Positions 1 through 38,966 of a stretch of DNA of 38,966 nucleotides are shown here, piece by piece (positions within the stretch are counted from its first letter, which is position 1; each line of letters starts with the position of its first letter). The stretch is from positions 1 to 38,966 of the forward strand of contig NZ_CAJYPS010000005.1 in assembly GCF_913777145.1 (NCBI RefSeq). Direction: 5' to 3'. The notes beneath the pieces were generated by a model, which saw only the letters and a list, made by a program, of their open reading frames with translations, was not told where the DNA came from and made no database searches. The translations under genes and the position numbers were made by a program. The DNA comes from an uncultured Roseateles sp. GTDB taxonomy: Bacteria; Pseudomonadota; Gammaproteobacteria; Burkholderiales; Burkholderiaceae_C.

Positions 1-2256
<2,256 letters not shown>

Positions 2257-2275
2257 GCCCGGGCGGGGTGGCTTC

Positions 2276-2297
2276 TAGAATCGCGGGCTTCTGCCCG
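2276..2297 (+). promoter_or_regulatory. Putative purC promoter -10 and leader hairpin
   Basis: TAGAAT at 2276-2281 sits in the context GGCTTCTAGAATC, which closely resembles GGCTTCTACAATTC before purE. It is followed at 2284-2297 by a perfect 5-bp hairpin (CGGGC, loop TTCT, GCCCG) that would lie at the 5' end of the transcript, 12 nt before the ATG. No good -35 hexamer is visible. Promoter status is inferred from position and similarity. Confidence 0.4.
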
Positions 2298-2309
2298 AGC
2301 TGAGCTGTC

Positions 2310-3209
2310 ATGTCCCAAGCCCTGTACGAATCCCGCCTGCCTTCCCTCCCCCTGCTCGGCCGCGGCAAGGTACGCGAGAACTACGCGGTGGGCGAGGACC
2401 GCATCCTGATGGTCGCCAGCGACCGCCTCTCGGCCTTCGACGTCATCATGGGCGAGCCCATCCCCGGCAAGGGCGCGCTGCTCACCAAGATGGCGCTGTT
2501 CTGGTTCGACAAGCTGCAGGGCATCGTGCCCAACCACCTGACCGGTGACGACCCGCTGGCCGCGGTCGCGACCGATGCCGAGCGCGAGCAGATCCGCGAC
2601 CGGGCCATGCTGGTCAAGCGCCTCAAGCCCCTGCCCATCGAGGCCGTGGTGCGCGGCTACCTCGCCGGCAGCGGCTGGGCCGAGTACCAGAAGACGCAGA
2701 GCGTCTGCGGCGTGGCCCTGCCCGCGGGCCTGCGCAATGCCGACAAGCTGCCCACGCCCATCTTCACGCCCGCCACCAAGGCCGAGATGGGCGACCACGA
2801 CGAGAACATCAGCTTCGAGCAGGCGGCCGCCATCATCGGCCCCGAACTGGCCGCCCGGGTGCGGGACATCTCCATCCAGCTCTACCAGCGCGCGGCTGAT
2901 TTCGCCCTCACCAAGGGCATCATCATTGCCGACACCAAGTTCGAGTTCGGCCTGGACGCCGACGGCACGCTCACGTTGATGGACGAGGTGCTGACGCCCG
3001 ACTCCTCCCGCTACTGGCCGGTCGAAAGCTACGCGCCGGGCAGCAACCCGCCGAGCTACGACAAGCAGTTCGTGCGCGACTGGCTGGAGGCCGTGCGCAT
3101 CGACGGCCAGCCCTGGGGCAAGAAGGCGCCCGCGCCGGCCCTGCCGCCCGAGGTGATCGCCAACACCGTGCAGAAGTACGAAGAGGCCCTGCAGCGGCTG
3201 ACGGCATGA
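2310..3209 (+). CDS. purC: Phosphoribosylaminoimidazole-succinocarboxamide synthase (SAICAR synthetase)
   Basis: PurC joins L-aspartate to CAIR using ATP in the cytosolic purine pathway, giving SAICAR. The 299-aa protein has the expected N-terminal [12 protein letters not shown] nucleotide-binding segment, followed by [21 protein letters not shown]. Later landmarks are [15 protein letters not shown], the [16 protein letters not shown] loop and [12 protein letters not shown], with [13 protein letters not shown] close behind. The length (about 300 aa) fits the longer, yeast/proteobacterial-type PurC rather than the roughly 237-aa E. coli form. The ATG is at the natural N-terminus. The stop overlaps the next gene's start as ATGA, so the two are probably translated from one transcript. 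Identification is secure from motifs. Confidence 0.98.
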
Positions 3210-4345
3210 GCGTGAGCGCCGCAGCGCCCGTGAAGCTGCGCAGCCGCCTGGCGCAGAAGCTCGACGCCGAGATCGCCTCGGCCGCCGCCGTGCCGGCGCG
3301 TGCTGCGGTGCTGCAGGTACAGCGCGCCATCCTGTGGCTGCGCCACGGTCGCGAGGCGGAGGCCCGTGAGGAACTCAACCGGCTGCAGGCGCGTGCCCTG
3401 GTGCACCCGCGGGTCGACCTGGCCGCCTGGCTGCACCTGGCGGAGGGCCTGACGGCCTACTTCAGCGCCTTCGGGGGCGGGGCGCGTGAACGCATTCGCC
3501 GCGCCCACGTGATGGCTGCTGCCGCGGGTCTCAAGGGCCTGCAGTCGATGTGCGATGCCTGGCTGGCGCAGATGGCCTTCGTCGAGCGTGACATCGACAG
3601 CCTGGTCACGCATGCCACCGCGGTGCTCGCCGCGCCCGCCGACAACGGTGCAGCCTGCCGCGTGGCCTCCGCCCTGGGCATGGCCTGGGACCTGGCCCAG
3701 GACGAGGCCTCGGCGTCGTCCTGGTACGCCTGGGGGCGCCGCGCCGGCAGCGCCGATGGCGACGACGCCGCGCTCGCGGCCTTGCTCTACAACCAGATGC
3801 AGATGCGCGCGCTGCGCATCCGGCATGCGGCGCTGGCCGGCGAGCCCGGTGAGGCGCCGGCCGTGTTGCTGGGGGTTGATTCCATCGGGCATTTCGACGA
3901 TGCCGTCGGCGGCTCGGCGCGGGCCGACCTGACGCCGCTGCTGCGAGCACAGCTGCTCACCGTGCAGGGCGACTTTGCCGCGGCGGCGCCGCTGCTCGAA
4001 GCACACCTGCCCGAGGCCATCGCCGCTGGCTTGGCCCGTATCGGCGGCAGCCTGCTGGCCGACCTGGCCTGGTGCTGGGCCAACACCGGTGACACCACCC
4101 GCGCCCGCGCGCTGGCCGACCAGGCCGCGGTCGAGGTGCTGGCCGAAGACTCCCCCCACTGCGACCTCGACGAACGCGCCGCGCTGCACGCCCGGCTGGC
4201 GCAGGTCTATGCGCGCTTGAACGAAGCCGGCCTGGCCGCCCGCCACGGCGACGCGGCCCAGGCGGCTTGGGCCGATGACGCCGCCCAACGTCGACTCTGG
4301 GCGGCCCGCTTGAGCAGCGCGGGTTTGGGTACTCCGCCACGCTGA
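3206..4345 (+). CDS. Alpha-helical repeat (TPR-like) protein of unknown function
   Basis: A 379-aa, Ala/Leu-rich protein with no signal peptide or membrane segment. Its start codon overlaps the purC stop (ATGA), indicating translational coupling. The sequence reads as successive amphipathic helix pairs typical of TPR/SEL-like superhelices, for example [37 protein letters not shown], and [20 protein letters not shown] near the C-terminus. No catalytic motif is seen. Proteins of this sort usually act as scaffolds. It lies just before the Ser/Thr kinase gene (54-nt gap, same strand), so the two could work together, but that is only a positional inference. Confidence 0.85.
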
Positions 4346-4358
4346 TCCCGCTTTTATC

Positions 4359-4390
4359 GGCCGTTCGGCGGCCTTGGGCTGCGTTACGCT
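4359..4390 (+). promoter_or_regulatory. Short hairpin and TACGCT -10-like element before the Ser/Thr kinase gene
   Basis: GGCCG-TTCGG-CGGCC (4359-4373) can form a 5-bp hairpin just after the preceding stop codon; there is no U-run, so it is not a convincing terminator. TACGCT at 4385-4390 lies 9 nt before the kinase ATG and could be a -10 element giving a very short or absent leader. No Shine-Dalgarno sequence is visible before this ATG. Confidence 0.3.
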
Positions 4391-4399
4391 CATTGGTCT

Positions 4400-6133
4400 A
4401 TGACCGCCGACGCCCGCGACGACGCCACGCCCAACGCCTTGCCGGTGGGCACACGCTTTGGCGAGCTGGAGATCCTTGGCACGCTGGGGGTGGGCGGCTT
4501 CGGCATCGTCTACCTGGCACGCGACCACGCGCTGGAGCGCGACGTGGCGGTCAAGGAATACATGCCCAGCCAGTTCGCCTCGCGCGACGGGCGCAGCCAT
4601 GTGTCGGTGCGCGCGGCCTCCATGCGCGAGACCTTCGAACTGGGGCTCAGCAGTTTCGTCAATGAAGCCAAGCTGCTTGCGCGCTTCGATCACCCGTCGC
4701 TGCTGAAGGTCTACCGCTTCTGGGAGGCCAACGGCACCGCCTACATGGCCATGCCGCGCCTGAGCGGCCATAGCCTGCGCGAGGCCCGCACCACCCAGAC
4801 CACGCCGCCACCGGCCGCCTGGCTGAGGCGCATCTTCGACGCGGTGCTCAGCGGCCTGGAGACCCTGCATGCCCAGCAGGTCTGGCACCGCGACGTGGCG
4901 CCGGACAACATCCTGCTGCCGGCCGATGGCGGCCCGCCCATCCTGCTGGACTTCGGCGCGGCCCGTCAGGCCATCGGTGACCGAACGCAGTTGTTCACCG
5001 CCATCCTCAAGCCCAGCTTCGCGCCCATCGAGCAGTACGCCGAGGCCACCACGCTGCGCCAGGGGCCATGGACCGACTTCTACGCGCTGGCGGCCGTCAT
5101 GTACGAACTGCTGACGGGCCGCCCGCCGCCGCCCGCCACGGCTCGTGCGATGACCGACGAATGCGAGCCCCTGGCTGCGCAGGCGCTGGCCGGCTACGAG
5201 TCGGCCTTCCTGGCCGGCCTGGACTGGGCGCTGCGCGTGCCGCCGCACCAGCGGCCCCAGACGGCGGCGGCCTGGCGCGAGGTGCTGGACGGTCGCGCCC
5301 CGGTGCCCGCGCCCCAGGCCGCGGCGCCGCGGCCCGCACCGGTGCCACCACCGCCGCCCCCGGCGCCGATGCAGCTGCTGGATCTGGAGTTCGCCGACAC
5401 CGTGCAGGCCGTGCCCTCCCAGTTCGAGCTGCCGGAGGCGCTGGCGGCGCAAATGAGGGCGCCCGAACCGCCGCCCAAGGCTGAGGCGCAGCGGGTCCTG
5501 AAACCCCGCAAGCCCAAGCCGCCGGCCTCGCCCACGGCCAAGCCGGCCGCGCCGACGCCCTGGCGTTATGGGTCCGGCCCGTTGATCCTGGGCGGTGGCG
5601 TCGCGGCCCTGGTGCTGCTGGGGGTCTTCGCGCTGCAGTTGCGCCCGCGCCCGGCGCGTCTGGAGGTGGCGCAGCCCGCGCCCGAGGCCTCCGCGCCCGC
5701 AGCTTCGGCAGCCATGAGCGACGCGGCGGCGAGTGCGCCCGAGGTGGCGGCGGCTTCTGCCCCGGTCGTGCCGGTGGCGTCAGCGGTGCCCGCGAGCGGC
5801 GCCGTGCCCACGGCGAGCCCGCCTCCCCGCCCCGCCGTGGCCCGGCGCGAGCCCAAGCCCATCCTGACCGAAAAGGCGGGTGAGTTCAGGCCGGTGGCGT
5901 CGGCGGTTGTCGAAGCTCCGGCGCCTGTGGCCGCCAGCGCGGCGCCCAAGCCGGCGCCCGAGCCCGCGCCTGCGGCCGAGCCCAAGACGGCCAGCGAGGC
6001 CTGCGGGGGCCGCGTGCTGTTCGCGCGGGCCTGGTGCATAGACCGGCAGTGCGAGAAGCCGATCTACCGGGACGACCCCGACTGCGTGCGGCTGCGTGAC
6101 ATCCGCAGCAGCCGCAACAGCAACAACCCCTGA
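4400..6133 (+). CDS. Membrane-anchored Ser/Thr protein kinase (Hanks type)
   Basis: A 577-aa bacterial eukaryotic-like kinase. The kinase domain (about 20-290) has the glycine loop [12 protein letters not shown], the ATP-anchoring Lys52 in VAVKEYMP, alpha-C Glu89, the catalytic loop H163-R-D-V-A-P-D-N170 and LDFGAARQ (Asp184). APIEQYAE follows in the activation and substrate segment. The loop has Ala where most Ser/Thr kinases have Lys (HRDLKPEN). A Pro/Ala-rich linker (about 295-385) leads to one transmembrane helix (about 390-412), another long Ala/Pro linker, and a short tail with four Cys (ACGG, WCIDRQC, DPDC). The kinase should face the cytosol and the Cys tail the periplasm. Substrate unknown. 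It lies in the purC direction and converges on the chaperone gene 10 nt later. Confidence 0.93.
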
Positions 6134-6143
6134 GGGTCGCCGC

Positions 6144-7094
6144 TCAGAAGAGCGCCATCGACAGCTTGCGGCGGTAGCTGTCGATCAGCGGGTCGCTCTG
6201 CACGACGGCGGCCTTGCCAGCGATTTCGAGCGTGCCAGTCTTGGCTTCGGCCGCCGGCTTGGGAGCGGGCTTGGTCAGCAGCTCCAGGATGGCGACGTAC
6301 GTCTTGCGCGCGGCTTCGCCGTTCCAGGTCTTGTCGCGCATGATGATCTCCAGCAGCTCGTCCATGGCCTCGGTGAAGCGCTGGCTGGCCAGGTGCAGCT
6401 GGGCGAGCGTGAAGCGGGCGTCGAAGTCGCGCTTGTTGGCGGAGATGGCGGCCTGCAGGGCGGCAGGATCGGCACCCGCCGCGGCGTCGAAGGCCGTGAG
6501 CCAGGTGGCCAGGGCCGCCAGGCGCGGGGCCGGCGTCAGGGTGTCGGCCGCCTTGGCCGCCACCGGGGCAAAGGCCTCGCGGGCTTCGGCCAGCAGGCCC
6601 AGCTCCAGCAGGGCCTTCACGTAGTCGAAGCGGGCCGCATCGTTGGCGGGGTCGAGCTCCACTGCGTGGGCGAGCTTGCCCAGGGCCGACTCCAGGTCGC
6701 CGTCTTCCAGCAACTCCTGGGCTTCGGCGAGGTCTGCCTCGGCTTCGAGTTCTTCACCGGCGGGCACATGCTTGTCCAGGAACTCGCGGATCTGGGCCTC
6801 GGGCAGGGCGCCCACGAAACCGTCCACCGGCTGGCCGCCCGCGAACATCACGCAGAACGGGATCGAGCGCACGCCGAACATCTGGCTGAGCTGCCCGGCG
6901 ATCTCGGGCACCTCGTCGCTGTTGAGCTTGGCGAGCGTGAAGCGACCGGCGTAGGCCACCTCCAGCTTCTCCAGGATGGGGCCGAGCGTGCGGCAGGGGC
7001 CGCACCACGGCGCCCAGATGTCCAGCAGCACGGGGCGCTGCTGGGAGGCGACGATCAGTTCGGCTTCGAAGTTCTGGAGGGTGATGTCGATCAT
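6144..7094 (-). CDS. cnoX: Thioredoxin-TPR chaperone (CnoX/YbbN family)
   Basis: A 316-aa protein with an N-terminal thioredoxin fold (1-108) and a C-terminal TPR-type region (about 115-316), the YbbN/CnoX arrangement. In the known family it holds unfolding proteins during oxidative (HOCl) stress and passes them to GroEL/DnaK. The redox motif is a full WCGPC (Cys31-Cys34), unlike E. coli YbbN where the first Cys is missing, so this one could also reduce disulfides. The segment after the cis-proline reads [11 protein letters not shown] and carries an extra Cys. The frame is open further upstream, but the ATG at 7094 gives the normal thioredoxin N-terminus ([10 protein letters not shown]). It is divergent from purE. 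Confidence 0.93.
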
Positions 7095-7135
7095 GGCTGC
7101 AAGGTGGTCGTCGGGGCAGTTGGTGTCTCGGCTTC

Positions 7136-7175
7136 TACAATTCAAGGCTTTCCAGAGCCCCGGAGCGAGACCTTG
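7136..7175 (+). promoter_or_regulatory. purE promoter -10, ribosome binding site and TTG start
   Basis: TACAAT (7136-7141) is a good -10 match in the context GGCTTCTACAATTC, like that before purC. GGAG at 7162-7165 lies 7 nt before a TTG at 7173, which decides the start: the next in-frame ATG (7221) falls inside the first beta strand ([10 protein letters not shown]) and would truncate the fold. Confidence 0.6.
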
Positions 7176-7685
7176 TCCACCCCAGCCCCCCAGAACCCCG
7201 ACGCCGTCATCGGCATCGTCATGGGCTCCAGCAGCGACTGGGAGACGATGAAGCTGGCGGCCGAGATTCTGACCGAGTTCGGTGTCGCCTTCGAGGCGCG
7301 CGTCGTGTCGGCCCACCGCATGCCCGACGAGATGTTCGCCTACGCCGAGGCCGCCAGCGGCCGGGGCCTGAAGGCCATCATTGCCGGCGCGGGCGGCGCG
7401 GCCCACCTGCCGGGCATGCTCGCCGCCAAGACCACGGTGCCGGTGCTCGGCGTGCCGGTGGCCAGCCGGCACCTGCAGGGTGTCGACTCGCTGCACAGCA
7501 TCGTGCAGATGCCCAAGGGCATTCCGGTGGCCACCTTCGCCATCGGCAATGCCGGTGCCGCCAATGCGGCGCTGTTCGCAGTCGCGATGCTGGCCACGGG
7601 CGACGCGGCGCTGCTGGGCAAGCTGCAGGCCTTCCGCGCCCGCCAGACGGCCGCGGCGCAGGCCATGACCGAGGAACTCCGCTGA
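7173..7685 (+). CDS. purE: N5-carboxyaminoimidazole ribonucleotide mutase
   Basis: PurE converts N5-CAIR to CAIR in purine synthesis, taking its substrate from PurK, the next gene. The 170-aa product, read from a TTG start with a good upstream GGAG, shows the class I landmarks: [13 protein letters not shown] phosphate loop, [12 protein letters not shown] with the catalytic His, and [17 protein letters not shown]. It also has [22 protein letters not shown]. The stop codon shares one base with the purK start (TGATG). The reading frame stays open for about 1 kb upstream, antisense to the chaperone gene; that extension is not coding. Confidence 0.97.
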
Positions 7686-8848
7686 TGCCGCCGCTGCTTC
7701 CCGGCACCGCGACGCTCGGCGTCCTCGGTGGCGGCCAGCTCGGCCGCATGTTCGTGCACGCCGCCCAGGCGATGGGCTACCGCTGCATCGTGCTCGACCC
7801 CGACGCCATCAGCCCCGCAGGGGCCGTGGCCGAGAAGCACATCCAGGCCGACTACCTCGACCATCTCGGCCTCGCCCAGCTGGCCCGCGACTGCGACGCC
7901 ATCACCACCGAGTTCGAGAACGTGCCCGCCCTGGCGCTCGAAACCCTGGCCGGCATGCGCGTGGTGGCACCCGCTGCGGCAGCCGTGGCCGTCTGCCAGG
8001 ACCGGGCGGTCGAGAAGGCGCATTTCGAGTCGGCCGGCGTGCCCTGCGCGCCGCATGCCGTCATTACGAACGACATCGAGCTGGCCGCTGTCGACCCGGC
8101 CTTGCTGCCCGGCATCCTCAAGACCAGCCGCATGGGCTACGACGGCAAGGGCCAGGTGCGCGTGAAGACCGCCGCTGAACTGGTCCAGGCCTGGAACGAC
8201 CTCAAGCGCGTGCCTTGCGTGCTGGAGCAGATGCTGCCGCTGAAGGCCGAGCTGAGCGTGCTGGTGGCGCGCGGCGCCGATGGCCAGGTGGTGACCTACC
8301 CCGTGCAGCAGAACCTGCACCGCGGCGGCATCCTGGCGGTGACCGAAGTGCCGGCGCCCGACGTGCCGGCCGAGGTGGCCACCCTCGCCATCGCGTCGGC
8401 CCGCCAGGTGGCGCAGGCGCTGGCCTACGTCGGCGTGCTGTGCATCGAGTTCTTCTGGCTGGACGACGGCCGGCTGGTGGTCAACGAGATGGCACCGCGC
8501 CCGCACAACTCCGGCCACTGGACGATGAACGGCGCCAGCGTGTCGCAGTTCGAACTGCAGGTGCGCGCCCTGGCCGGGCTGCCACTGCCCGAGCCGCGGC
8601 AGCACTCGGCGAGCGTCATGCTCAACCTGCTGGGCGACCTGTGGTTCACCGCCGAGGGCGGCCCCACGCCACCGGCCTGGGACCGCGTGCTGGCCCTGCC
8701 CGGCACACATCTGCACCTGTACGGCAAGGCCGAAGCGCGGCACGGCCGCAAGATGGGCCACTTGAACATCACCGCCGACACGCCCGAGGCGGCACATGCG
8801 GTCGCGTTGCAGGCGGCGGCGCTGCTCGGCCTGCCCACCGACTTCTGA
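7685..8848 (+). CDS. purK: N5-carboxyaminoimidazole ribonucleotide synthase
   Basis: PurK is an ATP-grasp enzyme that makes N5-CAIR from AIR, bicarbonate and ATP for PurE. The 387-aa protein begins with the Rossmann-like GVLGGGQLGRMFVHAAQAMG and continues with TTEFENVPALALE. Further on are ILKTSRMGYDGKGQ (the ATP-grasp loop), the acidic patch CIEFFWLDDGRLVVNEMAPRPHNSGHW, and a C-terminal GKAEARHGRKMGHLN. Length and all blocks are normal. It overlaps purE by 1 nt, and its own stop overlaps the start of tsaC by 1 nt (TGATG both times), which indicates a tightly coupled purE-purK-tsaC operon. Confidence 0.98.
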   Translation: MPPLLPGTATLGVLGGGQLGRMFVHAAQAMGYRCIVLDPDAISPAGAVAEKHIQADYLDHLGLAQLARDCDAITTEFENVPALALETLAGMRVVAPAAAAVAVCQDRAVEKAHFESAGVPCAPHAVITNDIELAAVDPALLPGILKTSRMGYDGKGQVRVKTAAELVQAWNDLKRVPCVLEQMLPLKAELSVLVARGADGQVVTYPVQQNLHRGGILAVTEVPAPDVPAEVATLAIASARQVAQALAYVGVLCIEFFWLDDGRLVVNEMAPRPHNSGHWTMNGASVSQFELQVRALAGLPLPEPRQHSASVMLNLLGDLWFTAEGGPTPPAWDRVLALPGTHLHLYGKAEARHGRKMGHLNITADTPEAAHAVALQAAALLGLPTDF

Positions 8849-9834
8849 TGCTGGCCCTGCCTGGTCATGACCCGCAAGCCATCCAGGCCGCTGCCCGCTG
8901 CCTGGCAGACGGCGAGCTGCTCGGCCTGCCGACCGAGACCGTCTATGGCCTGGCGGCGCGTGCCGACCAGGACGCCGCGGTCGCCAAGATCTTTGCCGCC
9001 AAAGGGCGGCCGAGCGATCACCCGCTGATCGTCCATGTGCTGGACGCCGCCGCCGCCGACACCTTTGCCGATCACCTGCCGACCACCGCGCGCCGGCTGA
9101 TGGACGCCTTCTGGCCAGGGCCGCTGACCGTCATCGTGCCGCGCAAGGCGGGTGTGGCCCAGGCCGCGGCCGGTGGGCACGCCACGGTGGCCTTGCGCTC
9201 GCCGGCCCACCCGGTTGCCCGCGCCGTGATGGCGGCCGCCCGCGATCTCGGCGTCGATGGCCTGGCCGCCCCGAGCGCGAACCGTTTCGGCCGCGTGAGC
9301 CCGACCCAGGCCCGGCATGTGGTGGAGGAGTTCGGCCCGGGTCTGATGGTGCTGGACGGCGGTGCCTGCGAGGTGGGCATCGAGTCCACCATCGTCGACT
9401 GCAGCCGGGCCCGCCCGGCGCTGCTGCGCCCCGGCCTGCTGGCGCAGTCGCGCATCGAAGCGGTGCTGGGCGAGCCCCTGATGGCGCCCGACGCTGCCGC
9501 GCCCAAGGCCTCGGGCACGCTGGCCGCGCATTACGCGCCCAGCGCCCGCGTGCGACTGCTGGATGCCGAGGCGCTGGCTTTACGTTTTGCCACAGCGAGC
9601 GCCAGCGGGAGTCTCGAAGGGCTGGCGGTATATTCACGCGCCCAGCTCCCGGCGTGGCGCTGGCAGGCAATGCCGGCCGACCCGGCGGCAGCCGCCCACG
9701 AACTGTTTGCGGTGCTGCGCGAGCTGGACGCCGCCGGCGCCCGGGAAATCTGGGTCGAGGCGCCGCCCCGCGATCCGGCTTGGGCCGGTGTGCGAGACCG
9801 GCTGAGCCGGGCCGCCGCCGCCTTCACCGATTGA
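8848..9834 (+). CDS. tsaC: L-threonylcarbamoyladenylate synthase, Sua5 type
   Basis: The enzyme makes threonylcarbamoyl-AMP from Thr, bicarbonate and ATP for the t6A37 modification of ANN-decoding tRNAs. The first about 200 residues are the YrdC domain: GLPTETVYGLA, KIFAAKGRPSDHPLIVH and FWPGPLTVI. These are followed by APSANRFGRVSPT and the GIESTIVDC segment. At 328 aa it is longer than E. coli TsaC (about 190) and has the linker (GTLAAHYAPSARV) plus the C-terminal Sua5 domain. The chosen ATG shares a base with the purK stop; the frame is open for 211 codons upstream, but that part is antisense noise within purK. Its place in the purine operon is common in related bacteria. Confidence 0.96.
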   Translation: MLALPGHDPQAIQAAARCLADGELLGLPTETVYGLAARADQDAAVAKIFAAKGRPSDHPLIVHVLDAAAADTFADHLPTTARRLMDAFWPGPLTVIVPRKAGVAQAAAGGHATVALRSPAHPVARAVMAAARDLGVDGLAAPSANRFGRVSPTQARHVVEEFGPGLMVLDGGACEVGIESTIVDCSRARPALLRPGLLAQSRIEAVLGEPLMAPDAAAPKASGTLAAHYAPSARVRLLDAEALALRFATASASGSLEGLAVYSRAQLPAWRWQAMPADPAAAAHELFAVLRELDAAGAREIWVEAPPRDPAWAGVRDRLSRAAAAFTD

Positions 9835-9857
9835 GTTTTGTCCCTGAGTTGATCGTC

Positions 9858-10817
9858 ATGCAACGTGTTGTCTCCCAGAATCTGAAGCGCACCCTGGCCC
9901 TGGCCACGGTGGCGGCAGCCGCCCTGCTGGCGGGCTGCGGCGGTGGCAGCACCCAGCAGATCGACCCCTTCTCGCCCACGCGGGTCATCGCCTTCGGCGA
10001 CGAGAGCGCGGCCATCCTGCAAAGCGGCAAGAAGTACGGCGTGAACGGCCTGAACGCCGACACCCAGCTCATCGACTGCCGCATCAACCCCAACTGGGCG
10101 CAGGTGCTCGCGAGCGGTTTCGGCTTCGTCTACCCGCAGTGCAACAACGACTTCGTCGCGCTGCCCCAGGGCATCATGTACACGGTCGATGGCTACAAGG
10201 TGGCCGACGTGCGCGACAAGATCGACCAGCATCTGTCCAACGACCGCTTCGGCCCCAAGGACATCGTCGGCATCATGGTCGGCGTGAATGACATCCTGGA
10301 GCTGTACCGCCAGTTCCCGCAGCAAAGCCGTGATTCCCTGATCAACGAGGCCAAGGCCCGCGGCAAGCTGCTGGCTGACCAGGTCAACCGCATCGCCAAC
10401 GCCAATGGCCGCGTGGTCGTGAGCACGATCTTCGACGTCGGCCTGACGCCGTTCGCCCAGAAGGAAAAGCTGCAGCAGACCGACATCGACCGCGCGGTCT
10501 TCCTGGATGACCTGAGCACGGCCTTCAATACCGCGCTGCGGCTGAACGTGCTGAACGACGGCCGCCTGGTGGGCCTGGTGCTGGTGGACGAAACCGTGCA
10601 GCAGATCTCGCGCTTCCCGGCGGCCTTCGGCTACACCAACGTGACGGACGCCGCCTGCCGCACCGACATCGCGCGGCAGGACTGCACGCCCAACACGCTG
10701 GTGACCGACGCCAACACGACGCAATGGCTGTGGGCGGGCGACACCCTGCTCAGCCCGGTGGCGCAGCAGCGCATCGGGACGCTGGTGCTGTCGCGCGCCA
10801 AGAACAACCCGTTCTGA
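9858..10817 (+). CDS. SGNH/GDSL-hydrolase-like lipoprotein, catalytic residues incomplete
   Basis: A 319-aa secreted lipoprotein. The signal peptide ends in a lipobox with the lipidated Cys27 (LLAGC), followed by a Gly-rich spacer. The fold is recognisable from the block I-like FGDESAAI (47-53) and the block III-like GVNDILELY. The nucleophile block is unusual (GDES rather than GDS). Near the C-terminus, where an active SGNH enzyme has an Asp-x-x-His-Pro motif, this protein reads GDTLLSP (294-300) with no His. The only His in the sequence is in KIDQHLSND. It is therefore either inactive or uses a different site. It may be envelope-binding. It follows tsaC by 23 nt on the same strand and could be read from that operon. 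Confidence 0.85.
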   Translation: MQRVVSQNLKRTLALATVAAAALLAGCGGGSTQQIDPFSPTRVIAFGDESAAILQSGKKYGVNGLNADTQLIDCRINPNWAQVLASGFGFVYPQCNNDFVALPQGIMYTVDGYKVADVRDKIDQHLSNDRFGPKDIVGIMVGVNDILELYRQFPQQSRDSLINEAKARGKLLADQVNRIANANGRVVVSTIFDVGLTPFAQKEKLQQTDIDRAVFLDDLSTAFNTALRLNVLNDGRLVGLVLVDETVQQISRFPAAFGYTNVTDAACRTDIARQDCTPNTLVTDANTTQWLWAGDTLLSPVAQQRIGTLVLSRAKNNPF

Positions 10818-10952
10818 TCACTCCCCCCGCGGCGCTTGACGCGCCTCCCCCTCAAGGGGGTGCAGCCTGTGGCCTGGCAAAACCAGTTCCACGGCTGCTG
10901 CTGGAGGGGCGGCGGGCTTGGGCTGTCGCCTGCGCGGCGGCCGTCGCCGGCG
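10818..10952. other. Intergenic stretch with a GC-only hairpin between convergent genes
   Basis: Between the lipoprotein and fadD stops lies a hairpin CCCCC-TCAA-GGGGG (10847-10851/10856-10860). It has no T-run on either side, so at most it slows or marks transcript ends in both directions. No gene is seen here. Confidence 0.4.
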
Positions 10953-12707
10953 TCAGGAGGTGCTCGAACGGAGTTCGCGGCGCAGGATCTTGCCGACGTT
11001 GGTCTTGGGCAGCTCGTCGCGGAACTCGATGAACTTGGGGCGCTTGTAGGCCGTCATCTGCTGGGCGCAGTAGGTGGCGAGGTCTTCCTCGGCCAGGGCC
11101 GGGTCGCTCTTGACCACGAAGAGCTTGACCGCCTCGCCCGACTTGGCGTCAGGCACCCCCACCGCGGCGCATTCGAGCACGCCCGGGAAGAGGTTCACCA
11201 CCTGCTCGATCTCGGTCGGGTACACGTTGAAGCCGCTGACCAGGATCATGTCCTTCTTGCGGTCGACGATGCGGACATAGCCGGTCGCGTCCATGATGCC
11301 GATGTCGCCGCTCTTGAAGAAGCCGTCAGCGGTCATGACGTTGGCGGTCTCGTCCGGGCGCTTCCAGTAGCCGGCCATCACCTGCGGGCCGCGGATGCAG
11401 ATCTCGCCGCGCTCGCCCAGCGGCACGTCACGGCCGTCGTCGTCGCGGATGGCTATCTCGGTGGACGAGATCGGCAGGCCGATGCTGCCGTTGAACACCC
11501 GCAGGTCCAGCGGGTTGATGGTGGCGGCCGGCGAGGTCTCCGACAGGCCGTAGCCCTCCACCACCGGGCAGCCGGTGACCTTGAGCCATTTCTCGGCCGT
11601 GGCCTGCTGCACGGCCATGCCACCGCCGTTGGAAATGACGAGCTCAGAGAAATCAAGCCGTGAGAAGCCCGGCTCGTTGGCCAGCGCGTTGAACAGCGTG
11701 TTCACGGCCGGGAAGATGTGGATCTTGTGGCCGCGCAGCGTTTCGATGAAGCCGGGGATGTCGCGCGGGTTGGGCACCAGGATGTTGAGGTGGCCCATGC
11801 GTGCGCCCAGCATGAAGCAGGCCGTCAGCGCGAAGATGTGATACAGGGGCAGTGCGCAGACGTTGGTGAACTGCATGTCCCCGCTGGCAAATCCGGGGAG
11901 CTTGGCCAGCATCGGCTGGAACCAGGCCTCCACCTGCAGGATGTTGGCGACGATGTTGCGGTGCAGGAGGGTGGCGCCCTTGGACACCCCGGTCGTGCCG
12001 CCGGTGTACTGCAGGAAGGCGACGTCGTCCGGCCCGAGCTCGGGCTTCTTCAGGTTGAGCCGCTCGCCGTGGCGCAGCGCCTCGTTGAAGCGCACCACCG
12101 TGCGACCTTCGCCCACCGGCAGGCGGAACTCCGGCACCATCTTCTTGAGGTGGCGCACCGCAAAGTTGATCAGCGGCCCCTTCCACCAGTTCAGCAGGTC
12201 GCCCATCGAGGCCAGCACGACGTGCTTCACGTCGGTGGCGGCGATGACCTCCTCCAGCGTGTGCGCGAAGTTCTCCAGCACGACGATCGCCCGCGCGCCG
12301 GAGTCCTTGAGCTGGTGCTCCAGTTCGCGCGGCGTGTACAGCGGGTTGACGTTCACCACCACGAAGCCCGCGCGCAGGATGGCCGCGATGGCCACGCCGT
12401 ACTGCAGCACGTTGGGCATCATGATGGCGACGCGGTCGCCCTGCTTCAGGCCCTGGGCCTGCAGCCAGGCGCCGAGCTGCAGGGAGAGCTGGTCGATCTC
12501 CGAGAAGCGCATGCGCTGGCCCATGCAGATGGCGGCGTCGCGCTGGGCATGCTTGCGGAAAGCCTCTTCCAGCAATTGCACCAGCGAGCGATAGACGCCG
12601 GTGTCGATGCTGGCGGGGACGCCAGCCGGGTAGCTCGCCAGCCAGGGCTTGGTGGCGGATGTCGCCTCGGGGACAGCGGTGGCTTCTTCGGCAAGGACGG
12701 CAGTCAT
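10953..12707 (-). CDS. fadD: Long-chain fatty-acid-CoA ligase
   Basis: The protein activates fatty acids to acyl-CoA through an acyl-AMP intermediate, feeding beta-oxidation or lipid synthesis at the inner membrane. The 584-aa product has the ANL-superfamily blocks in order: the P-loop YTGGTTGVSKGATLLHRN, an aromatic gate region, VVEGYGLSETSPAATINP (A5), and GEICIRGPQVMAGYWKRP. After these come GYVRIVDRKKDMILVSGFNVYP (hinge) and the catalytic C-terminal Lys region (PKTNVGKILRREL). The ATG at 12707 is chosen because AAGGG lies 8 nt upstream; a TTG 24 nt earlier is also in frame. Length is slightly above E. coli FadD (561). It lies downstream of the unknown 233-aa gene (65-nt gap, same strand). 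Confidence 0.95.
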   Translation of the reverse strand: MTAVLAEEATAVPEATSATKPWLASYPAGVPASIDTGVYRSLVQLLEEAFRKHAQRDAAICMGQRMRFSEIDQLSLQLGAWLQAQGLKQGDRVAIMMPNVLQYGVAIAAILRAGFVVVNVNPLYTPRELEHQLKDSGARAIVVLENFAHTLEEVIAATDVKHVVLASMGDLLNWWKGPLINFAVRHLKKMVPEFRLPVGEGRTVVRFNEALRHGERLNLKKPELGPDDVAFLQYTGGTTGVSKGATLLHRNIVANILQVEAWFQPMLAKLPGFASGDMQFTNVCALPLYHIFALTACFMLGARMGHLNILVPNPRDIPGFIETLRGHKIHIFPAVNTLFNALANEPGFSRLDFSELVISNGGGMAVQQATAEKWLKVTGCPVVEGYGLSETSPAATINPLDLRVFNGSIGLPISSTEIAIRDDDGRDVPLGERGEICIRGPQVMAGYWKRPDETANVMTADGFFKSGDIGIMDATGYVRIVDRKKDMILVSGFNVYPTEIEQVVNLFPGVLECAAVGVPDAKSGEAVKLFVVKSDPALAEEDLATYCAQQMTAYKRPKFIEFRDELPKTNVGKILRRELRSSTS

Positions 12708-12772
12708 CGGCGGGGCCCTTCTGGCGTGCAACGCGTGGAGCCGTCGATGGTGGTTCGCCCGGTTACTTCAAG

Positions 12773-13474
12773 CTAGGGGAGTTGCCCTAGGGTTGTGGCG
12801 TCCGCTTGAAACAAACCGCGTGCGAGGGCGTCCTCGCGCTGTCGCACAGTCGACAGGAACTCCGCTGCGCCACGCATCGCGCGGAAGGTGTCGAAGCCGC
12901 ATTCGAGAAAGTTCTGCAGCGCCCCCAGCCCCGCAAGCTGCGCCGGGCCGCGCATCAGCCGCAGCGACTGGCGCAGCAGCGGCTTGCGGGTGAGACGGTC
13001 CAGCGCATCGCCCACGGCCATGGTGAGTTCGATCTGCTGCTGCCGGGCGGCCGGCTCGCCGCAGGCGCGCCAGGCGTCGGCATAGCGTGCGGGCGTGATG
13101 TCCGCTGAGTCGAGCCGTTCGGCCATGCGGGTGTCCAGTCGCTCGGAGAGGGCGTGCAGGCGGGCCAGGCGGGCCACGGTCTCGATCACTTCGTCGGGGA
13201 AGAGCCGGGTCAGCGTCGGGATGACGCGGGCGAACTGCGCATCACGCTGGCGGAAGTCGTCGGGGCCGTAGAGCTCCTGCAGGAAGAAGCGCGTCGCCGC
13301 CTGGTAGCGCGGGTGGGCCAGCAGGTCGGCATAGGTCTGTGCGAAACGCCGTTGCTGGTAGGCCTTGAGCGCCTGCACCCGGGCGTCGAGCTCTGGCTCG
13401 GCGGCGCGGCGGGCGCGCTCGGCGTCGACGGCGCGCAGTTCGTTCAGCAGGGAGTCAGCGGTCAGCGGGTCCAT
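12773..13474 (-). CDS. Conserved-looking helical protein of unknown function
   Basis: A 233-aa soluble, largely helical protein with many Arg, Ala and Leu residues and no signal peptide. The most distinctive stretch is TRFFLQELYGPDDFRQRD (about 61-78), followed by a helix-rich region with DEVIETVARLARLHALSERL. I do not recognise a named family. Codon use matches the neighbours and the frame is clean. It is divergent from the lipase gene (37-nt gap) and upstream of fadD on the same strand, which gives a weak hint of a lipid-related role but nothing more. Confidence 0.8.
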   Translation of the reverse strand: MDPLTADSLLNELRAVDAERARRAAEPELDARVQALKAYQQRRFAQTYADLLAHPRYQAATRFFLQELYGPDDFRQRDAQFARVIPTLTRLFPDEVIETVARLARLHALSERLDTRMAERLDSADITPARYADAWRACGEPAARQQQIELTMAVGDALDRLTRKPLLRQSLRLMRGPAQLAGLGALQNFLECGFDTFRAMRGAAEFLSTVRQREDALARGLFQADATTLGQLP

Positions 13475-13499
13475 GGGGCAGGCCCCATTTTGGCGCGCT

Positions 13500-13505
13500 T
13501 AGACT
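13500..13505 (+). promoter_or_regulatory. TAGACT -10-like element, leaderless-type spacing
   Basis: TAGACT ends 6 nt before the ATG at 13512, too close for a normal ribosome binding site, so the transcript may start at or near the start codon. No convincing -35 is seen. The same element with 7-nt spacing precedes padR and creA. Confidence 0.4.
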
Positions 13506-13511
13506 GCCCCG

Positions 13512-14396
13512 ATGAATGCAAGCCTGCAGCGCTTCTGGGTTCTCGTGCGCCTTTCACTGGCCGTGGCCGTGGGCTGGGTCGCCGGGTGGGGATGGGGACT
13601 TGCGACGCTGGCGCTCCAGAGCCTGGTGCTGGCCCTGGGGTTCGTGCAGCTTCGCTGGGTCAACCAGCCAGCGCCGGGCTGGGGTGCCTTGCTCAAGGCC
13701 TGGGCGGGTGAAGCGGTGGCCAGCGAGCTGGCCTTCTCCTGGCGCCAGCCCTGGCGCGAATGGGCGGAGCCTGACCACCTGCCCGAAGGCGCCCGGCAGG
13801 GGGTGCTGCTGGTGCACGGCTTCGCCTGCAACCGTGGTCGCTGGAACGGCTGGATGCGCCGGCTGCGGGCCGACGGGGTGGCCTTTGTCGCGCCGTCGCT
13901 GGAGCCAGCCTTCGGCAGCATCGACGATTACGCCGACGAGATCGAGGCCGGCGTGCGCCGCCTGATGGCCGCGACCGGCCGCATGCCGGTGGTCTGCGCG
14001 CACAGCATGGGCGGCCTGGCGCTGCGGGCCTGGTGGCGCCGGTACGGCGCGCAGCATGCGCAAGCGCCCCGCGCGATCACGCTCGGCTCGCCCCACCAGG
14101 GCACCCGCATGGCGGCACTTGGCCTGGGCGTGAACGCGGCCCAGATGCGCCGCGGCAGCGCCTGGCTGGCAGCCCTGCCGGGCCTGCCGGATGTCGACTG
14201 CTTCTGGACGCCGTGCGATCAGGTGGTCAACCCGGCCGCAACCGCCATCCAGGCTGAAGGACGCGCGCACCGGGTGGACGCGGTGGGGCACATGGGCCTG
14301 GTGCACTCCGACGCTGCCTGGCAGCAGTTGCAGGTGGCGCTGAGCGGCCAGGCGCCCGTCAGTCCCGCGCCGACAGGAAGCGCGCCAGCGAGGTGA
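13512..14396 (+). CDS. Alpha/beta hydrolase, lipase-like, with N-terminal membrane helices
   Basis: A 294-aa protein. Residues about 8-48 form one or two hydrophobic helices, probably anchoring it in the inner membrane. The hydrolase domain starts with VLLVHGFACNRGRWNGW (oxyanion region, about 98-114), then PVVCAHSMGGLALRAW with nucleophile Ser165 in a GXSXG-like AHSMGG. The acid is probably in the DQVVNP region and the His in VGHMGLVHS near the C-terminus. TLGSPHQGTRMA resembles triacylglycerol lipases and PGAP1-like esterases. Substrate unknown. Its 3' end overlaps the convergent hydrolase gene by 38 bp. No Shine-Dalgarno sequence is visible; a TAGACT element lies 6 nt upstream. Confidence 0.9.
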   Translation: MNASLQRFWVLVRLSLAVAVGWVAGWGWGLATLALQSLVLALGFVQLRWVNQPAPGWGALLKAWAGEAVASELAFSWRQPWREWAEPDHLPEGARQGVLLVHGFACNRGRWNGWMRRLRADGVAFVAPSLEPAFGSIDDYADEIEAGVRRLMAATGRMPVVCAHSMGGLALRAWWRRYGAQHAQAPRAITLGSPHQGTRMAALGLGVNAAQMRRGSAWLAALPGLPDVDCFWTPCDQVVNPAATAIQAEGRAHRVDAVGHMGLVHSDAAWQQLQVALSGQAPVSPAPTGSAPAR

Positions 14397-15291
14397 TGTC
14401 GATGGCGCAATGGCCGCCGTACAGCGGATGCCATTCGGTATCGACACCCAACGCCTGGGCCCGCGTCGCCAGCGCCTGGGTGCCCTCGAAATTGCCGTAA
14501 CGGTCATACAAGCCGCAGGACAGGTACAGCGCGGGCCGCCGCGGCGCGCCGGCCAGGGTCTCGATCAGGGCCAGCGGTGATACCCGCGCCCATTCGGCGT
14601 CATCAGCCACATGCTGGCGGGCCAGCCACCACACGCCGAAGGCGACCTTGGGGTCGGCGCCGGTGCGCTGCAGCGCGGCGCGGAGTGTGCCCAGGCTCGC
14701 GAACGGCGAGTCTTGGTAGACGCCGGGGCAGAGGGCGGCGATCCGGTCGAAGCGGCCGGGCTGGCTCAGGCCCAGCGTCAGCACGTTCAGGCCGCCCATG
14801 GATTCGCCCACCAGCATGCGCCGACGCGGTGTGCCCGTTTGCGCGTCGAGCTGCGCATCCAGCCGGTCCAGCTGTGGGCCGATACGGTCCAGCAGTCCGC
14901 TGCGCGGCGCTTGCGCGCGCGGCGTCAGCAGCCATTCCCGCCCGTAGGACAGGGTCACGACCGTCGGTGCCGGCAGGCCCAGGCGCTGCCATTCGCCCTG
15001 CACCTGGGCGGTGAAGTAGCTCGGGTCGTTCCAGGCCTCGGCGTCCAGCCCGCGGCCATGCAGGTGGTAGACGCGATCGGGGGCGCTCGGGCCGGTGGGC
15101 TGGTTGATGCAGTAGTGCAAGTCGTCCAGCGTGCCGCAGGTTTGCCGAGCGGGCGTGAAGGTGACGGCCTGCTCGCCTTGAGGGGCGGTGAGCCGGGCCC
15201 AGGCCATGGACGCCAGCGCCACGAGCGCCAGCAGGATCAGGGCGGGCAGGGCGAGGCGGTGCGCCAGGCGGTGCAGGGAAGAGGTGTTCAT
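14359..15291 (-). CDS. Exported or membrane-anchored alpha/beta hydrolase (esterase-like)
   Basis: A 310-aa protein with an N-terminal hydrophobic helix (about 14-32) acting as a signal anchor or signal peptide. The mature part resembles esterase-D/feruloyl-esterase-type hydrolases: VYHLHGRGLDAEAW (oxyanion region), then RRRMLVGESMGGLNVLTLGL with nucleophile Ser164. An Asp is likely in LSCGLYDRYGNFEG, and a His in PLYGGHCAID near the end. A Cys pair (Cys52, Cys61) suggests a disulfide and thus export. Substrate unknown. The stop lies inside the end of the convergent lipase-like gene (38-bp overlap). The gap upstream to the membrane-protein gene is 80 nt, same strand. Confidence 0.9.
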   Translation of the reverse strand: MNTSSLHRLAHRLALPALILLALVALASMAWARLTAPQGEQAVTFTPARQTCGTLDDLHYCINQPTGPSAPDRVYHLHGRGLDAEAWNDPSYFTAQVQGEWQRLGLPAPTVVTLSYGREWLLTPRAQAPRSGLLDRIGPQLDRLDAQLDAQTGTPRRRMLVGESMGGLNVLTLGLSQPGRFDRIAALCPGVYQDSPFASLGTLRAALQRTGADPKVAFGVWWLARQHVADDAEWARVSPLALIETLAGAPRRPALYLSCGLYDRYGNFEGTQALATRAQALGVDTEWHPLYGGHCAIDITSLARFLSARD

Positions 15292-15371
15292 CGGAAGTGC
15301 TCGTTGAAAGGCTGGGCCGCTCGGCCATGCGGCAGCTCACCGCGGCTGCGGTGCGACAGGGGAAGGGGGCG

Positions 15372-16493
15372 TCAGGCCAGGCCGGCGCGGGGCAGCGGCG
15401 GCGCGCGGCGGGCGGGCGGTGACGCGGATGAGACGCGGGGCCGGCGCGAGGCTGTGGCGGGGCCACCGGGCAGCAGCGCCAGGCTCAGCACATAGCCGAC
15501 GATGAAGCTGCCGCCAAAACCCAGCACCGGCGCGGGCAGCCAACCCGGCAGGGCCAGCCCGAGCAGGGCCGCCCACGCGAGGCCGTGCTCACGGGCGCGC
15601 CGGTGCAGCAGGCCTGGCAGCAGCAGCGTCAGCCAGGCGGCAGTCATCAGCCCGCCCAGCGCCGCGCTGTGCATGAAGGCCAGCTGCAACACCTCGTCGA
15701 CATACGGGCTGGGCGGCGGTGCCGTCCAGCGGGCCTGGGCTGCTCGGGCGAGCGCCACGGCCAGCAGGGCCAGAGCTGCCAGCGCGCTCGAGCGGGTCCG
15801 CGCCACGCGCATCGCGAGCAGCACCGCCGTCACGGCCAGCAGCGGCGCCTGCGCCTGGGCGGCCAGCGCAAACAGCCCCATCGCCAGCCCCGTCAGCTGC
15901 AGCGCGCGCAGCGCCAGCGGCAGGGGTGAGGCCCCCGCGACGGGGGCTGACACCGCCCACCAGGCTGGGCACAGCAACCAGGTGGCCTGCACCGGCAGCG
16001 GACCCAGGCGCAGCCAACCCGTCGGGGCGGCGCCGTCAGCTTGCGGCGCGCTGGCCCAGAGCAGCGCGGCGCCGAGGGCGAAGGTGGTGGCGGCTCGCCA
16101 GCGGGCATCCTGCTGAAGGCGGGGGCGGGGCAGGAGCCAAAAACTGGCGCAGGCCAGGGCGAGCGACAGGCCGTTCACCCAGGCATAGCCGCTCGGCGCG
16201 TCTCGCGTGGCCATGAAGGTGCCGCCCAGGCCGACGACGAGACCGGCGCAGGCCAGGCCCAGGTGGTCCGGCTCGCTCAGCGACCCCACGGCACGGCACG
16301 TGGCGAGATGAAGCGCCGCGGTGAAGCAGCCCCAGGCGTAGATCAGCGCGTCCTGGGCATCGTCGATCGCCAGCACCTCGGCCCGCATGGCGCGAGCCCA
16401 ATCCGCCTGGCGCGAGGGCAGCAGCGCCTGGGCCAGGGTTAGCAGGGCACGGGTGAGGCCGGCGCACAGCCAGCGTGGCAGGGTGCGACTCAT
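15372..16493 (-). CDS. Polytopic membrane protein paired with a PadR regulator
   Basis: A 373-aa protein with about eight to ten hydrophobic helices from residue 75 on. A short amphipathic N-terminal region (LPSRQADWARAMRAEVLAI) precedes them, and a basic, Pro-rich cytosolic tail follows. The late part has a conserved-looking loop, SPYVDEVLQLAFMHSAALGG, and GFGGSFIVGYVLSLALLP. I do not recognise a transport motif. The start codon overlaps the padR stop (ATGA), so the two are translationally coupled, and the membrane protein is very likely the main target of PadR autoregulation. Membrane proteins paired this way with PadR often respond to membrane-active compounds; that is a family analogy only. 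Confidence 0.85.
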   Translation of the reverse strand: MSRTLPRWLCAGLTRALLTLAQALLPSRQADWARAMRAEVLAIDDAQDALIYAWGCFTAALHLATCRAVGSLSEPDHLGLACAGLVVGLGGTFMATRDAPSGYAWVNGLSLALACASFWLLPRPRLQQDARWRAATTFALGAALLWASAPQADGAAPTGWLRLGPLPVQATWLLCPAWWAVSAPVAGASPLPLALRALQLTGLAMGLFALAAQAQAPLLAVTAVLLAMRVARTRSSALAALALLAVALARAAQARWTAPPPSPYVDEVLQLAFMHSAALGGLMTAAWLTLLLPGLLHRRAREHGLAWAALLGLALPGWLPAPVLGFGGSFIVGYVLSLALLPGGPATASRRPRVSSASPPARRAPPLPRAGLA

Positions 16494-16828
16494 GCAGGCT
16501 CCGCGGCGTCGGCGTTGTCGTCGGGGGTGACGCGGGTCAACAAGGCGCGCACCTCGGCCAGCGCGTCGGCCATCGAGTTCACGAGCGCCACGCCGGCGTC
16601 GGTCAGCCGGTACACATGCCGGGGCGGGCGGCCGGCGATGGGAGATTCCTCCCAGCGCGCCTCCAGCTGGCCGGCGGCCTCCAGCCGCATCAGCAGCGGA
16701 TAGAGCGTGCCCGACTTCAGGCCCGACAGGGCGGTGATGTCGTAGCCATGCCGCCAGTCAGCGCCGGCATCAGCCAGCACGGCGAGGGCCCTGAGGGCCT
16801 GGGGAGAGAAAGCGCGGGAGCGTGCCAT
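16490..16828 (-). CDS. PadR-family transcriptional repressor
   Basis: A 112-aa winged-helix regulator. It has the PadR core: RALAVLADAGADWRHGYDIT, LSGLKSGTLYPLLMRLEAAGQLEARWEE (recognition helix and wing) and GRPPRHVYRLTDAG, with a short C-terminal dimerisation helix as in the PadR-s2 subfamily. The ATG at 16828 is only 1 nt from a perfect 30-bp palindrome that covers a TTGACC-N16-TAGACT promoter, which indicates autorepression. No ribosome binding site fits between the palindrome and the ATG, so the mRNA is probably leaderless. It is co-translated with the membrane protein. Confidence 0.93.
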   Translation of the reverse strand: MARSRAFSPQALRALAVLADAGADWRHGYDITALSGLKSGTLYPLLMRLEAAGQLEARWEESPIAGRPPRHVYRLTDAGVALVNSMADALAEVRALLTRVTPDDNADAAEPA

Positions 16829-16829
16829 G

Positions 16830-16863
16830 CCGTTAAGTCTACATATGTAGACTTAACGGTCAA
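16830..16863 (-). promoter_or_regulatory. padR promoter and 30-bp perfect palindromic operator
   Basis: Bases 16830-16859 form a perfect inverted repeat with 15-nt arms (left arm CCGTTAAGTCTACAT). On the minus strand TTGACC (-35, 16863-16858) is 16 nt from TAGACT (-10, 16841-16836), and the A of the padR ATG is 8 bases after the last T of the -10, the expected transcription start. A repressor dimer on the palindrome would block the spacer and the -10 completely. Confidence 0.85.
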
Positions 16864-16894
16864 GTGGGATTGCGCAGGCCTGGGCCTGGCGACC

Positions 16895-18043
16895 TCAGGC
16901 GGCCCCGGCCGCTTCCTTGGCGTCGTCCTTCAGCACGCCGCGGCGGATCTGGTCGAGTTCGATGCTCTCGAACAGCGCCTTGAAGTTGCCTTCACCGAAA
17001 CCCTCGTTGCCCTTGCGCTGGATGAGCTCGAAGAAGATCGGGCCGATCACTTCCTTGGTGAAGATCTGCAGCAGCAGCTCGTTGTCGGCACCCAGGTGGG
17101 TGGCGCCATCGATCAGGATGCGCAGGCGGCGCAGCTCCGCCACGTTCTCGCCGTGTTGTGGCAGGCGCTTGTCGATCAGGTCGAAGTAGGTGTCGATGGT
17201 GTCCTGGAAGGCCACGCCCGTGCCCTTCATGCCTTCCACCGACTTGTAGATGTCCGTCGTGCCCAGGGCCACGTGCTGAATGCCCTCGCCGCGGTACAGG
17301 TCCAGGTATTCGGCGATCTGGCTCTTGTCGTCGCTGCTCTCATTGATCGGGATGCGGATCTTGCCGCAGGGGCTGGTCATGGCCTTGCTCTTGAGGCCGG
17401 TCAGCTTGCCCTCGATGTCGAAGTAGCGCACCTCGCGGAAGTTGAAGAAGCGCTCGTAGAACTCCGACCACTCCTTCATGCGGCCCCGGAACACGTTGTG
17501 CGTCAGGTGGTCGATCTCGGTGAGGCCGTGGCCCACCGGGTTGGGGTCCACCGGCTGGCCGGCCGCGTCCAGCAGCGGCACGAAGTCCACGTCGTAGATG
17601 GAGATGTTGCCGATCGCGCCGGCCTTCGCGCCGCCCTTGCCCTGCCAGCGGTCGACGAAGTAGATCAGCGAGTCGCCTATGCCCTTGATGGCCGGAATGT
17701 TCAGCTCCATCGGGCCGGCCTTGTTGTCAAAGCCCCAGGCGCCCAGTTCCAGCGCGCGCTGGTAGGCATGGGCGGCATCCTGCACGCGGAATGCGATGGC
17801 GCAGATGGACGGGCCGTGCAGGCGTGCGAAGCGCTGTGCAAAGGAGTCCGTCTCGGAGTTGATGATGAAGTTCACGCCGCCCTGGCGGTACAGCGTCACG
17901 GCCTTGTGGCGGTGGCGGGCCACGGCGCTGAAGCCCATGGTCTCGAACAGCCGGCCCAGTGCGGCGGGATCGGGGGCGGCGAATTCGATGAACTCGAAGC
18001 CGTCGGTGCCCATGGGGTTGTCCCAGGGAGTGAACTTGGCCAT
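16895..18043 (-). CDS. hppD: 4-hydroxyphenylpyruvate dioxygenase
   Basis: The enzyme turns 4-hydroxyphenylpyruvate into homogentisate in tyrosine breakdown, using non-haem Fe(II) and O2. The 382-aa protein has two vicinal-oxygen-chelate halves. Its facial triad is visible as His179 in IDHLTHNVFRGRM, His257 in GIQHVALGT and Glu339 in IFFELIQRKGNEGFGEGNF. The C-terminal FGEGNFKALFESIE helix that gates the active site is complete. The ATG at 18043 has GGAGA upstream. An Lrp/AsnC regulator is transcribed divergently from the 110-bp gap. No other homogentisate-pathway gene is in the window. Confidence 0.97.
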   Translation of the reverse strand: MAKFTPWDNPMGTDGFEFIEFAAPDPAALGRLFETMGFSAVARHRHKAVTLYRQGGVNFIINSETDSFAQRFARLHGPSICAIAFRVQDAAHAYQRALELGAWGFDNKAGPMELNIPAIKGIGDSLIYFVDRWQGKGGAKAGAIGNISIYDVDFVPLLDAAGQPVDPNPVGHGLTEIDHLTHNVFRGRMKEWSEFYERFFNFREVRYFDIEGKLTGLKSKAMTSPCGKIRIPINESSDDKSQIAEYLDLYRGEGIQHVALGTTDIYKSVEGMKGTGVAFQDTIDTYFDLIDKRLPQHGENVAELRRLRILIDGATHLGADNELLLQIFTKEVIGPIFFELIQRKGNEGFGEGNFKALFESIELDQIRRGVLKDDAKEAAGAA

Positions 18044-18099
18044 GTCGGTCTCCTGCGTCTAGCTCTTGGATCGGCGGATTCTGCGGCGCCGCCTGCGCA

Positions 18100-18115
18100 G
18101 ATTTCGTGCGAAATC
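18100..18115. promoter_or_regulatory. Inverted repeat between hppD and the Lrp-type regulator
   Basis: GATTTCG-TG-CGAAATC is a 7+7 bp perfect inverted repeat centred in the divergent intergenic region, 56 nt upstream of hppD and 38 nt upstream of the regulator start. An AT-bearing dyad of this size is a reasonable binding site for the adjacent Lrp/AsnC protein. Function is inferred. Confidence 0.5.
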
Positions 18116-18153
18116 GGGCGCCGATAAAGCGGCGAACGCAGGAGAACTGCAAA

Positions 18154-18645
18154 ATGATGGCCATGGAAGCCGAACTCGCGCTGGACGCCATAGACCACCG
18201 CCTGCTGCGTGCGCTGCAGCAGGACGGCCGTGTCACCTACGACACGCTGGCCGGCGAGGTGGGGCTGTCGGCCTCGGCCGTGCTGCGCCGGGTGCGGCGG
18301 CTGGAAGAGGGCGGGGTCATCGCGCGTTACGTGGCCCTGGTGCCGCCCGAGCGCGTGGGGCTGGCGCTGACCGCCTACATCAATGTGCGGCTGGAGAAGC
18401 AGACCGACAACCCGTTGCGCAACCCGCGCGACCTGTTCCGTGCCGCGGTGCAGGCCTGGCCCGAGGTGGCGGAGTGCGCGGCGCTGACCGGCGAGATGGA
18501 CTATCTGCTGCGCGTGCTGGTGCAGGACATGCAGCACTACGCCCGCTTCATCAGCGACACGCTGCTGATGCACCCCAGCGTGCAGGACTGCAAGACCAGC
18601 TTCGTGCTGGAGCGGCTGAAGAACACCACGGCCGTGCCGCTGTAG
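18154..18645 (+). CDS. Lrp/AsnC-family transcriptional regulator
   Basis: A 163-aa regulator with an N-terminal helix-turn-helix (ALDAIDHRLLRALQQDGR, then TYDTLAGEVGLSASAVLRRVRRLEEGGVI) and a C-terminal RAM/AsnC ligand-binding domain. That domain includes the typical LTGEMDYLLRVLVQDMQHY and a C-terminal KTSFVLERLKNTTAVPL. AGGAG (18140-18144) lies 9 nt before the ATG at 18154; an ATG immediately after it is an alternative, and the frame is open 48 nt further upstream without a ribosome binding site. Being divergent from hppD, it probably controls tyrosine breakdown in response to an aromatic amino acid or ketoacid; this is inferred from position. Confidence 0.94.
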   Translation: MMAMEAELALDAIDHRLLRALQQDGRVTYDTLAGEVGLSASAVLRRVRRLEEGGVIARYVALVPPERVGLALTAYINVRLEKQTDNPLRNPRDLFRAAVQAWPEVAECAALTGEMDYLLRVLVQDMQHYARFISDTLLMHPSVQDCKTSFVLERLKNTTAVPL

Positions 18646-18650
18646 CGCCG

Positions 18651-18677
18651 GGAATAAAGCGCCGCCGCCCTCGTCTA
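18651..18677 (+). promoter_or_regulatory. Putative ECF-type promoter of the sigma/anti-sigma operon
   Basis: GGAAT (18651-18655), a 16-nt spacer, then CGTC (18672-18675) lie 51 nt before the sigma-factor ATG. The GGAA.../CGTC layout is typical of ECF sigma promoters. The same motif with the same spacing lies at 20380-20404 before the PEP-CTERM gene. This supports autoregulation of the sigma factor. Confidence 0.6.
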
Positions 18678-18726
18678 TGCTGATGGGCGCCCCGTGCGCC
18701 GCTGTTTTGCGACCCGCCTTTTACCC

Positions 18727-19245
18727 ATGGCCGACCCCCACGAGATGCTTGCCTGGCTGCCCCGCCTGCGCCGCTATGCGCGCGTGCTGCGGCGCAGCCG
18801 CGAGGATGCCGACGACCTGGTGCAGGACACGCTGGAGCGCGCCTGGTCCCGTGCCGGCCTGTGGCAGGGCGTGGCCGACATGCGCTCCTGGCTGTTCAGC
18901 ATCATGCACAACCTGCACGTGGACGGGCTGCGCCGCGGCCGGCTGGACATGGTGGACCTGGACGACGAGCCGCCCGAGCTGCCGGTCGCGGCGCCGCAGA
19001 CCGAGCGGCTGGTGATGCGCGATCTCGACGCCGCGCTGCAGGCCCTGCCGCCCGAGCAGCGCGAGGTGCTGCTGCTGGTGGCGCTGGAGGGCATGGCCTA
19101 TGCCGAGGTGGCACAGGCGCTGGACGTGCCCATAGGCACCGTGATGTCGCGCCTGTCGCGCGGCCGCGAGCGTCTGCGCGCCCATCTGGACGGCGAGGTC
19201 GGCCAGGCCCAGTCGCTCAAGCTCATACGCGGATCGAAATCATGA
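18727..19245 (+). CDS. ECF-type RNA polymerase sigma factor
   Basis: A 172-aa sigma factor with only regions 2 and 4. Region 2 is LPRLRRYARVLRRSREDADDLVQDTLERAW followed by WLFSIMHNLHVDGLRR. Region 4 is LPPEQREVLLLVALEGMAYAEVAQALDVPIGTVMSRLSRGRERLR. The ATG at 18727 is preferred; the frame is open 33 nt upstream with a GTG. No strong ribosome binding site is present. The stop overlaps the anti-sigma start (ATGA). A GGAAT-N16-CGTC promoter-like element stands before it and before the PEP-CTERM gene about 1.2 kb downstream, so that protein is the best candidate target. Confidence 0.94.
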   Translation: MADPHEMLAWLPRLRRYARVLRRSREDADDLVQDTLERAWSRAGLWQGVADMRSWLFSIMHNLHVDGLRRGRLDMVDLDDEPPELPVAAPQTERLVMRDLDAALQALPPEQREVLLLVALEGMAYAEVAQALDVPIGTVMSRLSRGRERLRAHLDGEVGQAQSLKLIRGSKS

Positions 19246-20081
19246 GCCTCGAGCATTCCTCTTCCCCTGTCACCGAGGCCGAATTGCTGGCCTTCGTGGA
19301 TGGCCAACTGCCGCAGCCGCGGCGCGACGAGGTGCAGGCCTGGCTGGACGCCCACCCCGAGCACGCCCGTCGGGTCGAGGCCGACCTGACGCTGAACCGC
19401 CAGATGCGCGAGCACTTCGGCCGCGTGCTGGAGGAGCGCCTGCCCGCGCGCCTGGTCGCGGCGGCCCAGGGCCGCGAACGCCTGCGCTGGCGGCTGGCCG
19501 CCGCGTTTGCCGGTGCCATGCTGCTGGCCGGCGGCGTGGGCGGCTGGGCGGGCTGGAGTCTGAGGCATGACCCAGCCCCGCTGCTCAGCGCCGACGCGGC
19601 CGCGCCGGCCTTCGCCCGGCGGGCGATGGTCGCGCATGCGGTCTATGCGCCGGATCAGCGGCGTGCCGTGGAGCTGGATGCCGCCCACGAGGATCAACTG
19701 GTGCGCTGGCTGTCACGCCGGCTCGGTGCGCCGCTGCGTGTGCCCCATCTGCAGGGTCTGGGCTTTGCGCTGGAGGGCGGCCGTCTGCTGCCCGGCCGGC
19801 AGGGGCCGGTCGCGCAGTTCATGTACCGGCGCGACGACGGCCAGCGGCTCACGCTCTACGTGAGCAACGACATGCCGCCCGGCAGCGCCGCGACACCCGC
19901 GTCGGCCGCCACGGCCTTCCGCTTTGCCAGCGAAGGCGAGGTCAGCAGCTTCTACTGGGTGGACGGGCACTGGGGCTATGCGATCTCGGCCGGCGTGGAG
20001 CGCCAGGTGCTGGCCGAGGTGTCGGCCGAGGTCTTCCGCCAGCTCGGCACGCCAGAGCCGGCCAGCGCCGGTTCGCGCTGA
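19242..20081 (+). CDS. Transmembrane anti-sigma factor
   Basis: A 279-aa single-pass membrane protein. The cytosolic N-terminus (1-85) has the anti-sigma helix bundle seen in the RsiW-like/COG5662 group (TEAELLAFVDGQLPQPRRDE, then WLDAHPEHARRVEADL). One membrane helix follows (about 88-110), then a periplasmic domain containing FMYRRDDGQRLTLYVSND and SSFYWVDGHWGYAISAGV. No zinc-binding HxxxCxxC is present. Its start overlaps the sigma stop. It should hold the sigma factor at the membrane until an envelope signal releases it. No protease or signal gene is adjacent. Confidence 0.9.
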   Translation: MSLEHSSSPVTEAELLAFVDGQLPQPRRDEVQAWLDAHPEHARRVEADLTLNRQMREHFGRVLEERLPARLVAAAQGRERLRWRLAAAFAGAMLLAGGVGGWAGWSLRHDPAPLLSADAAAPAFARRAMVAHAVYAPDQRRAVELDAAHEDQLVRWLSRRLGAPLRVPHLQGLGFALEGGRLLPGRQGPVAQFMYRRDDGQRLTLYVSNDMPPGSAATPASAATAFRFASEGEVSSFYWVDGHWGYAISAGVERQVLAEVSAEVFRQLGTPEPASAGSR

Positions 20082-20088
20082 CCCTCCC

Positions 20089-20360
20089 CAGGGAGGGGCA
20101 GCGAAACCCCTGTGGGTCGCGTTGGCGAGAGCACCGGCCCGCGAGTAGGCGTGTCGCGAAGCTGGGGCTGGACGCCCCAGCGAGCGTCACAACACCCGCG
20201 CGGGCCGGTGTTCTCGCCAACCCTGCGGGGCGTGGCTTTGCCGGCGCGGTTCGGCGTTGCGAACCTTGCCCAGGCACGAGCCTGGGCGGCGGTCCGAGCC
20301 TTGCCGCGCATCCGGCAAAGACCTCGCCGCGGCCCACAGGGGTTTTGCGGACCCTCCCTA
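20089..20360. repeat. Nested inverted-repeat element (about 272 bp) between the anti-sigma and PEP-CTERM genes
   Basis: The outer arms 20089-20120 and 20329-20360 are inverted repeats matching at 27 of 32 positions. Inside, arms 20122-20143 and 20199-20220 match at 21 of 22 positions and enclose a perfect 8-bp hairpin (GCTGGGGC/GCCCCAGC, 20161-20181). To the right, CTTTGCCGG/CCGGCAAAG (20236-20244/20312-20320) encloses GGTTCG/CGAACC (20248-20265) and GCCCAGGC/GCCTGGGC (20268-20287). The result would be a multi-branched fold or cruciform. It contains no gene. It could be a dispersed palindromic element (REP/MITE-like) or a structured RNA; the sequence alone does not decide. Confidence 0.8.
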
Positions 20361-20379
20361 GAGTGTTTCCCGGAGGCGT

Positions 20380-20404
20380 GGAATAGCCGCGCCGCCCTCG
20401 CGTC
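20380..20404 (+). promoter_or_regulatory. Putative ECF-type promoter of the PEP-CTERM gene
   Basis: GGAAT (20380-20384), 16 nt, CGTC (20401-20404), 46 nt before the ATG. Spacing is identical to the element before the sigma-factor gene, and both spacers share GCCGCCCT. This is the only other non-coding copy found in the window. Confidence 0.6.
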
Positions 20405-20450
20405 CACCCGGGCACGGGCCAAGCCGGTCCGGTGAAGCAAGGAGCGAGTC

Positions 20451-21104
20451 ATGCGTCTTTCCGCCACAAGTCTCGGGCTGGCCGCGCTGCTGGGCCTGTC
20501 GGGCTGGAGCCCTGCCAGTCACGCCGCCACCAGCATCAGCGACCCCCTGGGCGACTTCCTGTCCACCTTTGCCGGCAGCACCGCCAGCGCCGACCTCGAC
20601 GTGCTGAGCGCCAGCGTATTCTACAACCCTGGCGCCGATCTGTTCACGCTGGTGGCCACCATGGCGGGCGACATCGGCAGCACCTCGACCGGCTTCTATG
20701 TCTGGGGCGTGAATCGCGGCGCGGGCGTGGCCAGCTTCGCGGCCAACGGCATCACCGGCGTGCGCTTCGATCGCGTGATCCTGCTGCGCCCGGACGGCAG
20801 CGGCAGCATAGGCGGCGTGGCCTTGCCGTCCGGCTCGGTCAGCATCAGCGGTCACACCATCACCGGCGTGGTCAGCGGCAGCCTGCTGGAGAGCACCGGC
20901 TTCGCCAAGCAGGACTACACCTGGAACCTGTGGCCGCGGGACGGCGCCTTCAGCGGCTTCGCCGCGATCTCCGACTTCGCGCCCGACAACGCCAACTTCA
21001 CCGCCACCCCGGTGCCGGAGCCCGCGTCCGCCGCGCTGTGGCTGGCCGGGCTCGGTGTGCTGGGCGGCCTGGGCCGCCTGAAGGCGCGGCGGCCGGGCCG
21101 CTGA
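20451..21104 (+). CDS. PEP-CTERM sorting-domain protein
   Basis: A 217-aa secreted protein. A signal peptide ends near SHAATS (about 20-27). The mature part is rich in Gly, Ser, Ala and Thr with alternating hydrophobic strands, suggesting a beta-sandwich. The C-terminus is a textbook PEP-CTERM: VPEPAS (about 188-193), a hydrophobic helix (LWLAGLGVLGGLG) and a basic tail (RLKARRPGR). In the known system, exosortase/EpsH processes such proteins for export to the cell surface or matrix. No exosortase is in the window. AAGGAG (20439-20444) is well placed before the ATG. The upstream GGAAT-N16-CGTC element links it to the neighbouring ECF sigma factor. Confidence 0.93.
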   Translation: MRLSATSLGLAALLGLSGWSPASHAATSISDPLGDFLSTFAGSTASADLDVLSASVFYNPGADLFTLVATMAGDIGSTSTGFYVWGVNRGAGVASFAANGITGVRFDRVILLRPDGSGSIGGVALPSGSVSISGHTITGVVSGSLLESTGFAKQDYTWNLWPRDGAFSGFAAISDFAPDNANFTATPVPEPASAALWLAGLGVLGGLGRLKARRPGR

Positions 21105-21120
21105 GCGACAGGGCCAGGCC

Positions 21121-21954
21121 TCAGTCGAACTCGCGCAGCAGCTTCAGCGTGGGCTCCAGGCCCAGGTTGAGCAGCTCGGCGATGTCGTGCACATCGTCGG
21201 GGACGGCGGTGTCGTCCCAGCCGCGCGCCGTGTGGCGGGCCAAGCGCACCGCCAGCTGCACGCTGCGCACCTGCGGGTCGCGGCTTTGCTCGTCGGCGGT
21301 GATGCGGGCCAGCAGCTCGGGCAGGTGCCAGCGCCGCATCAGCGCCTGCTCCAGCGCGTGCAGCTCTATGCCCAGCACCTGGCGCTGCGCGACGACGCTG
21401 CGCAGCTGGCGGTCGTCCTGCTGCAGTCGCGCGATCTGCAGCGCCAGCTCGGGCGCATGCACCCACAGCAGCATCTCGGCGAAGTCGTGCAGCAGCGCGG
21501 CACTGTGGATGATGCTGGCGTCCGGGTCGGTGCGGTGCACCGCAAAACCCAGCGCATAGCGTGACGCGCGCTCGGCGCGCTGCATCACGCGCGACAGGCC
21601 CAGCAGCGCCTCCTCGTGGTCGGCCAGCGCCTGCTCCAGCGTGGGCTGGGGCCCGAAGTCCCGGAAGAAGGGCGTGATGCCCATCAGCACCAGTGCGGCC
21701 GTGGGGGTCTCGGCGTCGGCCATCAGGCGGCCACGGCGCAGCTCACTGGCGTGGGCCAGCAGCTTCAGCGTCATCAGCGGGTCGGTGGCGACCAGCTCGC
21801 CCAGGCTGTGGGCGTCCACCTCGTCCTCGATGGGGCGCAGTTGCTCCAGCGCCTCTGCGGTTTCGGCCAACACCGGGATCTCGGCCGTCGCAAAGGCGTC
21901 GACCCAGGCTTCCAGCGTGGGCAGGGGGGTGGTGAGGCACAGGCGCTCGGACAT
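21121..21954 (-). CDS. HDOD-domain signalling protein
   Basis: A 277-aa soluble protein. The HDOD fold (a catalytically inactive relative of HD-GYP domains) covers about 20-215: EIPVLAETAEALEQL, LGELVATDPLMTLKLLAHAS, MGITPFFRDF and SIIHSAALLHDFAEMLLW are typical. It lacks an obvious GGDEF, EAL or receiver partner domain. HDOD proteins act in regulatory complexes, often in taxis, attachment or c-di-GMP networks; the exact role here is unknown. It converges on the PEP-CTERM gene (16-nt gap). Confidence 0.9.
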   Translation of the reverse strand: MSERLCLTTPLPTLEAWVDAFATAEIPVLAETAEALEQLRPIEDEVDAHSLGELVATDPLMTLKLLAHASELRRGRLMADAETPTAALVLMGITPFFRDFGPQPTLEQALADHEEALLGLSRVMQRAERASRYALGFAVHRTDPDASIIHSAALLHDFAEMLLWVHAPELALQIARLQQDDRQLRSVVAQRQVLGIELHALEQALMRRWHLPELLARITADEQSRDPQVRSVQLAVRLARHTARGWDDTAVPDDVHDIAELLNLGLEPTLKLLREFD

Positions 21955-21975
21955 GGCGTGATGCTATGCGTTGAC

Positions 21976-22004
21976 GGGGTCGCCCGCTCGTCACGGGCGA
22001 CCCC
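21976..22004 (-). terminator. Strong hairpin after the 83-aa gene
   Basis: GGGGTCGCCCG, a 7-nt loop (CTCGTCA), then CGGGCGACCCC make a perfect 11-bp stem in the gap between the HDOD gene and the small gene. It lies just past the minus-strand stop at 22037. There is no U-run, so it is a terminator-like or 3'-end-stabilising structure rather than a classic intrinsic terminator. Confidence 0.5.
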
Positions 22005-22036
22005 GATTTGTGCCCCAGTTCCGGGGCGGGCCACTG

Positions 22037-22288
22037 TTACAGCCGGCGTACGCCGTCCAGCTGGGCGGTCAAGCGGCCGTCGACATAGAGCGCCCCCTCG
22101 GGCGCACCGGCTTCGGCGTAGAACTCCAGCTGCCGGGCGCCACCCAGGCGACGCCGGCTCAGCGGGCGGAACACGAGGCGCAGCGCGCGGGCGGCGCGCT
22201 TCAGGCGGGGTGCCAGGCGGCGCAGGCGCAAGGCCCAGGCTTCGTGGGTCTCGGCGGCGTCGGGGCCGCGCAACTCGATCAATCTCAT
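22037..22288 (-). CDS. Small basic protein, function unknown (83 aa)
   Basis: An 83-aa Arg-rich protein (MRLIELRGPDAAETHEAWAL..., with RRLAPRLKRAARALRLVF and a C-terminal YVDGRLTAQLDGVRRL). It is supported by an excellent ribosome binding site, AAGGAG, 6 nt before the ATG, and by a hairpin after the stop. A perfect 12-bp inverted repeat (22282-22293/22314-22325) includes the start codon and places the ribosome binding site in its loop. I recognise no domain; the charge suggests nucleic acid or membrane-surface contact. It is 62 nt downstream of the 63-aa gene on the same strand and probably co-transcribed. Confidence 0.7.
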   Translation of the reverse strand: MRLIELRGPDAAETHEAWALRLRRLAPRLKRAARALRLVFRPLSRRRLGGARQLEFYAEAGAPEGALYVDGRLTAQLDGVRRL

Positions 22289-22335
22289 GAGGGTCTCCTT
22301 GGCGCCCAGCAGGCCCTCATGAGATGGATGAGGGC
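22282..22335 (-). promoter_or_regulatory. Competing hairpins at the start codon of the 83-aa gene
   Basis: Fold B pairs 22314-22325 (CCCTCATGAGAT) perfectly with 22282-22293, trapping the start codon (22288-22286) in the stem and the AAGGAG in the 20-nt loop. Fold A pairs GCCCTCAT (22313-22320) with ATGAGGGC (22328-22335) and uses the same bases, so A and B exclude each other. This is the layout of a translational switch; function is inferred. Confidence 0.55.
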
Positions 22336-22350
22336 GGCGGCGCGGTGGTG

Positions 22351-22542
22351 TCAGGGGCTGTCGTCGGGGAAGCGGTCACGCAGCAGGCGGCGCAGTTCCA
22401 GGCGCGCCTGCTGGCGTTGCGCATGGGCGTCGTGGGCGCTCTGGTGGCGGCCGGCCTGGCGTTGCAGGGCCGGGGCCACCAGCGGATTGCGCGGCTTGCG
22501 CAGCTTCACTTGCAGGGGGCGGGGAGCGGTGAATTGAGGCAT
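22351..22542 (-). CDS. Small basic protein, function unknown (63 aa)
   Basis: A 63-aa protein with a striking basic core, KLRKPRNPLVAPALQRQAGR (13-32), followed by a polar His/Gln-rich helix and LELRRLLRDRF near the end. GGAG lies 8 nt before the ATG. No signal peptide, membrane helix or known domain is seen. It is upstream of the 83-aa gene on the same strand. A TATCAT -10-like element flanked by two TTGCGCAA palindromes lies about 200 nt upstream, so the mRNA would have a long leader. Confidence 0.7.
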   Translation of the reverse strand: MPQFTAPRPLQVKLRKPRNPLVAPALQRQAGRHQSAHDAHAQRQQARLELRRLLRDRFPDDSP

Positions 22543-22738
22543 GTGGATCTCCGGTGAAAACCGCGGCCTGGCCCGTCAGGCGGCGCGGCGGGCAATGCAG
22601 CGGCTCGACCCCGAGGGGCCTGGACTGCTGCGGCTCAAGAAGGGACTCGGGCGGACGGCGCACCGTGGAGGGCGGCTCGCCGGGTCAGGGAGTCAAGGGG
22701 GAAGACCTCGCCGCCAACGCGGTGATGCGATCGACGAC

Positions 22739-22774
22739 TTGCGCAAATGATAAACAAACGTTGATCTTGCGCAA
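22739..22774 (-). promoter_or_regulatory. Twin TTGCGCAA palindromes flanking a TATCAT -10-like element
   Basis: TTGCGCAA occurs at 22739-22746 and 22767-22774, 28 bp apart, in an AT-rich island. Between them TATCAT (minus strand 22752-22747, 5 of 6 to consensus) would direct transcription to the 63-aa gene. TTTATCAT also occurs 8 nt before the ATG of the DNA-binding-like protein gene at 23445. The twin sites suggest an operator pair. Confidence 0.45.
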
Positions 22775-22793
22775 GTTGTTTTTACCAAACAAG

Positions 22794-22830
22794 CAAGGCC
22801 AGCCCGCCGGAGGTGGCGATGCTGGCCTTG
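22794..22830 (-). terminator. Terminator-like hairpin after the DNA-binding-like gene
   Basis: CAAGGCCAGC (22794-22803) and GCTGGCCTTG (22821-22830) make a perfect 10-bp stem. On the minus strand the hairpin is followed by CTTGTTTGG, a moderately T-rich stretch, consistent with an intrinsic terminator for the gene ending at 22852. Confidence 0.6.
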
Positions 22831-22851
22831 TGGGGGGGGAGGGGCGCTGCC

Positions 22852-23445
22852 TCAGCGCCGCGATTTGGGCTTGAGCGGTGCGACGCCCGCCTGCAGGCGG
22901 CGCCATTCATCCAGTTCCGCCCCGGGCGCCGGGGCGCTGCTCGCGGCGGGGCGCGGCGGGGGCGGCGCCGCGGGCTGGGGCGTCAGCACCTCGCCCAGCA
23001 GGTCCAGCAGCCGGGTGCGGGCCCGCTGCGGATGGCGGCGGTAGTAGGTGAGCACCAGGCCCACGATGAAGCGCTCGTCGTCGTCCTGCGGCAGGTTGTC
23101 GCTGCCCGCCGCCTTGGCGGGGGCGCCCGGCCCGGGCGGTGCCATGGTCGCTGTGCCTGGAGACGGGCCGGCGGTCGCCTCGGTGGGGTCCTGGTCCATC
23201 CAGCCCGGCGGCTTGTGGCACAGCTGCTCGAACTGGCGTGCCAGGCGCTCGCCGATCTGGCGCGAGCGGCCCTTGATCTGGCTCCAGTAGCTGGGCTGGA
23301 TCTGCAGCCGCTCCGCAAAGCGGCGTTCCAGCCCTCGCAGGGCGGCGGCATCGGGGTGTTTGACGGTGGCGCTGACGAACTCTTCGAACAGCCGCATCGC
23401 GTTGTCCAATCGGATCTGCGCGACGTCGCGGGGGGCGCTGGGCAT
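22852..23445 (-). CDS. Probable DNA-binding regulator-like protein, function unknown
   Basis: A 197-aa protein. The first half holds a likely helix-turn-helix: RGLERRFAERLQIQPSYW followed by SQIKGRSRQIGERLARQF and CHKPPGWMD. This resembles lambda-repressor-like proteins of beta-proteobacteria. A Pro/Ala/Gly-rich linker follows, then a helical segment (DERFIVGLVLTYYRRHPQRARTRLLDLLGEVL) and a basic end (PLKPKSRR). Start: an in-frame GTG at 23472 is possible, but the ATG at 23445 is preferred because TATCAT lies 8 nt upstream, which would give a leaderless mRNA; neither start has a ribosome binding site. It lies downstream of the EF-G-like gene (78-nt gap). Confidence 0.8.
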   Translation of the reverse strand: MPSAPRDVAQIRLDNAMRLFEEFVSATVKHPDAAALRGLERRFAERLQIQPSYWSQIKGRSRQIGERLARQFEQLCHKPPGWMDQDPTEATAGPSPGTATMAPPGPGAPAKAAGSDNLPQDDDERFIVGLVLTYYRRHPQRARTRLLDLLGEVLTPQPAAPPPPRPAASSAPAPGAELDEWRRLQAGVAPLKPKSRR

Positions 23446-23523
23446 GGGGCGAGATGATAAAGGAGCCTTCACCAGCGCCCACCCGTGCGCCCCGGGCGGC
23501 CCCGCGGGCCGTGCGGGCAGGGC

Positions 23524-25593
23524 TCAGTCTTCGTCCGTGCCGCCGCGGTGCGCGCCCACCAGCGCGGCCTGGGTGTGGGGCGGCACCAGCTCGTAGTGCG
23601 ACAGCAGCAGCGTGTAGCGGCCCTGGCCGGCGCTCAGCGCATTCAGGCGCGACTGGTACTGCGCCAGCTCGGCCAGCGGCGCCAGGCCCTGCACCACCAG
23701 CCAGCCGGGCGGGCCGGCGCGGGTGCCGCTGACCTGGCCGCGGCGGGCACTCAGGTCGCCGGTGATGTCGCCGATGGCGGCCTCGGGTGCACTGATCTCC
23801 ACCTGCACCAGGGGCTCCAGCAGCAGCGGCCCGGCCTCGCGCACCGCGGCGCGCAGCGCACGCCGGGCGGCCGCGACGAAGGCGATCTCCTTGCTGTCCA
23901 CCGCATGGTGCTTGCCATCGAACACGGTCACGCGCAGGTCCACCAGCGGGTAGCCGGCGACCACGCCCTCGGCGCAGGCCTGGCGCACGCCCTTCTCGAC
24001 CGCGGGCATGAAGGCGCCCGGGATGGCGCCGCCCTTGACCGCGTCCACGAACTCGAAGCCGGCGCCGCGCACCAGCGGCTCCACACGCAGATAGACCTCG
24101 CCGAACTGGCCGGCGCCGCCGCTCTGCTTCTTGTGGCGGTGGTGGCCCTCGGCCGGCCGCGACACGGTCTCGCGGTAGGCGATGCGCGGCGGCGCGGTGC
24201 TGATCTCGCCCTTGTAGAACTCCTTGAGCCGCTCCAGCAGCAGGCGCAGGTGCAGCTCGCCCAGGCCGTAGACCAGGGTCTGGTGGCCTTGCATGCCGTC
24301 CTGAGCCGCGTGCTCCAGGCGCAGGCAGGGGTCCTCGTCCACCAGCCGCGCCAGCGCATCCCACAGTTTCTGCTCGTCGCCGCGGCGTACCGGGGCGATC
24401 GCCAGCCCGTGCACCGGCACGGGGTAGTCCAGCGGCTGCAGGAAGATGTGCTCGTCCTCCTGCGCGTCGTGCAGCACGGCGTCGAACGCGATCTCGTCGA
24501 CCTTGGCGATCGCGCAAAGCTCGCCCGGCAGCGCCTCGCTCACTTCCACGTGGCGGCCGCCCTGCAGCATCAGCAGATGGCCCAGGCGTATGGGCTTGCG
24601 CGCATGGCCCACGTACAGCGACATGCCGCGCTGCAGCCGGCCCTGGTGCACGCGCAGCACGCCCAGCCGGCCCAGGTAGGGGTCGGACACGATCTTGAAC
24701 ACATGGGCCAGCACATGGGCCGTGGGGTCGGGTCTTGTGGGGTAGGGCCGGGCCTGGGCCTGCTTGCCTTCCATGAAGGGCGGCGCGTTGCCCTCGGCGG
24801 GGTTGGGCATCAGCCGCTCCAGCGCGTCCAGCAATTCGGCCACGCCGGCGCCGCTACGCGCCGAGCAGAAGCACACCGGGATCAGGTGGCCCTCCCGCAG
24901 CGCCTGCTCCAGCGGCGCGTGCAGTTCGCTCGGGTCCAGGTCGCCTTCGTTCAGGTAGCGCTCCACAAAGGCCGCGTCCACCTCCACCACCTGTTCGACC
25001 AACGCACGGTGCGCCTCGGCCACGGACGAAAAATCGGCCGCTCCGGCGGCCGTGAAGAAGCAGTCCGCGACCCGGGTCGCGCCGTCGGCGGGCAGGTTGA
25101 GCGGCAGGCATTCGCGGCCGAAGCGGGCCTGGATCTGCGCCAGCAGGCCGGGCAGATCGGCGCCGGGGCAGTCCATCTTGTTGACCACGATGAGCCGCGC
25201 CAGCCCGCGCTGGCCGGCGCAGTCCAGCAGGCGCTGCGCCATCAGCTCCAGGCCGCTCTGCGCGTTGATCACCAGCACTGCGGTGTCGGCCGCCTCCAGC
25301 GCCGGCAGCGCCTGGCCTATCAGGTCGGGGGCGCCGGGCGTGTCGATCGCGTGCACGCGCAACCCGCGATGCTCGAAATGCGCAAGGCTGGACTGCAGCG
25401 AGTGCCCCAGGCGGCGCGCCAGCGCATCGTGGTCGCCGACCGTGTTGCCGCGCTCCACCGCGCCGGCTTGCGCGATCGCGCCGGCGTGGTGCAGCAGCGC
25501 CTCCAGCAACTGGGTCTTGCCGGCGCCCGAGGGGCCGACCAGAGCCAGCGTGCGTATCGCGGCCACGCGGCCATCCGTTGGAGCAGGGGTCAT
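23524..25593 (-). CDS. EF-G-like translation-factor GTPase paralogue with altered G motifs
   Basis: A 689-aa protein with the EF-G domain order. The P-loop is GPSGAGKT (20-27) instead of the translational AHxDxGKT, NKMD (138-141) is intact, and the switch II motif reads DTPGAPD (84-90) where true EF-G has DTPGH with the catalytic His. The switch I RGxT motif is not recognisable. Domain II, and the domain III-V blocks such as GLGELHLRLLLERLKEFY and HHRHKKQSGGAGQFGEVYLRVEP, are well kept. AGGAG precedes the ATG by 6 nt. This is the EF-G-like paralogue group, not the housekeeping FusA. It may bind the ribosome with slow or no GTP hydrolysis. Role unknown. Confidence 0.9.
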   Translation of the reverse strand: MTPAPTDGRVAAIRTLALVGPSGAGKTQLLEALLHHAGAIAQAGAVERGNTVGDHDALARRLGHSLQSSLAHFEHRGLRVHAIDTPGAPDLIGQALPALEAADTAVLVINAQSGLELMAQRLLDCAGQRGLARLIVVNKMDCPGADLPGLLAQIQARFGRECLPLNLPADGATRVADCFFTAAGAADFSSVAEAHRALVEQVVEVDAAFVERYLNEGDLDPSELHAPLEQALREGHLIPVCFCSARSGAGVAELLDALERLMPNPAEGNAPPFMEGKQAQARPYPTRPDPTAHVLAHVFKIVSDPYLGRLGVLRVHQGRLQRGMSLYVGHARKPIRLGHLLMLQGGRHVEVSEALPGELCAIAKVDEIAFDAVLHDAQEDEHIFLQPLDYPVPVHGLAIAPVRRGDEQKLWDALARLVDEDPCLRLEHAAQDGMQGHQTLVYGLGELHLRLLLERLKEFYKGEISTAPPRIAYRETVSRPAEGHHRHKKQSGGAGQFGEVYLRVEPLVRGAGFEFVDAVKGGAIPGAFMPAVEKGVRQACAEGVVAGYPLVDLRVTVFDGKHHAVDSKEIAFVAAARRALRAAVREAGPLLLEPLVQVEISAPEAAIGDITGDLSARRGQVSGTRAGPPGWLVVQGLAPLAELAQYQSRLNALSAGQGRYTLLLSHYELVPPHTQAALVGAHRGGTDED

Positions 25594-25660
25594 GGCGCTC
25601 TCCTGGGTGCGCCATCAGCCTAGCCCCGCGGGCGCCGGGCGGCAAGGGCAGAATGAGCCG

Positions 25661-27157
25661 ATGACGACACGACCCCTGCTGCTGTCCTTGTCACTGCCCC
25701 TGCTGCTGGGCGCCACCGCGGTGCCGGCGCAGACGGCGCCTCCGGCCGCCACCGCGCCCGCCACCGAGCTCCAGCAGATGCTGGCCGAGGTGAGCGCGCA
25801 GCGCATCGAGGCCCGCATCCGCAAGCTGGTGGGCTTCGGCACCCGCCACACACTGTCCGACATCGCGTCCGACACCCGCGGCATAGGCGCGGCGCGGCGC
25901 TGGATCACCGCCGAACTGAATGCCTGCGCCAAAGCCTCCGGCGGGCGGCTGCGTGTGGAGGAGCAGTCTTTCATCGAGCCGGCCGGCCGGCGCGTGCCCC
26001 AGCCCACCGAGCTGGTGAACGTGGTCGCGACGCTGCCGGGTCAGGGCGCGTCCAAGGGCCGCTACCTGGTGGTCAGCGGCCACTACGACTCGCGCAACAG
26101 CGACGTGATGGACTCCCTGGGCGAGGCGCCAGGCGCGAATGACGACGCCTCGGGCACGGCCGCGGTGATGGAGCTGGCCTGCGTGATGGCCCGCCATGCG
26201 GACCGCCTGCCCTTCGACGCGACGCTGGTCTTCCTGGCCGTGCCGGGCGAGGAGCAGGGCCTTCTGGGCGCCGCGCAATGGGCGCGTGACGCGCGCGCCC
26301 AGGGCCTGAACGTGGAGGGCATGATCACCAACGACATCATCGGCAGCTCGCGCGGTGATGCCGGCCAGCACGACCCGCGGCGCCTGCGCCTGTTCGCCGA
26401 CGGGTTGGACCCGCTGCTGCGCCTGCTGATGCAGGGCCAGGCCAACCGCGCACCCTCGGAGGTGGATGCCCGTACGGTGGCCGCGCTGCAGGCCGAGCTG
26501 ATGCCGCTGGTGCAGGCGGGCGGGGGCGAGGATCTGCCGACCCAGCAGTTCGGTCGCCACCTCAAGGCCGCGGCCGAGGCCGCGCTGTCGGGCTTCACGG
26601 TGCAGCTGATCCAGCGCCGCGACCGCTACCTGCGCGGCGGCGACCACCTGCCCTTCCTGGAGCGAGGCTATGCGGCGGTGCGCTTCACCGAGCCCTTCGA
26701 GAACTTCGCGCACCAGCACCAGAACCCGCGCGTGGACTGCGACGATGGCAGCCAGCACCCGCTGTCCGAGACGCCGCGCTGCCCCGGCGGCAAGGTCTAT
26801 GGCGACCTGCCCGAGTTCGTGGACTTCGGCTATGTGGCCGACGTGACGCGCGCCAACCTCGCCGGCCTGGCGACGCTGGCCTGGGCGCCGGCGCCGCCGC
26901 GCGGCGTGCAGCTGGACGCGCGCGACCTGGGCAACGACACCACGCTGGAGTGGACCGCCAGCAGCGACCCCGAGGTGGTGGGCTACCGCGTCGTGTGGCG
27001 CGACACGGATGCAGCCACCTGGCAGCAGTCGCGCGACGTCGGTGCGGTGACGCGGGTCACGCTGCCCATCTCCAAGGACAACGTGGTGTTCGGCGTGCAG
27101 GCGCTGTCCCGCAAGGGCTACGCCAGCCTGGCGAGCTTCCCGCTGCCGCGGCGCTGA
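25661..27157 (+). CDS. Secreted M28-family zinc peptidase with C-terminal fibronectin-like domain
   Basis: A 498-aa exported metallopeptidase. The signal peptide (LLLSLSLPLLLGATAVPAQ) ends near residue 23. The peptidase core shows the M28 di-zinc set: HYDSRNSD (His), GANDDASGTAAVMEL (bridging Asp), PGEEQGLLGAAQWA (catalytic Glu and ligand Glu), ITNDIIGSS (Asp), and a late His in ENFAHQHQN. A fibronectin/Ig-type module (WTASSDPEVVGYRVVW... to the end) follows the catalytic part. It likely trims peptides in the periplasm or outside the cell. The frame is open far upstream, antisense to the EF-G-like gene; the ATG at 25661 gives the signal peptide. The ribosome binding site is weak. The nearest gene upstream is divergent. 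Confidence 0.94.
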   Translation: MTTRPLLLSLSLPLLLGATAVPAQTAPPAATAPATELQQMLAEVSAQRIEARIRKLVGFGTRHTLSDIASDTRGIGAARRWITAELNACAKASGGRLRVEEQSFIEPAGRRVPQPTELVNVVATLPGQGASKGRYLVVSGHYDSRNSDVMDSLGEAPGANDDASGTAAVMELACVMARHADRLPFDATLVFLAVPGEEQGLLGAAQWARDARAQGLNVEGMITNDIIGSSRGDAGQHDPRRLRLFADGLDPLLRLLMQGQANRAPSEVDARTVAALQAELMPLVQAGGGEDLPTQQFGRHLKAAAEAALSGFTVQLIQRRDRYLRGGDHLPFLERGYAAVRFTEPFENFAHQHQNPRVDCDDGSQHPLSETPRCPGGKVYGDLPEFVDFGYVADVTRANLAGLATLAWAPAPPRGVQLDARDLGNDTTLEWTASSDPEVVGYRVVWRDTDAATWQQSRDVGAVTRVTLPISKDNVVFGVQALSRKGYASLASFPLPRR

Positions 27158-27183
27158 GGGGCCTCGCAGCCCCTGCCTAGACC

Positions 27184-27663
27184 TCAGCGACCGCGATGGT
27201 CGTGATGATCGTGGCGGTCGTCGCGGCGATCGTCCCAGCGATCGCGGTCCCGGCCCGGACGGTCATCCCGCCAGTCGTCGCGCCGGCCGGGGCCGCGCGG
27301 GCCGCGGTCGTCGTAGCGGCGGTCTACGTGGGCGTGGTACCAGCGGTCCTCGACGAAATACACCGGCACGCCACAGGCGCCGTAGGCGCGGCAGTGGTGG
27401 TGCCAGTCGCGGCGATGGCCCGGCGGCACCCACAGGTAGACCGGCTCGCGCGCGACCGCGCGGCCTATCAGCACCGGCTGCGGCGCGATCAGCACCGGCT
27501 GCGGATAGTTGCCGATGTCCACGCGACCGTAGACCCCTGGCTGGCTGAAGGCGATGGACACGCCCACGTCGCCGGCTTGCGCGGGCTGGGCGCCCAGCGC
27601 CAGCAGGCTCAAGGCCAGGCCGGCCAGGGAGCCGAGGCGGGACGGGGTGGTGGGGCGGGTCAT
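27184..27663 (-). CDS. Secreted Asp/Arg/His-rich protein of unknown function
   Basis: A 159-aa protein with a clear signal peptide (LAGLALSLLALGAQPAQAG, cleavage about 30). The mature N-terminus DVGVSIAFSQPGVYGRVDIG is followed by repeated PQPVLI, then YLWVPPGHRRDWHHHCRAYGACGVPVYFVE with two Cys, a likely structured core. The last 45 residues are low-complexity Asp/Arg/His, possibly metal- or polyphosphate-binding. AGGAG lies 7 nt before the ATG. A TGTAGGACG-N46-TACTAG element stands upstream, as for the receiver and BON genes. Function unknown; it looks like an envelope stress protein by its company. Confidence 0.85.
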   Translation of the reverse strand: MTRPTTPSRLGSLAGLALSLLALGAQPAQAGDVGVSIAFSQPGVYGRVDIGNYPQPVLIAPQPVLIGRAVAREPVYLWVPPGHRRDWHHHCRAYGACGVPVYFVEDRWYHAHVDRRYDDRGPRGPGRRDDWRDDRPGRDRDRWDDRRDDRHDHHDHRGR

Positions 27664-27704
27664 GCTGTTCTCCTGAGGTCGGCGCAGCCGCGCTGCGCGA
27701 TGAG

Positions 27705-27765
27705 CTAGTAAACGGTCCGCGCCGCGGCCCGGTTGTCGGGGCGGGCGCGGCGGCCGTGTAGGACG
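27705..27765 (-). promoter_or_regulatory. TGTAGGACG site with -10-like TACTAG (secreted-protein gene)
   Basis: On the minus strand CGTCCTACA (27765-27757) is followed by 46 nt and then TACTAG (27710-27705). The site lies 93 nt before the start codon at 27663. The same 9-mer and 46-nt spacing are found at two other genes in this cluster. Confidence 0.65.
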
Positions 27766-27773
27766 GGACGCCG

Positions 27774-29156
27774 TCAGTCGGCGGGCGCGTCGCTCGGACC
27801 GGGGGCCTCGTCCTGCCGTGCGGGCAGGCGGGCCAGCACCAGCGTGCCGGCGCCGGGCGCCGAGTGCAGCTCCAGCTGGCCGCCCAGGCTCTCGATGCGG
27901 TAGCGCATGCCCAGCAGGCCGTGGTGGCCGGGCGGCACGCCGCCGGGGTCGAAGCCGCGGCCGTTGTCGCGCACGCTGAGCTGCAGGCCCGCGTCGCTTT
28001 CGCCCAGCGCCACGCGCACCTGGGTGGCGCCGGCGTGGCGCAGAACATTGGTCAGCGCCTCCTGCACCAGGCGGTAGAGCGCCAGTCGGCCGGCGTCGTC
28101 GGTGCGCACCTCGCTGAGCTCCTGGGTCAGCTGCAGGCCGCTGCGCTGCGCGAACTCGCGCAGGAAGATCTCCAGCGCCGGCGTCAGGCCCAGGTTGGCC
28201 AGCGCCGAGGGCCGCAGGTCTTCGATGATGCGGCGCTTCAGCGCGATGCCCTGGTCGATCAGGCCGCTCATGTGCTGCAGCCGCTCGTCAAGCTCGGGCA
28301 TGCCGTTGCGGGTGGTGCGGCGCACGCGGGCCACGTCCAGCTTGGCCGCGGTGAGCAGGGCGCCCAGCTCGTCGTGCAACTCGCGGGCCAGGTGGGCGCG
28401 CTCGTCCTCGCGCACGGTCTGCAGGTGGCGGGCCAGCTCGGTCAGGTCGGCCGTGCGGTGGGCGACCTCGGCGTCTAGCCGGTCGCGCTCCAGCCGCAGC
28501 TCGATCGCGTGCAGGCGGCGCTCGGTCAGCAGCGCCTCGTTGCGGCGCAGGAACACGATCAGCCCGCCCAGCGCCAGCAGGGTCAGGCCCAGCACGCCCA
28601 GGCGGCCCAGCAGCAGCGAGCGGTACACCGCGTTGCGCTCGATGACGATCTGCGCGAGTTCGTGGCGGTCCAGCTGCTCGACCGCCTCGCGCACGGCCTG
28701 CATCTTCTCGCGGCCGATGTCGGACTCCATCAGCACGCGCCAGGCGGTGGTGGAGCCGTCGCGGTACTCGGATACCACCAGCTGCAGCTCGGACAGCTTC
28801 TCGTCGGTGCGCCTGCTGGCCTCGGCGACCAGCGCCTCCCATTCGGAACTGGCGTACTGGCTGCGCAGACGCTGCAGCACCGCGGGCAGCTCGCGCGTGG
28901 CCAGCTGCAGCGGCGCGAGGTAGTCGTCGCGCCCGGTCAGCAGGTAGCCGCGCTGCGCGGTCTCGGCATCGGTCAGCAGCTCGCGCAGCTTGAGCCCTTC
29001 GTTGCGGGCGTTGTGGCGGGCCTGGACGTTGTCCAGCGCGCGGTCGGCGAGCTGGAAGGCGATCTCGTTGACCGCCAGCACCGCCAGCGCGGCCACGGCG
29101 GCGGCGGCCAGCGCAAGGCCGCGGCGCCGGCCCAGACGATCCAGCAGCGCGCTCAC
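27774..29156 (-). CDS. CHASE3 sensor histidine kinase (NarX/HisKA_3 type)
   Basis: A 460-aa membrane kinase from the GTG at 29156. A first helix (about 10-30) is followed by a CHASE3 sensing domain with NEGLKLRELLTDAETAQRGYLLTG and DDYLAPLQ. A second helix (about 180-200), a coiled-coil linker, and HisKA_3 with phospho-acceptor His261 in LARELHDELGALLTAAKLD come next. The HATPase has VQEALTNVLRHAGA, VRDNGRGFD and GLLGMRYRIESLGG. A GTG at 29192 overlapping the previous gene is another possible start. It begins 4 nt after the receiver gene stop. HisKA_3 kinases usually pair with LuxR-type regulators; the one at 30182 is the likely partner. Confidence 0.93.
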   Translation of the reverse strand: MSALLDRLGRRRGLALAAAAVAALAVLAVNEIAFQLADRALDNVQARHNARNEGLKLRELLTDAETAQRGYLLTGRDDYLAPLQLATRELPAVLQRLRSQYASSEWEALVAEASRRTDEKLSELQLVVSEYRDGSTTAWRVLMESDIGREKMQAVREAVEQLDRHELAQIVIERNAVYRSLLLGRLGVLGLTLLALGGLIVFLRRNEALLTERRLHAIELRLERDRLDAEVAHRTADLTELARHLQTVREDERAHLARELHDELGALLTAAKLDVARVRRTTRNGMPELDERLQHMSGLIDQGIALKRRIIEDLRPSALANLGLTPALEIFLREFAQRSGLQLTQELSEVRTDDAGRLALYRLVQEALTNVLRHAGATQVRVALGESDAGLQLSVRDNGRGFDPGGVPPGHHGLLGMRYRIESLGGQLELHSAPGAGTLVLARLPARQDEAPGPSDAPAD

Positions 29157-29160
29157 GGCG

Positions 29161-29577
29161 TCAGCTGGCCAGCGAGGCGGTACTGGCCCCACCGGCCGGG
29201 CGGCCCTGGGCCAGCTGGGCGCAGTGGGTGATCAGGTCGTCGAGCTCATGGCTCTTGTCAAACACCCGGGCGGCGCCCAGGCTAAGGCAGCGTCGGCGCA
29301 TCTCGTCGGTGGCGTAGTTGGTCAGCACCACCAGCTCGCCGGCCGTGCCCAGTTCGCGGGCGGCTGCCAGCACGCCCAGGCCGGAGCCGCTGCGCAGGAA
29401 GACGTCCACGATCAGCAGGTCGGCGCCGGCCGGGCTCTGCTTGAGCCAGCGCACCGCGCCGGCCTCGTCGCCCACGGTGCCCACCACCTCCACCTCGGCC
29501 AGCTCCTCGAGCGTGGCGATGAGGTTCTCGAGGATGACGGGGCTGTCTTCGACGATGAAGGCTTTCAGTGCAGGCAT
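29161..29577 (-). CDS. Single-domain response regulator (receiver only)
   Basis: A 138-aa CheY-like receiver without an output domain. The acidic pocket is Glu10-Asp11 (AFIVEDSPVI), the phospho-site Asp58 (LLIVDVFLRSGSG), the switch Thr is in VVLTNYA, and the conserved Lys in ARVFDKSHELDDLI. The frame continues upstream, but the ATG at 29577 gives the normal receiver N-terminus. It is translated just before the CHASE3 kinase (4-nt gap) and probably tunes the phosphate flow between that kinase and the LuxR-type regulator. Its upstream region carries TGTAGGACG-N46-TACTTA. Confidence 0.93.
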   Translation of the reverse strand: MPALKAFIVEDSPVILENLIATLEELAEVEVVGTVGDEAGAVRWLKQSPAGADLLIVDVFLRSGSGLGVLAAARELGTAGELVVLTNYATDEMRRRCLSLGAARVFDKSHELDDLITHCAQLAQGRPAGGASTASLAS

Positions 29578-29609
29578 GGCCCGGCGCAACAGAGCTGCTG
29601 GTGTGGCGT

Positions 29610-29670
29610 TAAGTATCCGACGCTTCCCGACCCGGCGGACCGGTCGGGAGGCGGTTGGCGTTGTAGGACG
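29610..29670 (-). promoter_or_regulatory. TGTAGGACG site with -10-like TACTTA (receiver-kinase operon)
   Basis: Minus-strand CGTCCTACA (29670-29662), 46 nt, TACTTA (29615-29610). The site lies 84 nt before the receiver start at 29577. Spacing and motif match the elements at 27705-27765 and 30058-30118. Confidence 0.65.
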
Positions 29671-29696
29671 AGGGCGCGTCCTGCGCTTTGGGCGCC

Positions 29697-30020
29697 TCAG
29701 CCCGGGCGCACGACGATGTCGTTGTGTACCGTGACCACGCCCGGCGTCGCGCGCGCCAGCTGCTCGGCCAGCGAACGCTCCTGGGCGCTCTTCGCAAAGC
29801 CCGACAGCTGCACCGCGCCCTTCAGCGTCTCGACTTGGATGGCCATGGCGCTGACCGACTCGTGGCTGGCGAACTTGGCCTTGACCCGCGCGGTCAGCGT
29901 CGCGTCGTCCACATAGGCGCCGACGGTCTCCTGGTCGCGCACCACCGCGCAGCCGGTGGTGGACAGCAGCGCGGCCAGGGCGCCGCACAGGCTCAGCGTC
30001 AGCAGGCTCTTCTTCATCAT
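29697..30020 (-). CDS. BON-domain lipoprotein
   Basis: A 107-aa lipoprotein. The signal peptide ends at a lipobox with Cys24 (LLSTTGC). A single BON domain covers about 35-107: DDATLTARVKAKFASHESVS, IQVETLKGAVQLSGFAKSAQE and PGVVTVHNDIVV. BON proteins such as OsmY protect the envelope under stress and bind phospholipid. The start at 30020 has AAGGAG 6 nt upstream; the next codon is also ATG. It has its own TGTAGGACG-type upstream element and faces away from the LuxR-type regulator gene. Confidence 0.92.
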   Translation of the reverse strand: MMKKSLLTLSLCGALAALLSTTGCAVVRDQETVGAYVDDATLTARVKAKFASHESVSAMAIQVETLKGAVQLSGFAKSAQERSLAEQLARATPGVVTVHNDIVVRPG

Positions 30021-30057
30021 GGGATGCTCCTTGGAAGGTGGCCGGGGGCCGGTGCTT

Positions 30058-30118
30058 CCACTATCGGGGCCGGGCCGCGGCACGGGCTTAGGCCGACGGC
30101 GGGCCGCGCTGTAGGACG
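30058..30118 (-). promoter_or_regulatory. TGTAGGACG site between the BON and LuxR-regulator genes
   Basis: Minus-strand CGTCCTACA (30118-30110), 46 nt, then TAGTGG (30063-30058), 89 nt before the BON start. A partial repeat GTCCTGT lies just upstream. On the plus strand the same site is 63 nt before the LuxR-type regulator ATG, with TACGCT at 30149-30154 as a possible -10, so it could serve both genes. Confidence 0.6.
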
Positions 30119-30181
30119 ACAGGACTCGCGGCCCCGCGACGGCGCTGCTACGCTCGCGGCCTTTGACACGCACCTGACACC

Positions 30182-30817
30182 ATGATCCGCATCGGCATCG
30201 TCGACGACCACGCCATCGTGCGCACCGGCCTGCGCCAGTACCTGTCCGATCATGTGGACCTGCGCGTCACCGGCGAGGGCGCCAGCGGCAAGGACGCGCT
30301 GGAGTTGGCGCGCGGCGGCGAGGTGGACGTGCTGCTGCTGGACATCTCCATGCCCGACCAGAGCGGCGTGGATGCGCTGGCCGCGATCAAGGCGCGCTTC
30401 CCGGACCTGCCGGTGCTGATACTCAGCGGCTTCCCGGAGGCGCACTACGCGACCACGCTGCTGCGCCAGGGCGCCAGCGGCTATCTGAACAAGGAATGCG
30501 ACCCCGAGGAGATCGCCGACGCGATCCGCGTGGTGGCGCGGGGGCGGCGCTACATCAGCCCGGCCGTGGCCGAGCAGCTGGCGGAGTCGGTGGTGGGCGG
30601 CGGCGTGGAGAAGCCGGCGCACGAGGCGCTGTCGGAGCGCGAGCTGCAGGTCTTTCTGCGCCTGGCCCAGGGCGAGACCGTGGGCCATATCGCCGATGCG
30701 CTGTTCCTCAGCGTGAAGACCGTCTCCACCTACCGCACGCGGGTGCTGGAGAAGCTGGCGCTGCAGACCAACAGCGACCTGACCTACTACGCGCTGAAGA
30801 ACGGCCTCATCCAGTAG
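30182..30817 (+). CDS. LuxR/NarL-family response regulator
   Basis: A 211-aa two-domain regulator. The receiver has IGIVDDHAIVR, phospho-acceptor Asp54 in LLLDISMPDQSG, a Ser at the switch position (LILSGFPE) and Lys in GYLNKE. The output domain is a LuxR helix-turn-helix: LSERELQVFLRLAQGE, then HIADALFLSVKTVSTYRTRVLEKL. The layout resembles the UvrY/RcsB/NarL group. It lies divergent from the BON gene, within 2.5 kb of the HisKA_3 kinase, and the three TGTAGGACG sites nearby are its most likely targets (inference). Confidence 0.94.
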   Translation: MIRIGIVDDHAIVRTGLRQYLSDHVDLRVTGEGASGKDALELARGGEVDVLLLDISMPDQSGVDALAAIKARFPDLPVLILSGFPEAHYATTLLRQGASGYLNKECDPEEIADAIRVVARGRRYISPAVAEQLAESVVGGGVEKPAHEALSERELQVFLRLAQGETVGHIADALFLSVKTVSTYRTRVLEKLALQTNSDLTYYALKNGLIQ

Positions 30818-30820
30818 GCT

Positions 30821-31027
30821 TCAGCGCGCGCCGGCGGCGTCGGCCTGCGGCGTGGGCTCGGTGTCGGCCAGCACCCAGGGCAGGGCGGACTCGTAGCCCA
30901 GCTCATGCTCGGCGCTGCCGGCGCCGGGGCGGCCGCCCAGACGGCGCCACCAGTGTCCCCAGCGCGGGCGGTGGGCCGCTGGTGCGGCGGTGGCGGGCGT
31001 GGGCAGCGGGCGGGTGGCATCGACCAT
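30821..31027 (-). CDS. Small protein of unknown function (68 aa)
   Basis: A 68-aa protein, Pro/Ala/Arg-rich at first with a Trp-rich patch (RPRWGHWWRRLGG), then ELGYESALPWVLADTEP. AGGAG lies 6 nt before the ATG at 31027, which is the main support. No signal peptide or known domain is seen. It converges on the LuxR-type regulator with 3 nt between the stops. An 11-bp dyad CCCAG-A-CTGGG lies about 20 nt upstream of the ribosome binding site. Confidence 0.6.
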   Translation of the reverse strand: MVDATRPLPTPATAAPAAHRPRWGHWWRRLGGRPGAGSAEHELGYESALPWVLADTEPTPQADAAGAR

Positions 31028-31126
31028 GGAGGGCTCCTGCGTTGGCTGAGAGCCCAGTCTGGGTGAGGCTTCCCGGCGCGACTGTCGGCGGGTGGCGGCG
31101 CGGCGTGTCGGCCAGCGCCTACAGCC

Positions 31127-32725
31127 TCAGCTCAGCGCCGCGTCCAGCAGTGCGCCGGCCTGGGCCAGCGGCTGTGTGCCCAGCAGCCGGCCGCCGTCGC
31201 CGAAACGGGTCTGCACGAAGGCATCCGCCGCCACCGTGCCGGCCTGCTGGCGCATCAGCACCGCCTGGGCGCACAGCACCAGCTCCTGCGCGATGCGGCG
31301 GGCCTGGGGCTCCAGCGCCGCCGGGTCGCCGGCTAGGCGCTGGCGCAGTCGGTCCAGCGCGGCGCACACCGGCGCGTCGTCGCTGCCGGCATGCAGCTCG
31401 TCCAGCAGCGCCAGCGCCACGGCCGGCTCGCGGGCCATCGCGCGCAGCACGTCCAGTGCCATCACATTGCCCGAGCCTTCCCAGATGGAGTTGACCGGCG
31501 CCTCGCGGTAGAGCCGCGCCAGCACGCCGTCCTCCACATAGCCATTGCCGCCCAGCAGCTCCATGGCCTCGCCGCTGCATTCGACCGCGCGCTTGCAGAC
31601 CCACAGCTTGGCGGCCGGCGTCATCAGGCGCTGCCAGGCCGGCTCACCGTGTTCGAAGCCCCGGGCCAGGCGCAGCATCAGGCGCATCGCGGCCTCGCTC
31701 TCCAGCGCCAGGTCGGCCAGCACGGTCTGCATCAAGGGCTGGTCCACCAGCCGCCGGCCGAAGGCCTGGCGGTGGCGCGCGTTGTGCAGTGCCTGCACCA
31801 GGCCGGCGCGCAGCAGCGCGGCGCTGCCGATCACGCAGTTGAGCCGCGTGTAGCCGGCCATCTCCACCAGCGTGGCGATGCCGCGCCCTTCTTCACCGAC
31901 GCGCTGTGCCCAGGCGCCATGGAACTCCACCTCGCTGCTGGCATTGCTGCGGTTGCCCAGCTTGTCCTTGAGGCGCAGCACCTGCACCGCGTTGCGGCTG
32001 CCGTCCGGCCGGTAGCGCGGCAGCCAGAAGCAGGTGGGGCCGGCCGGTGCGCGCGCCAGTACCAGGTGGGCGTCGCTGTCGGGCGCGGAGAAGAACCATT
32101 TGTGCCCGCTGATCTGCCAGCTGCCGTCGGGCTGTTCGGTGGCGGTGGTCTGCACGCGGCGCAGGTCGGAGCCGCCCTGCTTCTCGGTCATGCCCATGCC
32201 GACCCAGATCGCGGACTTGGCCGCGATGGGCAGGTCGCGCGCATCGTGCTCGCGGCTGAAGAGCCGGGCGCGCAGCGGCTCGAACAGCTCGGGCTGGCGG
32301 CGCAGCAGCGGGATGGCGGCCTGGGTCATGGTGGCCGGGCACAGCGAGCCGGCCTCGACCTGGCCGTGCAGGTAGAAGCCGGCGGCGAAGGCGCTCCAGC
32401 GGCCGGGCGTGTCGCTGTCGAAGGGCGCGGCGATCAGGCCCTGGCCGCGCAGCAGCGTGAGCAGCTCGTGCCAGGCGGGGTGGAAATCCAGTTGGTCTAT
32501 GCGCCGGCCGCGCGCGTCCAGCTGGCGCAGCTGCGGCCCCTGGCGGTTGGCCTCGCGCGCCAGCCGGGCGGTGGCCGTGCTGCCCAGCAATTCGCCGTAG
32601 CGGCTCAGCGGCTCCAGCGCCTGGGGCGCCGCCTCACGCAGTGCGGCCAGCAGCGCCGGGTCGGTGCTCAGCAGGTTGTGGTCCACCCAGTCGTCGACCA
32701 GGTTGGCGTCGCTCGTGGTGTCCAT
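31127..32725 (-). CDS. aidB: AidB-like acyl-CoA dehydrogenase family protein
   Basis: A 532-aa flavoprotein, close in length to E. coli AidB (541). Family hallmarks are visible: NLLSTDPALLAAL at the N-terminus, WVGMGMTEKQGGSDLRRVQT (FAD and substrate segment) and GHKWFFSAPDSDAHLVLAR. Further on are LKDKLGNRSNASSEVEFHGA and REAPVNSIWEGSGNVMALDVLRA, which includes the catalytic Glu area. AidB is induced in alkylation stress and binds DNA in E. coli. The C-terminal region here is Ala/Leu-rich; DNA binding cannot be judged. It lies 17 nt downstream of the creA-GGDEF pair on the same strand. Confidence 0.9.
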   Translation of the reverse strand: MDTTSDANLVDDWVDHNLLSTDPALLAALREAAPQALEPLSRYGELLGSTATARLAREANRQGPQLRQLDARGRRIDQLDFHPAWHELLTLLRGQGLIAAPFDSDTPGRWSAFAAGFYLHGQVEAGSLCPATMTQAAIPLLRRQPELFEPLRARLFSREHDARDLPIAAKSAIWVGMGMTEKQGGSDLRRVQTTATEQPDGSWQISGHKWFFSAPDSDAHLVLARAPAGPTCFWLPRYRPDGSRNAVQVLRLKDKLGNRSNASSEVEFHGAWAQRVGEEGRGIATLVEMAGYTRLNCVIGSAALLRAGLVQALHNARHRQAFGRRLVDQPLMQTVLADLALESEAAMRLMLRLARGFEHGEPAWQRLMTPAAKLWVCKRAVECSGEAMELLGGNGYVEDGVLARLYREAPVNSIWEGSGNVMALDVLRAMAREPAVALALLDELHAGSDDAPVCAALDRLRQRLAGDPAALEPQARRIAQELVLCAQAVLMRQQAGTVAADAFVQTRFGDGGRLLGTQPLAQAGALLDAALS

Positions 32726-32742
32726 GCGGGGCTCCTGTGGCT

Positions 32743-33903
32743 TCAGTCGCTGAGGCCAGGCTCGGCCATCAGGCGGCCGCGGCCGGCCTGGTGGGCCTCG
32801 TAGAGCGCGGTCTCGGCGCGGCGCTGCAGGTCGTCCAGGCCGCGGTCGCCGGGGCGCAGCTTGGCCCAGCCGGCGCTGAAGGACAGCGCCTGACCCAGCT
32901 CGGCCGGCGCGCGCTCGGCGAGCGCGGCGCGCATGCGGGCGTCCAGCGCCTGCGGGCCTTCGAGCTGGCAGCGCATCATCAGCACGCCGAAGCGCTCGGC
33001 GCCGGTGCGGCCCACCAGATCGCCCAGCCGCATCTGGTTCTGCAGGCAGCTCGCGAACAGCGCCAGCGCGCGGTCCACGATGTCCTCGCCCTGCTCGGCC
33101 TGCAGCGCGGCGAGCTGGTCAGGCTCCAGGATCACCAGCGTCAGCGACTCGCCGTGGCGGCGCGCCACCGAGAACAGCTCCACCGAGCGGCGCGTGAAGG
33201 CGTTGCGGTCCATCAGGCCGGTGAGACCGTCGGTCTGCGCCAGCCGGGCCAGTTCGGCCTCGGTCTGGCCGCGCCAGGCCAGCAGCAGCATGGGCAGGGC
33301 CAGCAGCAGCGCGAGCTGGGCGCTGAGCGCCAGCGGCAGCTCGGTCAGCGCGCTGGGGCCGTCGCTCAGACCGTTGAGCACCGCGCGCAGCAGCAGCGCC
33401 AGCAGCAGCGGCAGCATGGCGCTCAGGCCCAGCAGTCGCCAGCGGCGGCTGTTCAGCCCTTGCAGCACGCTGCTGCGGCCGGGCCGCAGCTGGGCCGCCA
33501 CCAGCCAGGCCAGCTGGCCGGCCAGCACCAGATCGGCCAGCACCTGGGCGGCGAGGCGGTCGGCCCACAGCAGCCCATGGCCCAACGCCAGCGCCAGCGG
33601 CGCCGCGGCCATCACGCGCCGGCCGGGCTGGGGCGGCAGCCAGTCGGCCAGCGCGGCCCACAGCGCCGACAGCCCGGCCGACAGCACGGCCAGGCCCAGC
33701 GTGCGCCGCAGCGCGGCGAGGCCGCCAAGGTCCGGCCAGCTGGGGCTTTGCAGCACCAGGCCCAGCGCCAGCAGCAGCATGCCCAGCTGCGCCCAGCGCC
33801 CGCCCGCGGGCACGCCGCGCCAGCCGATCAGCGTGGTCAGCACCAGCGCCGCGGCCAGGGCCTGCAGCGGCAGCAGCTGTAAGAGCGCGTCGGCGAAGTT
33901 CAC
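32743..33903 (-). CDS. Membrane GGDEF-domain protein with degenerate active site
   Basis: A 386-aa protein starting at a GTG that overlaps the creA stop (GTGA). About six hydrophobic helices fill residues 5-210, then a GGDEF-fold domain (220-380) begins with [16 protein letters not shown]. The signature is GAERF (301-305) instead of GG(D/E)EF, and the metal/substrate segment reads [17 protein letters not shown] instead of LDxDxFKxxND...GH. Catalysis is therefore unlikely. The inhibitory-site RxxD motif is present 5 residues before it (R292-L-G-D295), so it may still bind c-di-GMP as a receptor. Two intact diguanylate cyclases are encoded within 4 kb. Confidence 0.9.
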
Positions 33904-34373
33904 GGTTTCAGCGGGATGGGCGTGTCGCGCGCCACCGGCACCGCGGTCACGCTGTTCTGGGGTGAACCGTCCACCAGGCGGTCGGAGTAGGTCAGGTAGA
34001 CCAGCGTGTTGCGCTTGGCGTCCACCATGCGGACGATGCGCAGCCGCTTGAACACCAGCGAGATGCGCTCGCTGAACACCTCCTCCTGCGCCGGCAGCGG
34101 CTGCTTGATGCGCAGCGGCCCGACCTGGCGGCAGGCGATGGAGGCCTCGGCCTTGTCCTCGGCCAGGCCCATCGCGCCCTTGAGGCCGCCGGTCTTGGCG
34201 CGCGACACATAGCAGGCCACGCCCTCCACCTTGGGATCGTCATGCACATCGACCACGATCTTGTGGTCCGGCCCCAGCAGCTTGAACGCGGTGTCCACCG
34301 AGCCGACGGGCTCGGCTCGCAGCGGGGCGGCCAGGGCCGCGAGAAACAGGGGCAGCAGCAGGCGTGTCGTCAT
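33900..34373 (-). CDS. creA: CreA family periplasmic protein
   Basis: A 157-aa protein, the same length as E. coli CreA. A signal peptide ([18 protein letters not shown], cleavage about 20) precedes the family blocks [51 protein letters not shown] and [18 protein letters not shown]. Two Cys could form a disulfide. The biochemical function of CreA is not established. The ATG at 34373 is preferred over upstream in-frame starts: TAGACT lies 7 nt before it, a leaderless-type promoter. Its stop overlaps the GTG of the degenerate GGDEF gene. Confidence 0.95.
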
Positions 34374-34380
34374 GCGGACC

Positions 34381-34386
34381 AGTCTA
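34381..34386 (-). promoter_or_regulatory. creA -10-like TAGACT, leaderless spacing
   Basis: On the minus strand CTAGACTGG places TAGACT 7 nt before the creA ATG, exactly as at padR. No ribosome binding site fits between them, so transcription probably begins at the start codon. The -35 region is weak. Confidence 0.5.
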
Positions 34387-34510
34387 GCGAAGCCGCCTGT
34401 CCCCTGAGAGGGGGGCAACGCGTGGCAGCTTTGCCGCATGGGGCAGACCCGCGGCCCAGTGGCCGGGGGCCGCGCCTACACTGGATGCAATTTGTTACGC
34501 GGGCTGCGAC

Positions 34511-35707
34511 ATGGCGCTGCACGTTCCCACCCTGCTGCTGCTGCTGGTCATGGGCTTTGGCCTGCTGACAGTGCAGCTGGCCGTGGCCCGCCGGGGCCAG
34601 CTGCACCAGGGCGAGCTGCAGCTGGTGGGTTGCGGCGCGGCCAGTTTCTTCGCGGGTTTCATCGCGTTCGGGTTGCAGGCCTGGACCACCCACTGGCTGA
34701 CCAGCCTGCTGGGCAACCTGCTGGTGGTGTCGGGCATAGGCTGCTTCGCCGCCGCGGTCTATCGCTTCACGCTGAACCGCGACCTGCCCCAGGCCTACCG
34801 CTGGCTGCTGTGCCTGGGCGCGCTGCCGGTGGTGGTGGTGCTGGCGCTGAGCCTGTCGTGGCGGGTGGCCGTGCTGTCGCTGACCGCGGCCGTTATGCTG
34901 CTGCCGGCCGTGGTGGTGGCGCTGCGCCATGGCTGGCGGGCGGAGCAGTCCTTCCGACTCACCGGCCTGCTGCTGCTGACCGCGTTGATGGCCTCGCTGG
35001 CACGGGCCGGCCATGCGTTGCTGTGGCCCGAGGCCCACGGTGCCCAGCTCAGCGAGGCGTCCACGGTGCCGGCACTGTGGCTGCTGTTGACCTGCACCAG
35101 CCTGATGGGCGCCGGCTTTGGCCTGGTGCTGGCCTGTTTCGAGCGCCTGGCCAGCCAGATGTGCGAGCTGGCCTCGGTGGACGGGCTCACCGGCTGCCTC
35201 AACCACAACACCACGGTGTCGCTGCTGGCCCATGCGCTGGAGCGCGGCCGGCGCGACGGCCAGCCGGTGGGTTTCGTGATGCTGGACCTGGACCACTTCA
35301 AGAACGTCAACGACCGCCACGGCCATGCGGTGGGCGACCGCGTGCTGCGGGCGTTCGCGAGCGCGGTGCGCGAGCGCCTGCGTGGCTCCGATGTGCTGGG
35401 CCGGCTGGGTGGCGAGGAGTTCGGCCTGGTGTTGCCGGCCACCAGTGCGGGCGGCGCGCGTCATCTGGCGGAGCAGATCCGCCAGGCGGTGGAGTCGCTG
35501 GAAACGCCCGGCGACGCCGGCCAGCTGCTGCGCGTGACCGTGTCGGCCGGCGTGGCGGTGGCCGAGCCCTCGCGCGGCGACTCGGCCGAGGCGCTGATGC
35601 AACTGGCCGACAAGGCGCTCTACCAGGCCAAGCAGAAGGGCCGCAACCGCGTGGTCGTTGCGGACGACTGGATGCGCAATTCCTCGCTGCAGGCGGTGCT
35701 GGCCTGA
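34511..35707 (+). CDS. Membrane diguanylate cyclase (intact GGEEF)
   Basis: A 398-aa protein with about six membrane helices (5-215) and a C-terminal GGDEF domain starting at ASVDGLTGCLNHNTTVSLL. It makes c-di-GMP from two GTP. Catalytic features are complete: LDLDHFKNVNDRHGHAVGDRVL for metal and guanine binding, and GGEEF at 300-304. The product-inhibition I-site R291-G-S-D294 is intact. The sensing part has no named domain that I recognise; the signal is likely membrane-borne. TACACT (34477-34482, context CTACACTGG) is a possible -10, 28 nt before the ATG. It is divergent from creA. Confidence 0.93.
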   Translation: MALHVPTLLLLLVMGFGLLTVQLAVARRGQLHQGELQLVGCGAASFFAGFIAFGLQAWTTHWLTSLLGNLLVVSGIGCFAAAVYRFTLNRDLPQAYRWLLCLGALPVVVVLALSLSWRVAVLSLTAAVMLLPAVVVALRHGWRAEQSFRLTGLLLLTALMASLARAGHALLWPEAHGAQLSEASTVPALWLLLTCTSLMGAGFGLVLACFERLASQMCELASVDGLTGCLNHNTTVSLLAHALERGRRDGQPVGFVMLDLDHFKNVNDRHGHAVGDRVLRAFASAVRERLRGSDVLGRLGGEEFGLVLPATSAGGARHLAEQIRQAVESLETPGDAGQLLRVTVSAGVAVAEPSRGDSAEALMQLADKALYQAKQKGRNRVVVADDWMRNSSLQAVLA

Positions 35708-35751
35708 GCCCGGGCGTGCTGCGGGGCTGTCGGCGTCGGGGGTGCAGGCCC

Positions 35752-35757
35752 TAGACT
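35752..35757 (+). promoter_or_regulatory. -10-like TAGACT before the lytic transglycosylase gene
   Basis: CTAGACTGG, identical in sequence to the creA element, lies 34 nt upstream of the ATG at 35792. Unlike creA this leaves a normal-length leader. Confidence 0.4.
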
Positions 35758-35791
35758 GGCAGCCGGCCGCCCTGCTGCCAAAGTTCCTGCC

Positions 35792-36760
35792 ATGCCTGCC
35801 CGCCTGCTGTCATCCCTCCTGTTGCTGTGCTGCGGTCTTGCCGCGGCGCAGCAGCCGCCCGTGCTGACGCTGGAACAGCTGCCCCGCCCCAGCGCCCCGC
35901 CGGCGGAGGCCGGGCCGGTCGTGCCCTCGCAGGTGCTGCGCTGGCGCGAGGAGGCGCAGCGGCTGGAGTATGGCGACGGCGTGCCGCGCGACCCGGTGGC
36001 CGCCGCGCGCCTGTACTGCCGCGCCGCCCGCTATGGTGACGCCGAGGCCCAGTACGCGCTGGCCTGGATGCTGACGAATGCGCGCGGCATCCAGCGCAAC
36101 GACGCCGAGGCAGCGCACTACTTTGCAGCGGCGGCCGAGCAGGGCATGGCGCAGGCGCAGAACATGCTGGAGCGCCTGGGCGGCACGCCGCTGGGCGACC
36201 CGCCGGCCTGTCTGCGTCCGCCCGAGGCCGAGACGCCGCGGCCCGCGCCGGCTCTCACGCGGCAGCTGGCCCGGGTGCAGATGATCCCGGCGCTGCCGCC
36301 GCCCCCCCAGGCGCCCGAGCCCATCGTGCGCTTCGTGAACCTGGTGGCGCCCGAGTACAAGCTGTCGCCCGCGCTGGTGCTGGCGGTGATGGCCACCGAG
36401 TCCAACTTCGACCCCCTGGCCCGCTCGCCCAAGAACGCCCAGGGCCTGATGCAGCTGCTGCCCGACACGGCGCTGCGCTTCAAGGCCACCAAGCTCAGCG
36501 ACCCGACCCAGAACATCCGCGCGGGCATGGCCTATCTGCGCTGGCTGCTGGCCTATTTCCAGGGCGACATCTCGCTCGCGCTGGCCGGCTACAACGCCGG
36601 CGAGCGCGCGGTGGACCGTTACCTGGGTGTGCCGCCCTATGCGGAGACGCGCCTCTATGTGCGCAAGATCCTGGCCGCGATAGGCGGGCAGCGCCAGCAC
36701 CCCTTCGACGCCACGGTGGTGGCGCCATCGCCGCTGCTGGCCCGCCTGCGCGGCGGCTGA
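35792..36760 (+). CDS. Lytic transglycosylase with Sel1-like repeats
   Basis: A 322-aa exported protein. The signal peptide (LLSSLLLLCCGLAAAQ) ends near residue 19. Residues about 50-130 form two Sel1-like helix pairs (YGDGVPRDPVAAARLYCRAA and YGDAEAQYALAWMLTNARGI). The SLT domain (about 178-300) has catalytic Glu203 in MATESNFDPLARSPKNAQGL, then MQLLPDTALRF and ALAGYNAGERAVDRY. It cleaves peptidoglycan glycan strands to 1,6-anhydro ends in the periplasm, for wall turnover or for fitting envelope machines. It lies between two diguanylate cyclase genes on the same strand, 12 nt before the second, so co-expression with the latter is likely. Confidence 0.94.
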   Translation: MPARLLSSLLLLCCGLAAAQQPPVLTLEQLPRPSAPPAEAGPVVPSQVLRWREEAQRLEYGDGVPRDPVAAARLYCRAARYGDAEAQYALAWMLTNARGIQRNDAEAAHYFAAAAEQGMAQAQNMLERLGGTPLGDPPACLRPPEAETPRPAPALTRQLARVQMIPALPPPPQAPEPIVRFVNLVAPEYKLSPALVLAVMATESNFDPLARSPKNAQGLMQLLPDTALRFKATKLSDPTQNIRAGMAYLRWLLAYFQGDISLALAGYNAGERAVDRYLGVPPYAETRLYVRKILAAIGGQRQHPFDATVVAPSPLLARLRGG

Positions 36761-36772
36761 GGCGGGCCGGCC

Positions 36773-37924
36773 ATGGAACCGCTGCACGTCGAGACCCTGC
36801 TGAGCGTCTACCAGCTGGTCGCGACGCTGCTGGCGCTTGCCACCGTGGGCGCAGCCTGGCAGATGCAGGGCGCGCGCGGCCTGTGGCTGTGGGCCGGGGC
36901 CTATGCGGTGATCGCGCTGAGCCAGTGGCTGCGGCCCTGGCTGGTCTGGCTGGACGCGCCGCAGGCGCTGCGCTCCATCGGCCATGTGGGCGGCGTGTGG
37001 GCGGCGCTGCTGTCGCTGCTGGCGCTGCGCCGCTTCCTGGGCCAGCCGCTGCGCTGGCCCATGCCGCTCGCGCTGGCGCTGCTGCTGACGCTGGCGTCCT
37101 TCGTCGCCACGGGGCTCAGCGGCCGGCTGTGGCTGTCGCTGTCGCTGACTCAGTTCGGCGTGGGCCTGCTGCTGCTGCCCGCGGCCTGGCTGGCGCTGCA
37201 GGCCTGGCGCGAGCAGCGCAGCCTGGCCCTGGGCCTGATGGCGGCCGAGCTGTGGGCCGGCGTGGGCGTGGGCGTGGCGCGCGGCTTCATGGTCGCGCCC
37301 TGGGTGGTCAGCGAGCGTGCGCAGGCGGTGCACAACAACGCGCTGTGGCTGATGGTGCTGATCGCGCTGATGCTGATGCAGGCGCTGGCGCTGCAGCTGC
37401 TGGTGCAGGAGCAGGCGCTGCGCCAGATCCGCCGCCTGGCTGAGATCGACATGCTGACCGGCCTGCTGAACCGGCGCGGCTTCGAGGAGCGGCTGCGGCG
37501 CCTGCTGCAGCGCGGCGAGGCCGGCTCGCTGGTGCTGGCCGTGCTGGACGTGGACCTGTTCAAGCGCATCAACGACAGCCACGGCCATGCGGCCGGCGAC
37601 GCCGTGCTCAGCGGCATAGGCGAGCGCCTGCGCAGCACGCTGCGCCCCATGGACCTGGCGGTGCGTCTGGGCGGCGAGGAGTTCGCGGTGATCTGGCCCC
37701 AGGTGGAGCCGGGCGGCGAGCAGCGGCTGGCGGAGCGGCTGCGCGAGCTGATCGCGAGCCGGCCCTTCGACACGCCGGCCGGGCCGGTGGCGGTGACCAT
37801 CAGCGTGGGCGTGGCGCGCGCCCGCGATGCCGACGAGGCGCCGGCCGCGCTGTTCAGCCGCGCGGACGCGGCGCTCTACGACGGCAAGGACGCCGGCCGC
37901 AACGCGGTCCGGCTGGCCGGCTGA
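36773..37924 (+). CDS. Membrane diguanylate cyclase (intact GGEEF)
   Basis: A 383-aa protein with six to seven membrane helices (8-210) and a C-terminal GGDEF domain beginning RLAEIDMLTGLLNRRGFEE. The catalytic set is intact: LDVDLFKRINDSHGHAAGD and GGEEF at 300-304, with an I-site R291-P-M-D294 placed exactly as in the other cyclase. The two are probably old paralogues with diverged sensor parts. It starts 12 nt after the transglycosylase stop. Its own stop (TGA) directly abuts the icmF stop on the other strand, leaving no intergenic base. Confidence 0.93.
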   Translation: MEPLHVETLLSVYQLVATLLALATVGAAWQMQGARGLWLWAGAYAVIALSQWLRPWLVWLDAPQALRSIGHVGGVWAALLSLLALRRFLGQPLRWPMPLALALLLTLASFVATGLSGRLWLSLSLTQFGVGLLLLPAAWLALQAWREQRSLALGLMAAELWAGVGVGVARGFMVAPWVVSERAQAVHNNALWLMVLIALMLMQALALQLLVQEQALRQIRRLAEIDMLTGLLNRRGFEERLRRLLQRGEAGSLVLAVLDVDLFKRINDSHGHAAGDAVLSGIGERLRSTLRPMDLAVRLGGEEFAVIWPQVEPGGEQRLAERLRELIASRPFDTPAGPVAVTISVGVARARDADEAPAALFSRADAALYDGKDAGRNAVRLAG

Positions 37925-38966
37925 TCACATCGAGCGGCGGTACTGCCCGCCCACCTCGAACAGCGCGTTCGTGATCTGGCCCAGCGAGCACACGCGCACC
38001 GCGTCCATCAGCACCTCGAACACATTGCGGTTCGCTATCACCGCCTGCTGAAGCCGGGCCAGCATGGCCGGCGCATCGGCCGCGTGGCGGGCGTGGAAGT
38101 CGGCTAGGCGCGTGAGCTGGCTCTGCTTTTCCTCGTCGGTGGAGCGGGCCAGCTCGATGTGCTCGGGCACCGGCTCGCCCCTGGGGTTGCGGAAGGTGTT
38201 CACGCCGATCAGCGGCAGCTCGCCGGTGTGCTTGAGCATCTCGTAGTGCATGCTCTCTTCCTGGATGCGGCCGCGCTGGTAGCCGGTCTCCATCGCGCCC
38301 AGCACGCCACCGCGTTCGCTGATGCGCTCGAACTCCTGCAGCACGGCTTCTTCCACCAGCTCGGTCAGCTCGTCGATGATGAAGGCGCCCTGGTTGGGGT
38401 TCTCGTTCTTCGCCAGGCCCCACTCGCGGTTGATGATCAGCTGTATGGCCATCGCGCGGCGCACGCTGTCCTCGGTCGGCGTGGTGATCGCCTCGTCGAA
38501 GGCATTGGTGTGCAGCGAGTTGCAGTTGTCGTAGATCGCGATCAGCGCCTGCAGTGTGGTGCGGATGTCGTTGAACGCGATCTCCTGCGCATGCAGGCTG
38601 CGGCCCGAGGTCTGCACGTGGTACTTCAGCTTCTGGGAGCGCTCGTTCGCGCCATAGCGGTCGCGCATCGCCACGGCCCAGATGCGGCGCGCGACGCGGC
38701 CCAGCACCGTGTATTCCGGGTCCATGCCGTTGCTGAAGAAGAAGCTCAGGTTGGGCGCGAAGTCGTCGATGTGCATGCCGCGCGCCAGATAGGCCTCCAC
38801 GAAGGTGAAGCCGTTGGAGAGCGTCAGCGCGAGCTGCGAGATCGGGTTGGCCCCGGCCTCGGCGATGTGATAGCCCGAGATGCTCACCGAGTAGAAGTTG
38901 CGCACGTTGTGGTGCACGAAGTACTCGGCGATGTCGCCCATCACCTTCAGCGAGAACTCGGTCGAG
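37925..38966 (-). CDS. icmF: IcmF-type fused isobutyryl-CoA mutase (C-terminal part, continues past window end)
   Basis: The frame is open to the window edge (preceding residues STEFSLKV), so this is the last 347 residues of a longer protein. It is the mutase large-domain part that binds the acyl-CoA and adenosylcobalamin: [40 protein letters not shown] and [20 protein letters not shown]. These continue with [20 protein letters not shown] and the late [20 protein letters not shown]. The end ([20 protein letters not shown]) matches IcmF fusions (B12 domain, G-protein chaperone and mutase in one chain) rather than stand-alone methylmalonyl-CoA mutase. IcmF interconverts isobutyryl-CoA and n-butyryl-CoA. 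The N-terminal domains cannot be seen here. Confidence 0.9.

What the first reader, a model, noticed from the sequence alone, without database searches (positions are those of the whole stretch)
27705..30118. Three TGTAGGACG sites with identical 46-nt spacing define a small signalling/envelope regulon
TGTAGGACG occurs at 27757-27765, 29662-29670 and 30110-30118 and, in non-coding DNA, nowhere else that I found in the window. Each lies 84-93 nt upstream of a minus-strand gene (secreted Asp/Arg/His-rich protein; receiver plus CHASE3 kinase; BON lipoprotein). In all three, exactly 46 nt separates the motif from TA(C/G)T (TACTAG, TACTTA, TAGTGG), a plausible -10. Such phase conservation implies an activator bound at a fixed distance upstream. 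The LuxR-type regulator at 30182, probably phosphorylated by the CHASE3 kinase, is the best candidate, and the third site could also control its own gene. I know of no described regulator for this exact motif.
Basis: partly seen in the sequence, partly recalled or inferred. Interest (0 to 1): 0.82.

Follow-up and report, generated by a model that had tools for sequence, protein, structure and literature searches.

The report
Fixed-distance promoter box for stress genes
Three copies of a short DNA box sit at one fixed distance from predicted promoters of neighbouring genes in this Roseateles-like bacterium, and the same box and distance recur before envelope and stress genes of its relatives, where the box is likely bound by the response regulator encoded beside it.

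Summary
TGTAGGACG occurs three times in the window, all non-coding. GTCC(T/G)ACA lies exactly 44 nt before a -10-like hexamer at orthologous promoters: receiver 11 of 13, BON 10 of 11, secreted protein 4 of 9. Over 483 box-gene pairs in 66 protein families, -10-like hexamers peak 44 nt after an 18-bp box (family-weighted 20.8; mean elsewhere 0.8), with a second peak at 21 nt; 33 families show neither. With assumed start sites the box is centred near -65 or -42. The LuxR-type regulator's own promoter uses the near position in 39 of 81 homologues (0.06 in shuffles). Genes with the box include BON, CsbD, DUF1328, OmpA, ferritin, PRC and Ku. One same-genus genome lacking this regulator keeps a UvrY-like paralogue but has no TGTAGGAC facing a gene start (0 of 28). 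Geometry matches UvrY/BvgA boxes. Best reading: an undescribed NarL/FixJ-type regulator of an envelope/general-stress regulon and of itself. Binding, activation and the kinase link are untested.

The parts
27184..27663 (-). secreted Asp/Arg/His-rich protein gene, predicted target
   Evidence: ORF; no Pfam or NCBIfam match; box kept upstream of 8 of 8 orthologues found in the 12 closest loci, in one or both orientations
27707..27712 (-). predicted -10 hexamer TTTACT of the secreted-protein gene
   Evidence: 44 nt after the half-site; TT(T/C)ACT at 44 nt in 4 of 9 orthologous promoters, TTCCACT (one base more) in two others
27757..27774 (-). box 1, 18-bp frame; strong half GTCCTACA at 27757-27764, other arm degenerate
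27774..29156 (-). CHASE3-HisKA_3-HATPase sensor kinase gene
   Evidence: Pfam CHASE3 1.2e-19, HisKA_3, HATPase_c; start by gene caller
29161..29577 (-). stand-alone receiver-domain gene, first gene of the predicted receiver-kinase transcription unit
   Evidence: Pfam Response_reg; coordinates
29612..29617 (-). predicted -10 hexamer GATACT of the receiver-kinase unit
   Evidence: 44 nt after the half-site; (C/G)ATACT at 44 nt in 11 of 13 orthologous promoters, 43 and 45 nt in the other two
29662..29679 (-). box 2, 18-bp frame; strong half GTCCTACA at 29662-29669; relatives have a nearly complete inverted repeat here (for example CCTAGGACAAGTCCTACA)
29697..30020 (-). BON-domain lipoprotein gene, predicted target
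   Evidence: Pfam BON; NCBIfam nearest OsmY, below cut-off
30060..30065 (-). predicted -10 hexamer GATAGT of the BON gene
   Evidence: 44 nt after the half-site in 10 of 11 orthologous promoters; the eleventh, L020, has the hexamer at 44 nt from a half-site with one changed base
30110..30127 (.). box 3, shared: 44 nt from the BON hexamer and 21 nt from the regulator's hexamer
   Evidence: 9 of 12 close relatives have two boxes 22 bp apart instead
30149..30154 (+). predicted extended -10 (TGC)TACGCT of the regulator gene
   Evidence: 21 nt after the box; same in 7 of 13 group A loci, 22 nt in 5, absent in L011
30182..30817 (+). LuxR-type (NarL/FixJ) response regulator gene, the likely binder of the box
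   Evidence: Pfam Response_reg and GerE; best NCBIfam UvrY/SirA/GacA 180 bits, cut-off 280

Best explanation
An 18-bp imperfect inverted-repeat box (strong half TGT[A/C]GGAC) stands at two fixed places, ending 44 or 21 nt before a predicted -10 hexamer, in front of these genes and of envelope and stress genes of related Burkholderiales, and it is likely the operator of the neighbouring UvrY-like response regulator, which would activate them and itself. Shown by sequence comparison: the box, its two registers, their conservation at orthologous promoters and across unrelated gene families, and the box at the regulator's own promoter in two Roseateles/Pelomonas groups and in Hydrogenophaga. Inferred: the CHASE3 kinase senses an unknown, perhaps envelope-related signal and phosphorylates the regulator; a phosphorylated dimer binds the box and recruits RNA polymerase from about -65 (class I-like: BON, receiver-kinase, secreted protein, CsbD, DUF1328) or from about -42, next to -35 (class II-like: its own gene), so that regulator and kinase are raised by positive feedback. 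The stand-alone receiver made with the kinase may buffer or relay phosphate.
For: Three exact sites, 0.05 expected. Register kept at orthologous promoters: receiver 11 of 13, BON 10 of 11, secreted protein 4 of 9. Register recurs over 66 families: 20.8 family-weighted at 44 nt and 4.85 at 21 nt, mean 0.81 at other spacings; without the three seed families 19.7 of 63 and 4.5. Both orientations of the strong half fall into the same two registers of the 18-bp frame (44 nt: 138 R, 39 F; 21 nt: 25 R, 27 F, of 274 R and 209 F). Box at the regulator's own promoter in 39 of 81 homologues, 0.06 in shuffles, 37 of the 39 in one 44-row group of the tree. Box density in group A 10.3 per kb upstream of the regulator, 2.95 in other non-coding DNA, 0.13 in coding DNA. 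G012, which lacks the regulator but keeps the UvrY-like paralogue, has 0 of 28 TGTAGGAC copies facing a gene start, against 7 of 37, 6 of 43 and 17 of 39 in G000, G004 and G013. The regulator's family fits the box geometry.
Against: No binding, expression or start-site data. 42 of 81 regulator homologues show no such box at their own gene, and box density near the regulator is only 2.9 per kb over all loci L035-L090 (1.27 in other non-coding DNA). 33 of 66 families have no member in either register, including DUF883, the glycine-zipper 2TM and the SIMPL genes. All three window boxes lack a good second arm, and near-perfect palindromes occur in only 2 of 20 genomes. G012 is one genome, also lacks CsbD, and two of its three non-coding sites lie in low-GC DNA where the gene caller found no genes. 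Ku, PRC and the OmpA protein rest on single promoters in register.
Confidence: 0.78

Rival explanations
1. The box is real and in register, but it is bound by another NarL/FixJ regulator of the cell, for example the second UvrY-like regulator, and the gene at 30182 is only one of its targets.
For: The genomes hold many related regulators (61-82 matches to NF007018 per genome); the second UvrY-like regulator scores as high as the one at 30182 (178.9 against 180.7 bits in G000).
Against: That paralogue is present in all four genomes tested, including G012, which has no box facing a gene start, and has no box in the 200 nt upstream of its gene in any of the four. The box is at the 30182-type regulator's own promoter in three groups.
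Confidence: 0.15
2. The site is bound by a repressor or a nucleoid protein rather than an activator, and the fixed distance reflects repression of RNA polymerase or nucleoid structure.
For: Sequence alone does not tell the sign of regulation; a box ending 21 nt before the -10 would also reach a -35 region.
Against: The majority register places the box upstream of any -35 (end about -57 under the assumed start sites), where activators act more often than repressors (general knowledge); NarL/FixJ activators such as BvgA use this layout.
Confidence: 0.06
3. Chance: a GC-rich window with three coincidental 9-mers and a spacing chosen after the fact.
Against: The register recurs in 63 families outside the seed families (19.7 family-weighted; other spacings mean 0.78, sd 0.80, 21 nt excepted). 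The DNA between box and hexamer differs among the three genes and among relatives while the distance stays.
Confidence: 0.01

Closest known systems
UvrY/SirA/GacA response regulators and their 18-nt inverted repeat TGTAAGNNNNNNCTTACA (PMC4682653, passages seen)
   Same: Same 18-bp frame with TGTA...TACA at the ends and a 6-nt centre; strong and weak halves occur (TGTAGGAGA is quoted there as a partial site); nearest NCBIfam family of the regulator.
   Different: Half-site TGT(A/C)GGAC instead of TGTAAG; the regulator scores 180 bits against a cut-off of 280; predicted targets are protein genes close to their promoters, whereas csrB/csrC sites lie far upstream; no Csr RNA was looked for here.
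BvgA of Bordetella (PMC7250471, passages seen)
   Same: NarL/FixJ regulator; Pfha primary site TAAGAAATTTCCTA has the same 14-bp inverted frame as TAGGACNNGTCCTA; dimers spaced 22 bp, proximal dimer abutting -35; the two registers here differ by 23 bp, and paired boxes in relatives lie 22 bp apart.
   Different: Different half-site, kinase type and predicted targets; multiple bound dimers were not shown here.
RcsB / RcsAB box and the Rcs envelope-stress regulon (box recalled, not from a call)
   Same: Recalled box TAAGAATATTCCTA has the same frame; envelope-stress targets.
   Different: RcsB is a more distant relative (64 bits); no search for RcsC or RcsD was made.
PhyR-EcfG general stress response of alphaproteobacteria (PMC7083833 seen in a search listing only)
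   Same: As recalled, its targets include CsbD, BON, PRC, ferritin-like and Ku genes, much as some targets here.
   Different: It works through a sigma factor; here a DNA-binding response regulator with an upstream box is proposed.

Membership tests
NarL/FixJ (LuxR-type) response regulators | receiver domain plus GerE-type helix-turn-helix | tested here: met
   Pfam Response_reg 7.4e-26 and GerE 8.1e-15
UvrY/SirA/GacA equivalog (NF007018) | score over the curated cut-off of 280 bits | tested here: not met
   180 bits, best of 90 families but below cut-off; none of the 4 genomes searched has a member over it
UvrY/GacA-type operator | 18-bp inverted repeat TGTAAG-N6-CTTACA | tested here: inconclusive
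   Same frame, and both arms visible in several relatives; window boxes keep one arm only; near-perfect repeats in 2 of 20 genomes; half-site differs
BvgA-like tandem dimers | further dimers bound every 22 bp down to -35 | tested here: inconclusive
   Registers 23 bp apart and paired boxes 22 bp apart in 9 of 12 loci; binding not testable by sequence
Rcs phosphorelay | RcsC/RcsD-type hybrid kinase and phosphotransfer protein | not tested
   No search was made; the locus itself has a simple kinase and a lone receiver
cognate kinase-regulator pair (CHASE3 kinase and LuxR-type regulator) | phosphotransfer from kinase to regulator | not testable with these tools
   Only neighbourhood and family fit (HisKA_3 kinase)

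The most novel reading that the evidence does not exclude
Burkholderiales of the Sphaerotilaceae and Comamonadaceae run a general stress response not through a sigma factor but through one UvrY-like response regulator, which reads an 18-bp box at two quantised promoter positions (about -65 and -42), switches on CsbD, BON, DUF1328, OmpA, ferritin, PRC and Ku genes, and amplifies itself and its kinase: a two-component counterpart of the alphaproteobacterial PhyR-EcfG response.
Probability: 0.35. Interest if true: 0.8.

Novelty: new member of a known kind. Interest (0 to 1): 0.57.

Why it matters
Roseateles and Hydrogenophaga carry stress genes (CsbD, BON, DUF1328, Ku) for whose control the paper searches turned up no description. 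A searchable box with a fixed distance to the promoter gives a directly testable regulon, a named regulator and a candidate sensor. Two registers for one box would also make a clean natural comparison of class I and class II activation by a NarL/FixJ regulator.

Tried and rejected
Near-perfect palindromes (TGTMGGANNNNTCCKACA) match in 2 of 20 genus genomes, so the regulon cannot be listed by symmetric sites; the strong half plus non-coding position was used instead. A degenerate one-and-a-half-site pattern in the own genome gave 13 places; from the ORF overlap and gene calls only L123 and L126 looked non-coding or plausibly so. TGTCGGAC alone is too common to help (209 copies; 100 places listed, 30 given as loci). 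Oligonucleotide search of the literature (64 papers, 20 listed) showed unrelated papers by title. EupR of Chromohalobacter (PMC2964678, passages) was considered because it is an osmotic NarL/FixJ regulator; none of the 12 passages shown gave an operator, so it is not used. The frames of receiver, BON and kinase were wrong and corrected. A PADLOC scan of the regulator gave only a weak hit over its helix-turn-helix. No structure was predicted, since it would not settle binding.

Bias to keep in mind: loci were picked for the regulator (best 80 of 488), for CsbD and BON families (for BON 30 loci of a longer list) and for the box itself; spacing to a hexamer was no part of any selection. The register count used the window and loci L011-L328; boxes inside called genes, boxes with no gene start within 300 nt, boxes with an opposite gene in between, boxes within 110 nt of a locus end, and repeats of the same 70 nt were dropped before the count. 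The gene caller is home-made and trained on GC-rich genes. The hexamer pattern was written after seeing the first examples; leaving out their families changes 20.8 to 19.7.
Full report
What was checked. TGTAGGACG occurs exactly three times in the window (27757, 29662, 30110; + strand), 0.05 expected from 100 shuffles. The own genome as held (4.39 Mb, 92% complete) has ten copies and 37 copies of the 8-mer TGTAGGAC. The eighth (C27:398754) faces no gene start.

Genes. Coordinates are: secreted protein 27184-27663(-), CHASE3-HisKA_3 kinase 27774-29156(-), stand-alone receiver 29161-29577(-), BON lipoprotein 29697-30020(-), LuxR-type response regulator 30182-30817(+). The regulator's best NCBIfam family is UvrY/SirA/GacA at 180 bits, below the cut-off of 280.

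Conservation. In the twelve closest loci (L011-L022) the box TGT[A/C]GGAC or a one-base variant is kept upstream of the regulator, and of the BON, receiver and secreted-protein orthologues found there. At the receiver promoter relatives show a nearly complete inverted repeat, for example CCTAGGACAAGTCCTACA; the window keeps one arm.

Fixed distance. Anchored on the half-site, a -10-like hexamer starts exactly 44 nt later in 11 of 13 receiver promoters (43 and 45 nt in the other two) and in 10 of 11 BON promoters; in the eleventh, L020, the hexamer is also at 44 nt but the half-site has one changed base. At the secreted-protein gene it holds in 4 of 9; two more have one base more inside the hexamer (TTCCACT), one does not fit, and two have no half-site in that orientation. 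At the regulator's own promoter the box ends 21 nt before a TACGCT-type hexamer in 7 of 13 loci, 22 nt in 5, and not in L011. In 9 of 12 group A loci two boxes 22 bp apart serve BON and regulator separately; the window has one box in register with both genes.

General test. Non-coding boxes facing a gene start within 300 nt in loci L011-L328 and the window gave 483 box-gene pairs (274 with the strong half downstream, 209 upstream), grouped by BLAST into 66 protein families. Scanning spacings 5 to 79 nt after the 18-bp frame for a -10-like hexamer (.[AT].A.T or TA...T), the family-weighted count is 20.8 at 44 nt and 4.85 at 21 nt, mean 0.81 at the others, next highest 3.5 at 19 nt. Without the response-regulator, BON and secreted families it is 19.7 of 63 at 44 nt and 4.5 at 21 nt, and 25 of these 63 families have at least one promoter at 44 nt. 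Strong halves of both orientations fall into the same two registers of the 18-bp frame (44 nt: 138 and 39 pairs; 21 nt: 25 and 27), which argues that the unit is the 18-bp repeat even where one arm is degenerate. Against this, 33 of the 66 families have no member in either register. If the hexamer is taken as -12 to -7, the box is centred near -65 or near -42; no start site has been mapped.

Who binds it. Of 81 regulator genes (window plus 80), 39 have a perfect 7-base half-site in an 18-mer ending 20-22 nt (27 at 21) before a -10-like hexamer; 50 mononucleotide shuffles gave a mean of 0.06 and a maximum of 1. In a maximum-likelihood tree 37 of the 39 lie in one 44-row group (support 83/83, midpoint root for drawing); the label needs 9 changes against 27.2 in shuffles. 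42 of 81 do not qualify; several are near misses, for example three Ideonella (CGTAGGATTGG[G/A]CCGACA) and Rhodoferax antarcticus (TGTAGGCGCCGTCTTACA). Box density per kb upstream of the regulator / other non-coding / coding is 10.3 / 2.95 / 0.13 in L011-L022, 10.8 / 0.93 / 0.12 in L023-L034 and 2.9 / 1.27 / 0.14 in L035-L090. Genome G012, same genus, has no regulator homologue at E<=1e-60 (G019, 83% complete, has none either and was not examined further), and none of its 28 TGTAGGAC copies faces a gene start (25 coding, 3 non-coding), against 7 of 37, 6 of 43 and 17 of 39 in G000, G004 and G013. G012 keeps a second UvrY-like regulator found in all four genomes; it is 45-47% identical to the window's regulator and has no box in 200 nt upstream in any of the four. 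G012 also lacks CsbD, and two of its three non-coding sites are in low-GC DNA where the gene caller found no genes, so this control is suggestive only.

Targets. In 12 of 14 genus CsbD loci a box variant (CGTAGGAC) lies upstream; L203 has none in 250 nt, and in L204, the own genome, the script took a neighbouring gene. In register at 44 nt are, as pairs: two CsbD clusters 14 of 20 and 12 of 13, DUF1328 13 of 29, a ferritin-like family 2 of 3, OmpA/glycine zipper 1 of 2, PRC 1 of 1 and Ku 1 of 1. DUF883 (2 loci), the glycine-zipper 2TM family (3) and the SIMPL-like gene (3) carry the box but not the register. These are envelope and stress functions by family name; none was tested.

Literature. 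UvrY binds an 18-nt inverted repeat, TGTAAGNNNNNNCTTACA (PMC4682653, passages). BvgA dimers bind every 22 bp with the proximal one abutting -35, and the Pfha primary site is TAAGAAATTTCCTA (PMC7250471, passages). The present core, TAGGACNNGTCCTA, has the same frame. The searches showed no description of this box or regulon in their listings (several capped at 10-20 of up to 1,349 papers; only the papers named here were opened).

Conclusion. The element and its register are established by comparison. The regulator at 30182 is the best-supported binder. Activation, signal and kinase pairing are inference from position, gene order and protein family.

Noticed in passing
window 30821-31027 (-): Small ORF of 68 aa just after the regulator, ending in ...LGYESALPWVL...; a small ORF with LGYESALPW also occurs in relative L022. 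Unknown conserved small protein; not in Pfam.
   Followed up: partly
own genome G000: The 8-mer TGTAGGAC is rare: 37 copies against 417 for the same letters read backwards; similar in G004, G013 and G012.
   Followed up: no
L134 and L135: The only near-perfect palindromes in 20 genomes: TGTCGGAGCCGTCCGACA before a lipoprotein-like gene in G006 and TGTCGGACGGTTCCGACA in G008.
   Followed up: partly
L034, box upstream of Ku: A Ku (end-joining) gene has the box with a GAAAGT hexamer at 44 nt: DNA repair may belong to the regulon; single case.
   Followed up: partly
G000:C7:210752, L269, L272: The box sits between ompR-like and SIMPL-like genes in all three genomes examined, 55-62 nt from the ompR-like start, which would link this regulon to osmotic control; in the own genome CACAAT lies 21 nt after the box.
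   Followed up: partly
L217, L218, L221: A second BON lipoprotein family has a repeat TGTCGG-N6-CCGACA with CAAAGT at 44 nt.
   Followed up: partly
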